The notes under the pieces were generated by a model. It saw only the letters and a list, made by a program, of their open reading frames with translations. It did not search any database and was not told where the DNA came from. From IMG/VR virus record IMGVR_UViG_3300032893_000016, positions 34,147 to 98,146 of that record: a stretch of 64,000 bases of DNA. The stretch is one strand, 5' to 3'. Both the position numbers and the translations under genes were made by a program. Shown here piece by piece: positions 1 through 64,000 of the stretch; the stretch's first letter is position 1; each line of letters starts with the position of its first letter. The DNA comes from a virus.

Positions 1-131
1 GAAAAGCCCCACTCAATAATCTTGCAGGGCACCAACGGCTTGATCTGCAAGATGGTCTTTAGTGTACTGACGTTGACCGGGACAAAAGCAGCCGTAGTAT
101 TCTTCGGTCCGTTGAATAGTTGATACAACAT
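1..131 (-). CDS. Partial virion protein, N-terminus only
   Basis: An ATG at 131 follows a GAGGAA ribosome-binding site and the frame stays open to the window edge (43 codons). The product begins MLYQLFNGPKNTTAAF and looks beta-rich with few charges. It follows another virion-type gene on the same strand, so a structural role is inferred from position and composition only. Confidence 0.6.
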   Translation of the reverse strand, partial: MLYQLFNGPKNTTAAFVPVNVSTLKTILQIKPLVPCKIIEWGF

Positions 132-228
132 TTCGTCAGCTTCCTCTCAGGTAGCGCCAAAGTATGGAGGGCGGTGATCTAATCTTTCACCTTGCGGCTT
201 ATCCCTTACACAGAGGCCGCCCACAAAC

Positions 229-1500
229 TTAGGTCGTCTGCCCGGCAGCGCGGAGGGTGAATGACGTCTGACCAGGAGCCGCACCAGCGAGCAGCATGAG
301 ATTGAGCCACATGGCTTGCGCGCCCGCGCTATTGGGCGCGGCACCATTGGGCAGATTCTGCGGTGAAGGCACATTCTCGGATTGCGGGGAAGCACCATTG
401 GTGAAGTACTGATTGACCGCCGCACCGTTGCTGTGCGTGGCAGCCGTCGAACCCATGACACCGCGCACGATCGTCCAGGTATTGGTACCTGCGCCCGCCG
501 TGACCTGCACAATTTCGTTGTCGATCTGAACGTAGAAGCCACCTTGCGTGATGGACTGCGGAAAGGACGCATTGGCCGTCACGGTCATCGACGTCGCGCC
601 CGTGCTGGCGATAGCACCATTCAGCGTGGTGTTGGCAAGGCTGGCCAAGCCGGTGATGGGGGCGGTCTGACGATTGGTCACCGTGCCCGTATCATTCAAG
701 GACGAGCACAGCGCGAAGTTCAGGTAGCCGGTACTGGGGTCGGCCTGTTTGGACAAGCTGGCCACAGTCAAGGCGGTCGCGGTGTTATTGTTGACCGCGA
801 ACACCTTCTCAAAGAACCAGCGGGTCGAACCGCCCGCCACGTCGGCGGCCACATTGTAGAACGGACGACGCACCTGGGTGACCTGATTGGGCGACAGATC
901 GAACAGCATGCCATTGTACACGCTGTACACGCTGGTGTTGTCGGGCACCACGGACCAGTTGCGATTGACCGCGACGAAGTCCGTACCATAGCTGCTGTTG
1001 TCGATAACCTGACGAAGCTGGCCAGCACCGGTGCCACTGATAACGCGGATGATCATGCCGACCAAAGCATTGACGCCATCACCGCTCTGCAGCTTGGCCA
1101 GCGCCGGGGTAATGCCGGAGGCGTTGGCGGAGCCGCTCTGCATAGTGTGCGAAGCAATGACCGCGGTGTGCTGGAGCACGGCAATATCGCCGACGGCCGT
1201 CGTGCCACCCTGCACCGCCTTCATCAAACGCTGGAACGTGACAGCGCCGCTGACAAGGGTGGTACCGTTCAACGTTTTGGTTTCGGTGACGATCGTGCCG
1301 CTGGTATTGCGGCCCGAAGTGGTAATCGTGGTGGCGGTATCCGAACCGCTGGACGAAAGGTAGTCGACGGTGTCATTGGACCCAAGGTCATCAAAGACCA
1401 TCTTGGTCGCGAACGAAACCGCGCCGCCCGTGGTCGAACCATCGGTGTCGGGCGAGTTGGCAGAGCCGTAAAACGTGCAGTCAGAAGGCAGAACGCTCAT
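229..1500 (-). CDS. Probable virion structural protein (423 aa)
   Basis: The 423-residue product is rich in Thr, Ser, Ala, Gly and Asn and poor in Lys, typical of tail or capsid-surface proteins. Near residues 325-370 it carries a pattern common in phage tail proteins: an aspartate-asparagine-glutamate step, then a beta segment, then RG..GS.A..H..G. The large tail protein at the right edge of the window has a similar pattern (DGE then RG..GS.N..H..G). Its exact place in the virion cannot be told. It is the first gene of the structural block running off the left edge. Confidence 0.75.
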   Translation of the reverse strand: MSVLPSDCTFYGSANSPDTDGSTTGGAVSFATKMVFDDLGSNDTVDYLSSSGSDTATTITTSGRNTSGTIVTETKTLNGTTLVSGAVTFQRLMKAVQGGTTAVGDIAVLQHTAVIASHTMQSGSANASGITPALAKLQSGDGVNALVGMIIRVISGTGAGQLRQVIDNSSYGTDFVAVNRNWSVVPDNTSVYSVYNGMLFDLSPNQVTQVRRPFYNVAADVAGGSTRWFFEKVFAVNNNTATALTVASLSKQADPSTGYLNFALCSSLNDTGTVTNRQTAPITGLASLANTTLNGAIASTGATSMTVTANASFPQSITQGGFYVQIDNEIVQVTAGAGTNTWTIVRGVMGSTAATHSNGAAVNQYFTNGASPQSENVPSPQNLPNGAAPNSAGAQAMWLNLMLLAGAAPGQTSFTLRAAGQTT

Positions 1501-1565
1501 CGTCGATCCTTTTCAACAAGGGTTGGGTCAACGCCAGCGAACGCCGGCGTAAATTCAGGGGCGAA

Positions 1566-1814
1566 CTAGAAGTTGTTAAGGGCCTCGAAATAGTCGCGCG
1601 TTACTTCACCGCACACATTCGAGAAAAAGTACTCTTCACCGTGACAGCGCACGGCCATGACGCGCTCTCCTGTGGCATACACGGTAGAGAAACCGAACCA
1701 GCTATCCACGCGCTTGATTCTGTTTCGAACTTCTAGCGAAGCCACATGGCGGTTGCATTTGGTACACCAAATACCAACGGTACCATTATCAAGCGTGATC
1801 GTAAGATCACCCAC
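1566..1814 (-). CDS. Small cysteine-containing protein, unknown
   Basis: 82 residues with one CTKC pair near residues 17-20 and further single Cys and His residues (RCHGEE, NVCGE), which suggests metal binding. Function not recognised. It overlaps the upstream gene by 8 bases, so it belongs to the same minus-strand transcript. Confidence 0.65.
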   Translation of the reverse strand: MGDLTITLDNGTVGIWCTKCNRHVASLEVRNRIKRVDSWFGFSTVYATGERVMAVRCHGEEYFFSNVCGEVTRDYFEALNNF

Positions 1815-2073
1815 GGCAGAAGCAGTCTACGGCTTCAACTCTGTCGGGCTTGAGGCCGCCGTAATCCCACTCGGTGATGAGGAATAGCACACAATGCCAT
1901 TCCTTCTCGGTGAGCTGGCCAAGGGTAACTATGCCGGGCTTGAACCATTCCCAGCCGCGTGTGCAGACAAAGCCTTGCGCTTCCAGGTACTGATGCGGCC
2001 CCGTGTCGTCAATAGGGTCGCCAAAATACCCTTCCATCAGCTCGCGGACTTCGTCACTTGCTTGCGGCATCAC
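1807..2073 (-). CDS. Unknown small acidic protein
   Basis: 88 residues, acidic N-terminal half, aromatic-rich centre (GWEWFKPG) and a C-terminal CFCRG. It overlaps both neighbours (8 and 20 bases). No family recognised. Confidence 0.6.
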   Translation of the reverse strand: MMPQASDEVRELMEGYFGDPIDDTGPHQYLEAQGFVCTRGWEWFKPGIVTLGQLTEKEWHCVLFLITEWDYGGLKPDRVEAVDCFCRG

Positions 2074-2365
2074 GCACCAGACTTATGGGCAGCACGATCG
2101 TGGGCTTCTCGCCTATGTGGCAGCACTCTTCAGCCGCAAGGCCGAGCCAATGCCCCGTGTGGCTGACCACCAAGGTCGGCGTCAACTCGCTTACCCACAT
2201 GCCAAGCAGCGCTTTCAGTTCCGCTTCATGGCGGATGGCTTGCGCTTTCATTTGATTGCGTACAGCCATCAGGCGAAGCTCATCCCATTCCTTCGCTCGT
2301 TTCCAGAAGGAGGGGTCGCTGATCGGTCTGGAGAATAGAGGAACAGCGCGGGGGAGTTCTCTCAT
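2054..2365 (-). CDS. Unknown protein, 103 aa
   Basis: Basic and helical in the first half, with HTGHW and EECCH clusters in the second half that might bind metal. The start ATG overlaps the stop of the tiny membrane gene upstream (ATGA), which supports it as a real, coupled gene. No family recognised. Confidence 0.6.
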   Translation of the reverse strand: MRELPRAVPLFSRPISDPSFWKRAKEWDELRLMAVRNQMKAQAIRHEAELKALLGMWVSELTPTLVVSHTGHWLGLAAEECCHIGEKPTIVLPISLVRDAASK

Positions 2366-2448
2366 CTGCGCAGCACCAAGTACAAGCCAAAGGCCGCGAA
2401 GCCTAAGCCCACGATCAACAGCAGGAACTGAATATCATCGCGCGACAC
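2362..2448 (-). CDS. Tiny single-pass membrane peptide (28 aa)
   Basis: GTG start at 2448; the product begins MSRDDIQFLLLIVGLG and is one predicted transmembrane helix ending in RR. The stop TGA overlaps the next start ATG (ATGA). Its start lies inside the end of another tiny membrane gene. Too short for homology; the call rests on packing and hydrophobicity. Confidence 0.45.
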   Translation of the reverse strand: MSRDDIQFLLLIVGLGFAAFGLYLVLRR

Positions 2449-2563
2449 GATGCTTGTCCTTGATGCATTGCCAAACGTACAACGGGGTCAATAGGAGGAT
2501 GACAGCGACACAGAACCAGAAAGACTGCCAGCGGCTGTACCCATGCTTATTGTACCCGGGCAT
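2435..2563 (-). CDS. Tiny membrane protein (42 aa)
   Basis: ATG at 2563 overlaps the TGA of the preceding gene (TGATG). The product has a short polar N-terminus, a transmembrane helix (FWFCVAVILLLTPLYVW) and a basic tail. With the next 28-residue peptide it forms a coupled pair of tiny membrane proteins; function unknown. Confidence 0.5.
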   Translation of the reverse strand: MPGYNKHGYSRWQSFWFCVAVILLLTPLYVWQCIKDKHRVAR

Positions 2564-2772
2564 CAGCGGCTACCAAGTCCCTCGCAATTGTCGCCACGTG
2601 CGCGAATCGTACCTTTCGCGACGCGATCATCCAGCAGCGCCTTGAGTGCCGGCGTACCTTTTTCGCACGACCAGCCATTCGGGCCCATCGTCAAATACCG
2701 GCAGCACTCGAGCTGCCCGACCTTGCACACCGCCTTGACGTACATATCATCAGGATACTGTGGCTTCAGCAT
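2563..2772 (-). CDS. Small Cys-rich protein, unknown
   Basis: 69 residues with Cys at KVGQLECCRYL, SCEKG and DNCEG. ATG at 2772 directly abuts the stop of the upstream gene. Family not recognised. Confidence 0.6.
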   Translation of the reverse strand: MLKPQYPDDMYVKAVCKVGQLECCRYLTMGPNGWSCEKGTPALKALLDDRVAKGTIRARGDNCEGLGSR

Positions 2773-3072
2773 CTAATGCTTCCACCTGGTTGGATGCGTA
2801 AGCCCTTCGCGAAGCATGGCCTTGGCTTTTTCCGCCTCGGCCAATTCGGCAGGCGTCAGGAACACACAGCTCAGCGAACCATCACCAAGGCAAACGCGCT
2901 CCCCATCAATGTCCTTGACGAGTACGCGACGCAAGCTGGGGTAAATAGCCAGCACTTCCACATCGGGCAGGCAATGGCCTTCCATACAATGCCCGTGGAT
3001 CATTTCACCAACCTTGACTTCGTGGCCATCGCCGGTGTCGATCAAAAGGACCTCAGGCTGACTTTGCGTCAT
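2773..3072 (-). CDS. Unknown protein with His/Cys-rich centre
   Basis: Start chosen at the ATG at 3072 (MTQSQPEVLL), which has a GGAG site about 6 bases upstream; an in-frame ATG at 3084 is an alternative. The centre reads GEMIHGHCMEGHCLPD, a possible metal site, followed by a short helical C-terminus. Function unknown. Confidence 0.6.
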   Translation of the reverse strand: MTQSQPEVLLIDTGDGHEVKVGEMIHGHCMEGHCLPDVEVLAIYPSLRRVLVKDIDGERVCLGDGSLSCVFLTPAELAEAEKAKAMLREGLTHPTRWKH

Positions 3073-3319
3073 GGCGCTCTCCATCCTGCCGCAGGTACGC
3101 GACGCGCCCCGCTTGTGTAATCTTCCAAACGGGTACATAGAAGTCGCCAGAACCTTTGGAGCTGACGACCACGTGCTTCAGATCAGCAAAGCCTTCGCGC
3201 GAAAGGTGGGCAACATCTTCATACTCAGACGCAGCGACAAAAAACTCGATACCACGATTGCCCTGTTCGAGCAACGCCATCTGGCTAGGCGTAAAGTGTA
3301 CGATCGTATCGTCAGCCAC
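3053..3319 (-). CDS. Winged-helix-like small protein
   Basis: GTG at 3319 is preferred: CAGG lies upstream and the start overlaps the previous stop by 8 bases, like most neighbours. Longer starts at 3352 or 3379 would overlap the upstream gene by 40-70 bases. The end (VWKITQAGRVAYL) resembles the last helix and wing of short winged-helix proteins. DNA binding is inference. Confidence 0.55.
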   Translation of the reverse strand: MADDTIVHFTPSQMALLEQGNRGIEFFVAASEYEDVAHLSREGFADLKHVVVSSKGSGDFYVPVWKITQAGRVAYLRQDGERHDAKSA

Positions 3320-3494
3320 CGGCAGCCTGTTTCTGAATTGCGAGGCCAGCATAGTATTGACGGGCGCGGGCTTCGCCAAGCCTTTGTCCGTACTTCAACT
3401 CGCGAAGGCTGGGGATAAGCGCCAGCCGCTTCTTCAAAGCTTCCGTCGCTTCGGTTAGGTACCTTTGGCTTTCGAGTGTCGCTTCCGTGGGCAT
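3312..3494 (-). CDS. Small helical protein, paralogue of next gene
   Basis: 60 residues. The stretch LIPSLRELKYGQRLGEARAR then YYAGL lines up with TLPTLEELRKGARKSEKSAR then YYSEL in the gene at 3494-3718, so the two are tandem paralogues. Their start and stop codons overlap (TGATG). Function unknown; a small helical DNA- or protein-binding module is possible. Confidence 0.65.
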   Translation of the reverse strand: MPTEATLESQRYLTEATEALKKRLALIPSLRELKYGQRLGEARARQYYAGLAIQKQAAGG

Positions 3495-3718
3495 CAGCCG
3501 CCTTCTAAATCCGCCATCTTAATCGTTTCGAGTTCTGAATAGTACTTACGGGCGCTCTTCTCGGACTTGCGTGCCCCTTTGCGCAACTCCTCCAATGTAG
3601 GCAGCGTGCGCAATTTTAGCAAGTACGCATGACCGGTCTGGATGCCGATCTCTACGCGCTCAGACCACGGACGATGCCGGACCTTGCTCGGCTTGACGGG
3701 CTTCAGTGTCAGAACCAT
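3494..3718 (-). CDS. Small helical protein, paralogue of 3312-3494
   Basis: 74 residues; basic N-terminal extension, then the shared LP(T/S)L.EL...R..KYY module. The start region overlaps the end of the upstream gene by 58 bases, so the true start may be later. Function unknown. Confidence 0.6.
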   Translation of the reverse strand: MVLTLKPVKPSKVRHRPWSERVEIGIQTGHAYLLKLRTLPTLEELRKGARKSEKSARKYYSELETIKMADLEGG

Positions 3719-3971
3719 TGGATACCACTCTACGACGGATGCGACCTGTTTTCAGCTCTTCTGGCGAATAGGAGAATGAAGGCGTCGGGAATTGACCCCG
3801 GCTCGACACCGCGCCAGAGCCAAGGCGAGGGGCTTGGGCGGGCGTTTGGGGGATGGCTGCCAATGCAGTGCCGCGCTTCAGCCACCGTTCCTCCTGGGCC
3901 TTGCGCTCGCCCTTGCGGGCATAGTAGGCGCTATCATGGGCGCGTCTGTCTTCTTTATTTGCGTAGGGCAT
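3660..3971 (-). CDS. Unknown basic protein (103 aa)
   Basis: The first 35 residues (MPYANKEDRRAHDSAYYARK...) are a charged helix like the leaders of HNH-associated phage proteins, but no HNH motif follows. The rest is proline- and serine-rich. It overlaps both neighbours by 58-94 bases, which is unusual, so either the overlap is real or one reading is wrong. Confidence 0.5.
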   Translation of the reverse strand: MPYANKEDRRAHDSAYYARKGERKAQEERWLKRGTALAAIPQTPAQAPRLGSGAVSSRGQFPTPSFSYSPEELKTGRIRRRVVSNGSDTEARQAEQGPASSVV

Positions 3972-4246
3972 GATTTCAACCTTGGTAATTCGTCGGGCGG
4001 CAAGCCGCTCGCCTTTAAGCCATACCCAAGTACGTTAAGGCAAGTCTCTATATCGGTAAGTCGGATGGATCGTTCCGCGCGCCACCAGCGACCCAACATA
4101 TTCTTATTGACGCCGGCGTTATCGGCCAACCAATTGCGAGACCTGCCAATCGCCACCAAATGGAAGTGGATGAACCAAACAAGATGATGGGCCTTGGCAT
4201 GCGGCGCATGCTGGTCAACATTGGCAAGGCCATGCGGGCGGCTCAT
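3878..4246 (-). CDS. Helix-turn-helix protein
   Basis: Start at 4246 (ATGA overlap with the upstream stop). The middle (SRNWLADNAGVNKNMLGRWW, then a helix ending in VLGYGLKASGL) fits a Cro/C1-type helix-turn-helix; a disordered basic tail follows. Likely a transcription regulator. The C-terminal tail overlaps the next gene by 94 bases. Confidence 0.6.
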   Translation of the reverse strand: MSRPHGLANVDQHAPHAKAHHLVWFIHFHLVAIGRSRNWLADNAGVNKNMLGRWWRAERSIRLTDIETCLNVLGYGLKASGLPPDELPRLKSCPTQIKKTDAPMIAPTMPARASARPRRNGG

Positions 4247-4668
4247 CTGCGGCGTCGATTGAAACGGAAGTTGTTCAGATTGATAGGCACAGCCGCTGCG
4301 GCTTTCATTTCCGCCAGAAAGCTTATGCGCATCCGGCATTCAATGTCCTGCAAGGCGGTCAGTGCTTGCGCCTCATCACGATTGCAGCGCTGATAGTAAA
4401 TTTCCACCACCTGCATCGATGTCATACCGATCAGGCTGTTGGCACAGAACTCGCGCAACCGCTTGGGCAGGATTTCCATACACGCCATTTCCACCACGGC
4501 GCGGGCCTCACGACCATCAGCTTCCGCTAAGTTCTTGATATGTATCAGATACCTAATTACGTCGTCAGCGGACCGAAGCTCCTGCTTTGGTTCCGGGATG
4601 ACCCAGCTTTGTGCCAAAGCCTGCTGTGCCGGCGTAAGTTCCGCTTCCTTCTTTAACCGCGATACCAT
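4243..4668 (-). CDS. Unknown helical protein (141 aa)
   Basis: Start set at 4668 (MVSRLKKEAELTPAQ). The product is nearly all helix, with a basic NNFRFNRRRR end. The first 104 bases overlap the end of the phosphoribosyltransferase gene in another frame, so either that gene has a nonessential tail or this start is too early. No family recognised. Confidence 0.55.
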   Translation of the reverse strand: MVSRLKKEAELTPAQQALAQSWVIPEPKQELRSADDVIRYLIHIKNLAEADGREARAVVEMACMEILPKRLREFCANSLIGMTSMQVVEIYYQRCNRDEAQALTALQDIECRMRISFLAEMKAAAAVPINLNNFRFNRRRR

Positions 4669-5221
4669 GCAAGTTCCTGTAGCGGCCATCCGCTGCATCC
4701 ATACCAAAACCGATAAGCCAACCGAAGTCATGCGGCACGGTAAGCGCGGCCATCATGCGCGGCTTGATCTGCCTGTAGAACTCATTGGCCGGATCGCCCT
4801 TATCGACGCCCATCATGTAGCGCACTTCTTTGGCCTTGGCCAGCCCAAGATAATATTCCATTTTCTGGATCGTCACGCCGCTGTCGAAGACATCATCCAC
4901 GACAAGCACATTGCGCCCGAACAGGTCAGGCAGCGAAAAAGACATCCAGGTTCTGTCAGTGGGGATCTCGAACCGACTAGGCGCGGCCTCAATGCGGTGA
5001 ATGTCAGCGTACCCAAGTTGCGGAAAGATGCGCCGATCAGCCAGGCGAGAGCAAACCTCTGACATCATGGGTATGCCACCTGACATGAGCCCAATGACCA
5101 TGTCGGGTATCCAACCCTTGCGCTGTCCAATATCGAGCACAGTGTTGAGTACCATTTGGTGGATGCGGCCTTCCATTTCAAAGCCGCTGAGCACTCCGAT
5201 ATAGCCTTCAGGCACGTACAT
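4565..5221 (-). CDS. Phosphoribosyltransferase-like protein
   Basis: Start at 5221 overlaps the upstream stop (TAATG). The central NVLVVDDVFDSGVTI is the PRPP-binding loop of type I phosphoribosyltransferases, and GLMSGGIPM upstream fits the PPi-binding loop. The core would act in nucleotide salvage. The substrate cannot be told. About 40 C-terminal residues, Gly/Thr/Lys-rich, look non-domain-like and overlap the next gene. Confidence 0.8.
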   Translation of the reverse strand: MYVPEGYIGVLSGFEMEGRIHQMVLNTVLDIGQRKGWIPDMVIGLMSGGIPMMSEVCSRLADRRIFPQLGYADIHRIEAAPSRFEIPTDRTWMSFSLPDLFGRNVLVVDDVFDSGVTIQKMEYYLGLAKAKEVRYMMGVDKGDPANEFYRQIKPRMMAALTVPHDFGWLIGFGMDAADGRYRNLHGIAVKEGSGTYAGTAGFGTKLGHPGTKAGASVR

Positions 5222-6072
5222 TACTCGATCTCCGCGATCACGAAGCCGGGATGATGCGCCAGCTTCCGCCAATAGTTCATACGATCGAGCACGGACCGCT
5301 TGGCCACAGCAGAACCGTTGAGTAAGTAATTGCCGTTCTCCTGCCGCGTGCAGGCATCACCCTTCAGCTTCAGGTACTTGACCGCGTCGATCTTGAACTT
5401 GCTGTCGCCGTACAGCGGCGGGTGCGTATCGAGCTTGGTCGCATCGTACGTAAAATCGGAATTGGGCTGCGGAGGCATGCGCGCGGGCCTTGCCGGGCCT
5501 TGCTTCTGCTCTTCCTGCTTGATCAACTTGCCTTGCGACACGTCGGCCAATTCGGAAGGCACCAGCTCCGTTATGTTCTCTTTACCGGTGACGCGCCCTG
5601 TCACCGCGCCACCGACAGGTTTCCCTGCCGGGGCCGGGGGCTTGCCACCTTGAGCAGCCTTACGGCCGCCTCTAGGTTTCTTGTCCGATGTGCCGGCGTC
5701 GGCCATCGTCTGCCAATGGTCTTTAGGCAGACAGAAGATGATCTCGTGCTGATCGGCCTTCTCCATCTCGCACGCAAAGGCTTTGGCGTTGACGAGCGGC
5801 AAGCCGGTCACGTACGGAACAGTGATCTGACCACCACCCAGCTTCAGATCCTTGACGACGAACAGGGCCTCAGGGTGGTTGAAAGTGCTGAACCGCATCT
5901 TGCCCGCAAGAGCGTCAATCTGCACGTGACAGCGATTGAGGTTGTACTGCTTGCGAAGCGTATCGCTAATACCGATTGTGATGAACGCCGTACCATCCGC
6001 CTTGATGCTCATACCCGCTTTCAAGCGGGGAGCAACCTTGACCTGGATGGGGGACAAATCAATCCAGCCCAT
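5221..6072 (-). CDS. Unknown 283-aa protein with Pro/Lys linker
   Basis: N-terminal beta-rich domain (about 1-130), a disordered linker rich in Gly, Lys and Pro (about 130-200) and a C-terminal helical domain (about 210-283) ending VLDRMNYWRKLAHHPGFVI. Two folded parts joined by a basic linker suggest nucleic-acid binding; this is inference and the family is not recognised. Confidence 0.65.
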   Translation of the reverse strand: MGWIDLSPIQVKVAPRLKAGMSIKADGTAFITIGISDTLRKQYNLNRCHVQIDALAGKMRFSTFNHPEALFVVKDLKLGGGQITVPYVTGLPLVNAKAFACEMEKADQHEIIFCLPKDHWQTMADAGTSDKKPRGGRKAAQGGKPPAPAGKPVGGAVTGRVTGKENITELVPSELADVSQGKLIKQEEQKQGPARPARMPPQPNSDFTYDATKLDTHPPLYGDSKFKIDAVKYLKLKGDACTRQENGNYLLNGSAVAKRSVLDRMNYWRKLAHHPGFVIAEIE

Positions 6073-6089
6073 GTACTTTCCCCTTCATT

Positions 6090-6164
6090 TCACCTAAAAC
6101 ATACAAGCATGACTACGGCCACGGCTATAGCGTACGCAAATAGAGCGCACAAGCCCATCTCCAC
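6090..6164 (-). CDS. Possible tiny membrane peptide (24 aa)
   Basis: GTG at 6164 lies one base past the upstream stop; the frame encodes a short peptide (MGLCALFAYAIAVAVVMLVC) that is almost entirely one hydrophobic helix. No clear ribosome-binding site. Kept because the gap otherwise has no explanation and this phage has other peptides of this type. Confidence 0.35.
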   Translation of the reverse strand: MEMGLCALFAYAIAVAVVMLVCFR

Positions 6165-6165
6165 G

Positions 6166-6426
6166 TCAAACGGTATCGAAATGCCCCAAATGCGCAAACC
6201 GTCTGTCCAGGTCAGCCTCGAAGGCGGAAAGCTCCTCTTCCAGCTCTTCGATTTGTGCTACCATAGCCTCCCGGCACGCCTTCCGCAAACGGGGGTCGAC
6301 ATCCTCGTACTCCGTAGGATGGACCAGCGCTTGGAGGAAGTTTTCGACATCATAGCATTTGAGCGCGCACTTAAATTTTTCCAGCGCGGTTAATGTGACT
6401 TCGTACTGCGTCAGGTCTTCAATCAT
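6166..6426 (-). CDS. Small acidic helical protein
   Basis: 86 residues of amphipathic helix with many Glu and Asp (IEELEEELSAFEADLDR). It vaguely recalls the N-terminal helices of HigA-type antitoxins but lacks a helix-turn-helix and a toxin partner, so no toxin-antitoxin call is made. First gene of a minus-strand run that diverges from the gene at 6613. Confidence 0.6.
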   Translation of the reverse strand: MIEDLTQYEVTLTALEKFKCALKCYDVENFLQALVHPTEYEDVDPRLRKACREAMVAQIEELEEELSAFEADLDRRFAHLGHFDTV

Positions 6427-6543
6427 GGCTCATCCGACATAACGAAATGGCTGGCAAGTACTTTTTTCTGAACGATGAACGCTACGCATCACGCACCTAT
6501 ACATACTCTTTTCATGCGCGCGGCGCAAATCCGGAGGAACCGA

Positions 6544-6607
6544 TTTGCTATAATTAGTACATCAGATGGGAATGGTCCTGTCTGCGCTATTTGAAATTGT
6601 TAGGAGC
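6544..6607 (+). promoter_or_regulatory. Promoter-like -10 and strong RBS for 6613 gene
   Basis: GCTATAAT at about 6546-6553 is a good -10 box in the divergent gap 6427-6612; no clear -35 is seen. AGGAG sits 7-8 bases before the ATG at 6613. The minus-strand promoter for the run starting at 6426 should lie in the same gap. Confidence 0.5.
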
Positions 6608-6612
6608 ACTAT

Positions 6613-7227
6613 ATGAAAACGAGAGATAAGTACGTCTCTGTGAATGGATCATGGCCAGCCGATGCGGATACGAAGAAGCCCATCAGCCCGGCCTTGGCCA
6701 AGCGAGCCTTCAAAGTTCTGTACAGGCATCGCTTTCACAAGCCTTGGAAGTTCCCCGTGCAAGCCGTCAAGGGCGCGCATCGCAGGACATGGGCTGGGTA
6801 CGTCAAGCTGCCAAAGCACATCGAAAAGTGGGGCATGATCGTCGCCCCCGATGCGGGCTGGCATAATTTCGTACACGACCTAAGCCACTGGATACACCGG
6901 AAGCAATATCCGAACCAGGATGCGCATCGGGCGAGCAGTCACGCGGCGGTTGAGAAGGACCTGATCGAACAGGTTGTCAACCGCGGCTGGTTGCAGGCCA
7001 AGGAGCCGCAGCGGCGGCCGAGGGCGGCGAAGCCCAAGCCCACGCCGGCACAGGCCAAGCTGCAACGGATCGAAGCGTCCATTGCCCGCTGGGAGGCTAA
7101 ACAGCGCCGCGCCGCAAACGCCCTGAAGCGTCTATGTCGTCAGCGGGGTCGGGCGCTTCGTTATGCTGCACGAGTTCAGTCAGCCGCAGCAACGGAAGCA
7201 GTTGTGGCCGTCCATAGCAGTCCCTAG
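6613..7227 (+). CDS. Putative zincin-like protein, lone plus-strand gene
   Basis: 204 residues. Residues about 80-115 read WHNFVHDLSHWIH then a second His-rich helix (ASSHAAVEKDLIEQ), a spacing that could make a metallopeptidase-type zinc site; this is a motif-level guess. The C-terminal third is a basic coiled coil. It is the only plus-strand gene in the first 52 kb, has its own promoter-like box, and its last 131 bases lie antisense to the end of the gene at 7097-7645. Confidence 0.7.
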   Translation: MKTRDKYVSVNGSWPADADTKKPISPALAKRAFKVLYRHRFHKPWKFPVQAVKGAHRRTWAGYVKLPKHIEKWGMIVAPDAGWHNFVHDLSHWIHRKQYPNQDAHRASSHAAVEKDLIEQVVNRGWLQAKEPQRRPRAAKPKPTPAQAKLQRIEASIARWEAKQRRAANALKRLCRQRGRALRYAARVQSAAATEAVVAVHSSP

Positions 7228-7645
7228 GTAAGTCGTCCTCCCCACCAATCGTCCGCAATGGATCGTTGGTGGGGAGGCGACATTCAACCTTTGGTTCGGT
7301 CGCGGCCTTGATCTCGCGGATCATATCGAGGCGCCCTACTTCGGCCAGCTTCATACCTAGGTCCCACAAGCCCTCGAAGGGCTCATACTCTTTGGCCATT
7401 GCTGCGTACTTATCGCGGCATTTGGCTTGCGCCTCTTCCCACCAGCGCTTGCGTTCAGCCACGACTTCGTCGTACATGATCCAATGGATCGGACCATGAA
7501 GCAGCGCACCTTGAGCAAAACGAATGGTCTCTTTTACGTACAGCTTTCCACCTGTGAACTGATCTTCATACAGCTCCCAACTGACCCTCAGCAAGACGGC
7601 TTTGCCTACGGTGTCGGTGAAGGCAACTTCCATCTCTTGGGTCAT
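7097..7645 (-). CDS. Unknown protein (182 aa)
   Basis: Start at 7645 (MTQEMEVAFTDT) overlaps the upstream stop (ATGA). Charged and helical, with a central RKRWWEEAQAKCRDKYAAM helix. The last 131 bases are antisense to the plus-strand gene. No family recognised. Confidence 0.6.
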   Translation of the reverse strand: MTQEMEVAFTDTVGKAVLLRVSWELYEDQFTGGKLYVKETIRFAQGALLHGPIHWIMYDEVVAERKRWWEEAQAKCRDKYAAMAKEYEPFEGLWDLGMKLAEVGRLDMIREIKAATEPKVECRLPTNDPLRTIGGEDDLPRDCYGRPQLLPLLRLTELVQHNEAPDPADDIDASGRLRRGAV

Positions 7646-7845
7646 CCGGCCAACCTCGGAATCTCCATAAGGTAGCGCAGCGCTATCCCGCTTGTGATGC
7701 TGGGCATGTACCAGCCGGGCTGTGCATCGGTCAGCTCCCAGTTGGTAAATTCCCCGCACACCACCGCGCGCAGGTCATCAATGGGGAGCTGGGATAGCGG
7801 AATGTACGGACCATTCTCGGCAAGCTGGAAGCGCGGCTCTCTCAC
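7642..7845 (-). CDS. Unknown 67-aa protein
   Basis: Short protein with LSQLPIDDLRAVVCGEFTNW and a hydrophobic C-terminus. Coupled to both neighbours by ATGA-type overlaps. Function unknown. Confidence 0.55.
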   Translation of the reverse strand: MREPRFQLAENGPYIPLSQLPIDDLRAVVCGEFTNWELTDAQPGWYMPSITSGIALRYLMEIPRLAG

Positions 7846-8183
7846 ACCCGCACCCTTTCAGCCCGCGCATGCTCCGCTTGACTGCAGCCGCATGTCAGGC
7901 AAGCCCCACCCATGACACCTTTCGGTCGCCTGTACTTGGCGCAAGGCTTGAGGCCGACGTTGCGCATGATCTCATCAACCACCTGCGCATCAGAAGGCGG
8001 GTAAATCGTCTTGGATACGTTTACTACGCCGGCGTCAATCTTGCCCGCGATGATCTTGCCACGCGGCCCTTGCGAACTTATTTGGCTCGCCCACTCTTCA
8101 GGCGGCACGACACCGCATGTGCAGAAGGCGGCCGTACGCAAGGCCACCGGGCAGCGACGATCGTGCTCAGACTTTTTGGTCAT
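7842..8183 (-). CDS. Zinc-binding-type small protein
   Basis: Start chosen at 8183 (MTKKSEHDRRCPVA), overlapping the previous stop by 17 bases. Cys/His sites at both ends (HDRRC...FCTCG and CLTCGCSQAEH) suggest one or two zinc sites around a polar middle. Function unknown. Confidence 0.6.
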   Translation of the reverse strand: MTKKSEHDRRCPVALRTAAFCTCGVVPPEEWASQISSQGPRGKIIAGKIDAGVVNVSKTIYPPSDAQVVDEIMRNVGLKPCAKYRRPKGVMGGACLTCGCSQAEHARAERVRV

Positions 8184-8616
8184 AGCCGGGCACTTCCACA
8201 GGCTTGGTCTGCATGTACTGTTCAAGCTTGCGCAGCTTTTCCAGCGATGCCGTGTTCATTGTGCCCGGGTTCAGCACGCCGGCACGGCACAGCATCGTCA
8301 ACAAAGCATGTAGCTGCCCTGCCTCTACGCTGGCGCGGTCGCGATTGGAAAGCGTGTGGCCGGGATCAGGCTGTACTTGGTCAAGGCCAAAACGTTCTGC
8401 CTTGCTGAGGCGGATGCCAAAGCGGCAAAGCGCGGCAATCAGTTCTTCGATGAGCTCGAAGCACTCTTCCTGCGCAATGGTAATGAGCTCTCGCTCATAC
8501 TCTGTTGGCAGGGGATCAGGGGATTTGAAACGCGTGGCAGCGTCGGGGTCCGCACCGCAGGTACAGAAGTGGCCCGTCTTTTCCTTGAGCTCGCAGCCTG
8601 CGTGATGCTCAACCAC
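8167..8616 (-). CDS. MazG-like NTP pyrophosphohydrolase-type protein
   Basis: After an N-terminal CELKE...HFCTCG cysteine patch, residues about 40-115 form the helical pattern of MazG-like proteins: EECFELIEELI, then SVEAGQLHALLTML. Such phage proteins hydrolyse nucleotides to adjust pools during infection. The metal-binding EE..E pattern is visible, but the assignment is to the superfamily only. Confidence 0.6.
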   Translation of the reverse strand: MVEHHAGCELKEKTGHFCTCGADPDAATRFKSPDPLPTEYERELITIAQEECFELIEELIAALCRFGIRLSKAERFGLDQVQPDPGHTLSNRDRASVEAGQLHALLTMLCRAGVLNPGTMNTASLEKLRKLEQYMQTKPVEVPGYDQKV

Positions 8617-8790
8617 TCAGCGGCCTTTCAGTTCGATCTTGCGCGGCTCAGGCTTCATGGCAACGCTGCCACCTTCCGCCAGCCGTGCAACCAATATAGT
8701 GTACGAAGCCTCCTTCGCAAGCTTTTCGGATTTGCGAAGCCAACGCTTGTACTTATATCGTTCAACCAGCCGCCGCAGCCACTTGACCAT
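8617..8790 (-). CDS. Basic 57-aa protein, unknown
   Basis: ATG at 8790 follows an AGGACAGG site. The product starts MVKWLRRLVERYKYKRWLRK, a strongly basic amphipathic helix that could touch nucleic acid or membrane. It overlaps the upstream gene by 29 bases. Function unknown. Confidence 0.55.
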   Translation of the reverse strand: MVKWLRRLVERYKYKRWLRKSEKLAKEASYTILVARLAEGGSVAMKPEPRKIELKGR

Positions 8791-9133
8791 TGTTTGCCTG
8801 TCCTGTGGCCGTCATACCTGTAACGCCATTTGCGCGGGCGGCCTCTTCCAGCTTTTCCTTGCGGATGCGATCTGCCTCAGCCTGATCGGCCAAAATCTTC
8901 TTGCGCTTGGCGGCCAGATCGTCTTCCTTGGCCACGAAGTACTTGGCGCAGCACGTTCCGTTACAGAAGTGCAGCATCGGAGCGGGCTGCGGAAACTCAC
9001 CCAACGGAAGTACTTCGGTTCCTTCCTTCAGCGGCACAGATTGATACTGCACCATCAAGCGGTAGCGGATGCCATCGCCGGCGTCCGTGTTCTTGCCGCA
9101 TGCGTCACAGGTCGTCACGTGCTGGAGAGCCAT
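8762..9133 (-). CDS. Zinc-finger-like protein with charged coiled coil
   Basis: N-terminal CDACGK and HFCNGTCCAKYF form a likely four-Cys zinc site (residues about 9-60). Residues about 70-100 are a charged coiled coil and the tail is Ala/Gly/Gln-rich. Probably a small nucleic-acid- or protein-binding factor; no family named. Confidence 0.65.
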   Translation of the reverse strand: MALQHVTTCDACGKNTDAGDGIRYRLMVQYQSVPLKEGTEVLPLGEFPQPAPMLHFCNGTCCAKYFVAKEDDLAAKRKKILADQAEADRIRKEKLEEAARANGVTGMTATGQANNGQVAAAAG

Positions 9134-9137
9134 AGCC

Positions 9138-9530
9138 TTACCCCTTGTCCGTCAATTGCATATACAAACCCGTATCGACCAACTCAGCTACGCGCTTCAT
9201 GACTTCGGCCACTCTGTCCTCAGGCAAATAGTGCATGACGACCGGGCGCATCATCGTATCGCCGGGCTCTCCCAACATGTGAACGATGATGAACGCCTTG
9301 ACCTGCTCATTGTCGAAGCCGTGCTTGCGCAGCGCCGCCATGTAGGCGGCCTTGGCAGCGAACAAGGCGTCCGAATACTTTTCCGCATCGGCCTTGGTCT
9401 CGACGACCTTCTGATCGAACCCATCAAGGATTTTGCTGATCCGCTCTTTGGGTTGCAGCGCACATTCGCTTTCGCAAGCGCGTTGGCAGTACTCTTTTGT
9501 GTGCGGGCAGCGGACGAAATCCTTGGTCAT
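9138..9530 (-). CDS. Cys-rich N-terminus, helical protein
   Basis: CPHTKEYCQRACESEC in the first 23 residues, then a helical body. Its start overlaps the stop of the gene downstream by 4 bases, so it is co-translated with the YkgJ-like protein. Function unknown. Confidence 0.6.
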   Translation of the reverse strand: MTKDFVRCPHTKEYCQRACESECALQPKERISKILDGFDQKVVETKADAEKYSDALFAAKAAYMAALRKHGFDNEQVKAFIIVHMLGEPGDTMMRPVVMHYLPEDRVAEVMKRVAELVDTGLYMQLTDKG

Positions 9531-9850
9531 GTCAGCAGCGGCCTCTCACCAAACGCCCTTTGCGTTATGGCATTTGTGTACATAGCGCACAAGCCATCTT
9601 CGAGCGGCTGATAATGGCGGCACGTAAATGGACGATCGTTGTACTCACCGCAGCGGCCATCTTCCGTCAACAGCGGACACCAGAAGCGCCAATAACCTTT
9701 AGGTGCTTTGTACCATGGGAGGAAAGGCACGCCGGCACGAACCATCCGCACCAATATGTACAATGGATGCACTTGATGATCGTCGCCTATGTTCAGCGTA
9801 AAGCCGCTACAGCAGCGGCCCGGCCTTGTGCAGATATCGCACAGGCTCAT
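9527..9850 (-). CDS. YkgJ-family CxxxCxxC zinc/iron-binding protein
   Basis: 107 residues carrying the hallmark Cys pattern of the YkgJ/UPF0153 family: CDICTRPGRCCSGF at the start, then CPLL..DGRCGEYNDRPFTC and a final C. Family members are predicted metal chelators with no firm biochemical role. Frequent in phages as single small genes. Confidence 0.75.
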   Translation of the reverse strand: MSLCDICTRPGRCCSGFTLNIGDDHQVHPLYILVRMVRAGVPFLPWYKAPKGYWRFWCPLLTEDGRCGEYNDRPFTCRHYQPLEDGLCAMYTNAITQRAFGERPLLT

Positions 9851-10083
9851 CAGCCTTCCTTCGTTTCCTGCCTCTCGGCCATCTTGATGGACAGAAGCTT
9901 AGTCGTAAAATCGTCCGCGCTCATAGTATGTACCAATTTGAACTCTAGCAGTTGGATGCGACCATCTTTGATGCGCTCTTTCAAATCGTCCAAGGTCGCC
10001 AGCGCGTCTTCTGTCTTAGCGGCAAATGCGTACCCATTCTTGCTATCGCTTGGCGTGACTTTCAGATCGAACAGCGAACTCAT
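9850..10083 (-). CDS. Unknown 77-aa protein
   Basis: Mixed alpha/beta composition with no motif. Start and stop codons overlap with both neighbours. Function unknown. Confidence 0.55.
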   Translation of the reverse strand: MSSLFDLKVTPSDSKNGYAFAAKTEDALATLDDLKERIKDGRIQLLEFKLVHTMSADDFTTKLLSIKMAERQETKEG

Positions 10084-10412
10084 TTGGGTTCCTCTTCGAT
10101 ACGGCCAAAGGCGTCGCGCATTTCCCGCGCCGTCACTTGATGACTTGCACCGCTGCCCATGAATGTCAGGACCATATCATTGTCCACGATCGGTCGACCG
10201 CTAAGGTGGGCTTCTGCATCCACCATCCGCCACCACATACCAATACTTTCGATGGCCCGGTTGCGTTTCTCTGCCGCGACAATGTCAATCTTTGGTGTAC
10301 GAAGGATGGCGGCAATGTCGGGCTGGAACATGCCATCGCTGATGGGGCTGACACTGGCCTTCTCAATGACGATTGGCTTCGGCTTGCGGAACCATGACAG
10401 GAAATCAATCAT
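10080..10412 (-). CDS. Unknown 110-aa protein
   Basis: Start set at 10412 (MIDFLSWFRKPKP), near the end of the upstream gene; 10427 is an alternative. No recognised motif; a charged helical C-terminus ends in EEEPK. Confidence 0.55.
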   Translation of the reverse strand: MIDFLSWFRKPKPIVIEKASVSPISDGMFQPDIAAILRTPKIDIVAAEKRNRAIESIGMWWRMVDAEAHLSGRPIVDNDMVLTFMGSGASHQVTAREMRDAFGRIEEEPK

Positions 10413-10623
10413 CCGTGTCATCCCCATTCTTGCAGCCGGGCAGGAACTCCACGCCTATCGTTGGTACAAGGCATGGCGTCCAGACTAACCCACACTTCTG
10501 GCATGCGTGGGCCTTGTGCAACTTCAACGCAAATTCATTCTTGTCAATATGTCTCTCATGGCACACAGGGCACCACAACAACATGGGTATCGGGACGATT
10601 ACTCTATCAACGGTTTCCGGCAT
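10405..10623 (-). CDS. Zinc-ribbon protein (72 aa)
   Basis: CPVCHERHIDKNEF then HKAHACQKCGLVW is the two-CxxC zinc-ribbon layout of many small phage proteins (ligands about residues 18-45). Role unknown. It is the first gene after a short AT-rich gap (10624-10677). Confidence 0.65.
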   Translation of the reverse strand: MPETVDRVIVPIPMLLWCPVCHERHIDKNEFALKLHKAHACQKCGLVWTPCLVPTIGVEFLPGCKNGDDTDD

Positions 10624-10677
10624 AGGTACTTTTTTCGGAAAAATTAAATACGGGTACTAAATTATCTTCGTACATAC

Positions 10678-10962
10678 TCAGCGTTTCAACTCAAAGGCAA
10701 ACCAATTACGCTTGGGTGGTGTCAAGGCTGCCATCATTTGGGCATACGCCTCTTTCCCTACCCACATTTGGCATGGCTTCAAGGCAACGCCATCCCACTC
10801 GCTCATGATCCATGCGGTCCGATCAGCACCGGCACCTGCAAGGTCCCATGCCGTCTTGAACGTTACGGGATCAATGTCAGCAATTGCGAGTGCTTTCGTT
10901 GGGGGAATGACAGTCGAGGCGGCGGCTGCGGCAGTACCTAAAAGGAACGCGCGCCTATTCAT
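10678..10962 (-). CDS. Exported protein with Tat-type signal (94 aa)
   Basis: Start at 10962 gives MNRRAFLLGTAAAAAST, a textbook twin-arginine signal (RRxFL then a hydrophobic stretch). The mature part (about 70 residues) has Trp/Met-rich segments. The start overlaps the previous stop by 8 bases, and the previous gene has the same kind of signal. Folded export to the periplasm is predicted; function unknown. Confidence 0.65.
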   Translation of the reverse strand: MNRRAFLLGTAAAAASTVIPPTKALAIADIDPVTFKTAWDLAGAGADRTAWIMSEWDGVALKPCQMWVGKEAYAQMMAALTPPKRNWFAFELKR

Positions 10963-11254
10963 CGTCCTTGAACCTGAAAGTACCAAAGTAGGCTTCATGC
11001 CAATCCACCCCTGACCATCGGTACAAACGACTATTGGTGGTCAGGAAAAGCAACTGATCTGTGTCGCCTTCGATTGGGAGCTCATCCACTACGTACATCA
11101 GCGGAGGCATTGGCGGAAGCACAATATCCTTCCAAGGCATCATGCCCACCGAAAGGGTATCAGCGCTAATGCCATCTGCAATTATGGGCTCAACGATAGC
11201 AGGCGCGACTACTACCGCCGCCGTGCTGCCCATCAGGAACGATCGTCTGTTCAT
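10955..11254 (-). CDS. Exported protein with Tat-type signal (99 aa)
   Basis: Start at 11254 gives MNRRSFLMGSTAAVVVAP, a second twin-arginine signal almost identical to that of the next gene. The mature region is Pro/Met-rich, then beta-rich (QLLFLTTNSRLYRWSGVDWH). The ATGA overlap with the membrane protein upstream suggests a coupled three-gene envelope unit. Confidence 0.65.
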   Translation of the reverse strand: MNRRSFLMGSTAAVVVAPAIVEPIIADGISADTLSVGMMPWKDIVLPPMPPLMYVVDELPIEGDTDQLLFLTTNSRLYRWSGVDWHEAYFGTFRFKDDE

Positions 11255-11409
11255 ATCATGTGCATCAGATTGGCGACGACTACGGAAATAGCTAGTACCA
11301 AAAAGCACATGACGGACGCTGTGCCGAACTTCTGATTGATGCCCCCGGCGATGAATAGGCCGATGCTCATGCAGGCGAGTACTGATTGGGCGGTCGCCAG
11401 CGAACTCAT
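11251..11409 (-). CDS. Small two-helix membrane protein (52 aa)
   Basis: Start at 11409 (MSSLATAQSVLACMS). Two predicted membrane helices (SVLACMSIGLFIAGG and SVMCFLVLAISVVVANL) joined by a short polar turn. It precedes the two Tat-signal proteins and overlaps the first by 4 bases. Could be a holin-like or envelope protein; function unknown. Confidence 0.6.
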   Translation of the reverse strand: MSSLATAQSVLACMSIGLFIAGGINQKFGTASVMCFLVLAISVVVANLMHMI

Positions 11410-11413
11410 ACGA

Positions 11414-11692
11414 CTACTTTCCCTTCGGAAGCACTTCCTGATCGTCAGCCATGATACGTACGCTGACACCGGGCTTGTTAGCAAGTCCATTGTACACTTG
11501 CAAGGCCCGATGCCAACTGTCTGTCCTGATGCCTTCGATCTCTCGGTTCTCTTTGATGAACCGAACTAGTACCCTGTATTGCTGCACCTCACGCGGCGGT
11601 GTGCACCAAAGCCGCATGCGGGGATCTTCTGTTAGTGCAGCGCCACCAGGTTGCAATTGATTGGCCGGTGTTGCTGAATCATCCTGCATACC
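11414..11692 (-). CDS. Unknown 92-aa protein
   Basis: Start set at 11692 (MQDDSATPANQLQPGG), which begins inside the end of the upstream membrane gene. Residues about 40-85 (EVQQYRVLVRFIKENREIEG) look like one alpha/beta domain. Function unknown. Confidence 0.55.
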   Translation of the reverse strand, partial: GMQDDSATPANQLQPGGAALTEDPRMRLWCTPPREVQQYRVLVRFIKENREIEGIRTDSWHRALQVYNGLANKPGVSVRIMADDQEVLPKGK

Positions 11693-11844
11693 TTGGACAT
11701 ACGCCCGGACAGAATGAACAGCAAAGACAGAACAATCAGAAGAGAAAGTACTAACAATGCACGATAAGGCGTCTGCGGGCTGTACAGCAGCAACAGGTCG
11801 ATGCCGCCAACAGCCAGGAGACCCAGCGCCATGAACTTGATCAT
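11632..11844 (-). CDS. Two-helix membrane protein (70 aa)
   Basis: Two hydrophobic helices (FMALGLLAVGGIDLLLLY and ALLVLSLLIVLSLLFIL) and a basic tail. Starts 4 bases inside the end of the HNH gene. Function unknown. Confidence 0.6.
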   Translation of the reverse strand: MIKFMALGLLAVGGIDLLLLYSPQTPYRALLVLSLLIVLSLLFILSGRMSKVCRMIQQHRPINCNLVALH

Positions 11845-12308
11845 GTCTGCTCCTCCTTCTCAAAAGTGAAAACGCGCTGGATACCAAAAGAGCCCAACGC
11901 TTTCTGTTCTCGATACGCACTGTGTACTGGGCACAAAGCTAATTCTTCCTTTGTCCTCCGCCGAATACGGTTCTCAGACAACGTCGACCAAAGAAGATTG
12001 CTGCGGCGATTATCCAGACTATCGCCATTCTTGTGATCGCCAATATTGTGGAACAGCGATGGCGGGACGCCGGCACGGGCAACCACTACCTTGTGCATGA
12101 AGATTACGCCGCGCGGCCTGTGGACGCTCCGCCTGGCGTACCTTTTGCCACGCCATGTGACGGCATGCCATGCCCATTGGTTTAGGTACTCATAATCTTC
12201 GTTACTGACTATTGCGTACAGATCAGGATCGCGATACGATAGGTAGAGCCTACGATAAGGCAGCGGCTCAGGCCAGTGGCGCGGGTCGAAGTCGGGGTCA
12301 AGCCACAT
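11841..12308 (-). CDS. HNH endonuclease with AP2-like DNA-binding part
   Basis: 155 residues. The N-terminal half (YAIVSNEDYEYLNQWAWH, then RGKRYARR) matches the AP2-like DNA-contact domain found with phage HNH nucleases. The HNH half has IFMHKVV, HNIGDHKNGDSLDNRRSNL and the NR..R end, so catalytic His/Asn residues are present. Such enzymes are often free-standing homing nucleases. It has no intron or inserted gene beside it; gap 12309-12499 precedes it. Confidence 0.85.
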   Translation of the reverse strand: MWLDPDFDPRHWPEPLPYRRLYLSYRDPDLYAIVSNEDYEYLNQWAWHAVTWRGKRYARRSVHRPRGVIFMHKVVVARAGVPPSLFHNIGDHKNGDSLDNRRSNLLWSTLSENRIRRRTKEELALCPVHSAYREQKALGSFGIQRVFTFEKEEQT

Positions 12309-12499
12309 AGCGGGAACAACCAGACACGCGCTGGGGGCAGACGTGGGTAAGGCGGCCTAACGGGGGATGACCGTGTGGCCGCCATCTGATTGCCCCTGCT
12401 ATGGGGCTTTGTACTAAAATTTTGGGCTGTTTTGCAACACAGTGGTCGCGATGGCTGGACATATTGCCATAAGAATCAGGGGGTTGCAAATAAAATCTA
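12309..12499. other. 191-bp gap with short stem-loop
   Basis: No convincing gene. GCCCC and GGGGC around 12394-12408 can form a short stem followed by TTTG on the plus strand. A 54-codon minus-strand frame crosses the gap but has Pro/Cys/Arg-rich, non-protein-like composition. Confidence 0.4.
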
Positions 12500-12841
12500 C
12501 TACGCTGGTTTGCGGCGCAAGTAGTACTCTGTATCGGCCAAATCGGACAGCGGCGAGGGCACCCCATTAATGTACACAACACGGGGCACGCGCTTCTGGA
12601 AAAGCTGGCCGAAGCCAGTACCCAATTGGCTGACTTTAAACCCCGGCTCTTCCTTGAGAATTTTCTTTCCGGCTGGCGTTCCGAGCACAAGCGCATAGTT
12701 GGCAATCTCGTCGATCAAAGGGATCATACGCCGGTCGCTGGCCAAGGAGCCACGGTGGTACAAAAGATACTGGCCGGGCTCCAACTTGTTGACGGCTTCG
12801 CGCATGGCGTGCATGCTGGGAAACTGCGGGCGGACATTCAT
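12500..12841 (-). CDS. Unknown 113-aa protein next to SbcC-like gene
   Basis: Compact alpha/beta protein with GQYLLYHRGSLASDRR and VVYINGVPSPL; no family recognised. The start overlaps the stop of the SbcC-like gene (ATGA), so the two are probably co-translated. Confidence 0.6.
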   Translation of the reverse strand: MNVRPQFPSMHAMREAVNKLEPGQYLLYHRGSLASDRRMIPLIDEIANYALVLGTPAGKKILKEEPGFKVSQLGTGFGQLFQKRVPRVVYINGVPSPLSDLADTEYYLRRKPA

Positions 12842-14724
12842 TGTTTGATATACGAACCTTTCTCGTCCTTCTCAACCACAATCACCTCTTCGAACTCGCC
12901 GCGGTCAAACGAGGCGTGATCAACTAGATAGATTGATTTTCTTTCATCCTTGGCACGATCGTGCAAGTACTCCAACAACTGATCCACGCCAGCGGGTGAC
13001 ATATGCTGAGTTGGCTCGTCGAGTACTAATACATTGGGAGTGACGCCGGCACGCGCAAGTAGGATCTCGGAAAGCGCGAACGTAACCGCAAGGTGCCATC
13101 GCTGGCTCTCGCCCCCGCTGTAGCTCTCCCACCGAACGGGCTCATCCACGCCGGGCGGGAATAGAGTAATGTACATCCCAAACTTGGTGTTCCCGCCCTT
13201 GACCTCCTTCTCGGTGTTGAACCTGATGGCCCACCCGATCAGCCCGAGCTGTTCCGCATAGCTGTTGGTCGTAATCTCCAGCTCATGCAGCGCTTCGTCG
13301 ATCAGCTCCATTCGGATATCTTTGAAAGCCTTATTCCAGTACTTGTAATTCTCAGCCTCCGCTTCGGCCTTTGAAACCCTTGCTTGCGCTATCTTCAATA
13401 GGTCAGCCAACTTGGTGATGCGCTCCTGTGCGCGTCGCTCCGCCACTTCGTGCGGGTTAGCTTCACGGTAAATGGCGTCTGCTGTACGAGATTTGTCTTG
13501 CAAGCGGTCCTCGAGAAGCTTATGCGCAGCTTCCCAATTAGTATAACGGGATGTTGCTTCCTCCAATGAAGACCTTGCACTATGTACCGCTTCGCCAAAA
13601 TCCTCTACTTTGGACGCAAGGTCCTCTACCCGCTTGCGCGCGTCCTCTATCGCGTTCTTGTCACGCTCGCACTGGGAAGCCTTATCTACGCGGACAGCGC
13701 GAAGCTGCTTCAGCTCATCTTGCAGATGCTTCTTGCTGACGGGTTGGCCGCACTGCGGGCACGTGGCTTCCTTGGCAGCGAGAGCCGCTTCGACTTTGGC
13801 GATGTCCTCATCGACTATCTTGAGGCGAGCATCCGTCGCGGCCTGAAGGCGCTCGGCATTGAGGAGTGATTGGCGGGCCTGACGAAGCAACCCTTCGTTA
13901 CTCGCCAATTGCTGCTCCGCCAGCCGCAACTGCTCCTCCAAGCCTTGGGCGTTCCGGGGCCTTGGGGGAGCCTTTGCCGCGCTATCCTGAACCGCCTGTT
14001 TGGCGTCGTTTTCCTCCTGCTCGGCGGCCTTGAGCCGGGCAGCCTTGTCCTCCGCCCACCGATCGGCCTCTTTGGCCGCGTGCGAGGCCGCTGCATCGGC
14101 TTCCTCCAGCCCTCCCCTATGCCGCTGCTCGTCCAGCCGGGCCTCCGCTGCACGGGCTTCGCAGGCGCTCGCATGCTTCCCAGCGGCATCCGCGGCATCC
14201 AGCCACGTGTCCAAGGCCAGCGCCTCGGCGAACATCTTGGTTTGGGGCTCAGGGGTCATGTCGAGGAATTGGGTACCGAACTGGCCAATGACCAGCGCCC
14301 GCCGAAACAGGTCCTCGGACATGCCGAACGTCTCTGCTACTTCTTTTTGCTGGAGGACACGGCTGTTGTCATCATCGTCGCCCACATACAACTTGATCTC
14401 GTTGGGCTTGCGCGTGCGCTTGATCTCGTACATTTCGCCATTGCGCTTGTAGACCAACCGCACCCACGTGTTGGGCTTCTTAACATGCCAAGGCAGGATG
14501 GCATCGGCCGGTCGTTCATCCCGGATGGTCTTGCCCCACAGGCACCACGTCAACGCATCCCATATTGTACTCTTGGCTGCGCCGTTGGCACCCAGCTCAG
14601 GCTCAATCTTGTTGATGCCCGTGATGAAGTACAGGCCAGCCTCTCGGTTCAGATCGAACGAGTGCTTGCCGGTGAACGACTTAAAGTCGTTGAACTCAAG
14701 GAGGAGTAATTCTAGCTGGTGCAT
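12838..14724 (-). CDS. SbcC/Rad50/gp46-like recombination nuclease subunit
   Basis: Start at 14724 (MHQLELLLLEFND) behind AAAGGGACAG. About 628 residues: N-terminal ATPase half with a P-loop at about 45-53 (GANGAAKST), long coiled-coil arms with a CPQCGQP zinc hook near residue 323, then signature SYSGGESQRWHLA (about 538) and Walker B NVLVLDEPT (about 565). Forms a complex with the SbcD-like nuclease at 15737 to resect DNA ends for recombination-dependent replication. Odd point: the invariant Gly before the P-loop Lys is Ala here. Confidence 0.93.
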   Translation of the reverse strand: MHQLELLLLEFNDFKSFTGKHSFDLNREAGLYFITGINKIEPELGANGAAKSTIWDALTWCLWGKTIRDERPADAILPWHVKKPNTWVRLVYKRNGEMYEIKRTRKPNEIKLYVGDDDDNSRVLQQKEVAETFGMSEDLFRRALVIGQFGTQFLDMTPEPQTKMFAEALALDTWLDAADAAGKHASACEARAAEARLDEQRHRGGLEEADAAASHAAKEADRWAEDKAARLKAAEQEENDAKQAVQDSAAKAPPRPRNAQGLEEQLRLAEQQLASNEGLLRQARQSLLNAERLQAATDARLKIVDEDIAKVEAALAAKEATCPQCGQPVSKKHLQDELKQLRAVRVDKASQCERDKNAIEDARKRVEDLASKVEDFGEAVHSARSSLEEATSRYTNWEAAHKLLEDRLQDKSRTADAIYREANPHEVAERRAQERITKLADLLKIAQARVSKAEAEAENYKYWNKAFKDIRMELIDEALHELEITTNSYAEQLGLIGWAIRFNTEKEVKGGNTKFGMYITLFPPGVDEPVRWESYSGGESQRWHLAVTFALSEILLARAGVTPNVLVLDEPTQHMSPAGVDQLLEYLHDRAKDERKSIYLVDHASFDRGEFEEVIVVEKDEKGSYIKQ

Positions 14725-14920
14725 TCTGTCCCTTTGCCCACCGCTCAATCTCTTCGGCCTGCCGCAGGATTTCGTTGGCCGTCTGTTCGGTGCGCATGGG
14801 GAGATCGGTGAGCGGGTATGCGGCGATGGCGGCCTGCAAACACATCAGCCGGAATTGGGCCTCAGCCGGGCTTTTGTAATCAGCCGGTGGCGGAACTGGA
14901 TTGGTTCTCACTGACGACAT
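14696..14920 (-). CDS. Unknown helical 74-aa protein
   Basis: Pro-rich N-terminus, then helices (AEAQFRLMCLQAAIAAY, EQTANEILRQAEEIERW). It lies between DUF1643 and SbcC-like genes and overlaps both. Function unknown. Confidence 0.55.
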   Translation of the reverse strand: MSSVRTNPVPPPADYKSPAEAQFRLMCLQAAIAAYPLTDLPMRTEQTANEILRQAEEIERWAKGQNAPARITPP

Positions 14921-15479
14921 AATTGAGCAGCCTACAATCGTTGTACGACAGCATCAGCGGGTGTCGCGGGCTGCCATCTTTAGCATACCCCAAACACTTC
15001 AAAGGTACTGCGTACTTTTTTGCCATAACCCTGATCGCCTCAGCCCGCACATCCATCCATTGGTGCTGGACGCCGGCGAAGCCATTGCCGCCCCATGCCG
15101 CCACCACGGGCACATTGAGGGCATGCGCCCACTGGAACATTTTGTGTAGTACAAGATCACCCAGCTCACCCACCGCATCCTCGAAGCCCTCCTTGAAGAG
15201 CTCGGCCGGGTAAGGCGTACGCTTGGTGAAAAGGTTAACCACTCCGAACCAGCGAATACTCAAGCGGCGGTTGAAGCCCACCAGCTTGCGCATCGTGGGG
15301 TCATTCTTGCTGCGGCTGGCCAGCGATGGGTTCAGCATCAAGAACACGGCGCATTGTATTTCGTACGAGGGCGCGCCGGTGTCGCGCATCAACCAGATGC
15401 GATGCCTCTCGGTCGCTACTTCAGGCAACGGCTTGGATGCGAACGAAAGGTTCCTGATGGATTCTTCTTCAGGGCTCAC
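14880..15479 (-). CDS. DUF1643 family protein
   Basis: The body matches DUF1643 landmarks: VFLMLNPSLAS, DPTMRKLVGFNRR, VVNLFTKRTPYP, a VVAAWGGNG strand, and LGYAKDGSPRHPL near the end. The family is widespread in phages and bacteria without a firm function. GTG at 15479 is preferred because it overlaps the upstream stop (GTGA); ATG at 15533 is possible. Confidence 0.82.
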   Translation of the reverse strand: MSPEEESIRNLSFASKPLPEVATERHRIWLMRDTGAPSYEIQCAVFLMLNPSLASRSKNDPTMRKLVGFNRRLSIRWFGVVNLFTKRTPYPAELFKEGFEDAVGELGDLVLHKMFQWAHALNVPVVAAWGGNGFAGVQHQWMDVRAEAIRVMAKKYAVPLKCLGYAKDGSPRHPLMLSYNDCRLLNYVVSENQSSSATG

Positions 15480-15730
15480 GGCATCGTCTGTGCGGGAATG
15501 ATCTTGCTTTCTGCCTTCCACTGGCCGCACCAATCGCGCGGCTGGACAACAGGCAACATCATCGTTTGATGGATGCGGGGATGGCCTTCAGGGGTCACGC
15601 CCATGTTGAAAGCAAAGGGCACAGGCGGGTTCAAGCGGCAAGCGATCCGCATGTCTTTGCCTGAGCTGACCTCAAGGCGGAAGTGGCAAGTGCCGCAGCA
15701 CTCTGAAGGAAGCATGGGTCCGGGCATCAT
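15476..15730 (-). CDS. Small Cys protein with PxxxPRDWCGQW end
   Basis: CCGTCHFRLE, RIACRLNPP and RDWCGQW give a four-Cys layout. The gene at 36485-36694 shares this plan (CENCKF, CRRACP, TDWCGEGE), so they are distant relatives of a common small phage protein family. Metal binding is likely; role unknown. Confidence 0.65.
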   Translation of the reverse strand: MMPGPMLPSECCGTCHFRLEVSSGKDMRIACRLNPPVPFAFNMGVTPEGHPRIHQTMMLPVVQPRDWCGQWKAESKIIPAQTMP

Positions 15731-15736
15731 TCACCT

Positions 15737-16789
15737 CTACGATATCAGGGACATACCAATGTCCTCAAGCTCCCGCGTCAGGTTATGACGCTTGGCATGA
15801 GTACGAACTATCTCTTCCGGCTTCTTGACCAGATCACGCAGCGTGCCCGTGTCCTCAAGGCGGATGCGCTTGGGCGCTGGCGCTGCGGCCTTCAGCTCGG
15901 GCCCAAACAACTGCCAGCCCACAGCCGTGCACTCATCCTTGATGGCCTTGCGCATGTCGGGCCAAAGGTCGTAATCGGCGCGGGCAAGATAGACGCGGAC
16001 CTTTACTTGGTCGCCCTTGTAAATGTCCTCATCCTTCTCAGCCTGCTCCAGCATTTTGATGGCATCCTTCGCCGAGGAAGGACGGCGCAACTCAACGAGC
16101 ACCCTTTGAACACCGTTCAGGTGCAGGTCTTGCTGCTGATGCTTCCCAGCCTTGTTGGTGCCAATGTGTAGAACGCGCGGGGTGAAACGATCACCAAAGT
16201 GGATACGATAGGGCGCACCGACATACTCAATTTTCTTGTTGACAAGCTGCGGCACGTGGATGTCACCCGAGAAGACTTTGCCCTTGAAGCCATCAAAGAT
16301 CGTCGGGCTTATTCCGGGGAGGAGCGTTCCGTTTTCGGATTGCGCACCATCGTAAGTCTGGTGCGTGAAGATGTATTCGTAATCGTTAAACGTGTCCACC
16401 GGCCAGGAATGAACGTCCCGGGTGCATGGTAGAAACAAGCCCATCTTGGAACCCCACAGGGGCAGCGCTTCCGGGCTGCTAACAAAGTCAACGCCGGGTA
16501 CAAAATGGACGAAATCAAAAAAGGGCTTGCTAAGATCAAAGCCGTCGTGATTACCGAGTGAGACCGTAACCCGAATACCCTCCCGGACAAGACCAGCCAG
16601 CTCCATAACGATACGGTTAACAAGTACACTACTATGGTGATCCTTCGCATCTGTCAGGTCTCCTAGAAAGAGAACGCGCTTACATCCAAGCTCCTTGGCT
16701 TTAGTTTTCAGAAAAGGGAAGAGTGCCCAGCGGTATTCATCGTTGGGCTTTTCAGTGAAGTGAAGGTCAGCTGTTACAAGAGCGGACAC
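15737..16789 (-). CDS. SbcD/Mre11/gp47-like nuclease
   Basis: 350 residues of the calcineurin-like metallophosphoesterase fold. Metal ligands are visible: ADLH (D8, H10), LFLGDLTD, SLGNHDG, FTHQTYDG and SGDIHVPQ. A basic C-terminal cap follows. Partner of the SbcC-like ATPase nearby; together they process double-strand ends. Overlaps the PD-(D/E)XK nuclease gene by 16 bases. Confidence 0.92.
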   Translation of the reverse strand: MSALVTADLHFTEKPNDEYRWALFPFLKTKAKELGCKRVLFLGDLTDAKDHHSSVLVNRIVMELAGLVREGIRVTVSLGNHDGFDLSKPFFDFVHFVPGVDFVSSPEALPLWGSKMGLFLPCTRDVHSWPVDTFNDYEYIFTHQTYDGAQSENGTLLPGISPTIFDGFKGKVFSGDIHVPQLVNKKIEYVGAPYRIHFGDRFTPRVLHIGTNKAGKHQQQDLHLNGVQRVLVELRRPSSAKDAIKMLEQAEKDEDIYKGDQVKVRVYLARADYDLWPDMRKAIKDECTAVGWQLFGPELKAAAPAPKRIRLEDTGTLRDLVKKPEEIVRTHAKRHNLTRELEDIGMSLIS

Positions 16790-17289
16790 GGGCTGGCCAT
16801 CAGGGCTTCAAAGTCGTAGATCAGGATGGCCGCGCTACGCCGGCGATAGATCACACCCAACGGAGTAGCCTTAAAATCAACACCTCTTACATCCATCGTG
16901 GCGACGATCGTGGGCATCTGGTTCTGATGCGCGATCAGCAGCGGCACTTTATTCGCGCGCAAAGCATCGTAGCAGGTCTGCTCCCAAAAAGTAATAAACT
17001 CGCCTTTGCCCTTGACCATCGCGCTATCCAGCGCAAGATTCCTGACGCACTTGCACTCAACGGAGAAAATGTCGATCAGCTTGTGGCCAATGGGATCGGT
17101 AGCCGTGATGTCACCGCCCTGCGTCTTGTTCTTCTTGCCGCTCTTGTGCATCACCGTCGCGCGCCCACCTGACATAGCGCTGCGCCAGAACAGATCCTCG
17201 CGCAACCCACCAGACAGCCATTGGCTGAGCCGCTTGCAGATCAGGCGCTCGAACCCCGCGCCTTTTGCTTTGCCGCCACCCTTCTTCAT
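16774..17289 (-). CDS. PD-(D/E)XK nuclease, Holliday-resolvase-like
   Basis: 171 residues. KGAGFERLICKRL is the N-terminal Glu helix, GGDITA the catalytic Asp turn and FSVECKCVRNL the E-x-K strand of the PD-(D/E)XK fold, in RecU/Hjc-like order. It lies between end-resection and recombinase genes, which fits a resolvase; exact specificity is inference. Confidence 0.78.
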   Translation of the reverse strand: MKKGGGKAKGAGFERLICKRLSQWLSGGLREDLFWRSAMSGGRATVMHKSGKKNKTQGGDITATDPIGHKLIDIFSVECKCVRNLALDSAMVKGKGEFITFWEQTCYDALRANKVPLLIAHQNQMPTIVATMDVRGVDFKATPLGVIYRRRSAAILIYDFEALMASPCPLL

Positions 17290-17498
17290 TGAGGCATCCT
17301 ACTTGCACGCCACGTATCCACCCAACCAGAATACTGTTGGCCGCTAACCCACCATACACAATCCAACGAGCAAACGTTATCGCGCTTGAAAAGAATACCC
17401 TGCACACGGACCTTGCAGGTCTCATCGCCATCAACTATTACGAAGTCACCCACGCTGGCGAGGCCCCCATCACCAAGGACCGCAACGACGTCATTCAC
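17286..17498 (-). CDS. Unknown 70-aa beta-rich protein
   Basis: Val/Gly-rich small beta protein (GDFVIVDGDETCKVRVQGIL). Overlaps the neighbouring recombination genes by 4 bases on each side. Function unknown. Confidence 0.55.
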   Translation of the reverse strand: MNDVVAVLGDGGLASVGDFVIVDGDETCKVRVQGILFKRDNVCSLDCVWWVSGQQYSGWVDTWRASRMPQ

Positions 17499-18541
17499 GA
17501 CGGCCGGCTCCTCTTATTGCGCGTGGGCAGGACGGCCTTATCCATTTCCCTCCAGCGCCTCTCTACAAGCGCTCCGACGCGATCCACTTCCTCCCAATAC
17601 TTTCCATCGGGCAGATCATTCAGATCGTCAAGCATGTCCAGTATCTTGGTCATGCGATCCTTCGCACCCTTGGGCCAAGCCCCACCCACGTCCTCGATGG
17701 CATCAATCTCATTGAGGAACATAAGACTGGCGCGGAGATCATCCGTACCGAACCCGAACAGGATATCGAAATGGGCCTCACGCAAGGGAAGGCCAATCTT
17801 GTTCTTCTTGACCTTGGCCTTGATCTCCACACCGACAGGCAGCTTCTGACCGCGGGTCGTTTTGGTGATTGCGCCCATATGATGCAGCCACACGACCTGG
17901 GACGCGTAGAAGTTCAGAGCACGGCCGCCGCTGCGGCTGGACTTCTCTCCGAACATTGCGCCAATCTTGTCGCGCAACTGGCTGATGATCATAAGGTGGA
18001 CGTTAGAGGCCTCCACGTCGCGCACCAGCTTGCGGAAGAGCTCCGACATTTTCTTGGCCTTCTGCGCGCCATAGCTGCCATCGGTGATCTCCCGCTTGAC
18101 CTCAGCCTCATCGGAGAGCGCGTCAAGGGAATCCAGCACATAGAAGCCGGGCTTTTTATACTGTCTGCATTGCTTGCAGACGTCATTCAGATCATCGTGG
18201 AAGTCTTCCACGGTGTGAAGCTGCGGCTCCAGAAACTTAACGCGCGACATGGGCATGCCCAGCGCCGAAGCGTACGGCTTGTCAAAGGCGCTCTCGGCCT
18301 CCCGGAAATAGATGTCGCCCTTCTTAAATTTGCGGGCAAAGTTGCAGCTTGCCTCGATGGCCAGAAGGGTCTTGCCGGTGGAGTTGTCACCCACCACATT
18401 GCTGATGCGCCCCATCGGCCATCCACCCCCGAGCGCAAGGTCCAGTACCCTGCACCCGGAGGTGATGAACTCTAAATTGGGCTTTGGGTTGGAAAAGTAC
18501 GCCCCGCCCTCGTCCTCATTCTCAAGCTGGACCCGCGCCAT
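17495..18541 (-). CDS. RecA/UvsX-like recombinase
   Basis: 348 residues. Walker A VVGDNSTGKTLLAIEA at about residues 48-63, a catalytic Glu region (YFREAESAFDKP), Walker B FYVLDSLDALS, and the L2-like SRSGGRALNFYASQVVWL segment that starts DNA-binding loop 2. Forms filaments on ssDNA for strand exchange. Followed three bases upstream by the ssDNA-binding protein gene, the usual partner. Confidence 0.92.
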   Translation of the reverse strand: MARVQLENEDEGGAYFSNPKPNLEFITSGCRVLDLALGGGWPMGRISNVVGDNSTGKTLLAIEASCNFARKFKKGDIYFREAESAFDKPYASALGMPMSRVKFLEPQLHTVEDFHDDLNDVCKQCRQYKKPGFYVLDSLDALSDEAEVKREITDGSYGAQKAKKMSELFRKLVRDVEASNVHLMIISQLRDKIGAMFGEKSSRSGGRALNFYASQVVWLHHMGAITKTTRGQKLPVGVEIKAKVKKNKIGLPLREAHFDILFGFGTDDLRASLMFLNEIDAIEDVGGAWPKGAKDRMTKILDMLDDLNDLPDGKYWEEVDRVGALVERRWREMDKAVLPTRNKRSRPS

Positions 18542-18544
18542 GCG

Positions 18545-19930
18545 CTACCGACGGCTGCCCCTGCCGCCCCTTTCACTGTCGCGCCCGCTATCACGAGAGC
18601 CCCTGCCACCGCGCTCGCCGGCGTCGGCCTCAAGGCGCACCCGCCCACCGCGCGGGGACTCTTCCTCGGCGGTATCGCGACCCCGGCCCCGGCTTTCGCC
18701 GCGCCCGCCACGGTCGCCGCGCCCACGACCAGCATCGGCAACAGCCTCCCGGGCGGTCTCTTCGACCTCATCCGGAGGGTCCGCTTCCGCAGACCGCGCA
18801 CCCCCACCACGCCGCCCCTCCGGCTCCGCAGACCGGGCACTCGAACGTCCTTCCCCCCGTTCGCCGCGCCCCCGGCTGCCCTCCTCCGACTCTTCCCGGC
18901 CACCCCGGCTTGAACCCCGGTCGGAGCCGCGTTCTCCGCGCCCGCCACGGGCTTCTTCACGCCCGCCGCCCCTGCCGCCGCGCTCCTCGCGCCCGCCGTC
19001 ATCGCGCCCGCCACGGCCCCTGCCGCGCTCTTCCTCCTCCGGCTCATCATCCGGAGGATCATCCCGACGGCTGCCCCGGCTGCTCCGAGTATCGTCCCGG
19101 GTGCGCTCAGGCTCAGAACCCCGGCCCCGGCCCCGGCCACGATCGTCGCCGCGCCCACCGCGGCCCCGGTCATCATCCCTGCCGCGCCCACGGCCACCCT
19201 TGTCCTCGTCTTCCTTATTGGACCGGGCCACCGTGCCAGCGAGCACCTTCTCAAGGTACTCATTGGTCTGATAATTGAGGATGGATGGCAAGGGATGCTC
19301 GGCGATGTAATCGAGCCACTTGATCTGCTCATCCTCGTCCTTGGAAATGTACGAGGGATCGCGGGCCACATCCATGCCGGGGTAGCGGGTGTTCAGGCCG
19401 GTGCCCTCCCGCTTGAAGAACAGATCGTAGCCGTCATCCGGATGATCCAGCACGATCACGGAATTGTCCTGCTGAGACTGGCAGCGCGTGGCAATGTCCT
19501 TGTCGGTGGACCACGACATGTTCCAGACCTGCGGCCCGGCTTCTTCGTTCTTGCGGTCGATCATCCAGACCAGCACGCGCTTATTGGCCTTGATCTGATT
19601 GAACAGCTCATCATCGCCATCCGCCTTGAGGCGCGCGGCCTCTTCACAGATCGGGCAATCCTCGTTGAGCATCTTCTTGGGGCAAAGGTACTGCCCATTG
19701 TCCGCGCCCACATTGCCGTGGACCCAAACGGTGATGCTCCAATGATCACCCCACGTTTCCGTGTCCTCCCACGTCGGGGGCAAGATGCGGACTTGCTGCT
19801 TCCCCTCCGGGATGCGCCAGACGGGGAAGTCCTGTTTAATGATCCCGTCGAAATTGCCGCCCTGTTGATTGGCGTGTGCGCTAACCGCTGCGGCATTATC
19901 GCGCTCGCGATAGCCGGACCACTTACCCAT
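18545..19930 (-). CDS. gp32-like ssDNA-binding protein with long RGG tail
   Basis: 461 residues. Residues 1-235 carry the gp32-type core: the zinc site is H71, C83, C92, C95 (H-x11-C-x8-C-x2-C, close to T4 gp32). Residues about 238-461 are an extreme low-complexity tail of Arg, Gly, Asp, Glu and Ser with repeated GRGRGR and RGGRG blocks. Ordinary gp32/SSB tails are short and acidic. The core binds ssDNA at forks; the tail may bind RNA, cluster protein or phase-separate (inference). Confidence 0.88.
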   Translation of the reverse strand: MGKWSGYRERDNAAAVSAHANQQGGNFDGIIKQDFPVWRIPEGKQQVRILPPTWEDTETWGDHWSITVWVHGNVGADNGQYLCPKKMLNEDCPICEEAARLKADGDDELFNQIKANKRVLVWMIDRKNEEAGPQVWNMSWSTDKDIATRCQSQQDNSVIVLDHPDDGYDLFFKREGTGLNTRYPGMDVARDPSYISKDEDEQIKWLDYIAEHPLPSILNYQTNEYLEKVLAGTVARSNKEDEDKGGRGRGRDDDRGRGGRGDDRGRGRGRGSEPERTRDDTRSSRGSRRDDPPDDEPEEEERGRGRGGRDDGGREERGGRGGGREEARGGRGERGSDRGSSRGGREESEEGSRGRGERGEGRSSARSAEPEGRRGGGARSAEADPPDEVEETAREAVADAGRGRGDRGGRGESRGRGRDTAEEESPRGGRVRLEADAGERGGRGSRDSGRDSERGGRGSRR

Positions 19931-20087
19931 GTTCTTTCCCTTCTCTCGATAGGCGACCTAAACTCTTCAAATAATCCATACGCGACCGGTAATAGGCGAA
20001 GCTTCCCGCCCGCACTACCAGGTACGCAATGAACGGACTGCACAGCGCTAACGCCAGCGCGGCGATCAACCAGAACTCAGCGGTCAC
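19923..20087 (-). CDS. Small membrane protein (54 aa)
   Basis: GTG at 20087 (VTAEFWLIAALALAL) follows AGGAATCAG and overlaps the upstream stop by 11 bases. One or two membrane helices (LIAALALALCSPFIAYLVV) and a basic C-terminus. Its position between UvsY-like and ssDNA-binding genes has no obvious meaning. Confidence 0.55.
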   Translation of the reverse strand: MTAEFWLIAALALALCSPFIAYLVVRAGSFAYYRSRMDYLKSLGRLSREGKEHG

Positions 20088-20613
20088 GAGACTGATTCCT
20101 TCTGTTGAACGCCGGATCGTTTTTGTGGGCATTGGCGACTGCTTGGCGCACCGCGCCATCTGTCGTCCAGTACCCGGACGCATAAAGCTGGACCAAATCC
20201 TTAATGGCGTAGCCGCGCTGATCGAACGCGCGTTCCAAAGCCTGCCACAGGTCGGCCTCAAGGCAGGCGTCACCATACTTGGCCGCCAGCTTCTTGATGG
20301 ACGGCATTAGCATGATCTTGTTCTTGACGCCCGTCTCTGTCATCTTGCCGTCATCTTCGCGCCACCCAGCGCGCACCGAAGCATCCAGCTCGGCTTCCAG
20401 CTGTTCCTTTTCCAGCTTCAGCTTGTCACGCCGGCTCTTGGCGAACATGTACTCTTTGCTGACTTGATGGTACAGATCAGGATGCTCCGTCAGGTCATCA
20501 TCCAATTCGTACTTTTGGATGCGAAGCTTCGTCTCCAGATCGTCCATGAGCTCCGGGGTCTTGTACCCATCGGGCACAGGAACATCGTTCAGGGTCACTC
20601 TTTCTCTTGCCAT
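20077..20613 (-). CDS. UvsY-like recombination mediator (tentative)
   Basis: 178 residues, mostly helix: a leader, then YELDDDLTEHPDLYHQV and a basic coiled coil (SRRDKLKLEKEQLEAEL). This plan, and its place beside the RecA-like and gp32-like genes, resemble T4 UvsY, which loads UvsX onto gp32-coated DNA. No unique motif exists, so the call is context-based. Confidence 0.55.
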   Translation of the reverse strand: MARERVTLNDVPVPDGYKTPELMDDLETKLRIQKYELDDDLTEHPDLYHQVSKEYMFAKSRRDKLKLEKEQLEAELDASVRAGWREDDGKMTETGVKNKIMLMPSIKKLAAKYGDACLEADLWQALERAFDQRGYAIKDLVQLYASGYWTTDGAVRQAVANAHKNDPAFNRRNQSRDR

Positions 20614-20632
20614 GCTATGACATACCCCACGC

Positions 20633-21553
20633 CTATCCGATCACGTTGGCACAGGCAAGGATAACCTGCCCAATACCATCACCCTTGTACATGACCTTGC
20701 CAAAGGCTTCGAGAACAGCAAGCGAGCGCGCGGCTTTTTTGGTGGTGTCGGCACCCAGCGCGACTTTCGTATGATAGCCGATCACAACCCGGCGTATACT
20801 TTCCGGGTCGAGGTCCTTCATCTTTTCAACCAGTGCCATGATCTGCTTGTAATTGGAACTCTGCAACAGCAGCCGGGCCAGCTCAAAAGCCTCCGGCGCA
20901 TTGGTCGCGGACTGCAGGAGCTCGGCTGCTTCTTCAACAGACCCAGCTTCCATGCAAATGTTCAGGTTCGACAGGGCCTGCCGGGGGCTGCCATTTGCCT
21001 CGTCGGCGCACAGCCCAATGATCTCCCCGCCGACCTTGTCGGTCAGGATATTTTCTTTGTCAGCAATGGTGCACAGGAAATTGTACAGCTCATCGCCCGT
21101 CAGGTCGCGCAAAGCGTACGAGGCAAAGCGGGTCTTGATGCTGGCCTTCAGCTTCGTCGGCGCTGTCGTACAGAAGAACCAATAAATCCACGGGGGCGGC
21201 TCTTCGAGCGATTTCAGCAAGGAATCCAGCGCTTGGCCGGACAAGCCTTGGCACTCATCAATAATGATGGCGCGCGAACCGGACAGCCTATAGTTCAGCG
21301 TGGAAGTGATCTTCCGCATTTCGTCGATACCGGTGTTCGACGCTGCGTCAATCTCAAGGATGCCTTCATCGGGAACCCCGAACGCGCGGGCAGTAATGCG
21401 GGCCAAGGTCGTCTTGCCTGTGCCGGCGTTGCCTGTGAACATGAACCCTTGGGCGGACTTCTTGGCCACGACGGCCTTGAGAGATTTGACCGCGGCGTCC
21501 TGCCCTACCACCTCATCAAAGGTCTTCGGACGATATTTCGTAATCAAGCTCAT
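20633..21553 (-). CDS. Clamp-loader AAA+ ATPase (DnaX/RFC-small-like)
   Basis: 306 residues. Opens with SLITKYRPKTFDEVVGQ, the classic DnaX/RFC start; Walker A GNAGTGKTTLAR, Walker B AIIIDECQGLS, and an SRC-like arginine region KASIKTRFASY. Loads the sliding clamp (24576-25703) for the polymerase next door. A separate small accessory subunit gene (T4 gp62-like) was not recognised. Confidence 0.92.
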   Translation of the reverse strand: MSLITKYRPKTFDEVVGQDAAVKSLKAVVAKKSAQGFMFTGNAGTGKTTLARITARAFGVPDEGILEIDAASNTGIDEMRKITSTLNYRLSGSRAIIIDECQGLSGQALDSLLKSLEEPPPWIYWFFCTTAPTKLKASIKTRFASYALRDLTGDELYNFLCTIADKENILTDKVGGEIIGLCADEANGSPRQALSNLNICMEAGSVEEAAELLQSATNAPEAFELARLLLQSSNYKQIMALVEKMKDLDPESIRRVVIGYHTKVALGADTTKKAARSLAVLEAFGKVMYKGDGIGQVILACANVIG

Positions 21554-24132
21554 GCGGCCAGCTTCCCCTTCCAGGTGTCGGACGCGTACTCGCCCGCCTT
21601 CTTAAGGTCATACCAACTCGGGCCTGCGGACATTTCCACCGTCAAAGGTACATTGACCCAATCGTAATCCGTGTACAGCATCTCGGTAACCACATCCTGC
21701 GCCCATTCATCCGCGCCCTTCTTCTTGCGGAAGAATGTCAAATCGTCATGGATGAACATATTGCACTGGTAATCAAGGCCGCGCTTGGACAGCCGCGTCG
21801 CCGCGCCCATGACGATGAAGGTCTCGCAAGCCTGAATGGGGCTGTTGATGACCTCGTTCATGGACATAGGCGCATGGCGGATCGTGCCATCCAGACTGAT
21901 GACGTATCCATTCTGCTTGTAGAACTTAATGGCGCGCTCCTGCCATTCCTTCACGCCTTCAAAGGTGTACCAGAACTCGTCATACAGCGGGCTGATGACC
22001 TTTTCGGGGATGTCAAGATTGTTGGCCACACTTTGCATGGCCGAGCCAAAGAACAGCGGGAACGTCCAGCCATTCTTTACCACATCGCGGAACTTGCGGA
22101 TCGGATCGTCTTCCAGGTGGAACTCGTCCATACGCCGCGGATATGCCTTGGCCAGCTTCTCGGTCCACTCCAAATGAATGTCATACCGATCCCAAAGCGC
22201 CTTGATGAACGAGCGATCCTGACTGGCCATCGCGATGATGCGCGCCTGAATCTGGCCGTAGTCGAACGCATAACAGTATTCATCCGAGCCGGGTCGTATC
22301 TGCTTGCGGACTTCCTTACCCTCAGCGTCGCGCTTGGGAAAGTTCTGCTCATTGGGGCCATCGGATGATGTGCGCCCCGTCTTGGTGAAGACCGTGTTCA
22401 AGGATGGATGCAGCAGCCCATCCTTCCAATAGTATGCGCCGCCCGGCCCCAGCTCCCGGATATAGGTCGACAGCATCTTCTCGACGCCGCGAAGGTGGAC
22501 AATCTTGTCAAGGCCGGGCAGGTCAATTTCGTTCAGCACGTCTTCATCGGTGGAGTATTTTTCGTTGCCACCGCTATCGGTCTTCCAGCCCTCCTTACAT
22601 TTGTAGACGTCCTTCAGGAGCTTTTCGACATCGTGGTTATTGGTGGGCTTGAACGGCCGCCCGATTACTCTCTTAAACTCTCGCGCAATTTCAGACTTGG
22701 CGATCTCGTCGTGCAGATCGCGTGCAATGTCTTCATATTTATGAAGCAGGTCTTCGTTCTCGTCCGGATCAATAGGCACGCCTTTGAGCTGCGTGAGGAC
22801 GGCTGTTGGAACGCGAGACATCCGCTCGTTGAAATGCTCTTCACGTTTTGCATCCCGTATAAGATCAAACTGTCGAACGCCAAGAAAGTAATGGTACCGA
22901 GTATCGAGCCCATTATAATGTAGAGTATCTTCCAAAGGCTCATTGAGCATGTCCTCCTTGTCCAGCGGGCTTAGAACTTTAAGGTCAAAGCCGAAGTGTT
23001 GGCGCACGAGGAAGTTCAGGGACAGCGGCCCCTGCCTACCCTTCTCGCCGACACGCTCATCGAGCACAGCGGCCTGCACCATCGTGCAAATCCATTCGCC
23101 GGCTCGCAGGATGCTGTGCCCGAACAGGTAGCCAACCCACTCCATTTCAAAGGCCGCATTGTGGACCATCTTGATGACCTTGGAGCACAAGAACGTCTCG
23201 AAGGCATCTCGTATCTTCTCAAACTGCGCTTTCGTCCAGTTCGCCCGCGGATGCTCATAAGGGAAGGCCAGCACCTTCTCGCCCGTGCCAACCGCAATCG
23301 TCAGAAGGCGGCCATCATTGTACGGCCGGACAGTTTCGGTTTCAAAGTCCATGCCGACTGCCCATTGCTCGGCAGCCCATTCAAGGTGTGCGACGATCGT
23401 ATCAACGTCCTCGTCCGTGCCACCCAGCACAATATCGACATTGATGTCGCGCTGGTCCACTTCGTGGTAGTACTGATTGACGTCGGCCCACTCGATCTTG
23501 TCCAGCTCTTTGAAGACGCGCCTTATGTCGAAGTCGAACGCGCGCTCATCCTCATTGTAGATGCCAGCCGCATCGTTCTGCCAATCCTTGCGCTTCTTAA
23601 GGAGCTCGGCCGGGCTGACCACCGGGTATAACCAGCACACATGGCCAGCAATGTTAACCACCGCCCGCCTGCCGCGCCAATCATAGATACGATCGTCGCC
23701 TACGGCCCATTTGAGCGCCGCCTGCCCCACGGCAAGAATGGCCTTGGGCTTGGCAGCGGCAATGTCGCGCTCCACGCTTGGCCTGCAACACTCGACCTCG
23801 TACTTGGCGTCGGTCAGCTTGTTACCGGGCGGGTGCGTGCGCACCACATTGTTGAAGCGGATGTCGCTTTTCCAGTCTTTGGGGATACGCCGGCGTAACA
23901 GCAGCCCCGCCTCCCCGGAGAAGTGGTCGTCCTGTTTATCATCGGTCTTGGACGGGAACTCACCCAGCACATAAAGGAGGGGCTCGGACGCCCCGCTTGG
24001 GGCCATGTGGGGGTGGGCGTTCTTAACCTTATCTAAAGGACAAGCTCTACATTCCAAGCGACGTAGCAATTCCGCGGAAGGTTCTCCCTTCTTGCCCTTG
24101 CCCTTGCCCGTGCCTGAGGCTAGGAAACCCAT
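21550..24132 (-). CDS. UDG-like / 3'-5' exonuclease / family A DNA polymerase fusion
   Basis: 860 residues in three parts. Residues 1-200 look like family 4 uracil-DNA glycosylase: C28, C31, a GEFP loop, NNVVRTHPPGN and a later Cys pair. Residues about 255-420 hold a 3'-5' exonuclease (VGMDFETETVRPY, then AAFEMEW). Residues about 480-860 are a PolA-type polymerase: motif A FDYGQIQARI near 622, motif C NMFIHDDLTFF near 796. It is the phage replicative polymerase. A glycosylase fused to a polymerase is unusual and may relate to modified or deaminated bases. Confidence 0.9.
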   Translation of the reverse strand: MGFLASGTGKGKGKKGEPSAELLRRLECRACPLDKVKNAHPHMAPSGASEPLLYVLGEFPSKTDDKQDDHFSGEAGLLLRRRIPKDWKSDIRFNNVVRTHPPGNKLTDAKYEVECCRPSVERDIAAAKPKAILAVGQAALKWAVGDDRIYDWRGRRAVVNIAGHVCWLYPVVSPAELLKKRKDWQNDAAGIYNEDERAFDFDIRRVFKELDKIEWADVNQYYHEVDQRDINVDIVLGGTDEDVDTIVAHLEWAAEQWAVGMDFETETVRPYNDGRLLTIAVGTGEKVLAFPYEHPRANWTKAQFEKIRDAFETFLCSKVIKMVHNAAFEMEWVGYLFGHSILRAGEWICTMVQAAVLDERVGEKGRQGPLSLNFLVRQHFGFDLKVLSPLDKEDMLNEPLEDTLHYNGLDTRYHYFLGVRQFDLIRDAKREEHFNERMSRVPTAVLTQLKGVPIDPDENEDLLHKYEDIARDLHDEIAKSEIAREFKRVIGRPFKPTNNHDVEKLLKDVYKCKEGWKTDSGGNEKYSTDEDVLNEIDLPGLDKIVHLRGVEKMLSTYIRELGPGGAYYWKDGLLHPSLNTVFTKTGRTSSDGPNEQNFPKRDAEGKEVRKQIRPGSDEYCYAFDYGQIQARIIAMASQDRSFIKALWDRYDIHLEWTEKLAKAYPRRMDEFHLEDDPIRKFRDVVKNGWTFPLFFGSAMQSVANNLDIPEKVISPLYDEFWYTFEGVKEWQERAIKFYKQNGYVISLDGTIRHAPMSMNEVINSPIQACETFIVMGAATRLSKRGLDYQCNMFIHDDLTFFRKKKGADEWAQDVVTEMLYTDYDWVNVPLTVEMSAGPSWYDLKKAGEYASDTWKGKLAA

Positions 24133-24576
24133 CTAACTGCCCTTCGCAAAGACCATACCCAAAGGATGGCGATGGCTGCCACCATAGTGGTGGCTCGACC
24201 ATGTTTGCGGCTGGAACTGAAAATCAATAGGAAGGCCGGTCTGTGCCCGCAAGCGTTCGGAGATTGCGACGGTTAGAAGCGTCCACTTCGGATCATGCTC
24301 CCAATGGCCACCCCGGCTTAGATCTTTGTACCCCGCATCAGGAAACTCCGCGATGAAGGCTTCATCCTTCATGATGAACCGAACGTCAACGTCACGCCAA
24401 TCAGGCCGGTGCAAGACAGACCCAACTAGGTAGCAGCCGAACCCATCAAAGGCCCGGTTGATCTGAATGCACGCCTGATCGAGTAGGAAATACGTTGGAG
24501 GACCAATGTGGTCAATTTTCTTGCGCCTAGGTGGTATGAGCGGGGGCTCACATGCGTACTTGCCGGGCTTGAACAT
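24133..24576 (-). CDS. Nucleotidyltransferase-fold protein
   Basis: 147 residues. CYLVGSVLHRPDWRDVDVRF matches the GS...R..DvDv active-site strand of the nucleotidyltransferase superfamily, and PIDFQFQP supplies a third acidic residue. It may transfer a nucleotide to protein, RNA or a small molecule; the substrate is unknown. It sits exactly between sliding clamp and polymerase with one-base spacing. Confidence 0.65.
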   Translation of the reverse strand: MFKPGKYACEPPLIPPRRKKIDHIGPPTYFLLDQACIQINRAFDGFGCYLVGSVLHRPDWRDVDVRFIMKDEAFIAEFPDAGYKDLSRGGHWEHDPKWTLLTVAISERLRAQTGLPIDFQFQPQTWSSHHYGGSHRHPLGMVFAKGS

Positions 24577-25703
24577 TAGACCAGCCGAGTTGACGCCAAA
24601 TAGGTGAACGTGCCAATCTGGAAGACGGCCGCCTTGTCGGTCAGCATCATCTTCATGGGATCATCCTTCTTTTTCTTATCGGCATCCTCATCGGGATTGC
24701 TGACGGGCAACACCCGCTTGATGATGGCGGGGTCAACGTTCACCCTGATATTGGGGTGCTTACCGAAGTCCATCCGATCGTCCAGCTCGCCGAGGCCGCT
24801 CTTGGTGTACAGGATGAGCTCCCCGTTCTTGACTTCCATTTCAAGGGTCTCGCCCGGGAGGCCGGCGAGCAGCACGAGCGCCCGCTCGATTGCATTGGGG
24901 AACTGGTCGGGCACTTTCTGGAAGCAGGGCTTGGCCAGCGTGTCATCCATGGTATCGAAGAATTTGTAGGGCTTGTTGACGTTGATCATGCGCCCGAAAA
25001 TGCGGACGCCGTCATCATTGATGGCGTTGACTTCGCTCTCGGAAACGAAAAGCTTGCCGCCCTTCTTGCAGAGCTTCCTGACCAGCTCGCAGAAGTCGGA
25101 GGGGATGCAAACGCGCTTCAGCTTGTAGCCGGAAGGCAGCTTGCCGCGCACTTCCGTAATGCTGGCGCTATCGGTCGTGTAGGCGTACAGATCATCCTTG
25201 TCGGGGATGAACGTGACGCCGAGCTGATCCTGAACCGAAGTGTCGCGGCCCGCCGACAGCATGACCGTTTCCAGCATGACAAGAAAATCATTGCCAATCG
25301 TCCGGGTGGGCTTGCCAGTGACTTCGGGCTGATCCCACACCGAGGCACTCAAGGGGAGCAGCCCGGCCTCCAGCTTGGCACCAGCGGCCTTCATCCGCAT
25401 CAGCGCCCCGTCCTCGCCCTCGACCTCTTCAAAGCTGACCGTGTCGGCCCCGCTGTGGGAAAGGAAGCCGGTGAGCAGCGCCCCATTCATGCCGCCCTTG
25501 AAAGGCGACTTGAAAGGTACCGTGATGCCGATCACATCATTGAAGGCCATCAGCGTGTCGCCGTTAAACCAGACGCACATCAGCGCCTCCAGCGGGCTCT
25601 TGGCCGCTACCGCGGGCGCGACCGTTTCAAGTGCCGCCAGCAAGTCCTTCCGGGGAAGTGTCTTGCCATCATTCGAAGTTGCTTTGCCGCCTCTGGCCAT
25701 CAT
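24576..25703 (-). CDS. Sliding clamp (DnaN/PCNA-like)
   Basis: About 375 residues from the ATG pair at 25703/25700, behind CAAGGG. Alternating beta strands through the whole length, acidic surface, and elements such as LMCVWFNGDTLMAFNDVIG and LGVTFIPDKDDLYAYTTDSA typical of beta-clamp domains. An Asp/Lys-rich loop near residue 345 is an insertion. Processivity factor for the polymerase just downstream. Confidence 0.8.
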   Translation of the reverse strand: MMARGGKATSNDGKTLPRKDLLAALETVAPAVAAKSPLEALMCVWFNGDTLMAFNDVIGITVPFKSPFKGGMNGALLTGFLSHSGADTVSFEEVEGEDGALMRMKAAGAKLEAGLLPLSASVWDQPEVTGKPTRTIGNDFLVMLETVMLSAGRDTSVQDQLGVTFIPDKDDLYAYTTDSASITEVRGKLPSGYKLKRVCIPSDFCELVRKLCKKGGKLFVSESEVNAINDDGVRIFGRMINVNKPYKFFDTMDDTLAKPCFQKVPDQFPNAIERALVLLAGLPGETLEMEVKNGELILYTKSGLGELDDRMDFGKHPNIRVNVDPAIIKRVLPVSNPDEDADKKKKDDPMKMMLTDKAAVFQIGTFTYLASTRLV

Positions 25704-25896
25704 CAAAACCCTTGCGTTGCTTTTTAGGCATACGCGCGAGCTTTTCGGGCCTGCGGTCAGCGGGAATGTCCAATGTACTCTTGACGGGGCTGTGCATATA
25801 GAAGTACGACAGAAGCCAAGCGTTGCCTCCGACACGACGAAGCAGCGGGCACCAAGTCTTCTCACCACGCATGGGAATGGCGTACACTACTCGCAC
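25669..25896 (-). CDS. DpdA-N-terminal-like small protein, copy 3
   Basis: 75 residues; MRVVYAIP, then WCPLLRRVGGNAWLLSYFYM, then a basic KKQRKGFDDGQRR end. It aligns with the two genes upstream (MxxxYA..., (R/W)L.SY.(F/Y)(M/I), K(R/F)GFD.G). The pattern resembles the N-terminal segment that usually precedes the LDSGAF motif in phage TGT-like proteins (from memory, not searched). Confidence 0.7.
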   Translation of the reverse strand: MRVVYAIPMRGEKTWCPLLRRVGGNAWLLSYFYMHSPVKSTLDIPADRRPEKLARMPKKQRKGFDDGQRRQSNFE

Positions 25897-26138
25897 GAGT
25901 CCTCCGTTTGCTTGGCGTGTGCAAGGATGGCCTTCACGCGACGTTTATCGTGGGTTGTGTTGCCCCATGTCCCGTTGAACTTCTTGGAGGGCGGGCGGAT
26001 GCCGGTGGCGGAAATGGCCGCCAGCCATTCAGGCTTCCATTCGTGGATGATATAGTGGTACGAATAAAGGCGCGGGCAATCCATTAGCGTCAGGATGCGC
26101 GAGCACCAATCATCGTTCCCAGCGTACAGGATGCGCAT
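25887..26138 (-). CDS. DpdA-N-terminal-like small protein, copy 2
   Basis: 83 residues; MRILYAGNDDWCSRILTLMD, then RLYSYHYIIHEW, then a basic region. Same plan as the flanking copies and in the same operon, with overlapping start and stop codons. Function unknown apart from the proposed link to DpdA. Confidence 0.7.
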   Translation of the reverse strand: MRILYAGNDDWCSRILTLMDCPRLYSYHYIIHEWKPEWLAAISATGIRPPSKKFNGTWGNTTHDKRRVKAILAHAKQTEDSCE

Positions 26139-26377
26139 TACTCAACCTGTCGGGCAGCCGCAAGAACGGCCAGCCTCCGCCGCCGCATGTACGATCCATT
26201 GTCAAAGCCGCGCCGTTTCTTGCCCGACACCTTCTTTTCACCATGCAGGTAATCCTTGAGGTCGGCCTTCTCGGTCACCATGAAATAGTAGGACAGCAGC
26301 CGCGGTAGATCGCCCAGCGCGTTCAGCACTTGGCGTTGATACTCCGCGGTGGGCCAAGTTGCGTACACAAGTTTCAA
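26138..26377 (-). CDS. DpdA-N-terminal-like small protein, copy 1
   Basis: 79 residues; MKLVYATWPTAEYQRQVLNA, then LPRLLSYYFMVTEK, then KKRRGFDNGSYMRRRR. The LLSYYFM strand is what one expects shortly before LDSGAF in single-chain phage TGT-like enzymes. Here DpdA starts directly at that motif, so this protein could supply the missing part. Confidence 0.72.
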   Translation of the reverse strand: MKLVYATWPTAEYQRQVLNALGDLPRLLSYYFMVTEKADLKDYLHGEKKVSGKKRRGFDNGSYMRRRRLAVLAAARQVE

Positions 26378-26381
26378 AAGA

Positions 26382-26624
26382 TTACTCGCATTTCAGGAAC
26401 ACCGATGCCAGATAACGGACCTCGGCAAACGGGAACAAAAGTCGCTGCCAATTCCTAGCCTGATTCTCGGAGAAGCAGAACACAGGCGACCCCTTAAAGA
26501 AGATGATACCCATGATGGGGTGAACCAGCCAGTACTTTTCCTTGATGTGAAGCACATGGCCTTCCGACGCAAACTGCGCATCGGGCAACGCCTTGTAAGA
26601 AACTCTCTGATCGTCAGCTTCCAT
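26382..26624 (-). CDS. Unknown 80-aa protein after dpdA
   Basis: Beta-rich, aromatic protein (HIKEKYWLVHPIMGIIFFKG). Overlaps the dpdA stop by 11 bases and precedes the three small paralogues. Not an obvious fourth copy. Function unknown. Confidence 0.6.
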   Translation of the reverse strand: MEADDQRVSYKALPDAQFASEGHVLHIKEKYWLVHPIMGIIFFKGSPVFCFSENQARNWQRLLFPFAEVRYLASVFLKCE

Positions 26625-27462
26625 GGGAAAGCTTCAGCCGGTGGCGGAACACATCTACGCCGGCGTGCTCCTCGAACTTCTTCATAAAGTAGACAATGGC
26701 GCGGGCACGAGCTTCATAATCGTGCGCGCAATCCAGCACCGTAACCCCCACCTCGTTTTCCAGCCAGTTGGATATCATGGCGCGTACCGACGGGCCCATC
26801 AAGAGGAAATGGTCGGAAGGGGTGCCCTTGTCACGATCGGTGGCGCTGATGGTGTGCTTGAGAGGCGCCTCCTTGTAATTGGGCTTTCCGTTCTTGAACT
26901 TGGGGATCAGGATTGATCCGTACGCGGCCGTCTGCGCCCATGACGTTGCGTCGCAGGTCGTCCAAGGGTAGCGGGCCATCAGAGGGAAGCTGCTCATAGC
27001 AAAGCCGTGGGTCTTGACCAGCGGCTTGCCCTTGTGATCGGTCAGATAGGTGAAGCAGGTATCCAGCCAACGCCGGGCCTCAGATGCGCCACACAGATTG
27101 GTCGCCGGGGAAAGGCCGATGTAGGGCTCTCTGTCCTGCAACATGCGCTCCAACCAGAACCAGCGCTCTCCGCGGTGGAACACAGGAATGGGGGAAAGCC
27201 CCGCCTTTTTCATCTTCTGCAGGTTCTGATAAGAGGCGCGGGCACCGGCTTCCGCATCGTCCGCGGTGCGCTTCTTATCCTTCTCGCCGGGAATCACATC
27301 CAGATTGACATAGGTATCAATGTACTGCAGGTTGTCTTTGATGTACTTTATGTAATCGTTCAGGTTGATCTCAGTCTTCTTCGTGAACGCGCTGAAAGCC
27401 CCTGAATCTAACATAATAAAGACTTTTTCCTTTTTGGGCTCTTCGAGCCTAACGCGTGTCAT
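26614..27462 (-). CDS. dpdA: DpdA-like 7-deazaguanine DNA transglycosylase
   Basis: 282 residues of the TGT superfamily. FIMLDSGAFSAFTKKTEINL at about 15-34 matches the LDSG(G/A)F active-site loop; YVNLDVIPGEKD follows; WTTCDATSWAQTAAYG near 170 fits the nucleophile-Asp segment. DpdA exchanges guanine in DNA for preQ0 or a derivative. It begins almost at the LDSGAF loop, without the usual upstream domain. Neighbours queC, folE and queD make the precursor. Confidence 0.85.
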   Translation of the reverse strand: MTRVRLEEPKKEKVFIMLDSGAFSAFTKKTEINLNDYIKYIKDNLQYIDTYVNLDVIPGEKDKKRTADDAEAGARASYQNLQKMKKAGLSPIPVFHRGERWFWLERMLQDREPYIGLSPATNLCGASEARRWLDTCFTYLTDHKGKPLVKTHGFAMSSFPLMARYPWTTCDATSWAQTAAYGSILIPKFKNGKPNYKEAPLKHTISATDRDKGTPSDHFLLMGPSVRAMISNWLENEVGVTVLDCAHDYEARARAIVYFMKKFEEHAGVDVFRHRLKLSHGS

Positions 27463-27907
27463 CAGATGCGTAGCTCCGAATATGGAGGCAGGGCACGTTC
27501 AACTCTTGGTACACCTTAATGACTTCGTGCATATCGTCAAAGGCCATCTCAATGAACCAGCCTTCTCTCCGCACCTTATGGACCATCCCCCGCTTAACCT
27601 CGGCCGTCGTTGTGCCCCAGTCGCCATTGGCGCGAGCCAAGATGCGGCTGCCATCAATCGGCACGTCATGCTTGTACAGCCAGTCCTGCATTTCAGGGAT
27701 GGACCCTTCATGCTTGCCGGTAAACAGAAACAACGGATGAACCTTGGCAAGATTGCGCGCCAGCTTCACCATCTGGTAAAGCGGCGGATCACGGTAGAAC
27801 TTCTCGTCCCACTCTTTCCACTCTTTCGCCTTGGCGTGGTGAATGCGATGGCTAGGGTCGGAAAGCGTGCCCTCCATGTCGAACACGTAGCAGGACGGTT
27901 TACCCAT
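27449..27907 (-). CDS. HAD-type phosphatase (PNK 3'-phosphatase-like)
   Basis: 152 residues. VFDMEGTLSD is HAD motif I with Glu in place of the usual second Asp; LFLFTGKHEG is motif II; IEMAFDDMHEVIKVY is motif IV. Overall it resembles the phosphatase half of phage polynucleotide kinases. The D-to-E change could alter activity. It lies between dpdA and queC with overlapping ends, so a role in the modification operon is possible. Confidence 0.75.
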   Translation of the reverse strand: MGKPSCYVFDMEGTLSDPSHRIHHAKAKEWKEWDEKFYRDPPLYQMVKLARNLAKVHPLFLFTGKHEGSIPEMQDWLYKHDVPIDGSRILARANGDWGTTTAEVKRGMVHKVRREGWFIEMAFDDMHEVIKVYQELNVPCLHIRSYASDDTR

Positions 27908-28665
27908 TACAAGTCAGCCCAAAGCTTTCGATGCTTTACAATTACGTACGGAACAATCTCCGCCTTGCGGTTTCCATCGTAATGAGTACCATGCTTCATT
28001 TCGGAAAGGATGGCAAGGTTGGCTTCAACCGAGAGCGGATCAACCTCGTAGGCCTCCGGGATGCCAAGCTGGCCAAAGACACCCCAGCGCCGGAAGCATG
28101 AAATGCAGTGACCGCAAGGCGTCGGCGTGTTGCTGAGGCACGAGTTCGTGTTATGGATTTCCTCCACCGACACGCCACGCTGCAACAAATACTCAACGAT
28201 CGACACCTTGTTCCAACCGCGGGCGGCCAGCGGAAACATGACCTCCAGGTTGGGCTTCATCGTCGTGTAGCTGAGGACCGTAGTCATCATATGACGGAAC
28301 GTGTTATTCTTATCAACCGCCTTGGCGTGGGTTTCACCCGCCAACGCCCCAATCCACAGCTCATCGGGCAAGGTCATGCAAGCCGCAAGCGCCGCCAGCG
28401 CCATGTTGCGACCCGGAATGTAAATATCGCCGGCGAGGCCCATGGTCTTGATCCCATCCTTGGTCTTGCCCAGCCAGTCGACGCGTCGGATATCAGTTTC
28501 GGGCGGGAGGGACCTGATCTCTTTCTCCAAGTAGGGCTGGCCAATGTCGAAGAAGATTGGATGAACTACGACCGGCTCAGCGCCAATGGGGATGTACCCT
28601 TTGCAAAGGTAATACATGGCCAAGCTATCGAGGCCACCCGAGTAAAGGATTGTCACCTTGGTCAT
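27907..28665 (-). CDS. queC: QueC, 7-cyano-7-deazaguanine (preQ0) synthase
   Basis: Start at 28665 overlaps the folE stop. N-terminal PP-loop KVTILYSGGLDSLAM; a GRNMALAALAA segment; a zinc site NSCLSNTPTPCGHCISCFRR (C-x7-C-x2-C-x2-C). QueC turns 7-carboxy-7-deazaguanine into preQ0 with ATP and ammonia. About 252 residues, close to bacterial QueC length. Confidence 0.92.
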   Translation of the reverse strand: MTKVTILYSGGLDSLAMYYLCKGYIPIGAEPVVVHPIFFDIGQPYLEKEIRSLPPETDIRRVDWLGKTKDGIKTMGLAGDIYIPGRNMALAALAACMTLPDELWIGALAGETHAKAVDKNNTFRHMMTTVLSYTTMKPNLEVMFPLAARGWNKVSIVEYLLQRGVSVEEIHNTNSCLSNTPTPCGHCISCFRRWGVFGQLGIPEAYEVDPLSVEANLAILSEMKHGTHYDGNRKAEIVPYVIVKHRKLWADL

Positions 28666-29237
28666 TTGTTGGCCTCCGCCGCCAGCGCCAGAAACTCCGA
28701 GCGAGCCTTGGCATCCTGGAACATTGCACCCCGAAAAGCTGTCGTGGTCGTCCACGTTCCTGCAATGCAGACACCCCGGCTTTCCATGCACCGGTGTCGA
28801 CAGCGCACAAGCACGCCCGCGCCCTTGGCGTCAAGATGCTTGAACAAAGCGTCGACTATCTGATTGGTCATCCGCTCCTGAACTTGCAAACGGTGGGCAA
28901 AAATATCCACCAGCCGCTTCAGTTTGGAAAGCCCCACGATCCCCTTCTCGCCGGGGATGTAGGCAATATGCGCCACCCCAAAGAACGGGGCCATATGATG
29001 CTCGCAGAAGCTATTGACCGGCAGGTTGGCCTGGAAGATCATTTCATCGTAATGATGACCGGCCTCTTCGAAGACCTTGAGGACGTCCTCCGGCTTCTGA
29101 TTGTAGCCGCTAAACCAATGCTTGAAGGCTTTAGCCACACGTACCGGCGTATCCTTTAAGCCCTCACGGTCGAAGTTGCCGGGCTCAATCTGCTCCAGCA
29201 TTGCCCTTACGGCCGCCTGAATTTCAACTTCACGCAC
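28662..29237 (-). CDS. folE: GTP cyclohydrolase I
   Basis: About 191 residues from the GTG at 29237, which overlaps the upstream stop. NSFCEHHMAPFFG and RCRHRCMESRGV carry the zinc-binding Cys/His residues and catalytic His; GLSKLKRLVDIFAHRLQVQE is the family core. It makes dihydroneopterin triphosphate from GTP, the first step towards preQ0. Its overlap with queC supports one pathway operon. Confidence 0.93.
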   Translation of the reverse strand: MREVEIQAAVRAMLEQIEPGNFDREGLKDTPVRVAKAFKHWFSGYNQKPEDVLKVFEEAGHHYDEMIFQANLPVNSFCEHHMAPFFGVAHIAYIPGEKGIVGLSKLKRLVDIFAHRLQVQERMTNQIVDALFKHLDAKGAGVLVRCRHRCMESRGVCIAGTWTTTTAFRGAMFQDAKARSEFLALAAEANK

Positions 29238-29826
29238 GGATAAACAGGCCCCAAATCTCAGCGTGCCCGGCACGCAACTCAACTGTCTCTACCGGACATA
29301 CGGAACTGAACCCATTAAGCTGCATAAAGTGTACTAACCAGCGCTCATCCCAAATCGTATAGTGGTACTCCCAAAAGGCCCATTCAGACTTCCGATGGGG
29401 CACGGCAATGAAGACAAGGCCATCGTTGGGGTCCAGCATGCTCCGCGCCGCCGCAATGGCAGCATAGGGATTGTAGACGTGCTCCAAAGAATGATTCAGC
29501 ACGACGAGGTCGAACTTCTCATCCTTGAACAAATGGCGCAGGTTGGGATCGGTCATATCCCAGCGCCGGATATCCAGGTTGAACGGATTGATACTGAAAT
29601 GAGTGTCGACGCCCGCCACCCGCCGCACAATGCCCGGGTTCATGGACCGAAGCTGGTTCAGGCAGGTGCCGTAGTCGCACCCCAACTCCAGCACGGACTT
29701 GGGCAGCCCAAAATTGTGCTCGAACAGACGATGTGCAAGCCAGTCCATGCCCTGCCGGGCATAGCTCTCAATCTCCCGCGACCGACCATCATCGTCATGG
29801 TTGTGGTGCGCTGTATGCTCCGGCAT
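29230..29826 (-). CDS. Class I SAM-dependent methyltransferase
   Basis: 198 residues. SVLELGCDYGTCLNQL is motif I (SAM-binding Gly-rich loop) and FDLVVLNHSLEHVYNP motif IV of small-molecule or cap-type methyltransferases; a poly-His-like leader (HTAHHNHDDD) precedes. Directly upstream of folE with an 8-base overlap, so it could act on the deazaguanine precursor or the modified base; it has no DNA-methylase DPPY/NPPY motif. Confidence 0.8.
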   Translation of the reverse strand: MPEHTAHHNHDDDGRSREIESYARQGMDWLAHRLFEHNFGLPKSVLELGCDYGTCLNQLRSMNPGIVRRVAGVDTHFSINPFNLDIRRWDMTDPNLRHLFKDEKFDLVVLNHSLEHVYNPYAAIAAARSMLDPNDGLVFIAVPHRKSEWAFWEYHYTIWDERWLVHFMQLNGFSSVCPVETVELRAGHAEIWGLFIRA

Positions 29827-29853
29827 GATTCCTCCTAGAAGGGCTGGACTAGC

Positions 29854-30519
29854 CTACTCGCCGTTGACGGCCTTGGCGATGTCCTTGGGGTTGACGTCGT
29901 TATCAGCCATGAACACCGCGACGTGCACGAACGCACCGCGGGCCTGCCGCAGCGTACCGACCGGCATGTCGATACCCTTGGCCTTGACCTTGTTGGCCAG
30001 CGCTTCGATGCTGTCGCCGGGCTTGGCCGCGATCAGCTTCCAGACGGCCTTGATCTTGCCGTCCTTCTTGGGCGGAGCGCCCTTCTTCTTCGCGGGAGCC
30101 TTCTCAGCGGGGGCCTTGTTGGCAGCGGGCTTCTTGCCTTTGCCCTTGCTTGCCGCCTGCTTCTTTTTTCCAGATGCCACGGTACTATCTTCCTTCTTGT
30201 CATCGCCGGCACCATCACCGGCATCAGGCGCAGCCGCTCCGGTACCATTGGTCGACTTGTCTTCGGACTCACTATCGTCCGAAGCCGCATCCGGGAACGG
30301 CAGGAACGGCTTCTTGTCCCGAAAGGGGATGATAAGCCCCGTCTCGGCAAATTGCTGTCCAGCAGATCCAAGGCTGGCCCAATCATCATCCGACGCTGCG
30401 GACAACCCCTTGGCTAACCTACCCAGGTACTCATCGCGGTCTTCACCCTTCTTGGGCGTGACCTTGGCCACCTCTTGGAACTGTTTTTCCAATGGTGACA
30501 CGGCCTTCTCTGTTGCCAT
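29854..30519 (-). CDS. Histone-H1-like protein with shared N-terminal module
   Basis: 221 residues in three parts: N-terminal helical module (KKGEDRDEYLGRLAKGLSAA, DWASL, AQQFAE-like), a disordered Lys/Ala/Pro-rich linker with KKK blocks (about 105-150), and a C-terminal helical domain (KIKAVWKLIAAKPGDSIEAL). The N-terminal module recurs at the end of the protein at 41540-41926. Basic linkers of this type bind DNA; a chromatin-like or regulatory role is inference. Confidence 0.7.
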   Translation of the reverse strand: MATEKAVSPLEKQFQEVAKVTPKKGEDRDEYLGRLAKGLSAASDDDWASLGSAGQQFAETGLIIPFRDKKPFLPFPDAASDDSESEDKSTNGTGAAAPDAGDGAGDDKKEDSTVASGKKKQAASKGKGKKPAANKAPAEKAPAKKKGAPPKKDGKIKAVWKLIAAKPGDSIEALANKVKAKGIDMPVGTLRQARGAFVHVAVFMADNDVNPKDIAKAVNGE

Positions 30520-30611
30520 TCTGGTAATCCTATGTTGAAACAGCGGCGGGTTGGCTGCCGTCGCTTATATCATACCTACGTGATTTAGTTCCTATTGGCA
30601 AGTACGCACCA

Positions 30612-31163
30612 TTAGGTACCAACGGCCGGGTACGCGGCGGCACAATTGGGAGTTTCCCACACAATGATCTGCCGGAGCCTTGCTTTTGTTGCGCTTCTCG
30701 CCTTAACACGCGGCTCCAACAAAAAATACCAATGTTTGGCAAGATTCTCAGCGGTGGGCGTAAAGTCAACTATGTACATCTTCAGATCACCCAGCCCCTT
30801 CGCCTCCACGGTCGATACTGCATCAGGCTCGCCACTAAACTTACGGTTGATCAACCATTTAACTGCATTATCAATCAGCTCAGGAATTGCACCACCAGCA
30901 ATCAGCATCGGCCGAAGCAAAGGATCATCGTACTTGAGAATGGTGCCATGATCACAAGGCTTGTCAATCTTGTCCATCATTTCCTCTTTGAGGAAACCGA
31001 AGTCAAGGAGCATGCCGGTCTGCTCGCCGGTGTCATGCAGCTCTTGGCCTTCACAAACAGCCTGTATCGTGTAACGGTGGCCATGCGGGTTCCGGCACTT
31101 GCTGCCATGATCCTGAATGCGATGACCGGCGTCGATGCCGATCTCTCGCGTGATGGTGAACAT
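30612..31163 (-). CDS. queD: QueD, 6-carboxytetrahydropterin synthase
   Basis: 183 residues. Zinc ligands H14, H27, H29 (AGHRIQDHGSKC, PHGHRYT) with nucleophile Cys23; GMLLDFGFLKEEM; CDHGTIL; TPTAENLAKHWYFLL; the end carries IIVWETPNC, the usual Glu-containing strand. Converts dihydroneopterin triphosphate to 6-carboxytetrahydropterin, the second pathway step. Confidence 0.92.
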   Translation of the reverse strand: MFTITREIGIDAGHRIQDHGSKCRNPHGHRYTIQAVCEGQELHDTGEQTGMLLDFGFLKEEMMDKIDKPCDHGTILKYDDPLLRPMLIAGGAIPELIDNAVKWLINRKFSGEPDAVSTVEAKGLGDLKMYIVDFTPTAENLAKHWYFLLEPRVKARSATKARLRQIIVWETPNCAAAYPAVGT

Positions 31164-31172
31164 GGGGGCTCC

Positions 31173-31907
31173 TTACTTCGTCTGGCTAATCATACTATCC
31201 GACGAAAGGACCTGATGTACGTCATGGCAGACGGACAGCAAAAACCCCTCCCACGTCGGGGGAGGGGGAGGCATTTGGCCGACGCCCATGAAGTGTGCCT
31301 TGAACATTGCCGCCAGATCAACCTTCTTGGGGTCGGCGGAAATGGCGCGGCAAAGCTTCTCATTTGTACTCTCGCGCAAACCGCGGCGGTCACGCCGGCA
31401 CGGCCTGTTGATTTGGCGTTGGCCAATGTCCGTCATGAAGATACGCATCAACTCACCAAGCTCAGCGGGCGCGGAGGCAATCTTCTGCATGATCGTGCCC
31501 AGCTCAGGCTCCATGGCCGTAAGGGGCACGTTCTCATAAAAGCGCTCTTCGGATTGATCGGCCCCCAACACCTGCGACACCGCCAACTCCAGAACACGGA
31601 CACGCGTCTTGGTCTTGTCCTTGTTGAGCATCGTCATTTCAGGGGTGCGCTGGTTGGAAAGGTCGTTAATATGATTGCTATACATCCGCTTGAAAAGACC
31701 CATCACGTGACGGGCATCGGTAATATCCGGATAACTTCTGCGGAGCTCCGCAAACTTTACGTACCCATCTTGGATCAAATCTTCCAACTGATAAAAGCTG
31801 GCCACCCGCCACAGATTGCGATGCGCGTAGGACACCATCCATCCGCGGATGCCGTTGTCCATGAGCGGGTCGGTCTTCTCGTTGTCAGTCTTTCCCCTTC
31901 GCGGCAT
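31173..31907 (-). CDS. Sigma-70-like factor (tentative late regulator)
   Basis: 244 residues. Residues about 25-90 resemble sigma region 2: RNLWRVASFYQLEDLIQDGY, then RYPDITDARHVMGLFKRMYS and NHINDLSNQR. A clear region 4 helix-turn-helix is not evident; the C-terminus is Pro-rich. Could redirect host RNA polymerase to phage promoters. Preceded by a structured 246-bp leader. Confidence 0.65.
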   Translation of the reverse strand: MPRRGKTDNEKTDPLMDNGIRGWMVSYAHRNLWRVASFYQLEDLIQDGYVKFAELRRSYPDITDARHVMGLFKRMYSNHINDLSNQRTPEMTMLNKDKTKTRVRVLELAVSQVLGADQSEERFYENVPLTAMEPELGTIMQKIASAPAELGELMRIFMTDIGQRQINRPCRRDRRGLRESTNEKLCRAISADPKKVDLAAMFKAHFMGVGQMPPPPPTWEGFLLSVCHDVHQVLSSDSMISQTK

Positions 31908-32153
31908 TTTCTTCTTATCCCGTCCCTAAAAAAGTCCAAGCCCCGACGAATATCAAAATATCACTGCCGAGCACCGTTGGCATCCCCCTCGGCAGCAAGG
32001 GACTTGTATGAGCAACCCATGTCCTCAGGAGGGATGGGGGCTGCACCATGCCGGGTGCGGTGTTCACCATTCTGAAAAGAAAATTGCCTCACCCTCAACA
32101 GGCGCGGCGGTCACCATCATATGCTTTTTGCTGGACGCGACGCAAGGGAAATC
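31908..32153 (-). promoter_or_regulatory. Structured leader of the sigma-like gene
   Basis: No gene. Four inverted repeats fill the gap: AAGTCC/GGACTT (31932-31937 with 32000-32005) enclosing CTGCCGAG/CTCGGCAG (31964-31971 with 31988-31995), a self-complementary CCCAT..CCTC/GAGG..ATGGG at about 32017-32038, and GCACC/GGTGC just after. Read on the minus strand, the outer stem ends in GGACTT followed by a T-run, like a terminator or riboswitch expression platform, about 20-25 bases before the start codon. Confidence 0.5.
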
Positions 32154-33173
32154 TTAGCGCAAATTTCTTAATTCACGAACTTGTTGGGGAGAGAACAGCG
32201 CGGGGTCCTTTTCTGTCTTCATCATGTGTACCTTAAAGCCAAAGTGCGCCACCCGATCATTAATACTAAAAGCATCCAACGAAGCGTCGCGATCCAAAAG
32301 TACAATCTTGCGCTTAAAGCGGTCGGACAGATCGCCCAACAACGACGCCTGCATGCGCGACATATTCTTTCCAAACAAGCATGTGGCCCTGATTCCAAAC
32401 TCTCTGCCAAAGAAGTCGACGCGCATCGCATCGAAGGGGCCTTCCACCACGACGAGCGTTTCATCGTGCGCACGATCGAGCTCCTGGTAGTTCCAAAGGC
32501 AATCTGTGATGACACGCAGCGCGGGTGGTGTTCCCTCAGCGCGGGCCTTGTCCTCTTTTGTCGTCAAAGTCTTGTAGCGGGGAATTGCTTTTTGCCCGAT
32601 TGCTCGGCCTGTCCAGTTGACCAGACCCTCCTTCATAAATATGGGGATAACTATGCGGTTGGCGAACGGCCCCATGCGGGCGGCCCGCAAGTGGTAATCG
32701 TGCGCCAGCCCCAAGACTTCGGCATCCTCGTAATCTCGGTCTTCTGAAATCAAGTAGTTCCAAAAAGGCAGGCTCTTACGATCGTCGGAAATAGGAAACA
32801 TATCCTTCATGAAACCTAGCTTCGCAGACCGCTTGGGAGCCTCGCTGGCAGCCAACCCCAACACTTGGGCAAGCTGGTCGCCGAAGCCCTCCTCCGGGCC
32901 TAGCGCGGCCTCCGGCTTGGAGCCTGCTAGGCGGTGGGCCTCTTCCATGGAGCAGCCGATCAGGGCGTGGATCAGCCGGGCGGCCGAGCGCCCGCGGTGG
33001 GTGGAGTTGCGCCAGCACCCCCACCCTTTTCCTTCGAGGCTGATGCCTAGGTGGAAGCTGGTGTCAGACGAGCCACATAGAGGGCAACGGATGTTGATAT
33101 TGCCCTTGGCGACGTTGGGGCCTTGCTCAATAAAGGCGATGCCGTGGTTCGTCAGAAAGCGTCGCCAGTCCAT
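32154..33173 (-). CDS. DNA primase (zinc-finger plus TOPRIM)
   Basis: 339 residues. Zinc-binding N-terminus IRCPLCGSSDTSFHLG and GWGCWRNSTHRG; TOPRIM Glu motif TLVVVEGPFDAMRVDFFG and DxD motif KIVLLDRDASLDAFS near the end. Lacks a fused helicase; the DnaB-like helicase is separate at 43997. Makes RNA primers at the phage fork. Confidence 0.9.
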   Translation of the reverse strand: MDWRRFLTNHGIAFIEQGPNVAKGNINIRCPLCGSSDTSFHLGISLEGKGWGCWRNSTHRGRSAARLIHALIGCSMEEAHRLAGSKPEAALGPEEGFGDQLAQVLGLAASEAPKRSAKLGFMKDMFPISDDRKSLPFWNYLISEDRDYEDAEVLGLAHDYHLRAARMGPFANRIVIPIFMKEGLVNWTGRAIGQKAIPRYKTLTTKEDKARAEGTPPALRVITDCLWNYQELDRAHDETLVVVEGPFDAMRVDFFGREFGIRATCLFGKNMSRMQASLLGDLSDRFKRKIVLLDRDASLDAFSINDRVAHFGFKVHMMKTEKDPALFSPQQVRELRNLR

Positions 33174-33181
33174 GCAAAGAC

Positions 33182-33376
33182 TTACCAGCGGCAGGTGGCG
33201 AACGTTTCCACTTGGTCGATGTCAGCGGCGGGGATGGCGGTCTGATCCCCATACTCGTTAACGATCACGACAAATGCGCCCTCGTACTTTACTGCCAGAT
33301 CATAGCTACCGCCAGCGCGGGGACGGTGCTTGAACTCTCGCACCGTCCCATCCTTCATTGTGACCGTAACGTCCAC
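33182..33376 (-). CDS. Small beta-rich protein
   Basis: 64 residues (MDVTVTMKDGTVREFKHRPR...): a beta-barrel-like pattern seen in many phage small proteins, with an IPAADIDQVETF end. Start and stop codons touch the neighbours. Function unknown. Confidence 0.6.
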   Translation of the reverse strand: MDVTVTMKDGTVREFKHRPRAGGSYDLAVKYEGAFVVIVNEYGDQTAIPAADIDQVETFATCRW

Positions 33377-33951
33377 TACTGCGCCTGTGCCTTGCCACCA
33401 AGGTCGACGACCAGCGGCTTGATGTTAAGGTCGAACGGCTGAGTGGAATAAAGGTACTTACCATTCCACTGGACATAGGCATCGCTGGTCGTGTGACAAT
33501 AGATGTACGGATCAGACGGACCATAAGTGCCATCCTCGCCGGGGCCTTCCACCCTCTCCCACGATCCACCCAAGTTCATGCCTTCATTATTCTCATCATG
33601 ACCGTAAGCCCTGATCCACTCGACACGCGCCGACTGTGTCAGCCGCTTTGAGCCCGACGTGCACTTGCCCTTCACCGCATAATACTGGATCGGACGGCCG
33701 TCATCGGAAAGAAAGACGATGTAGCCGACAAGGCCCGGCTTGCCCATCGTGGTACGCTTGAAGGCTATGTTGTCCGCCTCGTTGTTCTCAGTCGTGGCGG
33801 CGTCAACCTGCTTGGCCAGATCCAAGCTTTGACGTTCAGCATTGGTCGGCGGTGCCGAACTGGCGCAGCCGTCGCTCTCATGTCCCTTACTCGCACCCAT
33901 CAGCAGGATGGTACCGGCGAGCAGGAGGGGTATGGCAAAAATCCTACGCAT
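33376..33951 (-). CDS. Secreted protein with signal peptide
   Basis: 191 residues. RRIFAIPLLLAGTILLMGAS is a Sec-type signal; the mature part contains YIVFLSDDGRPIQYY and a conserved-looking SDPYIYCHTTSDAYVQW segment. Likely periplasmic; similar to phage YIVFLS..G.PI.YY secreted proteins of unknown role. Could act in superinfection exclusion (inference). Confidence 0.65.
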   Translation of the reverse strand: MRRIFAIPLLLAGTILLMGASKGHESDGCASSAPPTNAERQSLDLAKQVDAATTENNEADNIAFKRTTMGKPGLVGYIVFLSDDGRPIQYYAVKGKCTSGSKRLTQSARVEWIRAYGHDENNEGMNLGGSWERVEGPGEDGTYGPSDPYIYCHTTSDAYVQWNGKYLYSTQPFDLNIKPLVVDLGGKAQAQ

Positions 33952-33978
33952 GTCTGTGTTGCTCCTTCTTTGGTGCCG

Positions 33979-34476
33979 CTACTTAGCGGCGGGCGGATCA
34001 CACCAATTAGGCGGGTATGACGAAGGCAGCGGTGTCCATGCCGACGTCGACGCCGGAAGCCAACGCTCCGGGTTTCTGAAAAAGCCTGCATCAAGCCGAG
34101 CAGCGCGGGAGTTATACTGGCCCACCCAATCGAGGCAGGTTTGCATGACGCCCGTCAATTCGGTCTGCCGGGCCATCGCGCGATCCTTATCGTTGACCTC
34201 GGCCCACCTCTCTAGCGCTGCGGCGTTCTTGATCTTATTGGGGAACAAGTCAAGAGAGGCGCTGGTATCGTGGAACCATTTGTACTGGGTCAGCATGTTG
34301 TCGGCGTCGATGATCTTGTTGACCACCCGCGCACCTTGCTGGACAGGATTGGTAATGGTGTGCAGAAAGCAGCCCACCACGCCGACAGCCGTCAAGCTGC
34401 AAAGCAAAAGAACCAAGACACGTGTCAAGGTCCAGAACGGCCTCTTCTCGAAGCCTTCTTCATAATCGTAGCCCAT
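33979..34476 (-). CDS. Inner-membrane protein with periplasmic helical domain
   Basis: 165 residues; one helix near the N-terminus (VLVLLLCSLTAVGVVGCFLH), then a helical domain starting NPVQQGARVVNKIIDADNML and QYKWFHDTSASLDL, and a C-terminal YNSRAARLDAG. LemA-like layout found in phage membrane proteins; role unknown. A Cys after the helix makes a lipoprotein possible but the lipobox is poor. Confidence 0.65.
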   Translation of the reverse strand: MGYDYEEGFEKRPFWTLTRVLVLLLCSLTAVGVVGCFLHTITNPVQQGARVVNKIIDADNMLTQYKWFHDTSASLDLFPNKIKNAAALERWAEVNDKDRAMARQTELTGVMQTCLDWVGQYNSRAARLDAGFFRNPERWLPASTSAWTPLPSSYPPNWCDPPAAK

Positions 34477-34486
34477 GTACGCTCCT

Positions 34487-34714
34487 TCAGATTGTAGGGG
34501 GCAGGACGCCGGCGTCCTTCAAATCCTGAACACGAACCGGCAACTCATTCGGGACCTCACGCGACCCAGCCAAAGCGTTGTGGACAATTTGACAGGCCCT
34601 TTCCCTAGTATATACTCCGGCCCGGCTAATGTTGGTTATGTACCCACACTCGGCAGGCCCCCACCAACCACTATGCTCGTGGGACCAAATTAGATAACGA
34701 TCATCCTGCATCAT
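34487..34714 (-). CDS. Small YLIWS..H..WW protein
   Basis: 75 residues from ATG at 34714. YLIWSHEHSGWWGP then YTRERACQIVHNALAG is a recurrent small phage protein pattern of unknown function. The strict Trp/His spacing suggests a small beta-alpha fold. Confidence 0.65.
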   Translation of the reverse strand: MMQDDRYLIWSHEHSGWWGPAECGYITNISRAGVYTRERACQIVHNALAGSREVPNELPVRVQDLKDAGVLPPTI

Positions 34715-34721
34715 AGGGCTC

Positions 34722-35006
34722 CTATTCCGAGCCGTATTCGGCTGAAATTTCGTCGCGCAATTCTTCCGGGGTGTCGGCTGCGTAGGTGGCGACATGCGCG
34801 CTATAACAGCGGACAGCGGCCTTAAACTTGCCGCCCTCAAACCAGCATTGGGCATTGAAGTTCCAGCCCGGATAGTTGGCCGTGACATGTTCGACTTTCA
34901 TACGCGCGGCGATCTTCTGATCCACCTCGCCGTCGAAATTGGACATAAGGTTGTCACCAGCATCTGGCCAATCGTGCGGATAATCAGCTAGTTCTACTTT
35001 TGGCAT
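34722..35006 (-). CDS. Unknown 94-aa protein
   Basis: Start at 35006 (MPKVELADYPHDW) after GGAGGGACAG. Acidic ends and a central PGWNFNAQCWFEGGKF beta region. Overlaps the upstream gene by 23 bases. Function unknown. Confidence 0.6.
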   Translation of the reverse strand: MPKVELADYPHDWPDAGDNLMSNFDGEVDQKIAARMKVEHVTANYPGWNFNAQCWFEGGKFKAAVRCYSAHVATYAADTPEELRDEISAEYGSE

Positions 35007-35271
35007 CTGTCCCTCCATTACTGCTGGCGGTTAAATTCATAGATGTATTCGCAGCGACGATATGCTGCGCCCGCTGCCTGACTGTCGTCGTCAAACCGCT
35101 GCCGATGTGCATCATCCAGACATCCTCGACACGGGCGAGCATCTTTCCGTCTTTGTCGAATAGCTCGACCGCGCGGCGCTTCATGTCGGGATTAGTCCAG
35201 ACGCGGACATTGTTGACGCAGGCCAGATCAGCTGGCCTTGCTCTCTCCGGTTCTACGGTTGCAAATCCCAT
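34984..35271 (-). CDS. Unknown 95-aa protein
   Basis: Basic protein with NNVRVWTNPDMKRRAVELFD and a Ser/Thr-rich C-terminus. No family recognised. Confidence 0.55.
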   Translation of the reverse strand: MGFATVEPERARPADLACVNNVRVWTNPDMKRRAVELFDKDGKMLARVEDVWMMHIGSGLTTTVRQRAQHIVAANTSMNLTASSNGGTDAKSRTS

Positions 35272-35284
35272 TTTGTGGCTCCGA

Positions 35285-35605
35285 TTATCGAACTTCGATG
35301 GTTGGAATTAGGGCGACAATTGGCGCGTCGAACTTATCGACGGCTCGAACAGCAGCGATGGCGCAAAGGTCCGCAATGCAAGGAATGTGATAGCCGTGCC
35401 GTTCTAGGACCGGCATCATCGCCTCACGCGCCGCATCGACCTTTTTATAATTAAGATCGTGGGTAGCGCTTCGCACTGCTATAAATCCAAGTTTGAGTGT
35501 CACTCTTGCGACATTGTCTTCATCGATCCAGTCAACCTCACCGCAGTTCTTTGGATCAGAACAGTTTCGGTAGCCAATTTTATTGCACTCTCTACAGCGC
35601 GGCAT
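35285..35605 (-). CDS. Cys-rich N-terminus protein (106 aa)
   Basis: CRECNKIGYRNCSDPKNCGE gives four Cys in 20 residues, a compact zinc knuckle; the remainder is alpha/beta with YHIPCIADLCAIAAV. Function unknown. Confidence 0.6.
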   Translation of the reverse strand: MPRCRECNKIGYRNCSDPKNCGEVDWIDEDNVARVTLKLGFIAVRSATHDLNYKKVDAAREAMMPVLERHGYHIPCIADLCAIAAVRAVDKFDAPIVALIPTIEVR

Positions 35606-35614
35606 AGGGCTCGT

Positions 35615-35851
35615 CTAGTTTTGGGGTTGAAGGGAAAGATAAAGCGCATCGAACTCGCGCCCGGTAACATCGCTGCAATAGGGCTTGTCGTTGTCGCCAA
35701 CCGGGCTGTTGTCTATTAGGTCGCGGGCAGCGGCCTCAATCTTCCGAAGGCGAATGATCTCGTCAACCAAGACATTGGCCTCGCCTTGAGACAGAGCCAA
35801 GCAACCATCCCTGCTGTCCCTGATGATGCGGTCTACGCTCGGCTTCGTCAT
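35615..35851 (-). CDS. Unknown helical 78-aa protein
   Basis: Start at 35851 (MTKPSVDRIIRDSR). Helical body LVDEIIRLRKIEAAARDLID, then a polar tail. Lies directly after the Lar-like gene. Function unknown. Confidence 0.55.
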   Translation of the reverse strand: MTKPSVDRIIRDSRDGCLALSQGEANVLVDEIIRLRKIEAAARDLIDNSPVGDNDKPYCSDVTGREFDALYLSLQPQN

Positions 35852-35864
35852 TTGTGGCTCGCTT

Positions 35865-36065
35865 TCAGTTGACGGTTGCATGGAGAGGGACGCGCATATT
35901 CCAGTGGTCGCGCGCTTCATCCAGGGTGTGCCAGTAACAGGTCATGGCGTGGCACTTGCCCTCGCACTCGACGCGGTAGCCAGGCCCCGATGGGAAGATG
36001 CTGCCGTGGCACTTCATGCTGGCGAACGATCCGCAGAACGGGCAGCGATCAAGAGTGGTTGGCAA
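35865..36065 (-). CDS. Lar-like restriction alleviation protein
   Basis: 66 residues matching the Lar/PF14354 layout: CPFCGS at the start, GYRVECEGKCHAMTCYWHTL in the centre and EARDHWNMR at the end. Lar proteins relieve type I restriction in prophages, though many phage members have unproven roles. It fits beside a DNA-modification strategy as a second protection layer. Confidence 0.72.
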   Translation of the reverse strand: MPTTLDRCPFCGSFASMKCHGSIFPSGPGYRVECEGKCHAMTCYWHTLDEARDHWNMRVPLHATVN

Positions 36066-36074
36066 GATACGCTC

Positions 36075-36161
36075 CTATCTTTTCCGTGGTGGCGCTGGCG
36101 GCGGTGGCGGCTTAACCGCCTCTGGCGGCATGGGCTGGCTCTGTTTTTTCTTTCCCGACAT
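36075..36161 (-). CDS. Proline-rich 28-aa peptide
   Basis: ATG at 36161 follows a GGAGGG site. The product is a short basic start (MSGKKKQSQPMPPEA) and a PPPPPAPPRKR end. Very short, but the ribosome-binding site and tight packing support translation. Function unknown. Confidence 0.5.
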   Translation of the reverse strand: MSGKKKQSQPMPPEAVKPPPPPAPPRKR

Positions 36162-36172
36162 AGACCCTCCGC

Positions 36173-36472
36173 TCAGAGTGTTGGACTGTATTGACGGATG
36201 CGGTCGCGCAGATCGTTAAGGCAGCTTTCCGCTTCCTCTGCCCGTTTTCGCCACGCCTCGTATTCCGATTTCCATGTCAGGGCGGCGCGCGCCACGGCTG
36301 CGGCATCATGGAGATTGTATTCTAGCTCGTCCGGCAGGGCACCATTGCATGGGTAGTGTTTCGCGCTGCCGATCAGAATTTCGGCGGTCTGCTGGACCTT
36401 CTTATCGGAGGCGTCGCGTAACTCCGCGAGGCGGTTTGCCTGCCATGTCGGATCGTTGTTGTGGTATCCCAT
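36173..36472 (-). CDS. Helical protein, 99 aa
   Basis: All-helical with EAWRKRAEEAESCLNDLRDR near the end, a coiled-coil-like helix. The middle (YPCNGALPDELEYNLHDAAA) is similar to many small phage proteins. Function unknown. Confidence 0.6.
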   Translation of the reverse strand: MGYHNNDPTWQANRLAELRDASDKKVQQTAEILIGSAKHYPCNGALPDELEYNLHDAAAVARAALTWKSEYEAWRKRAEEAESCLNDLRDRIRQYSPTL

Positions 36473-36484
36473 AGAAGGCTCCCT

Positions 36485-36694
36485 TCACGGCTCGCGCGGT
36501 ATTGCGGGTTCGGGCGTGGGCCTCTTTTCGCCCTCGCCACACCAATCTGTTTTGGAGACGATGGGCCACACGGCAACCCAAGGGGCTTTCTGCTCAAGCC
36601 GCTCTTGGGCGATGGTTGAACCAACGGGGCAAGCGCGGCGGCATTGGCTCGTTGGTGTGTCGTAAAATTTGCAGTTCTCGCAATTTGTCATCAT
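36485..36694 (-). CDS. Small CxxC / DWCGEGE protein
   Basis: Start at 36694 (MMTNCENCKFYD). Four-Cys pattern CENC, CRRAC, DWCGEGE shared in outline with the gene at 15476. Probably binds a metal. Function unknown. Confidence 0.65.
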   Translation of the reverse strand: MMTNCENCKFYDTPTSQCRRACPVGSTIAQERLEQKAPWVAVWPIVSKTDWCGEGEKRPTPEPAIPREP

Positions 36695-36701
36695 CGTTCC
36701 C

Positions 36702-36875
36702 TCAGTGTGCAAAGCAGGCGAAATAGATCAGCCAGGAAAAGAGGAACCAGCAGCCGGCGGCGGGCATATAAAACAGACCGCTAAAGTCCAAGTAGCCGCT
36801 GCTGATCTTTGACAGCAGCCAAGCTGATCCGCCCAGGCTGATGACTAGAAATAAAACCCAAACTGGAATGTGCAT
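36702..36875 (-). CDS. Two-helix membrane protein (57 aa)
   Basis: Start at 36875 (MHIPVWVLFLVISLGG) after GAGGAG. Two hydrophobic helices (VWVLFLVISLGGSAWLL and AAGCWFLFSWLIYFACF). Function unknown. Confidence 0.6.
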   Translation of the reverse strand: MHIPVWVLFLVISLGGSAWLLSKISSGYLDFSGLFYMPAAGCWFLFSWLIYFACFAH

Positions 36876-36885
36876 TTGGCGCTCC

Positions 36886-37056
36886 TCAACTATAAGGGGT
36901 TGAAATGACACAATTGCTCTTGTTACAATCGCGAGCCGCCGCGTCAGCACTAGCTTGCGTTCGGTAATTCAGAACGGCCAAACGTTCCTGATTATCAAAC
37001 ACGATCCATTCTCGCTTATGCTGATGAACTGTAAAACGTGGCTGCTGTTGATCCAT
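36886..37056 (-). CDS. Unknown 56-aa protein
   Basis: Frame from ATG at 37056: MDQQQPRFTVHQHKREWIVF, then a helix rich in Ala/Asp/Arg and a short tail with two Cys. The pattern (R-F/W-x-V...W.V.D....V.......A.AA) is common among tiny phage proteins. No recognised function. Confidence 0.6.
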   Translation of the reverse strand: MDQQQPRFTVHQHKREWIVFDNQERLAVLNYRTQASADAAARDCNKSNCVISTPYS

Positions 37057-37064
37057 GTCTTTAC

Positions 37065-37844
37065 CTATGGAGCCTGAAGCTCATGCGAGGCTTCTGATTG
37101 TTCCTGCTTCGCATTCATGGCCGCCAGCGCTTCTTGATAAGGGGTGCGCTCCTCCGGCAGATCGACATTGTACATGCCGGTCACTTTGCCATTGGTCAGC
37201 GTCAGGATGTTACCCTTGACAGGAACCTGCCAACGGTCGAACATGCGCTCCTCCGCCGAACGGTTCGGATCGACCGCGGGCGCATCGTCGAACAGACGCA
37301 GCGTCTGCTTTTTATACTTATCGCCGAGGAACCGATAATTCAGAACGCTGATCGTCGCATCCCAGTCAAAGGCGAACTTGACCAACTGGTCACGATCGTA
37401 AATGCCGATCCGGGTGATGGCCTCAACCGGCACCCTGTTAAGAAAGGCGCATGTGCCCATCGCCTGAAGGCTGAGCTGCCATTTGTCGGAACCAATGTAA
37501 TGCCGCAACGCCTTGCGCTCCTGTTTGGTCAGGTCGATCAGGGACTTGCCGCTGGGGTTGTCCTGACGGTGGGCAACCTGCGCCAGCACATCTTCATCGG
37601 GCACGAGGAAGACCTTGGTGTGACCCAGCTTGTCGGTGTCAATCTCAACGATGATGCCGCCTTCTTTCTCGCCCTTGGCCGCCGTGAAGCAGAAATAGGG
37701 CGCGTAAGCATCCGTCAGGTAGACAGCGTCGCGATTGCTGTTCACCGTGTGCTGCCAGTTCCCCCGGCGTCCAGCACGGGGCTTCAGGCCATCGGTCAAA
37801 ATGCTGTTAAGGAAACGTTCGCCGGTTCCGTGGTATAATTTCAT
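37065..37844 (-). CDS. ADP-ribosyltransferase-like protein
   Basis: About 259 residues from ATG at 37844. MKLYHGTGERFLNSILTDGL is the opening H-containing strand of ADP-ribosyltransferase folds; NRDAVYLTDAYAPYFCFTAA gives the Y-containing strand; a later Glu (TRIGIYDRD region) is uncertain. The C-terminal third is extra. It could modify host proteins or nucleic acid at takeover, or counter a defence; the fold call is from motifs only. Confidence 0.6.
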   Translation of the reverse strand: MKLYHGTGERFLNSILTDGLKPRAGRRGNWQHTVNSNRDAVYLTDAYAPYFCFTAAKGEKEGGIIVEIDTDKLGHTKVFLVPDEDVLAQVAHRQDNPSGKSLIDLTKQERKALRHYIGSDKWQLSLQAMGTCAFLNRVPVEAITRIGIYDRDQLVKFAFDWDATISVLNYRFLGDKYKKQTLRLFDDAPAVDPNRSAEERMFDRWQVPVKGNILTLTNGKVTGMYNVDLPEERTPYQEALAAMNAKQEQSEASHELQAP

Positions 37845-38164
37845 CAGTCGAGCCTCGACACTTCGAAGGAACCATCCTTCTGGAAAATGCCGACCCATGC
37901 GCCATCATACACGACGATCGTCTCATCGCGGAGCTGCGCCTTGGCCAGAACAATCTTCATGGGGTCGCCCGGGTACTTAATGCTGAACTCGGACGGGCCC
38001 GAGCAGCGCCGGAAGCCTTCAAGGGGGCTCCAGCCGCCGCCAAAGCAATACCGATCTTCGATCTGTTGCGCAGCGGAGCGCGGATCATCCTCATTGATGA
38101 AGGCCGGGATGAAGCCCAAGGCTTCAGGGCTGCACTGGGGATGAACAATTTCAAAATTGATCAT
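37844..38164 (-). CDS. Unknown 106-aa protein
   Basis: Start at 38164 (MINFEIVHPQCSPEALG). Contains IEDRYCFGGGWSPLEGF, a small phage protein pattern. Its end overlaps the ART-like gene start by one base, so both may be expressed together. Function unknown. Confidence 0.6.
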   Translation of the reverse strand: MINFEIVHPQCSPEALGFIPAFINEDDPRSAAQQIEDRYCFGGGWSPLEGFRRCSGPSEFSIKYPGDPMKIVLAKAQLRDETIVVYDGAWVGIFQKDGSFEVSRLD

Positions 38165-38499
38165 ATCGCCTCCTGAACGAATGATAGCTTTACGTATACC
38201 GGAACGCTGGGGGCCAAGGCCCTCTCTGGCCAACCCTTCAGCTTCACCCAATAGGTAGGCGCGACCGGGTCGGGTTTCAAGTACTCAATCGGTATGAAAT
38301 TGTTGAACCCATCGCGGCGCATGAAATAGAACGCCTCTTCCTGCGCCGCCTTGTTGCGGGAAAGCCACGCCACGGTGACCGCCTGCAAGCCCCGGCCGTC
38401 GGCGGCGTACATAGCCGGGTTCTGCTTTTCGCTGGCGTAGATGTGGGGGATGATGCCGGGTTCGTTCCTGATGCAATAGCAAAGGCGAACTCGGCTCAT
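38161..38499 (-). CDS. Unknown 112-aa protein
   Basis: ATG at 38499 overlaps the upstream stop (ATGA). A mixed fold with AVTVAWLSRNKAAQEEAFYF and YWVKLKGWPERA. Function unknown. Confidence 0.55.
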   Translation of the reverse strand: MSRVRLCYCIRNEPGIIPHIYASEKQNPAMYAADGRGLQAVTVAWLSRNKAAQEEAFYFMRRDGFNNFIPIEYLKPDPVAPTYWVKLKGWPERALAPSVPVYVKLSFVQEAI

Positions 38500-38735
38500 T
38501 CCCATTTGCCTTTCAGCAAGTCAGTCAACGAAACAAACTTACCTTTGGCAAGAGGGTCCGGCCGACGACCACCGAAGTAGCGATCCAACACCCGCTTGAA
38601 GGCAGCGATGTTCTGTTTGGCCCGCTTCACTGATTCCTCTTTGGCGTTATTGTCATAGGCATCGATCAAACTCTCTTCGGTGTCGATGGCAATGTTCAAC
38701 GCCAGCCGGATCGCCTTTCTGTCGGTCAGAGCCAT
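38496..38735 (-). CDS. Helical 79-aa protein
   Basis: Helical hairpin (KAIRLALNIAIDTEESLIDA, SVKRAKQNIAAFKRVLDRYF) and basic tail. Function unknown. Confidence 0.6.
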   Translation of the reverse strand: MALTDRKAIRLALNIAIDTEESLIDAYDNNAKEESVKRAKQNIAAFKRVLDRYFGGRRPDPLAKGKFVSLTDLLKGKWE

Positions 38736-38739
38736 CGGA

Positions 38740-38928
38740 TCAATGCAGCCTCCTCCGAACCGCGGCCAAGATGTCCTCCTTCAGTGTCTGGCGTGCGCCT
38801 ATAGGCATACCATTGGGGAGGACTTCGTTCAGCAACATATCCACCGCCTCCGATGGGGGAACGTCATGATGGACGACCCCATCGTGGGCAATGTCGGCGA
38901 GGTGTTCGACTTGCGCGCGGTGCGTCAT
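38740..38928 (-). CDS. Small His-rich helical protein
   Basis: 62 residues with VEHLADIAHDGVVHHDVPPS and a basic helix at the end. Overlaps its upstream neighbour by 4 bases. Function unknown. Confidence 0.55.
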   Translation of the reverse strand: MTHRAQVEHLADIAHDGVVHHDVPPSEAVDMLLNEVLPNGMPIGARQTLKEDILAAVRRRLH

Positions 38929-39137
38929 GCCGCCACCTCATACAGGTTGGAACCATCGTACACAATCTTCCCAATCTCACCAGTGACTTTGGTGTCTTCG
39001 GTGAGGCTGCTGTGCACGAGGTTGGTCTTGAAGGGGAAGCCCTCAAGCTTTTTGGCTTTGCCGATGGCTTCCTTCAAATTGCGCGCCTCGATGAGCACGG
39101 GGATTGATGCGGGGATCAGCGCTTTGAAGGTCTTCAT
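38925..39137 (-). CDS. Unknown 70-aa protein
   Basis: Start at 39137 (MKTFKALIPASIPVLIEARN), 4-base overlap with the DUF932 gene. Compact alpha/beta fold with KKLEGFPF. Function unknown. Confidence 0.6.
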   Translation of the reverse strand: MKTFKALIPASIPVLIEARNLKEAIGKAKKLEGFPFKTNLVHSSLTEDTKVTGEIGKIVYDGSNLYEVAA

Positions 39138-40120
39138 TTCGCCTCCTCCAGCGCCAACTCCAGCGCGTGCTTCTTCATCGAAGCACCCTGCCCGAACCAA
39201 GCGCTATACAAGCGGCCATCATCCGTCCGACCCTGTTCGTGATCGACGACATACGTGACCGCGTTCAGCCAACCCCAAGCCGTGCCTTGGGCGGTCGACG
39301 CCTGCGCACCGGGGGCCTTCTGCAAGGCGTCCTCGAAGCGCTGGATCATCAGCGGCACCTTGGCATCGCCGGACTTGATCGCGTCCAGCGTAGGCTGCTC
39401 GACCTTCAGCAGCTTGTAGAACAGCTTGGTCGTCTTGGCCGCCGTCAGCTCGACCTTGGCCAGCTTGTTGCCGATCTGCTTGATGCTCTCACCGCGCTGG
39501 ATGGCCAAGCCCAAAGCCTGAGTGGCCTTCTCACGCAGCTCCTTGCCGAACACCTGACTATGGGGCATCCGGAAGGCGCGGCCGTCCAACGAACCCTTCG
39601 CGCCGCCGCTGCTCAGCGCCAGCGAGATCGTATTCCAGCACCACTCGCGCGTGGCAATGAACTGCGCCCGCGCCGACTTGCCGCCGACATGGGGGCTGGT
39701 CAGGAGCACGTAGTTGCTCATGCCGTCGCCCTGCTTTGCTGAACCGATATTGTAGGACTCGCCAGCCTTGGCCAGCGCCCACACATATTCGCCGCCGCGC
39801 ACGCTGCCGATGGCTTTCATCTCAAGATCGCCAGCGTTGACGAAGTCGGTGAAAAAGTCGACCGCATCCGAATTTTGCAGCGGCTTGTAACCCTGCCCGA
39901 CAATGGACAGGACCTGATCATTGTCGGCACGGACCAGCCCGAACTTCTTCGCAATGGGCTCAAAGCCCTTGCTGGTCTTCACCGCCAGCTCGCGCTTCTC
40001 GACTTTCCAGTCAAGACCGCTGGCCTTCAACATATCCTTGGGCGAGGTGCCCTTGGGGACTTCGATACCGGAACGGCCCCAAGGGGTTGTGCCGGCGTAG
40101 GCGTTCAAAGTTCTCGTCAT
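39134..40120 (-). CDS. DUF932 protein
   Basis: About 328 residues from the ATG at 40120 (GGAG upstream). PWGRSGIEVP near the start, VGQGYKPLQNSDAVDFFTDF, TREWCWNTISLALSSGG and a C-terminal W.W.NAVTYVVDHEQGR match the phage/plasmid DUF932 (TIGR03299) family. The family is common on phages and plasmids; its role is unknown. Confidence 0.85.
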   Translation of the reverse strand: MTRTLNAYAGTTPWGRSGIEVPKGTSPKDMLKASGLDWKVEKRELAVKTSKGFEPIAKKFGLVRADNDQVLSIVGQGYKPLQNSDAVDFFTDFVNAGDLEMKAIGSVRGGEYVWALAKAGESYNIGSAKQGDGMSNYVLLTSPHVGGKSARAQFIATREWCWNTISLALSSGGAKGSLDGRAFRMPHSQVFGKELREKATQALGLAIQRGESIKQIGNKLAKVELTAAKTTKLFYKLLKVEQPTLDAIKSGDAKVPLMIQRFEDALQKAPGAQASTAQGTAWGWLNAVTYVVDHEQGRTDDGRLYSAWFGQGASMKKHALELALEEAK

Positions 40121-40121
40121 T

Positions 40122-40469
40122 TTAAATCTTCTCCTGTTTACGGTTAAGGGGGTGCTCTCCACTATTCCACAGCTTCAGAAACTCGGGCCAATTGTCCCTA
40201 TCCAGAACTGTGCGGCGGCCAGCCTCATTGAAGGCATGAAGGATCCAACCGCGGCTATGCACCAGCGGGGCAGTTTCCACGAAGCTCACCGCCTTCTGCA
40301 GGTCGGTGAACTCTTCGGTGTGGAACTTGCCCGGCCCCGTCCTGACCGTGGCGGAAAAACCAACGGCATCCATGAACACCGCGGTTTCGAACTCCGCCGC
40401 CGTAAGGCTAGGGTCGTCGGGCTTCGCGCCCGGCTTGTAGGCAAATTTGGTTGCGTAACTTTTGGCCAC
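40122..40469 (-). CDS. Unknown 115-aa protein
   Basis: GTG start at 40469 with the phage's strong CCTCAGGAGGGC site (40475-40486). Mixed alpha/beta composition; ends with NRKQEKI just before the DUF932 start. Function unknown. Confidence 0.65.
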   Translation of the reverse strand: MAKSYATKFAYKPGAKPDDPSLTAAEFETAVFMDAVGFSATVRTGPGKFHTEEFTDLQKAVSFVETAPLVHSRGWILHAFNEAGRRTVLDRDNWPEFLKLWNSGEHPLNRKQEKI

Positions 40470-40515
40470 TTCAAGCCCTCCTGAGGCTTTCGTACTTACC
40501 AGCCAAATATGGGCG

Positions 40516-40554
40516 GAATAGTGGTTCAGTTCAAGAACAATAATACCACTATTC
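40516..40554 (-). terminator. Perfect 10-bp inverted repeat around a stop codon
   Basis: GAATAGTGGT (40516-40525) and ACCACTATTC (40545-40554) form a stem with a 19-base loop at the end of the DUF2786 gene; the stop codon TAG lies in it. No T-run follows, so it may slow ribosomes or protect RNA rather than terminate. Confidence 0.45.
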
Positions 40555-41247
40555 TTTCAAAGCTTTATGCGTACTTTGCTTGACCTGACGATCGAGGCCG
40601 ATGGCATCCGCGGCCCGGAAACCGGCCACAGCGCCCTCTTCGTCCACCTCAACCATGGACTCTCGAATTTGAGGCTTGAAGCGCTCGTCAAAGGCCGCCT
40701 GAACCTGCTTCCCAAGACCGATGGGCACTGGCAGCCGGGAACCGTCCCCGCCGTCCACGCCCTTCTTTTCGGCCTCTGCCAGCAACAGGATCACCCGCTG
40801 GTCAAGGCGCACGGCCGCCGCATGGCGGAAGGCTTTTTCGTAATTGGCGGAAAGGTCTGGTTGCGCGGCCTTAATCGACTGGACCGCCCGGTCGATAGCC
40901 TGCTTTAAGTAGGCAGCGGCCAAGGTGGAAACCTGCACGTTGAGCGTGTGGCCATAAAGCAACATGATCGTGGAGCCATCCGCTTCACTGATCGTGTAGG
41001 CGCAGGTGCAATAGTTCAGCCGCGCGCCAGCCTGCCACACAATGCGCTCCCACTCGGAAACCATCGCCGGCTCGGTGTGGAACAGGACGAAGTCTTCTGG
41101 CCGCTGCTTCAGGTCGGCCAAGGTCAGGTTGTGCCGGGCCATCAGCGCGTGGAGCTTTTCCAGCGCCGACATGGCCTCATGCTCGTTGCTGCTTTGGGAC
41201 AGCGCCAGCAATTTGCGGGCGCGTTCTATGATGCTGCTGTCAGTCAT
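40549..41247 (-). CDS. DUF2786-type protein
   Basis: 232 residues from ATG at 41247, overlapping the previous stop by 8 bases. Residues 5-45 (IIERARKLLALSQSSNEHEA, then ALMARHNLTLADL) are the DUF2786 helical hairpin; a second domain follows (TLAAAYLKQAIDRAV). The family is found in phages and integrative elements; function unknown. Confidence 0.8.
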   Translation of the reverse strand: MTDSSIIERARKLLALSQSSNEHEAMSALEKLHALMARHNLTLADLKQRPEDFVLFHTEPAMVSEWERIVWQAGARLNYCTCAYTISEADGSTIMLLYGHTLNVQVSTLAAAYLKQAIDRAVQSIKAAQPDLSANYEKAFRHAAAVRLDQRVILLLAEAEKKGVDGGDGSRLPVPIGLGKQVQAAFDERFKPQIRESMVEVDEEGAVAGFRAADAIGLDRQVKQSTHKALKE

Positions 41248-41476
41248 GTTGCTGCCCCGGATGAAACTTTGGGGTGTACTCAACACGGCCATCACAGTGC
41301 ACAGTCGCGACATGTTCGGCATTTTTAATACCGAAGGCATCGAGCGACTTGGTGGACTGGCAGGCGTAAAAGCTAAGGGGGCCATCTCCCAACCTGAAGC
41401 ATCGTACGTCGTAGGAGACCTGCTCCTTACGAGCGTTCTTTTGTGCTTCGTCGAACGCGAATTCTCGTAGACCCAT
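41240..41476 (-). CDS. Unknown 78-aa protein with strong RBS
   Basis: ATG at 41476 behind CCTCAGGAGGGC (41483-41494) and a promoter-like box at 41503-41531. Acidic alpha/beta protein. First gene of an operon with the DUF2786 gene. Confidence 0.65.
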   Translation of the reverse strand: MGLREFAFDEAQKNARKEQVSYDVRCFRLGDGPLSFYACQSTKSLDAFGIKNAEHVATVHCDGRVEYTPKFHPGQQHD

Positions 41477-41502
41477 TTTTCAGCCCTCCTGAGGCATACC
41501 AC

Positions 41503-41531
41503 CATATAGGGGTTGCCCGGCCCGGCTGCAA
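41503..41531 (-). promoter_or_regulatory. Promoter-like boxes upstream of 41476 gene
   Basis: On the minus strand TTGCAG (41526-41531) is followed 17 bases later by TATATG (41503-41508), a sigma-70-like layout. The 10-mer ACCATATAGG recurs at 42371-42380 in the same place before another gene. Preceded by AAGTACTT. Confidence 0.5.
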
Positions 41532-41539
41532 GTACTTAA

Positions 41540-41926
41540 TTACAGCTTATTATCTCGATACGCGATGATGACCTTCTCAGCCAGTTGTTGGGCGTCCGGA
41601 CCCAAGTCGTGCCACAACATATCAGGCAAGGCACTAGCCTCTTGGGCGAACCGGCCTAGGTACTTCTTCCTGCTTTCACCGGGCTTCTTTTTGATCTCCA
41701 TGATGGACACCAGCCGGAAGCAAGCAGTCCTCAAAGTGTCGCCCGCGATCTTTGCTTCGAGCGGCACGATCTTGTTGTAGCGATACTCAATTGCGCGCTG
41801 GATCAACTTCTCTTTTTCTTCCGAGCTCTTGGCCTTGATGGCGCGTACCAGCAAAGCGTCGACATGGCTTAAAAGGTATTTGAGCTGCGCACTCGTGTTA
41901 ACTTTCTTTTGCTTGTAGAAAGGCAT
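41540..41926 (-). CDS. Protein sharing a module with the H1-like protein
   Basis: 128 residues from the ATG at 41926. N-terminal helices (QLKYLLSHVDALLVRAIKAK) and a C-terminal module (KKPGESRKKYLGRFAQEASA, LGPDAQQLAEK) that matches the first 50 residues of the 29854-30519 protein. Suggests a recurring small domain, perhaps DNA- or protein-binding. Terminated downstream by its own stop at 41540. Confidence 0.65.
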   Translation of the reverse strand: MPFYKQKKVNTSAQLKYLLSHVDALLVRAIKAKSSEEKEKLIQRAIEYRYNKIVPLEAKIAGDTLRTACFRLVSIMEIKKKPGESRKKYLGRFAQEASALPDMLWHDLGPDAQQLAEKVIIAYRDNKL

Positions 41927-41950
41927 GCTGACCTCCAAATGCAAAAAGCA

Positions 41951-41998
41951 AGAAGGCCACCCCGGTACCAATTTTAACACCCAACGGGATGGCCTTCT
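41951..41998 (-). terminator. Rho-independent terminator after 42040-42330 gene
   Basis: AGAAGGCCA (41951-41959) pairs with TGGCCTTCT (41990-41998), extended by CCCG/CGGG; the minus-strand continuation is TGCTTTTTGC. Good stem plus T-run, just past the gene ending at 42040. Confidence 0.7.
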
Positions 41999-42039
41999 CT
42001 CCGCGCCGTTGTAGCACGTCCGGCAGCGGTGGCTAACTT

Positions 42040-42330
42040 TTACGCCGGCACAGATTCCTTGGCCAGCCGCTCGGCGGTGGCAAAGATATCGATGTCATCG
42101 GCCGTCTTCTCCGCACCAAGCTGGAGGACCAGCGCCGTGGCAAGGCCAGCCGCGCCACACTCGATACAATCGAGAGCAGACGACTGAACAGTGACGCCAT
42201 TGTCCTGATCGAAGTCGACATCGGCCAGATAAGAGTCGTTGCCTTGGGCAACCCGGACGCCGATAAAAGCAGCCTCAACAAACCTGTCTTCCCTGCGCAC
42301 AATGCGCGCAGTAATAACGGTGATTTTCAT
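42040..42330 (-). CDS. Unknown 96-aa protein
   Basis: Beta-rich N-terminus (MKITVITARIVRREDRF) and an acidic helical end. The start follows CAGGAGAAAG. Single-gene unit between the promoter-like box at 42373 and the terminator at 41951. Function unknown. Confidence 0.65.
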   Translation of the reverse strand: MKITVITARIVRREDRFVEAAFIGVRVAQGNDSYLADVDFDQDNGVTVQSSALDCIECGAAGLATALVLQLGAEKTADDIDIFATAERLAKESVPA

Positions 42331-42372
42331 GGTAGGTCTTTCTCCTGAGTATGCGTTGAACTAACGCATAAC

Positions 42373-42400
42373 CATATAGGCCGTCCGCTCGTACAAGCAA
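42373..42400 (-). promoter_or_regulatory. Promoter-like boxes upstream of 42330 gene
   Basis: Minus-strand TTGCTT (42395-42400), 16-base spacer, TATATG (42373-42378), sharing ACCATATAGG with the box at 41501-41510. Confidence 0.5.
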
Positions 42401-42404
42401 GGGC

Positions 42405-43997
42405 TCAATCGTCGGGGCGCAGCATTTTTTCCGGGTTGCGCATCAGCGCCGCCATGAGATCATCACCTTCGCGATGGAAGTCGAGGATGCGCTGATCCAT
42501 AGTACCACGGACAGTGAAGTCCATTATGAAAGTGGTTTTGTCCTGACCGGGACGATAGGCGCGGCGCTCTCCCTGCTCGCGACCAATGGGGCTGACCGGG
42601 CTCTCATAAAAGAACTCGTAATTGGCGATGGGCAGGTCCAACGAATAGGCACCCAGGTCATTGTTCAGCACCAACCACTGCATGCCGCTGTCCGGGTCAT
42701 CGAACTCGCGGCGGATGCTGGTCTTATCTTTCGTACCGCCATACAGCCAACCATGCTTGACGCCGGCACGCTTGAGCTCTTTACAAATGCGCTGGCCTGA
42801 CCACGTGAATTGATGAAAGATGATGCCCTTGCAATCCTCCGGCACTTCCAGCACCGCCTCCATCAGATCGTCAAGCTTGGGGTTCTCCCTGAACTCGACC
42901 TGCGCCCGTTCGCCTGTCTCATCGTCGACGAAGCCAAGGAAGCCCGACGATATCTGGCGCATGCGCAGGAAGGCGTTTTTGATCTCGCGGAAATTACCGC
43001 GGCTACTTACAAACCGATTGGCTTCCTTATCTAGGTATCCTTGGGCCTCGGTAGACAGCGACACGATACGGGGCGGCACTCGTACAAGCGGCGGAAGGTC
43101 GATGCACTCATGAATTGAGTATGTAATGGATCGGTGATCCATGACACGGGCCAACTCTTCTTCCATGCTGGCCTTGAAGGTGTAATCGTAGGCGTACTTT
43201 CCTCCCCACCTATTTTTCTTTTTGGAGAAGAAGGCTTCCCGGAAGAGCTCAAGCGTGGGGCCAAGGGTTGCTCCGTGGTCGATGATGCGATACTGCGCCC
43301 ACAGCGGTGTGGGGTCGCGGCCAAAGGGGCGGCCCGCCAAAGCATAGCGGTAGTGGGTGCCCTTGGAAATCTGGTAGCACACCTTGTGGATTTTGCTGCC
43401 ATGATTGCCAACCTTGGTACTTTCATCCAGCACCAGCCCTTGCGCATTACTCGAGAGCAGCTTGATCTTCTTTGGGTCGGGCTTCATTTGCCCGCCCTCT
43501 CCATCCGCGCGCCGCACGCGCTTGGTCCCCATGTGCATCAGGCCGGGGTACGAGGCTAGGATCATGGGCGACTGCGTCTCAGCCAGAAGCATCCACTTTT
43601 CGGCCGTCGCACCATTGGCCAACGTCACGTAGCCGAGGCCAAGGTCCCACCGCGGGTCGTTGAGATGCTTCTCCCATCCGTACAGGGAACTCTCGCCGGG
43701 CGCGAGGATGATGGAACGATCGAGCTTGTAGGCATCATAGAAGTACCGCATTAGCTCCAGCGTAAGCAACGTCTTGCCGGTGCCCATGTCCAACCAGAAC
43801 AGGAACTGCGGGTAGGCCACACCCAACAGAAAGCACAGCTTCTGATGAAGCATGAGCTCGAACACTTTCTTGCGCGGGCGCGGGCGCAGCTTCCAAAGTG
43901 CTTCGTCTATGTCGTCATGCCCGAGGGCCTTCATCCAACTAAAGGAATCCCGAGGCTTGTCAAGGTAGGCGTCAATCGCGTAGCGCGTCAGAACCAC
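42405..43997 (-). CDS. SNF2-family helicase
   Basis: 530 residues. Walker A DMGTGKTLLTLELM near residue 70; DEST box GLVLDESTKVGNHGSK near 185 (DEAD-type variant); helicase C motifs LNNDLGAYSLDLPIA and YRPGQDKTTFIM near the end. A phage remodelling or fork helicase (UvsW/Gp41-accessory type). GTG start overlaps the DnaB stop. Confidence 0.88.
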   Translation of the reverse strand: MVLTRYAIDAYLDKPRDSFSWMKALGHDDIDEALWKLRPRPRKKVFELMLHQKLCFLLGVAYPQFLFWLDMGTGKTLLTLELMRYFYDAYKLDRSIILAPGESSLYGWEKHLNDPRWDLGLGYVTLANGATAEKWMLLAETQSPMILASYPGLMHMGTKRVRRADGEGGQMKPDPKKIKLLSSNAQGLVLDESTKVGNHGSKIHKVCYQISKGTHYRYALAGRPFGRDPTPLWAQYRIIDHGATLGPTLELFREAFFSKKKNRWGGKYAYDYTFKASMEEELARVMDHRSITYSIHECIDLPPLVRVPPRIVSLSTEAQGYLDKEANRFVSSRGNFREIKNAFLRMRQISSGFLGFVDDETGERAQVEFRENPKLDDLMEAVLEVPEDCKGIIFHQFTWSGQRICKELKRAGVKHGWLYGGTKDKTSIRREFDDPDSGMQWLVLNNDLGAYSLDLPIANYEFFYESPVSPIGREQGERRAYRPGQDKTTFIMDFTVRGTMDQRILDFHREGDDLMAALMRNPEKMLRPDD

Positions 43998-45442
43998 TAA
44001 TCGTCCTCGTTGTCCCCGTTCACGTCCGGAGCCTCAGCGCGCACCATATCCCAATACCTACTATTCGCCAGCCGCATACTATCAACGGCGAACTGGCCGG
44101 TCTTGTACAACTGCGACAGCAGCACCGTGAACTTATCCTCGTCGGACCGGGCCTTGTCGACGAAGATGCGCGCAAGGTTCAATTCGTGCTCCTGCGCCGT
44201 CTGGCTGTACGTCAGCACCATGTCGGCCGTTTGCAGCTTGGAGAAGTCTTCCGCCACCAACTGGCCTGTGACCAAGCGGCTGTTCATTGCCTGCCGCGAT
44301 GCCTGCGAGGGCGCGACCAGCGCGAACTTGCGGGTGTCGGCCAGCCCACGCAGCTCCTTGTACAAAAGCCCCAACCCCAGCCGCAGATTGTCCGCGCCGC
44401 CTTGGATCTTCATCAAGTCCGGATAATCGAGCAGCACCACGTCGGGCACGAAGCGCGTGGACAGCTCCAACATGTCCAGATAGCTTTCCAGCTTCTGGAC
44501 CGTGAGGGCATTGGTGGGGAACTTCTTGATGACCAGCCTGCCGAACCGATCACCCCATTGGTCCATCCGCTTGCCAAGCTTGGTACGGATGTTCGGGTCC
44601 GCGAGCCAAAGCTTCGGCATCTGTGTGCGGAACTCAAAGCCCGTCAGCCTATCCAGCTCATCAAGCGTGAAGGCCGTGCGGTCAAACTCTTCCTTGCGCT
44701 TGGCCACGGCAAACAGCGACTGCATGTAGCGCTGTGCAACCTGGGGCTCCGGCATTTCCAACGAAATGTGTAGCACCTTGGCGGACTGCAGGAGGCAATG
44801 CTTGCCGACGTGAACCACGAACCAGCTTTTGCCGCCGCCCTTGACCGCAATGAAGACGAGAAGCTCTCCCCGTGTCGGGCCAATGTTCAGGCGATCAAGG
44901 GGCGGGATGCCGATTGAGTAAGCGGTGTTGGGGCGATCCAGAAACTCGAAGACCCGGTTCTTATCGTTCAGGAACGTACCAAGGTCCATGCTGTCGGGCT
45001 GGACCCGCAGCGCATCATTGAGCATGCGCTCAACATCGTCGGAGGCCTCGGGCCCTCCTTGCTGGATACGCATGCCTGCGTTCAACAACGCAGACCGAAG
45101 GGTCTGTTTCCTGATGAACTCGTTCAGCCGGTTGAACGTAAACTCGGCGTTCAATCCGTTGGCAAGGTCCATCATGCCATTTACGATCGTGGACCAGCTC
45201 CGGTAATCCCGGTGCTTCGGATCGTCCAGCACATCGTCGAACACATCGCCAATATGGGCATCGCCGGGTGGCTTGCCATAACGCCGGCGATAGTCGAGCA
45301 GCCGGTCGGCTATATCTCGGTAGGCGATATCGAAATGGCCGGGGGCGAGCAGCCCTGCCGCTATGGCACCGAAGCGCTCATCGTAAGCCAGAAGGGTTAA
45401 AACCGACTCCTGAACCGGCGCAGATAACCTATCCTCTGCCAC
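43997..45442 (-). CDS. Replicative DnaB-like helicase
   Basis: 481 residues. Helical N-terminus (about 1-150), linker, RecA-like core: Walker A FIAVKGGGKSWFVVHV near residue 200, H1a-like HISLEMPEPQVAQRY, Walker B DVVLLDYPDLMKI near 345, and a hexamer-type end with DMVLTYSQTAQEH. In the P-loop the first Gly is Ala. GTG start; separate primase at 32154. Confidence 0.88.
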   Translation of the reverse strand: MAEDRLSAPVQESVLTLLAYDERFGAIAAGLLAPGHFDIAYRDIADRLLDYRRRYGKPPGDAHIGDVFDDVLDDPKHRDYRSWSTIVNGMMDLANGLNAEFTFNRLNEFIRKQTLRSALLNAGMRIQQGGPEASDDVERMLNDALRVQPDSMDLGTFLNDKNRVFEFLDRPNTAYSIGIPPLDRLNIGPTRGELLVFIAVKGGGKSWFVVHVGKHCLLQSAKVLHISLEMPEPQVAQRYMQSLFAVAKRKEEFDRTAFTLDELDRLTGFEFRTQMPKLWLADPNIRTKLGKRMDQWGDRFGRLVIKKFPTNALTVQKLESYLDMLELSTRFVPDVVLLDYPDLMKIQGGADNLRLGLGLLYKELRGLADTRKFALVAPSQASRQAMNSRLVTGQLVAEDFSKLQTADMVLTYSQTAQEHELNLARIFVDKARSDEDKFTVLLSQLYKTGQFAVDSMRLANSRYWDMVRAEAPDVNGDNEDD

Positions 45443-45446
45443 CCCT

Positions 45447-46292
45447 TCATTCCTGTCCCATAAACAGGTGCGTCTGGCACGAGAACCTGAATCCGCACTC
45501 CATGCAAATATCGGAGGCGTGCTTATAGTTGCGCATCGTGGCCTCGCGGTCGATCAGCCCGCTGTCCCACATGTTGGGAACCTCGCCAAAGCGCACCGCC
45601 CGCTTGTACACCGTCAGCGGGGAAATGTAAACCTTACCGCGCACTTCCTCCTGCGTGGCCCACGCCGGCACAGAAAAGTAGGGGCTGTCCGTGTCCGCGC
45701 TGACGACAAACTTGAAAGCATCAACCCGGTTGATGTAGCCGACACGCGGCTCCCGGTACACGCCTTTCGTGACCTTGGGGCTGACCACCAGCTTGACCGT
45801 TGAACGCAAGGGGTAGGGGCCATCGATGAACGGCCGCTGGATGTTGTCGCCATTGCTCTCGATCTGAACCGTGAGGCCACCGCCCGCCTCCTGCAACGCC
45901 CGGCACAGATGGGGCAGCATGGGCTGAAGCATGGGCTCCCCGCCCGTGATCACCACGAGGCTGTAGGGATAGGCCAAGACCTTGACCGATGAGAAACGAT
46001 CGTCCTCAATCGTCTTTTCGGGGGCGCACTCACGCACCGCCTTGACAACCTGCTCCACCGTCATGGACATTGAGTTCTCCAGCTCAAAGCTGGTATCGCA
46101 GAACTCGCAACCCATGCCCTCTTTCTGCCCGCGGTTGCAACCCGCCAGCCGGACAAAGACGGCCGGATGCCCGGCGTAAGGCCCCTCACCCTGAATTGTG
46201 TAGAAAATCTTTGTAACGCGCAGCAAAGGGCTCAGCCCTTCATAGTCGGCAGGACCCGCGTTCTTGTCCTGATGCTGGATGTAATGAACCAA
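45447..46292 (-). CDS. queE: QueE, 7-carboxy-7-deazaguanine synthase
   Basis: 281 residues from a TTG start with GGAG 7-8 bases upstream. IFYTIQGEGPYAGHPAVFVR leads into the radical-SAM cysteines CNRGQKEGMGCEFC (C-x9-C-x2-C, not C-x3-C-x2-C). VVITGGEPMLQPMLPH is the SAM-binding GGEP motif. Converts 6-carboxytetrahydropterin to carboxydeazaguanine for QueC. Lies 15 kb away from the other pathway genes, next to the helicase. Confidence 0.9.
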   Translation of the reverse strand: MVHYIQHQDKNAGPADYEGLSPLLRVTKIFYTIQGEGPYAGHPAVFVRLAGCNRGQKEGMGCEFCDTSFELENSMSMTVEQVVKAVRECAPEKTIEDDRFSSVKVLAYPYSLVVITGGEPMLQPMLPHLCRALQEAGGGLTVQIESNGDNIQRPFIDGPYPLRSTVKLVVSPKVTKGVYREPRVGYINRVDAFKFVVSADTDSPYFSVPAWATQEEVRGKVYISPLTVYKRAVRFGEVPNMWDSGLIDREATMRNYKHASDICMECGFRFSCQTHLFMGQE

Positions 46293-46302
46293 AGGAATCT
46301 CC

Positions 46303-46318
46303 GCCTAGCCTGCTAGGC
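46303..46318 (-). promoter_or_regulatory. Stem-loop just upstream of queE RBS
   Basis: GCCTAG...CTAGGC (46303-46308 with 46313-46318) forms a tight hairpin ending about 4 bases before the GGAG site of queE. Could regulate translation. No match to preQ1 riboswitch classes is recognised. Confidence 0.4.
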
Positions 46319-46329
46319 AGACATACCCC

Positions 46330-46569
46330 TCAGTTGTTCGCGAAGACCAACTTGGAGAAAAGGTAGCGCGCATGCCTGTACAGCAGGCCCGGCAGATACG
46401 CACCCCAAATGAAAGTCATCAGGACATGCGCGAACACATTGTACGCATACCCCAGCTTCGCGCGAGCGCCAAGGTAGGACGAAAAGCCCACCCCAAGATA
46501 GAAGCCGGTCAGCAACGCGAGAGTTGCAGCCGACAAAATCTGTACACTATGCCACACGTTACCCAACAT
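46330..46569 (-). CDS. Two-helix membrane protein (79 aa)
   Basis: ILSAATLALLTGFYLGVGF and VFAHVLMTFIWGAYLPGLLY are membrane segments; ends basic. Overlaps the upstream gene by 11 bases. Function unknown. Confidence 0.6.
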   Translation of the reverse strand: MLGNVWHSVQILSAATLALLTGFYLGVGFSSYLGARAKLGYAYNVFAHVLMTFIWGAYLPGLLYRHARYLFSKLVFANN

Positions 46570-47113
46570 TATTTTTCTGCCCTATAAAGGAAGAACCGGT
46601 ACTGCGCAATACCAACTGCTTGAGTAGCCCGTTGGACAAGTACCCGGGGAAAGCTTTTTCTATGGCTTCCGGGATTTTGTCCACATTGGCAAGTACTAGG
46701 GAAGGCGACAAGGTAGCCCACCTTAGTACATCATCGCACAAGCATTTGGCGGCCAAACGGCAGAGGGCAAGCCGGATGGTGGTCTGGTTAGGGATGCCAT
46801 GCTTGGGATCAAAAAGCAGCTCAGCCACCGGAGAGACCTTCGACGAATAGACCTTGTAGCATTTTGAACGCTTGAGAGCCGGAATGGCTGCACTGGAAAT
46901 GAGGCCCCGGTCACCTAATTCCATCATGAGGCCGTCGAAAACGAAGTCACGGTTGCTGAAATGTTCAGGGTCAGGGATACTGAACTGGCGAATTCTACTA
47001 CCGCCATCCATTGCATCCAGCGCGCGGAGCTTGCCGCGCACCTCGCTGCGCTGCTCAGGCGAGAGGCGTGGCAGCGCATCGAGCACCGTCTTCATCAACT
47101 CATTCGTAATCAT
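46559..47113 (-). CDS. Unknown 184-aa protein
   Basis: Helical N-terminus (VLDALPRLSPEQRSEVRGKL), then alpha-rich domain with LCRLAAKCLCDDVLRWATLS. No family recognised. The start overlaps the upstream stop by 4 bases. Confidence 0.6.
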   Translation of the reverse strand: MITNELMKTVLDALPRLSPEQRSEVRGKLRALDAMDGGSRIRQFSIPDPEHFSNRDFVFDGLMMELGDRGLISSAAIPALKRSKCYKVYSSKVSPVAELLFDPKHGIPNQTTIRLALCRLAAKCLCDDVLRWATLSPSLVLANVDKIPEAIEKAFPGYLSNGLLKQLVLRSTGSSFIGQKNNVG

Positions 47114-47400
47114 GTCAGCTTTGTGAGCTCCCGAACCATGAACTCGTGGAGCTGTTGCTCCGTGTCGAACCCGACACCGCCATTACCGCGGCTCCGATCC
47201 CACTCCAGCACATACTTTCCACGAGGATGCGCGCCCTTCTCATGTATGCTCACACGAGCGATCATGACCGCGCCTACATAATAGGCCCGGTCTCCGAACT
47301 GGAGCGCCTGCCACGTCAGCACCGACTTCAGCCGGGCCACGGTTCCACCCTTGCCCGTACTTGGTTTATCGACAGCGTCGGTCAGCCGGATGCGTTCCAT
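47110..47400 (-). CDS. Unknown 96-aa protein
   Basis: Small beta-rich protein with VARLKSVLTWQALQFGDRAY and an acidic Gly-rich turn. Function unknown. Confidence 0.6.
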   Translation of the reverse strand: MERIRLTDAVDKPSTGKGGTVARLKSVLTWQALQFGDRAYYVGAVMIARVSIHEKGAHPRGKYVLEWDRSRGNGGVGFDTEQQLHEFMVRELTKLT

Positions 47401-47412
47401 GCCAAAGCATAC

Positions 47413-47592
47413 TTATCGGGATTTTGTCCTCAAGGAATCCAGCACGTCAGCGGCCTCCCGCAGGTCATCCGCCCATTGCATCAGCAAGGCAGGGCGCAGC
47501 CCACGCCGGCACACAAGGATGGTGCACAAGGCCCCGGCCGTCTTGGCGACCAGCCGCCACGCACGCTCCAAACCTGCGTGCGGGGAATCCAT
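47413..47592 (-). CDS. Small helical protein (59 aa)
   Basis: ATG at 47592 overlaps the upstream stop (TGATG). Product begins MDSPHAGLERAWRLVAKTAG and ends in a helix ADDLREAADVLDSLRTKSR. Fills the gap before 47400. Function unknown. Confidence 0.5.
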   Translation of the reverse strand: MDSPHAGLERAWRLVAKTAGALCTILVCRRGLRPALLMQWADDLREAADVLDSLRTKSR

Positions 47593-48041
47593 CAGTCGCG
47601 GGTCTTACGCGCGATCTCGGTCAGCTTCTTGACGGCGGAGGGGGTCAGAACCTTCAGCTTTTTATTCAGCCTCAGCACTTCTTCTGCCGCGAACCTAGCA
47701 TCCGCCCGCGCCTTACGGTCATCGTCAGCCTGCTTGATCTTTTCGATGGCAGCATCGGGCAACACGCCCATCTTGGCAAAGCCGTACAAAACCCGAAGGC
47801 CCCTGCCGGTGTTGCCATCAATGTGCGATCCACCCAAACGAGTGTTGACATTGTTCAGGATCGAACAGTAATAACGAAAGTTGGTGCTTGACCGCGTGAT
47901 CGGCGGCAAAACCATCCAAGTGTTGCCCGCCTCCCTGAACACGGTGGCGTTCTTGATGACCTTGTCGGTCGGAAAGCGCCGCACCGGAAACCGGCCCAGC
48001 GCTTTGGGAATTGAAATGTAGAAGATGCGCTCACTTGGCAT
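47592..48041 (-). CDS. Unknown 149-aa protein
   Basis: Start at 48041 (MPSERIFYISIPKALGRFPV), overlapping the upstream gene by 11 bases. Alpha/beta N-terminus and basic helical C-terminus (RLNKKLKVLTPSAVKKLTEI). Function unknown. Confidence 0.6.
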   Translation of the reverse strand: MPSERIFYISIPKALGRFPVRRFPTDKVIKNATVFREAGNTWMVLPPITRSSTNFRYYCSILNNVNTRLGGSHIDGNTGRGLRVLYGFAKMGVLPDAAIEKIKQADDDRKARADARFAAEEVLRLNKKLKVLTPSAVKKLTEIARKTRD

Positions 48042-48225
48042 TGCTGCCTCCCTGCCTGAATGCGGTTGCGTAGCGCATGGCATCTTCGTGCTGGACATTT
48101 TCATGCCCGCGCTCCATGAAGGAACGATAACGATCGTATTCGCGACGGCCGAGGCCAAGCTCTTTGCGCCGGGCCAAAGGCAATTCGTACGCACGACCAT
48201 AATGAACGTTGACTTTCTCAGCCAT
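48031..48225 (-). CDS. Basic 64-aa protein
   Basis: Basic helical protein (AYELPLARRKELGLGRREYD) with HGNVQHED-like centre. Function unknown. Confidence 0.55.
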   Translation of the reverse strand: MAEKVNVHYGRAYELPLARRKELGLGRREYDRYRSFMERGHENVQHEDAMRYATAFRQGGSNAK

Positions 48226-48283
48226 GCAAATCTCCTAGGTGGCAAGGTGCCGGGCGTTGCGACCCGGCACCCTTCCCTAATAC

Positions 48284-49153
48284 TTACTCAGCCGCAAGAC
48301 CGCTGGTGTCGTTAGGCGCGGGAATGCGGTGAGCATGGCCCAAGATCGCAATTGGATAAGGCACAGGAGGCTCCTTGTGCAAGAGCAACCGGAATCCCAT
48401 CTCATGATAGTGGGCGAGGAACAGCTTCACCGCGTACCGCTTGGCACGAGCGTGGATATGCGCGGGCGGCAACTTGCCCGACGAATACCACTTATAGGCA
48501 TCGGTGTTCTTGCCAATCTTGAACTTGGCAAGCTTGGCCGCCGCCTGCTCGGCGAAGAGACCGGCGTCGTTCTTCTTGATCTCCTCCGCCTTGCGCTGGG
48601 CATAGATCTGCCCGTACACATCGTCCTCCCGGTTCTGGACCTTGACGAAGGATTCACCAATCTTCCAGCAAAGGGTCTTCAGCGTGGCGTTCCACGGCCG
48701 CTTCTGACCCTTCTCCCACACGGAGGTCGGATCATAACCCGCGTAGCGCCAAATGCTACCCGCAGTCATGCCCTTGCCCTTGTCGCCCGGCTTATTCGGA
48801 TCAGGCGGCACCCCGATCTGAATATGGGCAAGGAGGCCCGCCGCGATGACGGGGCCGATGCCACAAATCGACATGGCCCACTTACCGAGCGGGTTGGCTT
48901 CGGCATACTTCTCCAGCGCCCGCTTGATCTGCTTCTCCATGATGTCATCCTGCATGTTCAGCCAGTTGATGACACTGTGGGGCTCGCCGCTTTCCGACAG
49001 CGCCCGGATCTGGTTGCCCGTCCGGATGCGGCCTTCCTGCATGGTGTAATAGGCGTCGACAAGAAAGCGGGCTTCATCCGCTCCCAAGGTCGCCGCCGAC
49101 TTGGCCAGATCGCGTGATAGCGCACTGACCTTCGGTTCGACTGTCTCGTCCAT
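48284..49153 (-). CDS. HhH protein resembling the IS110 transposase C-terminal domain
   Basis: 289 residues from ATG at 49153. Residues about 100-165 (WAMSICGIGPVIAAGLLAHI, GSIWRYAGYDPTSVWEKG, WNATLKTLCWKIGESF) match the helix-hairpin-helix and following segment of the IS110 Transposase_20 domain. The N-terminal DEDD (RuvC-like) domain of true IS110 enzymes is absent, as are flanking element ends. It is the first gene left of the 2.2-kb repeat array. Known as a phage family of unknown function; probably binds structured nucleic acid. Confidence 0.65.
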   Translation of the reverse strand: MDETVEPKVSALSRDLAKSAATLGADEARFLVDAYYTMQEGRIRTGNQIRALSESGEPHSVINWLNMQDDIMEKQIKRALEKYAEANPLGKWAMSICGIGPVIAAGLLAHIQIGVPPDPNKPGDKGKGMTAGSIWRYAGYDPTSVWEKGQKRPWNATLKTLCWKIGESFVKVQNREDDVYGQIYAQRKAEEIKKNDAGLFAEQAAAKLAKFKIGKNTDAYKWYSSGKLPPAHIHARAKRYAVKLFLAHYHEMGFRLLLHKEPPVPYPIAILGHAHRIPAPNDTSGLAAE

Positions 49154-49278
49154 TGTACTCTTTCTCCTCATTGCCGCAAAATTGCAGCAAGTAGGTACAT
49201 ATGCCTAAGTACACGTCGGCGCAAGAACATTCAGGGTGTAAGGTACTTACTCCGCAGACATAATTCATTTAAGTACAA

Positions 49279-51522
49279 TGGTTCGCTCGCCGGTTCGGTT
49301 CAATTCTGATTTAGTGGTACGCTCTGTGAGTTTGCCTCAATCACGTTGTATGGTACACTCGCCAATCGGTGCTTCAATTGTAAGGCTTGATCCGCTTCTC
49401 CGTTTTGTTTCAATCCAGAAGGATGGTGCTCGCTCTTCAAGATTGTTTCAATTTGACTTACTGGTACTCTCTTGGCAGTTGTTTCAATCTGGTACCTGGT
49501 TCCCTACGGATTATGTTTCAATCGCCATACTGATGGTGCTCTCGCTTTACCTGTTTCAATCATGAAAGCTGGTGCTCTCTTATAGTGTGTTTCCCTGCTG
49601 AGGAGTGGTGCCGGCGTACCGGCCTCAATTATTATAGGTCAATCCGCGGACGTGGTGCGCTTCGGATGTATGTCTCATTCCATCTACTCTGGTACGCTTC
49701 TCGTTGCTGCTTCATTGATTGGGGTGGCACTCTTCTCGGCCATGATTCCATCGGGCTTGTTGGCACTCTCAAATCTTGTAGGTCAATCCTTTTATAAGGT
49801 GCGCTCGAAGATTCTGATTCCCGCGTGTCTACTGGCTCTCTGAAGAAACGTGGGTCAATCATTTTGTTTGGTGCGCTACGAGGTTTTGCTTCGATCATTG
49901 TTGTTGGCGCGCTGAAAGTTGTTGACTCACGTCGAAAACTTGGCGCGCTCAACGAAGATGGTTCAGTCTTTGCAGATGGTACGCTTATCGCATTGCTTCA
50001 AACGTGACCTTGGCGCTCTCTAGTGAATGCTTCCCTTCACAGTCTGGCGGGCTACGCCCACTTACCAACTTTGGGTCAATCATTGTATTTGGCTCACTCC
50101 CGTCTACTGCTTCAATCTGCGAATGTTGGTTCACTTGATGGTGATGCTTCAATCGAGTAACTTGGTACGATCGGAGGAGATGCTTCAATCTGCCTTAATG
50201 GTACTATCAGGTGAAATAGTTTCGATCATTGGTTATGGTACTCTATGTTCACCCGTCTCGTTTTGCTTCATTGGTGCACTCACTTAACTTAAACTCTCTC
50301 AAAGAATGTGGCACGCTGCCTATGCCCGGATCGTTCTAGCGTTATGGTACACGCAGTGTGATATGTCTCGTTCCACGCTAATGATGCGCTGCTCGTGATA
50401 TGCCTCGATCGGAGACGGTGGTGCACTCTGAGGAGAGGTCTCAATTTGGCAGGTTGGTACGCTTTCCAGAAATGCTTCCCTTTCAATCATCGGTGCGCTC
50501 TTCTCGTAGGGGTCATTCTGCGAACTAGGTACTCTCGAGCTTAGTAAATCATTCTACATGCTAGGTGCTCTCGCGGTTCGATGCTTCAATGTTGGGCGTG
50601 GCACACTCGAAGAACCTGCTTCAATCACTTCTTCCGGTACACTAGCACCTGTATCGTTTCACTCGTATTCAGTGGTACTCTCTACATATCAGGGTCAATC
50701 CACAATCTGGTGCGCTGGTGGAAAATGCTTCGCTTCCTTAATTTGGTACTCTTGTAACTTTTGGGTCAATCCGACCTATTGGTGCACTTCCACTTCGTTT
50801 CGCTTCTATGCTCAGGTGCTCTCGCGTCAGTAGGCTCAATCGAAGAGCATGGCCAGCGGGACGCCGGCTCATTTCTTTTGTTTCACTCGGTTTATAGGGT
50901 ACTCTCATATACACCTGATTCAATTGATCCATTGGCACGCTATCCGGATGGATGCTTCAATCAGCCAACTTGGTACAATCGGGGTGTTGTTTCGATCCGC
51001 AATACTGGTACACTCGTATTGCAGTGTCTCGCTGTTCCTTCATGGTACTTCTTCGTCTCACAGGCTCGATCACACACTGCCGGTTCTCTCCCTAAGTTTG
51101 TCTCGATCATAATACTTGGAGCTCTCTTACAATATGTACTCAATCAGTTCATATGGCGCACTCATTCATAATGTTTCATTCAGCAGCCATGGTCCGCTCG
51201 GAATACGTAGATTCAATCCACGACAATGGTACGCTAAAGTTTCAGGTTTCGATCTATAACAATGGTCCACACTCATGTCAAGGAACTCGTTCCAGCGTAT
51301 TGGTGCGCTTCCCAAGGGAGGCTCAATCATTCTGTTGGTACTCTAGGCACATTTGCTTCAATCGCGGTGGATGGTTCACTTCCGCCAATGCTTCAATTAC
51401 TCGATATGGTGCTCTTACGTTCTCTGCTTCAATCATTCGTTTTGGTTCGTTTCTGTGGTATGTTTTCAATCAGGGAGTTTGGTGCTCGCTGTATACACTG
51501 TTTCAATCTCCATGGTTTAGGT
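49279..51522. repeat. Array of about 62 degenerate 36-bp two-box units
   Basis: Plus-strand unit: box B TGGTRCDCTC, 8-10 variable bases, box A (tgYTTCAATC), 8-9 variable bases, then the next box B; mean period about 36 bp. I counted about 62 box-B positions. Common box-B forms are TGGTACTCTC, TGGTGCGCTC and TGGCACTCTC; box A varies to CTCAATC, TTCGATC, GTCAATC and TTCATTC. Variable segments show no obvious repeats. Spacing is far more constant than sequence, as in protein- or RNA-binding site arrays. Not coding and not a normal CRISPR. Confidence 0.85.
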
Positions 51523-51543
51523 TCATTGGCGCGCGGGGCGTAT

Positions 51544-51561
51544 TGTTGCACGGATGCAACA
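51544..51561. other. Stem-loop at array end
   Basis: TGTTGCA cgga TGCAACA, a perfect 7-bp stem, lies 22 bases after the last unit. GGATGCAACA recurs in the stem at about 52091-52109 inside the start of the lipoprotein gene (CCGGATG/CATCCGG). Confidence 0.5.
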
Positions 51562-51737
51562 CAGGTTCGCTCGGGCTAGACTACCCCGACACGCGCTGGC
51601 GTTCACAATGTGAAACAGCAAGGCCAAGGGCTGACGGGTTCGGGCGCATCAAGGCGCATAATGGGGTTGTGTCAGACCTTGGCAGATATGTAGGCAATTG
51701 CGAGCCGGCGTTCAAGCTTCTTGGCGAGGGATAGTAC

Positions 51738-52148
51738 TTACTGCTTGCGCGGCTGCTGATCAACCCGGTCGGATGGGCGAGCACCAGCGGCAAACCCTGT
51801 ACCTGCGCCATATTGAGACTGGCTGGAGGTATAGCTTTCAAGTACCCCATGATCGTCAAATGTTATACTAACGAAAGAAAATCGACTATCCGCCCCGCCA
51901 ACAAAAGCACCAACTATCGGAATGAAGTTCTCTGGCCTTGCCTGCGCCTGCATATAGTTGTACGTCAGCACACGCCTTCCATCCGACAGCAAGGTATTGC
52001 CGGTCGGCTGCCCTAGTCGTTCTACAACCTGATCGTACGTGGTCTTGCCCCTTTCAAAGCTGACCAAATTACGCTCATCCACCTTAACACCGGATGCAAC
52101 ACATCCGGATAGTAACGCACAAGCAAGCAAAGTCAGAACCTTCTTCAT
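51738..52148 (-). CDS. Lipoprotein of the SmpA/OmlA-like type
   Basis: 136 residues. VLTLLACALLSGC at the start is a signal peptide with a lipobox (LSGC). The body has DERNLVSFERGKTTYDQVVE, RLGQPTGNTLLSDGRRVLTY and FIPIVGAFVGG, matching SmpA/OmlA/BamE-like small lipoproteins. Probably an outer-membrane lipoprotein; could alter the envelope or block superinfection. Confidence 0.8.
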   Translation of the reverse strand: MKKVLTLLACALLSGCVASGVKVDERNLVSFERGKTTYDQVVERLGQPTGNTLLSDGRRVLTYNYMQAQARPENFIPIVGAFVGGADSRFSFVSITFDDHGVLESYTSSQSQYGAGTGFAAGARPSDRVDQQPRKQ

Positions 52149-52746
52149 ATCCTATCCTCCAAATTGCATGCCATGCTGCCATGGTCATCAATAGTACCAG
52201 CTATGCCTTATCGTAATCCTTTTCAAGTACCCATCCAATCCCATGCTTAATTCACAGTTCAGACCAATTCTAGCTACATGCTCAGAACTACCACATGGGG
52301 GGTTGAAGAAGACATGATCACTGCTTATGCCGGAGGGCAAGTGCGTACACTTGCTAATCCCCTAAGCAGTGATCAGTCCGAGGGTTACCATGGGTAGGCC
52401 GTGTCAGACACCCGGTTCCGCTGAGGGTCCAGGTTCCCAAGTTCCTAGTTCACCGCTTACTCAGCCGCGGTGGGATCTACCCCGTCTTGGTTCAACACTA
52501 GGGTCGCCAATACTCCATGCCCCAGTTTGGCTACCTTCGACTGGCATGCTGGTGCAACGATTGCGTCCACGCCAGACTAGCTTGAGGCAGGAGGTGCCCG
52601 ATCAGAGTGCGAATGCGCCACGCGCGAGGTGCCACGGGGCCTTGCTGTGCTCAAGCTTTAAACCATACCAACAAGGTTGGGCATCTTGATTTTTCAAACT
52701 GGTATGACTATGATGCGCGGAGCTTTTTAGCTGGGCGGCAAACCAA
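52149..52746. ncRNA. 598-bp non-coding divergent region, candidate structured RNA or cis-site
   Basis: No credible gene. GATCACTGCTTA (52316-52327) pairs perfectly with TAAGCAGTGATC (52363-52374) and encloses GCAAGTG-CGTA-CACTTGC (52337-52354). Further stems: CACCGC/GCGGTG near 52451-52470, CCAAC/GTTGG at 52668-52680 followed by a T-run at 52690, and CATACCA/TGGTATG (52664-52670 with 52700-52706). GGTTC/AGTTC words recur five times. It separates minus-strand and plus-strand transcription, so it may also hold promoters, an origin or a packaging site. Confidence 0.5.
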
Positions 52747-53541
52747 ATGAGCAATCGTTCGCGGTCCAAGGTCGATGCGTCGGCCTTGGCGAGTAGCATT
52801 CAAACGATTTTAAGCCCCAAGCTTTTCAAAGAAGTAGAAGCCCTTTGCGTGCAGGCCATCGCAAGCTCAGGCAATCATGATGCGGTACGCCGGCGTATTG
52901 GTGGTGTCATCTTTCAGATGCGGATGCTGAGCATGGCCGCCTTTGGCCATGAAACAATCGACACCTACATGCTGAGCCAGCTTCTCGAACGGACCAATCC
53001 CGATTACAAGCCGCCAATGGCCAGCGATGCGCCGACGCGCAAAGACCCGATCACGGAAATGGAAAATCGCCATCAGCTGGATGCGGATCAGCTCTCCGCC
53101 GCGATGATCTTCCGGGAAATGTGGACGGCATGGGGGCGCTTCCTTCAGATCACCAGCCGCAATTACGAAGGCCAAGGTGATGGCGGCAACCGCAGCAAAG
53201 CCCTCAATCCCATCGACGTCATGTCGCAGGATGTGTATGAGAAGTGGCAGAACATTTTCGTTCCTTGGGCGCGCGCCAGCAAAGAACGCGCTGTGCCCCG
53301 TCGGCGCTTCGGCAAGGTCCTTCCGGAACATATCCTTTTCGAGGTGATCGTCAAGGGGAACTTCCCTGACGAAGTCGACCGCCAGCTCAATCTCGTGCCG
53401 GGTAGCGCCAAGAAGTGCTTGAAGCAGGAGCTGAAGCTCATGCTCGATCCGGATTGCATTGCCCGCGCCGAGGCCAAGGAAGCGGCCTTGACGGCGGAGG
53501 AGCAGCGCCGTGGTATTCCACTTGACGCGGCTGCGGCCTGA
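52747..53541 (+). CDS. Unknown 264-aa protein, first of plus-strand operon
   Basis: Helical, charged protein with VRRRIGGVIFQMRMLSMAAF and a central DPITEMENRHQLDADQLSAA. Position after the divergent region could fit a terminase small subunit or regulator, but no motif supports that. Alphaproteobacterial-phage-like composition. Function unknown. Confidence 0.65.
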   Translation: MSNRSRSKVDASALASSIQTILSPKLFKEVEALCVQAIASSGNHDAVRRRIGGVIFQMRMLSMAAFGHETIDTYMLSQLLERTNPDYKPPMASDAPTRKDPITEMENRHQLDADQLSAAMIFREMWTAWGRFLQITSRNYEGQGDGGNRSKALNPIDVMSQDVYEKWQNIFVPWARASKERAVPRRRFGKVLPEHILFEVIVKGNFPDEVDRQLNLVPGSAKKCLKQELKLMLDPDCIARAEAKEAALTAEEQRRGIPLDAAAA

Positions 53542-53605
53542 TTGCGTACTTGAACATGCCCCCGTATGACTGCATATAGGAAGGGATTTTCAATGAGGGC
53601 AATTC

Positions 53606-53659
53606 ATGGCATCGGTTTCGTTCCCCCCGTTTGAACTTATTGCCCCACTCGCCCCATGA
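53606..53659 (+). CDS. Possible 17-aa coupling peptide
   Basis: AGGG then ATG at 53606 opens a 17-codon frame whose TGA overlaps the ATG of the next gene. The next gene lacks its own good ribosome-binding site, so this may serve translational coupling. Low certainty. Confidence 0.35.
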   Translation: MASVSFPPFELIAPLAP

Positions 53660-53862
53660 CAGTATTCGGGGGGCTGACAGCAGGTGAACTGCCTAGCAGA
53701 ACGATGGTCCTGCACAAACCATCCGGTCTGAAGTGCATGGTCATTAGTACTAAAGCCAACAATACGGCTGTGCTCGAGTTCCCCAAAGGGGCCGTCATCG
53801 ACATCGACATTGGCATGCTGGAAATTTTGCCGCCTGAGGAGCAGTTGACCAATGCCCCGTAA
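53656..53862 (+). CDS. Small beta-rich 68-aa protein
   Basis: MTVFGGLTAGELPSRTMVLH, then VISTKANNTAVLEFPKGAVI: a short beta-barrel-like protein. Overlaps the next gene's start by 11 bases. Function unknown. Confidence 0.6.
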   Translation: MTVFGGLTAGELPSRTMVLHKPSGLKCMVISTKANNTAVLEFPKGAVIDIDIGMLEILPPEEQLTNAP

Positions 53863-54874
53863 GTTCTACCTGAACAGGACGATCACCCGCGGTGCCCCCG
53901 CCAACATTGATGAAGGCATCTGGCCCGCGCCCGGCCCGGACGGATCACATTTACTTAAGGATCGGATCGTTTGGGAGTGCACCAGGCAAACCTACGGTAT
54001 TGTCGCGGACGATGCGGAAGCCGGTTACGAAACAGTGCCTGTCACGATCGTGCCGGGGGATCACGAGTTCTTTACGTTACCTGTGGAATGGTTGCGGGAT
54101 GAAATTGGCCTCCAGCCCATTGGAGCCTATGCTGTGCAAGCCTCTGTCAATCGTGCCAAGGCAGCGGCAGTACGCGCAGCATCCGAAGCACTCCGCAACC
54201 CGGATGGTCTTTACGAGCGGCGTGAACAGCTCGGCGCTGATGGAACGGTGCGCAAGGCTCATTACAAGGTAAATGCGCGAGGCGAGCAGCCCATCGACAC
54301 CATCAGCCGCCTTGGCTGGGATGCTCATTTTTCTGGTGGGTGCGTCATCCGCTACCTGCGCCGCGACAAGGATGTGGCCCACAGCGAGGAGAGCGCCCGC
54401 TGGTACTACCGCCGCATCAAACAAAACGCTGCCAAAGAAAACGAGAACCCTCATCCCCATACTTTCGGCGAATGGGAGACGGTGTTGAACGAACTTGCCG
54501 CCGAGCTTACCCTTGAGGAAATAGCAATTGTCTCGAAAGGAGACCCCATGCAACTTGGACAGATCAACGCGAACCGGCGCAACCGGAACTTGGATGAGCT
54601 CGACCAGCACGGCTACAATGCCCTGCATGGTCAGGCCCGCACCAATTTCGGTGACGCCTTCAATCAGGATGCCTTCGATCACAGCCTGTGCGTCGGCATC
54701 AATTATCATCCCAACAATATCGCCCCCAAGGCCGATGACATCGTCGAGGAGATCGTGCAGGAGCAGGCCGATGCTCCCGCCCCGGATGCGCCGCCGCCTG
54801 ACGCCGGCACGGACAATGAGAAGACCGGCGAACAGGCTCAGCAGGATGGCCAGCAGAAGGAGGGCGATCCCTAG
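53852..54874 (+). CDS. DUF3310-domain-like protein
   Basis: 340 residues. Central region PIDTISRLGWDAHFSGGCVI, then RYLRRDKDVAHSEESARWYY matches the DUF3310 pattern (PID.i...g.d...g..iKYi.R......edl.ka.wYl). That domain is common in phage nucleotide-metabolism-type genes. The N-terminal 140 residues are a separate part; the last 60 are Pro/Asp/Gln-rich disorder. Confidence 0.65.
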   Translation: MPRKFYLNRTITRGAPANIDEGIWPAPGPDGSHLLKDRIVWECTRQTYGIVADDAEAGYETVPVTIVPGDHEFFTLPVEWLRDEIGLQPIGAYAVQASVNRAKAAAVRAASEALRNPDGLYERREQLGADGTVRKAHYKVNARGEQPIDTISRLGWDAHFSGGCVIRYLRRDKDVAHSEESARWYYRRIKQNAAKENENPHPHTFGEWETVLNELAAELTLEEIAIVSKGDPMQLGQINANRRNRNLDELDQHGYNALHGQARTNFGDAFNQDAFDHSLCVGINYHPNNIAPKADDIVEEIVQEQADAPAPDAPPPDAGTDNEKTGEQAQQDGQQKEGDP

Positions 54875-54928
54875 CAGTAAGTTCACCCGCGCCCGGCCCG
54901 CATGATCGATCCCCAACGGGCGCGGTTC

Positions 54929-54960
54929 GGGCGGCGAGCTTTTCGGCGGGCTCGCCGCCC
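54929..54960 (+). terminator. Strong GC-rich stem-loop between genes
   Basis: GGGCGGCGAGC (54929-54939) pairs with GCTCGCCGCCC (54950-54960), loop TTTTCGGCGG. It is followed by ACTTACTTTTAG, so it may end the transcript after 54874 or attenuate the downstream genes. Confidence 0.6.
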
Positions 54961-54980
54961 ACTTACTTTTAGAGTAGCAC

Positions 54981-55307
54981 ATGGCAAAGAAAAAAGAAGA
55001 ACCACCCAAGACAGTGTACAAAGTCGCCCGCCTCTTTCACGAAGGGGAGGATGGCATGACCTTCTCGCCTTTTGAGGACCCTGTTGTGGATCAGAAGGCC
55101 ATCCCGATTACAGACGCCCAACAGGCTTGGGCGCTCGCTGATGAACGTGCCCGCAAGTCAGGCGTGCCCCACGGGGTGTTCGCCTTGGTCGATGTGCGCC
55201 GTCCTGAAACCTATGTCCACGGGCAGCTCACCAAGGATGCCCACGATCCGTCGTCGCCCGTCCACCTTTTTCGCTTGCGCCCGAGGGTGCGCCTTTCCAA
55301 TGAGTGA
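54981..55307 (+). CDS. Unknown 108-aa protein
   Basis: Lys-rich start (MAKKKEEPPKTVYKVARLFH) and a compact body with FEDPVVDQKAIPITDAQQA. Its stop overlaps the next start by 8 bases. Function unknown. Confidence 0.6.
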   Translation: MAKKKEEPPKTVYKVARLFHEGEDGMTFSPFEDPVVDQKAIPITDAQQAWALADERARKSGVPHGVFALVDVRRPETYVHGQLTKDAHDPSSPVHLFRLRPRVRLSNE

Positions 55308-55533
55308 CAAGCCCACGCGCATCCCTGTGTCGCACGCAGAGTTCGCCCGGAGCGCCAGCTACCTTGCGAGCAGCGCGACGAAATGGGTGGGTGATATTTC
55401 CGGCAATGTGGTCATGGGGCTGGACAGCTCGACCAAGCCGCTGAAAGAAGAAGCACTTGATCGCTTCCGCAAAGAGATTTTGACGCAACTTAACTTCGCC
55501 ACAGGATATGAAAGGGACTATCAAAATGAATGA
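55300..55533 (+). CDS. Unknown 77-aa protein
   Basis: ATG at 55300, in a frame offset from its neighbours; product MSDKPTRIPVSHAEFARSAS, Ser/Ala-rich with a helical end. Overlaps both neighbours by 8 bases. Function unknown. Confidence 0.6.
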   Translation: MSDKPTRIPVSHAEFARSASYLASSATKWVGDISGNVVMGLDSSTKPLKEEALDRFRKEILTQLNFATGYERDYQNE

Positions 55534-55927
55534 GAACCGGAACATCGCCAACATCAACATGCTGGCGGATTACATCGAGCAGCATACCGAACTCGAATTC
55601 AACATGGCAGAAGCGATGGCTGACCCCAAGTGTGGCTCGGCAGGCTGCATCGGCGGGTTCGCCGCGGTCCTTTGGCCGGAGGTGCGGGCCTGTGGCAGCT
55701 CTGCTGACAATCGCCCGTTCTCTTTCTACGACGACGTCCTTGCAAATAAGCTCGGCATCGACCAGCGCACGGTTAATGATCTGTGCTACCCCGGCTACTA
55801 CCAGCTCATCCCCCGTGAGGTCGCGGTCGCGGAGCTGCGGAGCTTGGCCGAAACCGGGCAAGTCACATGGCCGCCCATCCAGAAGTATTTGAAGGAACAT
55901 GACATCACTCAACAGGCCGATCTGTAA
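55526..55927 (+). CDS. Unknown 133-aa protein with Cys/Trp motif
   Basis: ATG at 55526 behind AAAGGGA. NINMLADYIEQHTELEFNMA and KCGSAGCIGGFAAVLW, then PGYYQLIPREVAVAEL. The CG..GC...A..L pattern is common in small phage and alphaproteobacterial proteins. Function unknown. Confidence 0.65.
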   Translation: MNENRNIANINMLADYIEQHTELEFNMAEAMADPKCGSAGCIGGFAAVLWPEVRACGSSADNRPFSFYDDVLANKLGIDQRTVNDLCYPGYYQLIPREVAVAELRSLAETGQVTWPPIQKYLKEHDITQQADL

Positions 55928-56241
55928 TGGCAAGCGAAATCCAGCTCGACACGGAGCTGATGAAGAAGATCATCGACATCCTTCGCTGGGGTCGTGTCTA
56001 CACAAGCCGGGTGCATGGCCGGGTCGACGCGAACGCAACTAAGGTCACGATTGTCGACCTTAACCAACCTGCCGACAAACAGGTCCTGATCGAGTACCCT
56101 TTTACCGAAACGGCCGAACATTCCATTCAGGCTGCCAAGGATGGGATGGTGGCGGGCAAGATCATCGAGCTTCTGATTACCAGCTTGCGGCCCGCGCCTG
56201 AAGGTCCGCCAGAGCCGTCCCCGCAGGAGGAACGAGAATGA
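55927..56241 (+). CDS. Unknown 104-aa protein
   Basis: Alpha/beta protein ending in EGPPEPSPQEERE. Start overlaps the previous stop by one base and its end overlaps the NYN gene by 4 bases. Function unknown. Confidence 0.6.
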   Translation: MASEIQLDTELMKKIIDILRWGRVYTSRVHGRVDANATKVTIVDLNQPADKQVLIEYPFTETAEHSIQAAKDGMVAGKIIELLITSLRPAPEGPPEPSPQEERE

Positions 56242-56834
56242 CAAAGCTCAATGTCATGACCCCTATCGCCTACGCAGGCGAGCGCTACTCGGTTATCGTC
56301 GACGGGCATGGCTTCTACGGCATGCTCCGCGCGGTGGGCTGGCATGTCGACTTCAAGCGCGTGCTGGACCTTGGGCGGCCCGGCCGTCGCATCGAGGCGC
56401 TGTACTTCACGCCGCTGGATGAAGAGAACGCGGACGAGCATAATCCGGTCATCCCGCTGATTGACTTCCTCGGCTACAATGGTTGGGGCATCACGACGAA
56501 AGACTTTACTAACGACTCGCGCCTGCAGTCTGGACGCCGGCGTCCTTCTCTCGTGCCTGAAATGAGTGTAGCGCTCTGCCGCGCTGCGGATTACGTGGAC
56601 CGCTTCATCCTTTTCAGCGGCGACCCCGAACTCGAGCCCGCCATCAACTATGTACAGGCGCGCGGCAAGCCTGTGACGATCGTGGGCGCGGTCGAACAAG
56701 GCTTGGTGGCGGATGGGCTGCGCCGCGCCGCCTTTGACGTCCGGGAGCTGAACAGCCCCGCGATGCGGCACTTTCTGGAAAAGACGCGCCCGGCCCCGGA
56801 CGGCGCAAGCATCCCCTTGGTGTCCTCGGCTTAA
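56238..56834 (+). CDS. NYN/LabA-like PIN-fold nuclease
   Basis: 198 residues. YSVIVDGHGFYGMLRAVGWH, then ALYFTPLDEENA and ADYVDRFILFSGDPELEPAI carry the acidic residues of the NYN (LabA/DUF88) fold: D in VDGHGF, a second acid, and SGD near residue 135. Probable RNA- or DNA-cleaving enzyme; target unknown. Last gene before a 291-bp terminator region. Confidence 0.78.
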   Translation: MTKLNVMTPIAYAGERYSVIVDGHGFYGMLRAVGWHVDFKRVLDLGRPGRRIEALYFTPLDEENADEHNPVIPLIDFLGYNGWGITTKDFTNDSRLQSGRRRPSLVPEMSVALCRAADYVDRFILFSGDPELEPAINYVQARGKPVTIVGAVEQGLVADGLRRAAFDVRELNSPAMRHFLEKTRPAPDGASIPLVSSA

Positions 56835-57125
56835 CGCAGCCGGATACCGACCTTCCGTCTCCCCTCCCTACTGGCTGGCCAGCCGGAAAATCTGCCCGCC
56901 AGAACCTGTCCTAGAGGCTCGCCGCCTCCCCCATTGATTTCCGTAGGGTTTTTCATTCCCAAAATTTGGAAATACCCCCATTTTCCAGGCATGCCCGGAC
57001 AAAACCCAGGTTTTCCGCCGTCCGGGGCTGCCTCAAAAGAATTTAAAAGTAGTACTCTTTTTTATTGCATTGTGTACATAAATCGCCCAATATCCTTTCA
57101 TTGAAAAACGCCTCAGGAGGGCAAC
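56835..57125 (+). terminator. 291-bp gap with strong stem-loops
   Basis: GGCTGGCCAGCC near 56872-56883 and a long stem around 56994-57029 (GCCCGGACAAAACC with GGTTTT...GTCCGGGGC). Then AT-rich DNA with a GTAC-containing box AGTAGTACTCTTTTTTA before the RBS at 57111. Likely a terminator for the operon ending at 56834 and a promoter for the next pair. Confidence 0.5.
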
Positions 57126-57320
57126 ATGGAAAAGCAAGAAGACCTGAATGGTTTCGCCGCCGCGATCCGGGAACTTTCCCCCGAAGAGCGCCCGGCCTAC
57201 GATGCAGACCCCAGCGTCAAGGACCTGGAACAGTCCATGTACGATGACGTGGAATTCAATCCCGAAGCTGATCGCGCCGCCGAGGTCGAAGAGACCAAGG
57301 CCCGCGCCAGCGACGCCTAA
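57126..57320 (+). CDS. Small acidic 64-aa protein
   Basis: Behind CCTCAGGAGGGC (57111-57122). Acidic helix (MEKQEDLNGFAAAIRELSPE...). Shares its RBS leader with the next gene. Function unknown. Confidence 0.65.
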   Translation: MEKQEDLNGFAAAIRELSPEERPAYDADPSVKDLEQSMYDDVEFNPEADRAAEVEETKARASDA

Positions 57321-57380
57321 CATCCCTTGCAATTAAGTACCTAAATGCCTATTTTCAATGTGCCTCAGGAGGGCAACAAA

Positions 57381-57590
57381 ATGATCTTCGAGAAAGTTTC
57401 CGTACTAACCGGCAAGACCAATCGCATGGACCTGCCAGTCACCCTTGCCGAAGTCCAAGCTTGGCAGGCCAGCCGCACGAAGGTACAGGATGCGTTCCCG
57501 CATCTGTCCCCGACCCAGCGGGAGTTCCTGCTCACGGGTGCCACTCAGGAAGAGTGGGACGAAGCCTTTGGCAGCGACGAGGAGGATTGA
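57381..57590 (+). CDS. Small acidic 69-aa protein
   Basis: ATG at 57381 preceded by CCTCAGGAGGGC (57363-57374), the same leader as the previous gene. FPHLSPTQREFLLTGATQEE resembles a small Asp/Glu-rich phage protein. Function unknown. Confidence 0.7.
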   Translation: MIFEKVSVLTGKTNRMDLPVTLAEVQAWQASRTKVQDAFPHLSPTQREFLLTGATQEEWDEAFGSDEED

Positions 57591-57628
57591 GAACGCCGGC
57601 GTATGCCTAAGTAGGGAGGCCGCCTAGC

Positions 57629-58009
57629 TTGAGCCGACTAGCCTACAGCTACGAATATGAGGTGGCTCAGTTTCGCGCCCTGCTTGTCATGATCGAGAAG
57701 ATCATGAGCCTGCTCCTCGAAGAACTGGCGCGGCCTCCCCCTGATTTCATTTATAGGTGGCACGTCGCCATCATGTTCGCCAGTCGCCGTCCATTGCGCG
57801 CGGTTAAGGGCTGCGCAGCTCTTGGACAAACCCTCCGAAATTTGGTGGAACCCCCGGTTGACTTAAAACGCCAGCCGGGGGTTTCTCCTATAGCAGGGAT
57901 TCACACGGGGGAGTTATCCATACCCGCTGCTCGATCTGGTAGTACTCATCTTCCAGTTCTTGCATTTTCTCGTTGGTCAGGACTTTTGCATCCTCGTTCT
58001 TATCCTTGA
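57629..58009 (+). CDS. Doubtful TTG-start frame (126 aa)
   Basis: A GGAGG site precedes a TTG at 57629. The first 50 residues (YSYEYEVAQFRALLVMIEKI...) look protein-like, but the frame runs through the bidirectional terminator at 57849-57884 and into the gene on the other strand. Probably shorter, or not a gene. Confidence 0.3.
   Translation: MSRLAYSYEYEVAQFRALLVMIEKIMSLLLEELARPPPDFIYRWHVAIMFASRRPLRAVKGCAALGQTLRNLVEPPVDLKRQPGVSPIAGIHTGELSIPAARSGSTHLPVLAFSRWSGLLHPRSYP
57849..57884. terminator. Bidirectional terminator between convergent genes
   Basis: AACCCCCGG (57849-57857) pairs with CCGGGGGTT (57875-57883), with TTT on the plus-strand side. It separates the plus-strand operon from the minus-strand lysis genes ending at 57888. 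Confidence 0.7.
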
Positions 58010-58346
58010 CCGATTTACACTGCATGGTCCGGTAGTGAAGCAGGTCCTGCTCCAAAATTTTCATTTGGTTGAACTTTTCGCGACGATCGTTCCGATCAAG
58101 CCGGGTTTTGATCTGCCCCATCGTCGTGTTCAACTCGATGATGTCTTTGGACTTAGGTGGTCCTTCGATGCCAAGTTTTACGAGGTAGCCCATCGCCCAA
58201 GCGATGTGTGCAAAGATGACTAAGTAGGCGACGATCTGGAGGACACAAGCCCAGCTCCGCCAGCGGAAGGATTCATCGGATTCCCCCTCGTACCTTTTGG
58301 GAATGATGTTTCGGAGTATAGATAGTACAATTTTCACAGGTTCCAC
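57888..58346 (-). CDS. Single-pass membrane protein with coiled coil
   Basis: 152 residues; one membrane helix (VLQIVAYLVIFAHIAWAMGY), then a coiled coil (LNTTMGQIKTRLDRNDRREK). Last gene of the lysis cluster. Could be an accessory holin/spanin-type or regulator protein; function uncertain. Confidence 0.65.
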   Translation of the reverse strand: MEPVKIVLSILRNIIPKRYEGESDESFRWRSWACVLQIVAYLVIFAHIAWAMGYLVKLGIEGPPKSKDIIELNTTMGQIKTRLDRNDRREKFNQMKILEQDLLHYRTMQCKSVKDKNEDAKVLTNEKMQELEDEYYQIEQRVWITPPCESLL

Positions 58347-58365
58347 GACACAAGCCCCATTGTTG

Positions 58366-58764
58366 TTACTCGCAGCCCTTCAATGCAGTGGTCAGTTCGT
58401 TTTCCCGTTGCTGGCGAAGCAAACGGCCTTCCAGAAGTTCCTTCATGACGAAGTGTACGTTTTCCAGTTCATCCATTAACGCCTTGACATCATTGTTGTC
58501 CGCCTTCAATCGTGCCGCAGCGTCAGGATAAGGGATGGTCTGAAGCAGGGTATCATTGTCAGGATACTTCTGCGGGTCCAGACTGATTTGTGGCTTGCAA
58601 TGTACCGCGTTGTTGATAGGTACATCGACCGTGACGGTCTTGACCTTGTCCTCATTGGGCACGGTGGAGCAGGCAGCCAAGCAAACCAGACCAATGGCCA
58701 ACACCCCGGCCAAAATGGTGATGAAGGTCCACTTCAACCAATTGTGTTTCGTTGCTGTTCTCAT
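58366..58764 (-). CDS. Outer-membrane spanin-like lipoprotein
   Basis: 132 residues. Hydrophobic N-terminus and lipobox LVCLAACST; then polar region and a helical end (VMKELLEGRLLRQQRENEL). It overlaps the upstream inner-membrane spanin-like gene by 4 bases, the usual o-spanin position in separated or overlapped pairs. Assignment is by topology and context. Confidence 0.65.
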   Translation of the reverse strand: MRTATKHNWLKWTFITILAGVLAIGLVCLAACSTVPNEDKVKTVTVDVPINNAVHCKPQISLDPQKYPDNDTLLQTIPYPDAAARLKADNNDVKALMDELENVHFVMKELLEGRLLRQQRENELTTALKGCE

Positions 58765-59210
58765 TGTGCAAACCCCTTCAGCATCAAATCTTGGAATGAA
58801 AGCACGGCCCCGGCGATGCCGGAACGATCGAAGCCGAGCGCCTGAATGTGTGCCAAACGTTTCTCAAGCGCTGTGCGCTTTGCCTGCTCGGCCGCCAGCG
58901 CATCGTTGGCCCTCTTGGTCGCGGCATCAGACGCAACCTTGGCATCCGCCTGCATTTTCTTGATGCGGAAGTTCTGGTCGTCGATGGCCGCGTTCAGGGT
59001 GCCCTCATTGTCCTGACAGACCTTCAGCCGCTTGATCGCAAGGTCGCGGTCAGCAGCCGCCTGTTTGCCACCCGGGATGATCGTCCAGTGGACAAAGGGA
59101 ACGTACAGACCCTCCCATCGCAGGCCAAAGTAAAGAGAGGCCGGTAGACAGATGAGCAGAAGCACCGCCATTATGACGGCGATCAATTTACTTGTTAACC
59201 ACGCCACCAT
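58761..59210 (-). CDS. Inner-membrane spanin-like protein
   Basis: Start at 59210 (MVAWLTSKLIAVIMAVLLLI), which overlaps the previous stop. One signal-anchor helix, then a periplasmic coiled coil (DLAIKRLKVCQDNEGTLNAA, AKVASDAATKRANDALAAEQ). Typical i-spanin topology; works with the lipoprotein at 58366 to fuse membranes in lysis. Confidence 0.7.
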   Translation of the reverse strand: MVAWLTSKLIAVIMAVLLLICLPASLYFGLRWEGLYVPFVHWTIIPGGKQAAADRDLAIKRLKVCQDNEGTLNAAIDDQNFRIKKMQADAKVASDAATKRANDALAAEQAKRTALEKRLAHIQALGFDRSGIAGAVLSFQDLMLKGFAQ

Positions 59211-59511
59211 TTTTTGCTGCCTCCATTCGAGCTTCGGATAGATTGCGTTCTTTCTTGTCGTAATGATGGGACGCATGAGAGCCACCAAGGTAGCTACCCA
59301 CCATGGGGCCAATGTCCATGACATGGCCGAGCATGTCCCAATGGCCGCCAATCCACGCAAGGATACCCGCCGCAACGGTGCTCATGCCCGCAAGATTCGC
59401 GGCCCACAGATTGATCTTGACGGGCGACAGCTTGTTCTCGCTGTCATCCAGAACATTGACGAAACGAGCCACCTTGATGACCCGGCTGGTGTCGGGGGGA
59501 TAGATGGGCAT
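59188..59511 (-). CDS. Probable holin-type or membrane protein
   Basis: 107 residues; helices INLWAANLAGMSTVAAGILAW-like and MDIGPMVGSYLGGS near the centre, charged ends. Abuts the endolysin gene (one-base overlap) and precedes the spanin-like gene, the usual holin place. Holin identity is inferred from location. Confidence 0.55.
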   Translation of the reverse strand: MPIYPPDTSRVIKVARFVNVLDDSENKLSPVKINLWAANLAGMSTVAAGILAWIGGHWDMLGHVMDIGPMVGSYLGGSHASHHYDKKERNLSEARMEAAKNGGVVNK

Positions 59512-60143
59512 TACGTGAATACCTTCTTTGCATGGGCCGTGGCTGCAATGCGTTGTTCGAGGCTTGTCAGGCCGCCATTCAAATGCTGAGTAACGGTCTG
59601 GACGTTATCCTGATCGGAAGGAGGATTGCAGCCATGCTCCTTCCAGAAGTGCAGGGCGATCAGCGCCGCGTTGCTCCACACCATCGCAAGGTCCGGGTCG
59701 GCAACAAGGTCCAAGCCCAGCTCTTTCCCGAAGTGCGTATAGTTGTAAAGGCCGGTGATCTGGATGATGCCGCGCCCGCGGTAGCGCCAGCCATTGCCGT
59801 TCCCTTCCGGACCATTACCCAGCGGATCATGAACATGGCCTTGATCGTCTGTCCACGCGGCGTAGGCTGCGTTGGCAAGGGCTTCCGGGTTGTGGGCAAG
59901 ACTGGCAGCCCTGTCCTCCAACCGGGGCCATTCGCGCGCGATAGCATCCGCGCTGTAATTAAGGTTTTCGACGACATGGGTGAACCCTTGACACTCGACA
60001 AAGGTCTGACCCATGAAGTGTTGGCAGTTCAAAACTGAAGGCAGATAGTTGTCCCGTTGGGCTTCGAGTGTGCCGGCGAGGGCAGTCGCCACCGTGCTCT
60101 GACAATTGGGGGCAAACGAAAGGATGCGCAGCGCTGTGAACAT
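59511..60143 (-). CDS. GH19 chitinase-like endolysin
   Basis: About 210 residues from ATG at 60143 (GGAG upstream). TFVECQGFTHVVE supplies the catalytic Glu and GWRYRGRGIIQITGLYNY is the family hallmark. Degrades peptidoglycan at lysis; no signal peptide, so it needs the holin. Confidence 0.88.
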   Translation of the reverse strand: MFTALRILSFAPNCQSTVATALAGTLEAQRDNYLPSVLNCQHFMGQTFVECQGFTHVVENLNYSADAIAREWPRLEDRAASLAHNPEALANAAYAAWTDDQGHVHDPLGNGPEGNGNGWRYRGRGIIQITGLYNYTHFGKELGLDLVADPDLAMVWSNAALIALHFWKEHGCNPPSDQDNVQTVTQHLNGGLTSLEQRIAATAHAKKVFT

Positions 60144-60145
60144 AC

Positions 60146-60631
60146 TCAACTCCATTTCAGCCCAAGGAGGGCAGCCTTGGTTTGGGCATTATTTGTCGCC
60201 GCCAACAGCGCATCCCGCTTTGCGTTGGCAGCCTTCCGATCCTGTAGATGAGCCTTAGCCTTGGCTGTGGCCGCCGCATCGCCCAGCGCCGCGCCGAGCT
60301 GAACTTCCACCACGTCGAAGTTGGGAGTGACAGCATCCCGGTGCGCGGTATGGATTTCCATCAGCTTGACCGCCTTATCCCAATCCGTCGGAGCTGTGCG
60401 CGGCACAATCCGCTTTGTAACAAGATCTACTTTGTGATCGTTGGGATGCGGCTTGAAATCATGGATGTCGGTTGTGATAAGGAAGTCATGTCCATCCAGT
60501 AGAAGGTGCTGCATGTGCGCGACCATGAAGGGAACATCGCACCGCTTTTGAATATGTCCAGTGGTGGTATCGAAGACCACTACTGAAACCATTCTTGTTG
60601 GCGCTGACGTAATCTTGACTTCAATAGTCAT
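60146..60631 (-). CDS. Unknown 161-aa protein next to tail protein
   Basis: Beta-rich N-terminus (MVSVVVFDTTTGHIQKRCDV) and an Ala-rich helical C-terminus with KAANAKRDALLAATNNAQTK. The latter resembles tail-fibre-assembly or chaperone helices. Starts 4 bases inside the tail gene's end. Function unknown. Confidence 0.6.
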   Translation of the reverse strand: MTIEVKITSAPTRMVSVVVFDTTTGHIQKRCDVPFMVAHMQHLLLDGHDFLITTDIHDFKPHPNDHKVDLVTKRIVPRTAPTDWDKAVKLMEIHTAHRDAVTPNFDVVEVQLGAALGDAAATAKAKAHLQDRKAANAKRDALLAATNNAQTKAALLGLKWS

Positions 60632-63600
60632 CTCTTCAACTCCGTAGCGTGCATGGTCGCCCCGTTTGATGTGGGTGTGTTGCCAGCCTGCCAGTAAATG
60701 TACAAATAGTAATTCTGGTAACCGGTGTACCCAGCAGTATCAATGCAATCAAACGCGGTGTTGATAAAGTCCGGGCACGAACCGCCGCCATAGCCAATCT
60801 GCCCGATAACTGTGCCACCCGGGTTCTGGATTTGATAGTAGCCGCGCGGACCATTTGTATTCCACGTAATGTAATCCGACATGGACACGAGCACGTTGGT
60901 TCCCACGTCCAGGTTCACAGTCAGATAGCCAATTTGGTACCAAGTGCCTGTGCCAGGTACAGAGTAGGAACCTAGCGTTGTTCCGTACGAATTGGAAACT
61001 GCATTACTGACCAAGTGGCCGGTGACAATGATGCTGTTGACAACGATGGCGGTGGCGTTCACCGCACCAACAGCAATTGTGCCCGCCGTGATCGCGTTGG
61101 TATCAATCTTGCCCGCGGTTACCGCGTTGGCGGCAAGCTTGAGCGCGCTGATCGCACCATCTACGACAAGGTTGCCATCGGCTCTGCGATTGACAACAGG
61201 GCTGGTAAAAGTTGCAGCATCTCCGTTGGACACAACACCAACGTAGAAGAACAGATCAAAGTAATATGCGCCAGCAGGAGCAGTGGCGGTTCCAGAGAAA
61301 CTATACGGACCCCCTGTTATAGTTTGGGCCTGAATAGTCGTATTACTAAGGCCCGCACCAGTATTATCGTACCACTCCATCTGCAAAGTGCCAGTGGCCG
61401 TCTGTCCCGACGTGCCACCAGCACAAGATGCGTAGAACTGATCTCCTGGATTGCAGGCAATCTTTTTGGTACCTAAACCAGCATAACTATTTGAAGCACT
61501 TGACTGGGTAGCAAGTAGGACGTTGCGCGTGTTCCACGAACCACCAGGAGTGATAACGCTAAGAGAACATCCGCCCGGCCATGCGCCCCAGTAACTCAAA
61601 TCATTGATATTGCTATCTAGGATCAGGTTATCGACTGAGCCGATAAACATTTTCGACGCGGAAACCGCACCCGCTGCAATCTGTGTCGCATTCACCGCGC
61701 CCGCTGCAATCGTGGCGGTCGTGACAGCGTTCGCGGCAATCGTGCCCGCCGTCACTGCATTGGCGGCAATCGTTCCAGCCGTGACAGCATTGGCAGCAAT
61801 CTTGCCCGCAGTAATCTCACCCGCACCAATCTTGGCCGCCGTGATCGCACCATCAACGATAAGGCTGCCCGTCATGCGAGCGTACATTGCCGGGCCACCC
61901 ATGTAAGCATTACCGGTCGAGGTGGCAGTCACCTTAAATTGCAGCGCGATACCAAACGAACCAGCCGGGACCGTTACGGTGCCAGAGAATTGAGCCGGCG
62001 TTGAATTGATCGTGCCGGTCTGCACCGTAGAGGTGCTGGTCTGTGAACCAGACGTATCGTAGAACACGGCAATGAGATTGCCGCCCGTATTGCTGTTATC
62101 AGAACCCAGGTATGCGGAAAGCAGAAGACTATCACCCGGCTGACAGGAAATAATCTTGGACGTTGCACCATTGCCGGACGTGGCCGCGAACTTCAGGCGC
62201 GACAGTGTGCCCCAGGTAGTGCCGCCAGACGCATCAAAGGAAATGGCACCAGAGAGCGCCGTCCAATACGCAATGTCCGCAAGGTTAGCGTCGAGAATCA
62301 GGTTCTGCACCGACCCAATGAACATCTTGCTGGCGCTGATGGCCCCTGCCGCGATCTGCGTGGCGGTGATGGCCGCCGCAGCAATCGAGCCGGTAGTCAC
62401 GCTGTTGGCGATCAGATCACCACCATCTACTGCTTTGGTCCAAGCACCAGCAACCACGCGGTACAGCTTGCCGTCGGTTGAAAGCCATGCGAACTGACCA
62501 TTGTTCGCGCCGGTTACAGCGGGCAGAGAAGTAACGATCTGAACCGGGGTGATGCCCGCCGCAAATTTCGTAATGTCGATGGCGTTGGCCGCAATCTGAC
62601 CCGCCGTGATCGTACCGGTAATATCCACCGCGGCAACAGCTGGGGTCCATGCGCCAGCCACCACGCGGTACAATTTACCATCAGTCGAAAGTGTGGCCAC
62701 CTGCCCATTGTTCGCCGTCGTGACGGCAGGCAGGCTTGTCACAACCTGTACTGGGGTAATCCCAGCCGCGAACTTGGTGATGTCGATGGAGGCTGCGGTG
62801 ATGTTGACACCCGGCACAGCCACAGTCCAGGAGCTGGAACCAGAATCCCAGCGATACAACTGCTTGTCGGTCGTCAGGAAGACAACGTTACCATTTGCGT
62901 TATTTGCAGGCAGCGACGACGCAACCTGAACGGCGTTCAAGCTCTCCGCAAGGAGTACGGCCAGCACAGCACCACTTGCAATTGAACTGGCATCCACTGC
63001 ACCGGGCGCGATGAGCGGGTTGGTGATGGCGTTGTTGGCAATATCGCCCGTGTTAACTTGCGCCACAGTGTTGGTCGCACCAGCGCCAGCATTGGTCGGA
63101 TCAAACAGACCTTCGTTGCCGGAAATGTCGCGGCACCTGATCCAATACCAGTACTGCGTGTTGGCCACGGCCGTCTGGTCATTGTACTGAGTGGCATAGG
63201 AGCCAGCGTCCGCGATGTGCGTCGCATGGGCAAAGGTGCTATCCGCTGACCGCCAAATTTCCACTGCCGCAATGCCGACATTGGGCGCGTTGACCCAATT
63301 CAACTGGAGGCCAAGCTTAGCCGCCGTCACGGTGAGGCTTTGTGGCGCATAGATGGTCGGCGGCCCGCCGATCACATGGGTGTAGGCCGTGACTTCGGAT
63401 AGATCCTGGTAGCCACCTCCAAAGATATTAAAGCTGGCCAGCTTAATGTAAATGGTGCGGCCAATATCCGCCTTGGTGTAGGGGATGCGGACGATGTTAT
63501 CGTCCATGCGTACGAACAAGCTGCCTGCAAGGTGGTTGGAGTTTGATGAGCCCCACTGACCACGACGCAGGTAGCCGGTGCTGGGTGCGCCATTGCACCC

Positions 63601-64000
63601 CAGGTTATAGTGGTACGTGCTCGTCAGCGTGGCTTGTTGATAGGAAAGGTATTCACCATCTACGAAGCAAAGCGTGGTAGCGGTGTCCGCATCGTTCTGC
63701 GTACCGCCCTCGATTTGGCCTTGGCTTTCGGTCAGGTCGATGGACAGGGTATTGGTCGTATCCGGATCGCTACCGCTTGGGAGGTTCGCGGTCAGGGTAC
63801 CAATGCGGCTGGGACCCGACAGCGTGGCAATCTTGGCGTACGTCGCATTGTCGGTGGAGAGGTAGACATCGCAACCACCCCAGTTCGGATTGCCGGTTTC
63901 CGAACACGTGGCCAGCCATGTCTCCAGACCGATCACGTTGGCAAGCTGGACGGGCACATCGAAGATCGCCGGCGTCAGGGCATCGCCGGGCGCGACGTTG
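60628..64000 (-). CDS. Large modular tail protein, N-terminus missing
   Basis: At least 1,123 residues; open at the right edge (coding 14 codons upstream of a GTG at 63957). Near the start RIGTLTANLPSGSDPDTTNT fits the rcc01698-like gene-transfer-agent tail domain, and VDGEYLSYQQA then RGQWGSSNSNH gives a surface loop. A fibronectin-III-like domain follows, then two copies of an IDITKFAAGITPVQ(V/I)VTSL module, two CBM-like beta modules starting SASKMFIGSV, and many NAVTAGTIA repeats. Probably tail-hub or receptor-binding protein. Confidence 0.88.
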   Translation of the reverse strand, partial: NVAPGDALTPAIFDVPVQLANVIGLETWLATCSETGNPNWGGCDVYLSTDNATYAKIATLSGPSRIGTLTANLPSGSDPDTTNTLSIDLTESQGQIEGGTQNDADTATTLCFVDGEYLSYQQATLTSTYHYNLGCNGAPSTGYLRRGQWGSSNSNHLAGSLFVRMDDNIVRIPYTKADIGRTIYIKLASFNIFGGGYQDLSEVTAYTHVIGGPPTIYAPQSLTVTAAKLGLQLNWVNAPNVGIAAVEIWRSADSTFAHATHIADAGSYATQYNDQTAVANTQYWYWIRCRDISGNEGLFDPTNAGAGATNTVAQVNTGDIANNAITNPLIAPGAVDASSIASGAVLAVLLAESLNAVQVASSLPANNANGNVVFLTTDKQLYRWDSGSSSWTVAVPGVNITAASIDITKFAAGITPVQVVTSLPAVTTANNGQVATLSTDGKLYRVVAGAWTPAVAAVDITGTITAGQIAANAIDITKFAAGITPVQIVTSLPAVTGANNGQFAWLSTDGKLYRVVAGAWTKAVDGGDLIANSVTTGSIAAAAITATQIAAGAISASKMFIGSVQNLILDANLADIAYWTALSGAISFDASGGTTWGTLSRLKFAATSGNGATSKIISCQPGDSLLLSAYLGSDNSNTGGNLIAVFYDTSGSQTSTSTVQTGTINSTPAQFSGTVTVPAGSFGIALQFKVTATSTGNAYMGGPAMYARMTGSLIVDGAITAAKIGAGEITAGKIAANAVTAGTIAANAVTAGTIAANAVTTATIAAGAVNATQIAAGAVSASKMFIGSVDNLILDSNINDLSYWGAWPGGCSLSVITPGGSWNTRNVLLATQSSASNSYAGLGTKKIACNPGDQFYASCAGGTSGQTATGTLQMEWYDNTGAGLSNTTIQAQTITGGPYSFSGTATAPAGAYYFDLFFYVGVVSNGDAATFTSPVVNRRADGNLVVDGAISALKLAANAVTAGKIDTNAITAGTIAVGAVNATAIVVNSIIVTGHLVSNAVSNSYGTTLGSYSVPGTGTWYQIGYLTVNLDVGTNVLVSMSDYITWNTNGPRGYYQIQNPGGTVIGQIGYGGGSCPDFINTAFDCIDTAGYTGYQNYYLYIYWQAGNTPTSNGATMHATELKR

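What the first reader, a model, noticed from the sequence alone, without database searches (positions are those of the whole stretch)
49279..51522. About 62 tandem 36-bp units with two conserved boxes and variable spacers
The stretch reads TGGTRCDCTC, 8-10 variable bases, tgYTTCAATC, 8-9 variable bases, repeated about 62 times over 2.24 kb. Spacing is much more constant than sequence, variable parts do not recur, and no frame is protein-like. The box order is regular on the plus strand; read in reverse, box A becomes GATTGAA, like the 3' end of some CRISPR repeats. It looks like an ordered site array for a DNA- or RNA-binding protein, a transcribed non-coding RNA of repeated hairless modules, or a segregation or packaging element. 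I know of no described element of this design.
Basis: seen in the sequence. Interest (0 to 1): 0.95.

Follow-up and report, generated by a model that had tools for sequence, protein, structure and literature searches.

The report
Phage TIGR guide-RNA array with TasA
The repeated stretch is a long array of 61 tiny two-part guide RNAs that a neighbouring phage protein probably uses to find and bind DNA; it is a large new example of the TIGR-Tas system described in 2025, not a new kind of element.

Summary
Window 49279-51528 holds a regular two-box array with a 36-bp period: 61 complete units and 122 distinct spacers, most of them 8 nt. The interpretation and strand are not right. The array reads on the minus strand as edge repeat GAGHGYACCA, spacer A, loop repeat GATTGAARCA, spacer B. 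It lies just upstream of, and on the same strand as, a 289/295-aa gene (48284-49171, minus). That protein matches NCBIfam "TIGR-Tas system RNA-guided endonuclease" at 203 bits (cutoff 100). Its predicted fold has TasH and TasR structures as its ten best PDB matches. It has no detectable HNH or RuvC nuclease, so it is a TasA. Of 91 loci scanned (90 relatives plus the Salicola phage reference), 82 carry such an array beside the gene, read on the gene's strand. This is therefore a TIGR-TasA system (Faure et al., Science 2025) in a 98-kb phage. The likely mechanism is processing into about 36-nt tigRNAs that direct TasA to DNA by pairing with both strands, binding without cutting. No target was found in the phage itself or in related loci. 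Unusual features are the array length, degenerate repeats, and three edge repeats enlarged by a GC-rich hairpin.

The parts
49279..51528 (-). TIGR array: 61 complete units of edge repeat (GAGHGYACCA), spacer A, loop repeat (GATTGAARCA), spacer B, closed by a terminal edge repeat
   Evidence: two-box parse on the minus strand; 36-bp autocorrelation; same design on the tas strand in 82 of 91 loci
48284..49171 (-). tasA gene, 295 aa from the first ATG; the second ATG at 49153 (289 aa) is a likelier start because GAGGAG lies 10 nt before it
   Evidence: NCBIfam NF052498 TIGR_Tas_endo 203 bits, cutoff 100; PDB 9mty TasR and 21kl TasH by sequence; AlphaFold2 pLDDT 89.8 and Foldseek top ten all TasH/TasR; no HNH or RuvC match
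51519..51528 (-). first, truncated edge repeat (CAATGAACCT), 5' end of the array
   Evidence: parse
49279..49288 (-). last edge repeat (GAGCGAACCA), 3' end of the array; about 125 bp before the likely tasA start
   Evidence: parse
50850..50870 (-). stem-extended edge repeat GAGCCGGCGTCCCGCTGGCCA (7-bp stem)
   Evidence: -11.8 kcal/mol
50045..50063 (-). stem-extended edge repeat AAGTGGGCGTAGCCCGCCA (6-bp stem)
   Evidence: -9.5 kcal/mol
49606..49626 (-). stem-extended edge repeat GAGGCCGGTACGCCGGCACCA (5-bp stem)
   Evidence: -10.6 kcal/mol
51738..52148 (-). 136-aa gene of unknown function (phrog_3135) on the same strand just upstream of the array; possible start of the leftward transcription unit
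   Evidence: strand and position; co-transcription is inferred

Best explanation
This is a phage TIGR-TasA system. The array is transcribed leftward, on the minus strand, probably together with tasA and the leftward replication genes, and is cut within the edge repeats into 61 tigRNAs of about 36 nt. A TasA dimer binds each tigRNA through its edge and loop repeats. Spacer A pairs with one strand of a DNA target and spacer B with the adjacent stretch of the other strand, opening and sharply bending the DNA. TasA has no nuclease, so it most likely acts by occupying the site and blocking transcription or replication of competing mobile elements or of a host locus. Shown here: array anatomy, Tas identity, missing nuclease domain, strand and conserved linkage. 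Taken from the 2025 study of relatives: processing, dimer, dual-strand pairing. Inferred: expression in this phage, the blocking mode, and the targets.
For: Array of 10-nt alternating repeats with mostly 8-nt spacers and a 36-nt period. The neighbour protein matches the curated TIGR-Tas family at twice its cutoff, and all 59 family members tested match that model. The sequence profile hits PDB 9mty TasR at 1e-28 and TasH at 4e-17. Predicted fold: top ten PDB hits are TasH/TasR, then IS110 transposases. 82 of 91 loci scanned have an adjacent array, with repeats of the GA..CCA type read on the tas strand whether the array is upstream or downstream. The array of Salicola phage CGphi29, shown experimentally to give 36-nt tigRNAs (PMC12045711), has the same layout: AAGACAACCA N8 AAGCGAGCCA N8.
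Against: No RNA data for this phage. The repeats are more degenerate than in most relatives, so some units may not be functional. No target was found, so the function is not shown. No sigma-70-like promoter was found on the minus strand upstream of the array, though the phage may use other promoters.
Confidence: 0.93

Rival explanations
1. It is a TIGR-TasA system, but the guides serve the phage itself or its host takeover (regulating phage or host genes, steering replication or integration) rather than blocking rival elements.
For: TasA lacks a nuclease; the gene and array sit on the strand of the replication genes (helicases, DnaB-like, DNA polymerase). Faure et al. suggest TasA might aid integrases or segregation (PMC12045711).
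Against: None of the 61 guides has a match with 0 or 1 mismatch in the 98-kb record. Near-identical relatives replace most of their spacers, which fits shifting external targets better than fixed self-targets.
Confidence: 0.25
2. The array is partly decayed: an old TIGR array whose repeats have drifted and whose guides are mostly no longer processed.
For: The repeats vary more than in most relatives (score per 36-nt unit 14.5 against about 25-38 in many).
Against: Spacing is kept and the key positions stay near invariant across 62 repeats (edge G5 and C8-C9, loop G5-A6). The Tas gene is intact with conserved family residues. Another large array, L075, is similarly loose.
Confidence: 0.12
3. 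An ordered DNA site array for a phage DNA-binding, segregation or packaging protein.
For: Regular spacing of short boxes.
Against: The two boxes read consistently on the tas strand in 82 loci on either side of the gene; the adjacent protein belongs to an RNA-guided family with solved guide-RNA complexes.
Confidence: 0.02
4. A CRISPR-like mini-array or crRNA decoy, suggested by the GATTGAA-like box.
Against: Repeats of 10 nt and spacers of 8 nt with two alternating repeats do not fit CRISPR; no Rfam match at gathering thresholds in the window; in relatives the loop repeat has other sequences such as GATCGAGACA, GAACGAGTCA and GAGCGAGCCA.
Confidence: 0.01

Closest known systems
TIGR-TasA systems, dual-repeat type (Faure et al. 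2025, Science, PMC12045711; e.g. Flavonifractor plautii FpTIGR)
   Same: Solo Nop-type Tas protein without nuclease; alternating 8-12-nt edge and loop repeats; short spacers; 36-nt unit; array beside the gene.
   Different: 61 units rather than the usual 5-15; loosely conserved repeats; three edge repeats enlarged by a GC-rich hairpin; 8-nt instead of 9-nt spacers.
SpTIGR-TasH of Salicola phage CGphi29
   Same: Phage-borne; 8-nt spacers; repeats AAGACAACCA and AAGCGAGCCA resemble those here; protein 24% identical to P0001 in the alignment.
   Different: TasH carries an HNH nuclease, and its array is short, downstream of the gene and followed by a terminator; here no nuclease, array upstream and no terminator before tasA.
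TIGR stem-loop arrays (TasA of the Peromyscus gut contig, PMC12045711)
   Same: Hairpins take the place of edge repeats, as at three edges here.
   Different: Here 59 of 62 edges are ordinary short repeats; the array is basically dual-repeat.
IS110 transposases with bridge RNA
   Same: Related RNA-binding domain (weaker profile and fold hits).
   Different: No DEDD transposase domain and a many-unit array instead of one bridge RNA.

Membership tests
TIGR-Tas | Array of two alternating 8-12-nt repeats with ~9-nt spacers (some exceptions) | tested here: met
   10-nt edge and loop repeats, spacers mostly 8 nt, 36-nt period; the validated Salicola array also has 8-nt spacers
TIGR-Tas | Adjacent Nop-domain Tas protein | tested here: met
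   NF052498 203 bits, cutoff 100; PDB TasR/TasH by sequence and fold
TIGR-Tas | Repeats share terminal box D and box C motifs that vary together in edge and loop | tested here: met
   Both repeats begin GA and end (C)CA on the minus strand; box D reads GA here rather than the UG of TasR arrays
TIGR-Tas | Array begins and ends with an edge repeat, often truncated, and ends in a terminator | tested here: inconclusive
   Begins with a truncated and ends with a full edge repeat; no terminator seen in the sequence before tasA
TIGR-Tas | Processing into 36-nt tigRNAs bound by Tas | not testable with these tools
   Needs RNA sequencing
TIGR-Tas | Guided DNA binding by spacer A and spacer B on opposite strands | not testable with these tools
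   Target search by this rule found nothing above chance; binding needs an assay
TasA subtype | No HNH or RuvC nuclease domain | tested here: met
   No Pfam nuclease match; the homologous core starts at residue 43 here against 123 in TasR, leaving no room for an N-terminal nuclease
CRISPR | Single repeat of 25-36 nt with spacers of similar size | tested here: not met
   Two alternating 10-nt repeats, 8-nt spacers

The most novel reading that the evidence does not exclude
The array is a hybrid TIGR architecture: a very long dual-repeat array split into four sub-arrays by three stem-extended edge repeats, intermediate between the two published array types. In this phage family the guide content turns over in blocks far faster than the tas gene, which would imply an unknown way of gaining and exchanging guides.
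Probability: 0.3. Interest if true: 0.6.

Novelty: new member of a known kind. Interest (0 to 1): 0.4.

Why it matters
It adds a large phage TIGR-TasA system with 61 distinct guides to a family whose natural targets, spacer origin and TasA function are stated open questions in PMC12045711. The many relatives here include near-identical loci with mostly different guides, which gives material for testing how such arrays change and what they aim at. It also shows that PHROG 4285, labelled 'transposase', matches a Tas protein.

Tried and rejected
Self-targets: composite targets (spacer B followed by the reverse complement of spacer A, the geometry implied by the reported 8-nt 3' overhangs) were searched in the whole 98-kb record; no match with 0-1 mismatch, and matches with 2-3 mismatches close to control. 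Cross-targets: about 1,850-2,270 guide pairs against all held loci. An apparent excess (99 against about 74) shrank to 57 against 51 +/- 7 once duplicate loci and the arrays were removed; apparent hits in tas genes were also about as expected. Base-pair covariation inside the repeats gave no clear pairing. Hairpins are not generally enriched in these arrays (33 against about 55 in shuffles), and the folding energy alone of the three window hairpins is not rare; what is notable is that they coincide with the only three breaks of the period. Rfam: no match. PADLOC: no match for the Tas protein. megablast of window 40000-64000 to known phages: none. Two-box fits with about 200 boxes are fitting artefacts and were filtered by score per box.

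Full report
Observation. The stretch 49279-51528 has a real 36-bp period with a half-period at 18. A model with two alternating 10-nt boxes and free spacer length scores 1174 on the minus strand against under 5 in shuffles and at most 9 in other window segments. Three places broke the period. In each, the edge repeat is enlarged by a GC-rich hairpin: 50850-50870, 50045-50063 and 49606-49626. Collapsing these gives 61 complete units with spacers of 6-10 nt, mostly 8, and no spacer used twice.

Identity. The gene next to it (48284-49171, minus) matches PDB 9mty (TasR) at 2e-11 and TasH at 2e-7, and as a family profile at 1e-28 and 4e-17. NCBIfam NF052498 'TIGR-Tas system RNA-guided endonuclease' scores 203 bits against a curated cutoff of 100, and all 59 aligned relatives match the model. 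The AlphaFold2 model (mean pLDDT 89.8) finds TasH and TasR as its ten best PDB matches and IS110 transposases next. TM-scores are moderate (about 0.45-0.56), so the fold match supports the sequence result rather than replacing it. No HNH or RuvC domain is found and the homologous core begins near the N-terminus, so this is a TasA. PHROG 4285 calls it 'transposase', which reflects the kinship with IS110.

Linkage and strand. 94 relatives were found in IMG/VR, of which 80 were kept, and 10 in bacterial genomes. In 82 of 91 loci scanned (90 relatives plus the Salicola phage reference) a two-box array lies beside tas. Its repeats read GA...CCA on the tas strand, for example GAGAGAACCA N8 GAGCGAGCCA N8, whether the array is upstream or downstream. 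Two of the nine loci not counted do have arrays by other parses: L075 fell under the score threshold, and the Salicola array was lost to a fitting artefact but is plain. The Salicola phage CGphi29 array, shown by Faure et al. (PMC12045711) to be processed into 36-nt tigRNAs, has the same design. In the window the array therefore most likely reads on the minus strand, upstream of tasA and in the same direction as the replication genes to its left.

Mechanism. From Faure et al.: Tas is needed for processing into 36-nt tigRNAs, the tigRNA is held by a Tas dimer through edge and loop repeats, and spacers A and B pair with opposite strands of adjacent target DNA without a target motif. Those steps are carried over by homology. 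What TasA does on its target is not established in that paper; blocking transcription or replication of rival elements is the reading I think most likely. Searches for targets in the own record and in related loci gave nothing above chance. A related phage contig (L095, polymerase 41% identical) has no detectable tas, which fits an accessory element, though the record may be incomplete.

What is unusual. The published arrays mostly have 5-15 units (PMC12045711); here there are 61. The longest other array counted in this set has 47, and L075, from a 188-kb viral contig, has two arrays of about 60 or more. Repeats are looser than in most relatives. The three stem-extended edges keep GA- or AA-type starts and CCA ends and split the array into four parts. 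They recall the stem-loop arrays of Faure et al., but three hairpins are a small sample and their energies alone are not rare.

Spacer turnover. Relatives with tas genes 96-98% identical share only blocks of spacers inside otherwise different arrays (L002, L003, L004, L005; L022 and L026). The shared blocks keep their order and lie inside the arrays, so change is not confined to one end. This was a side result from metagenomic contigs and needs checking against assembly effects.

Verdict. A real feature, correctly seen, of a kind described in 2025: a large TIGR-TasA system in a 98-kb phage record. New member of a known kind.

Noticed in passing
L002/L003/L004/L005 and L022/L026, arrays beside tas: Loci with tas genes 96-98% identical share only ordered internal blocks of spacers; most guides differ. 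Suggests fast block turnover of TIGR arrays.
   Followed up: partly
L075:3457-10865: A 188-kb viral contig with a long Tas (441 aa as called) flanked on both sides by arrays of about 60 or more units each, with loose repeats like those of the window.
   Followed up: partly
L091:718 and L092:518: Both carry the same 10-bp hairpin (GCCCGAGCGG-ATTG-CCGCTCGGGC) inside a repeat-like position (gattgaacgaa...agcca) near the array start; possible further stem-extended repeat.
   Followed up: no
window 45447-46292 (-) and 27907-28791 (-): QueE-like radical SAM and QueC-like genes: parts of a 7-deazaguanine pathway, perhaps for modified phage DNA.
   Followed up: no
window 21550-24132 (-): Family A DNA polymerase with a uracil-DNA glycosylase domain near its N-terminus in the same protein.
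   Followed up: no
window 20633-21553 (-): Protein similar to the N-terminal part of DNA polymerase III gamma/tau (DnaX), noteworthy in a phage.
   Followed up: no
window 56238-56834 (+): NYN-domain (LabA-like) nuclease on the divergent plus-strand side.
   Followed up: no
window 49180-49280: Several copies of a short (A/G)GTAC motif, some palindromic, between the array and tasA; possible regulator site (read).
   Followed up: no
window 51545-51580 (-): A lone edge-like GAGCGAACCT and a TGTTGCA hairpin lie just upstream of the array's first repeat; leader or remnant unit (read).
   Followed up: no
alignment A2: One of the 59 Tas relatives also matches an HNH endonuclease domain (HNH_3); which one was not identified.
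   Followed up: no
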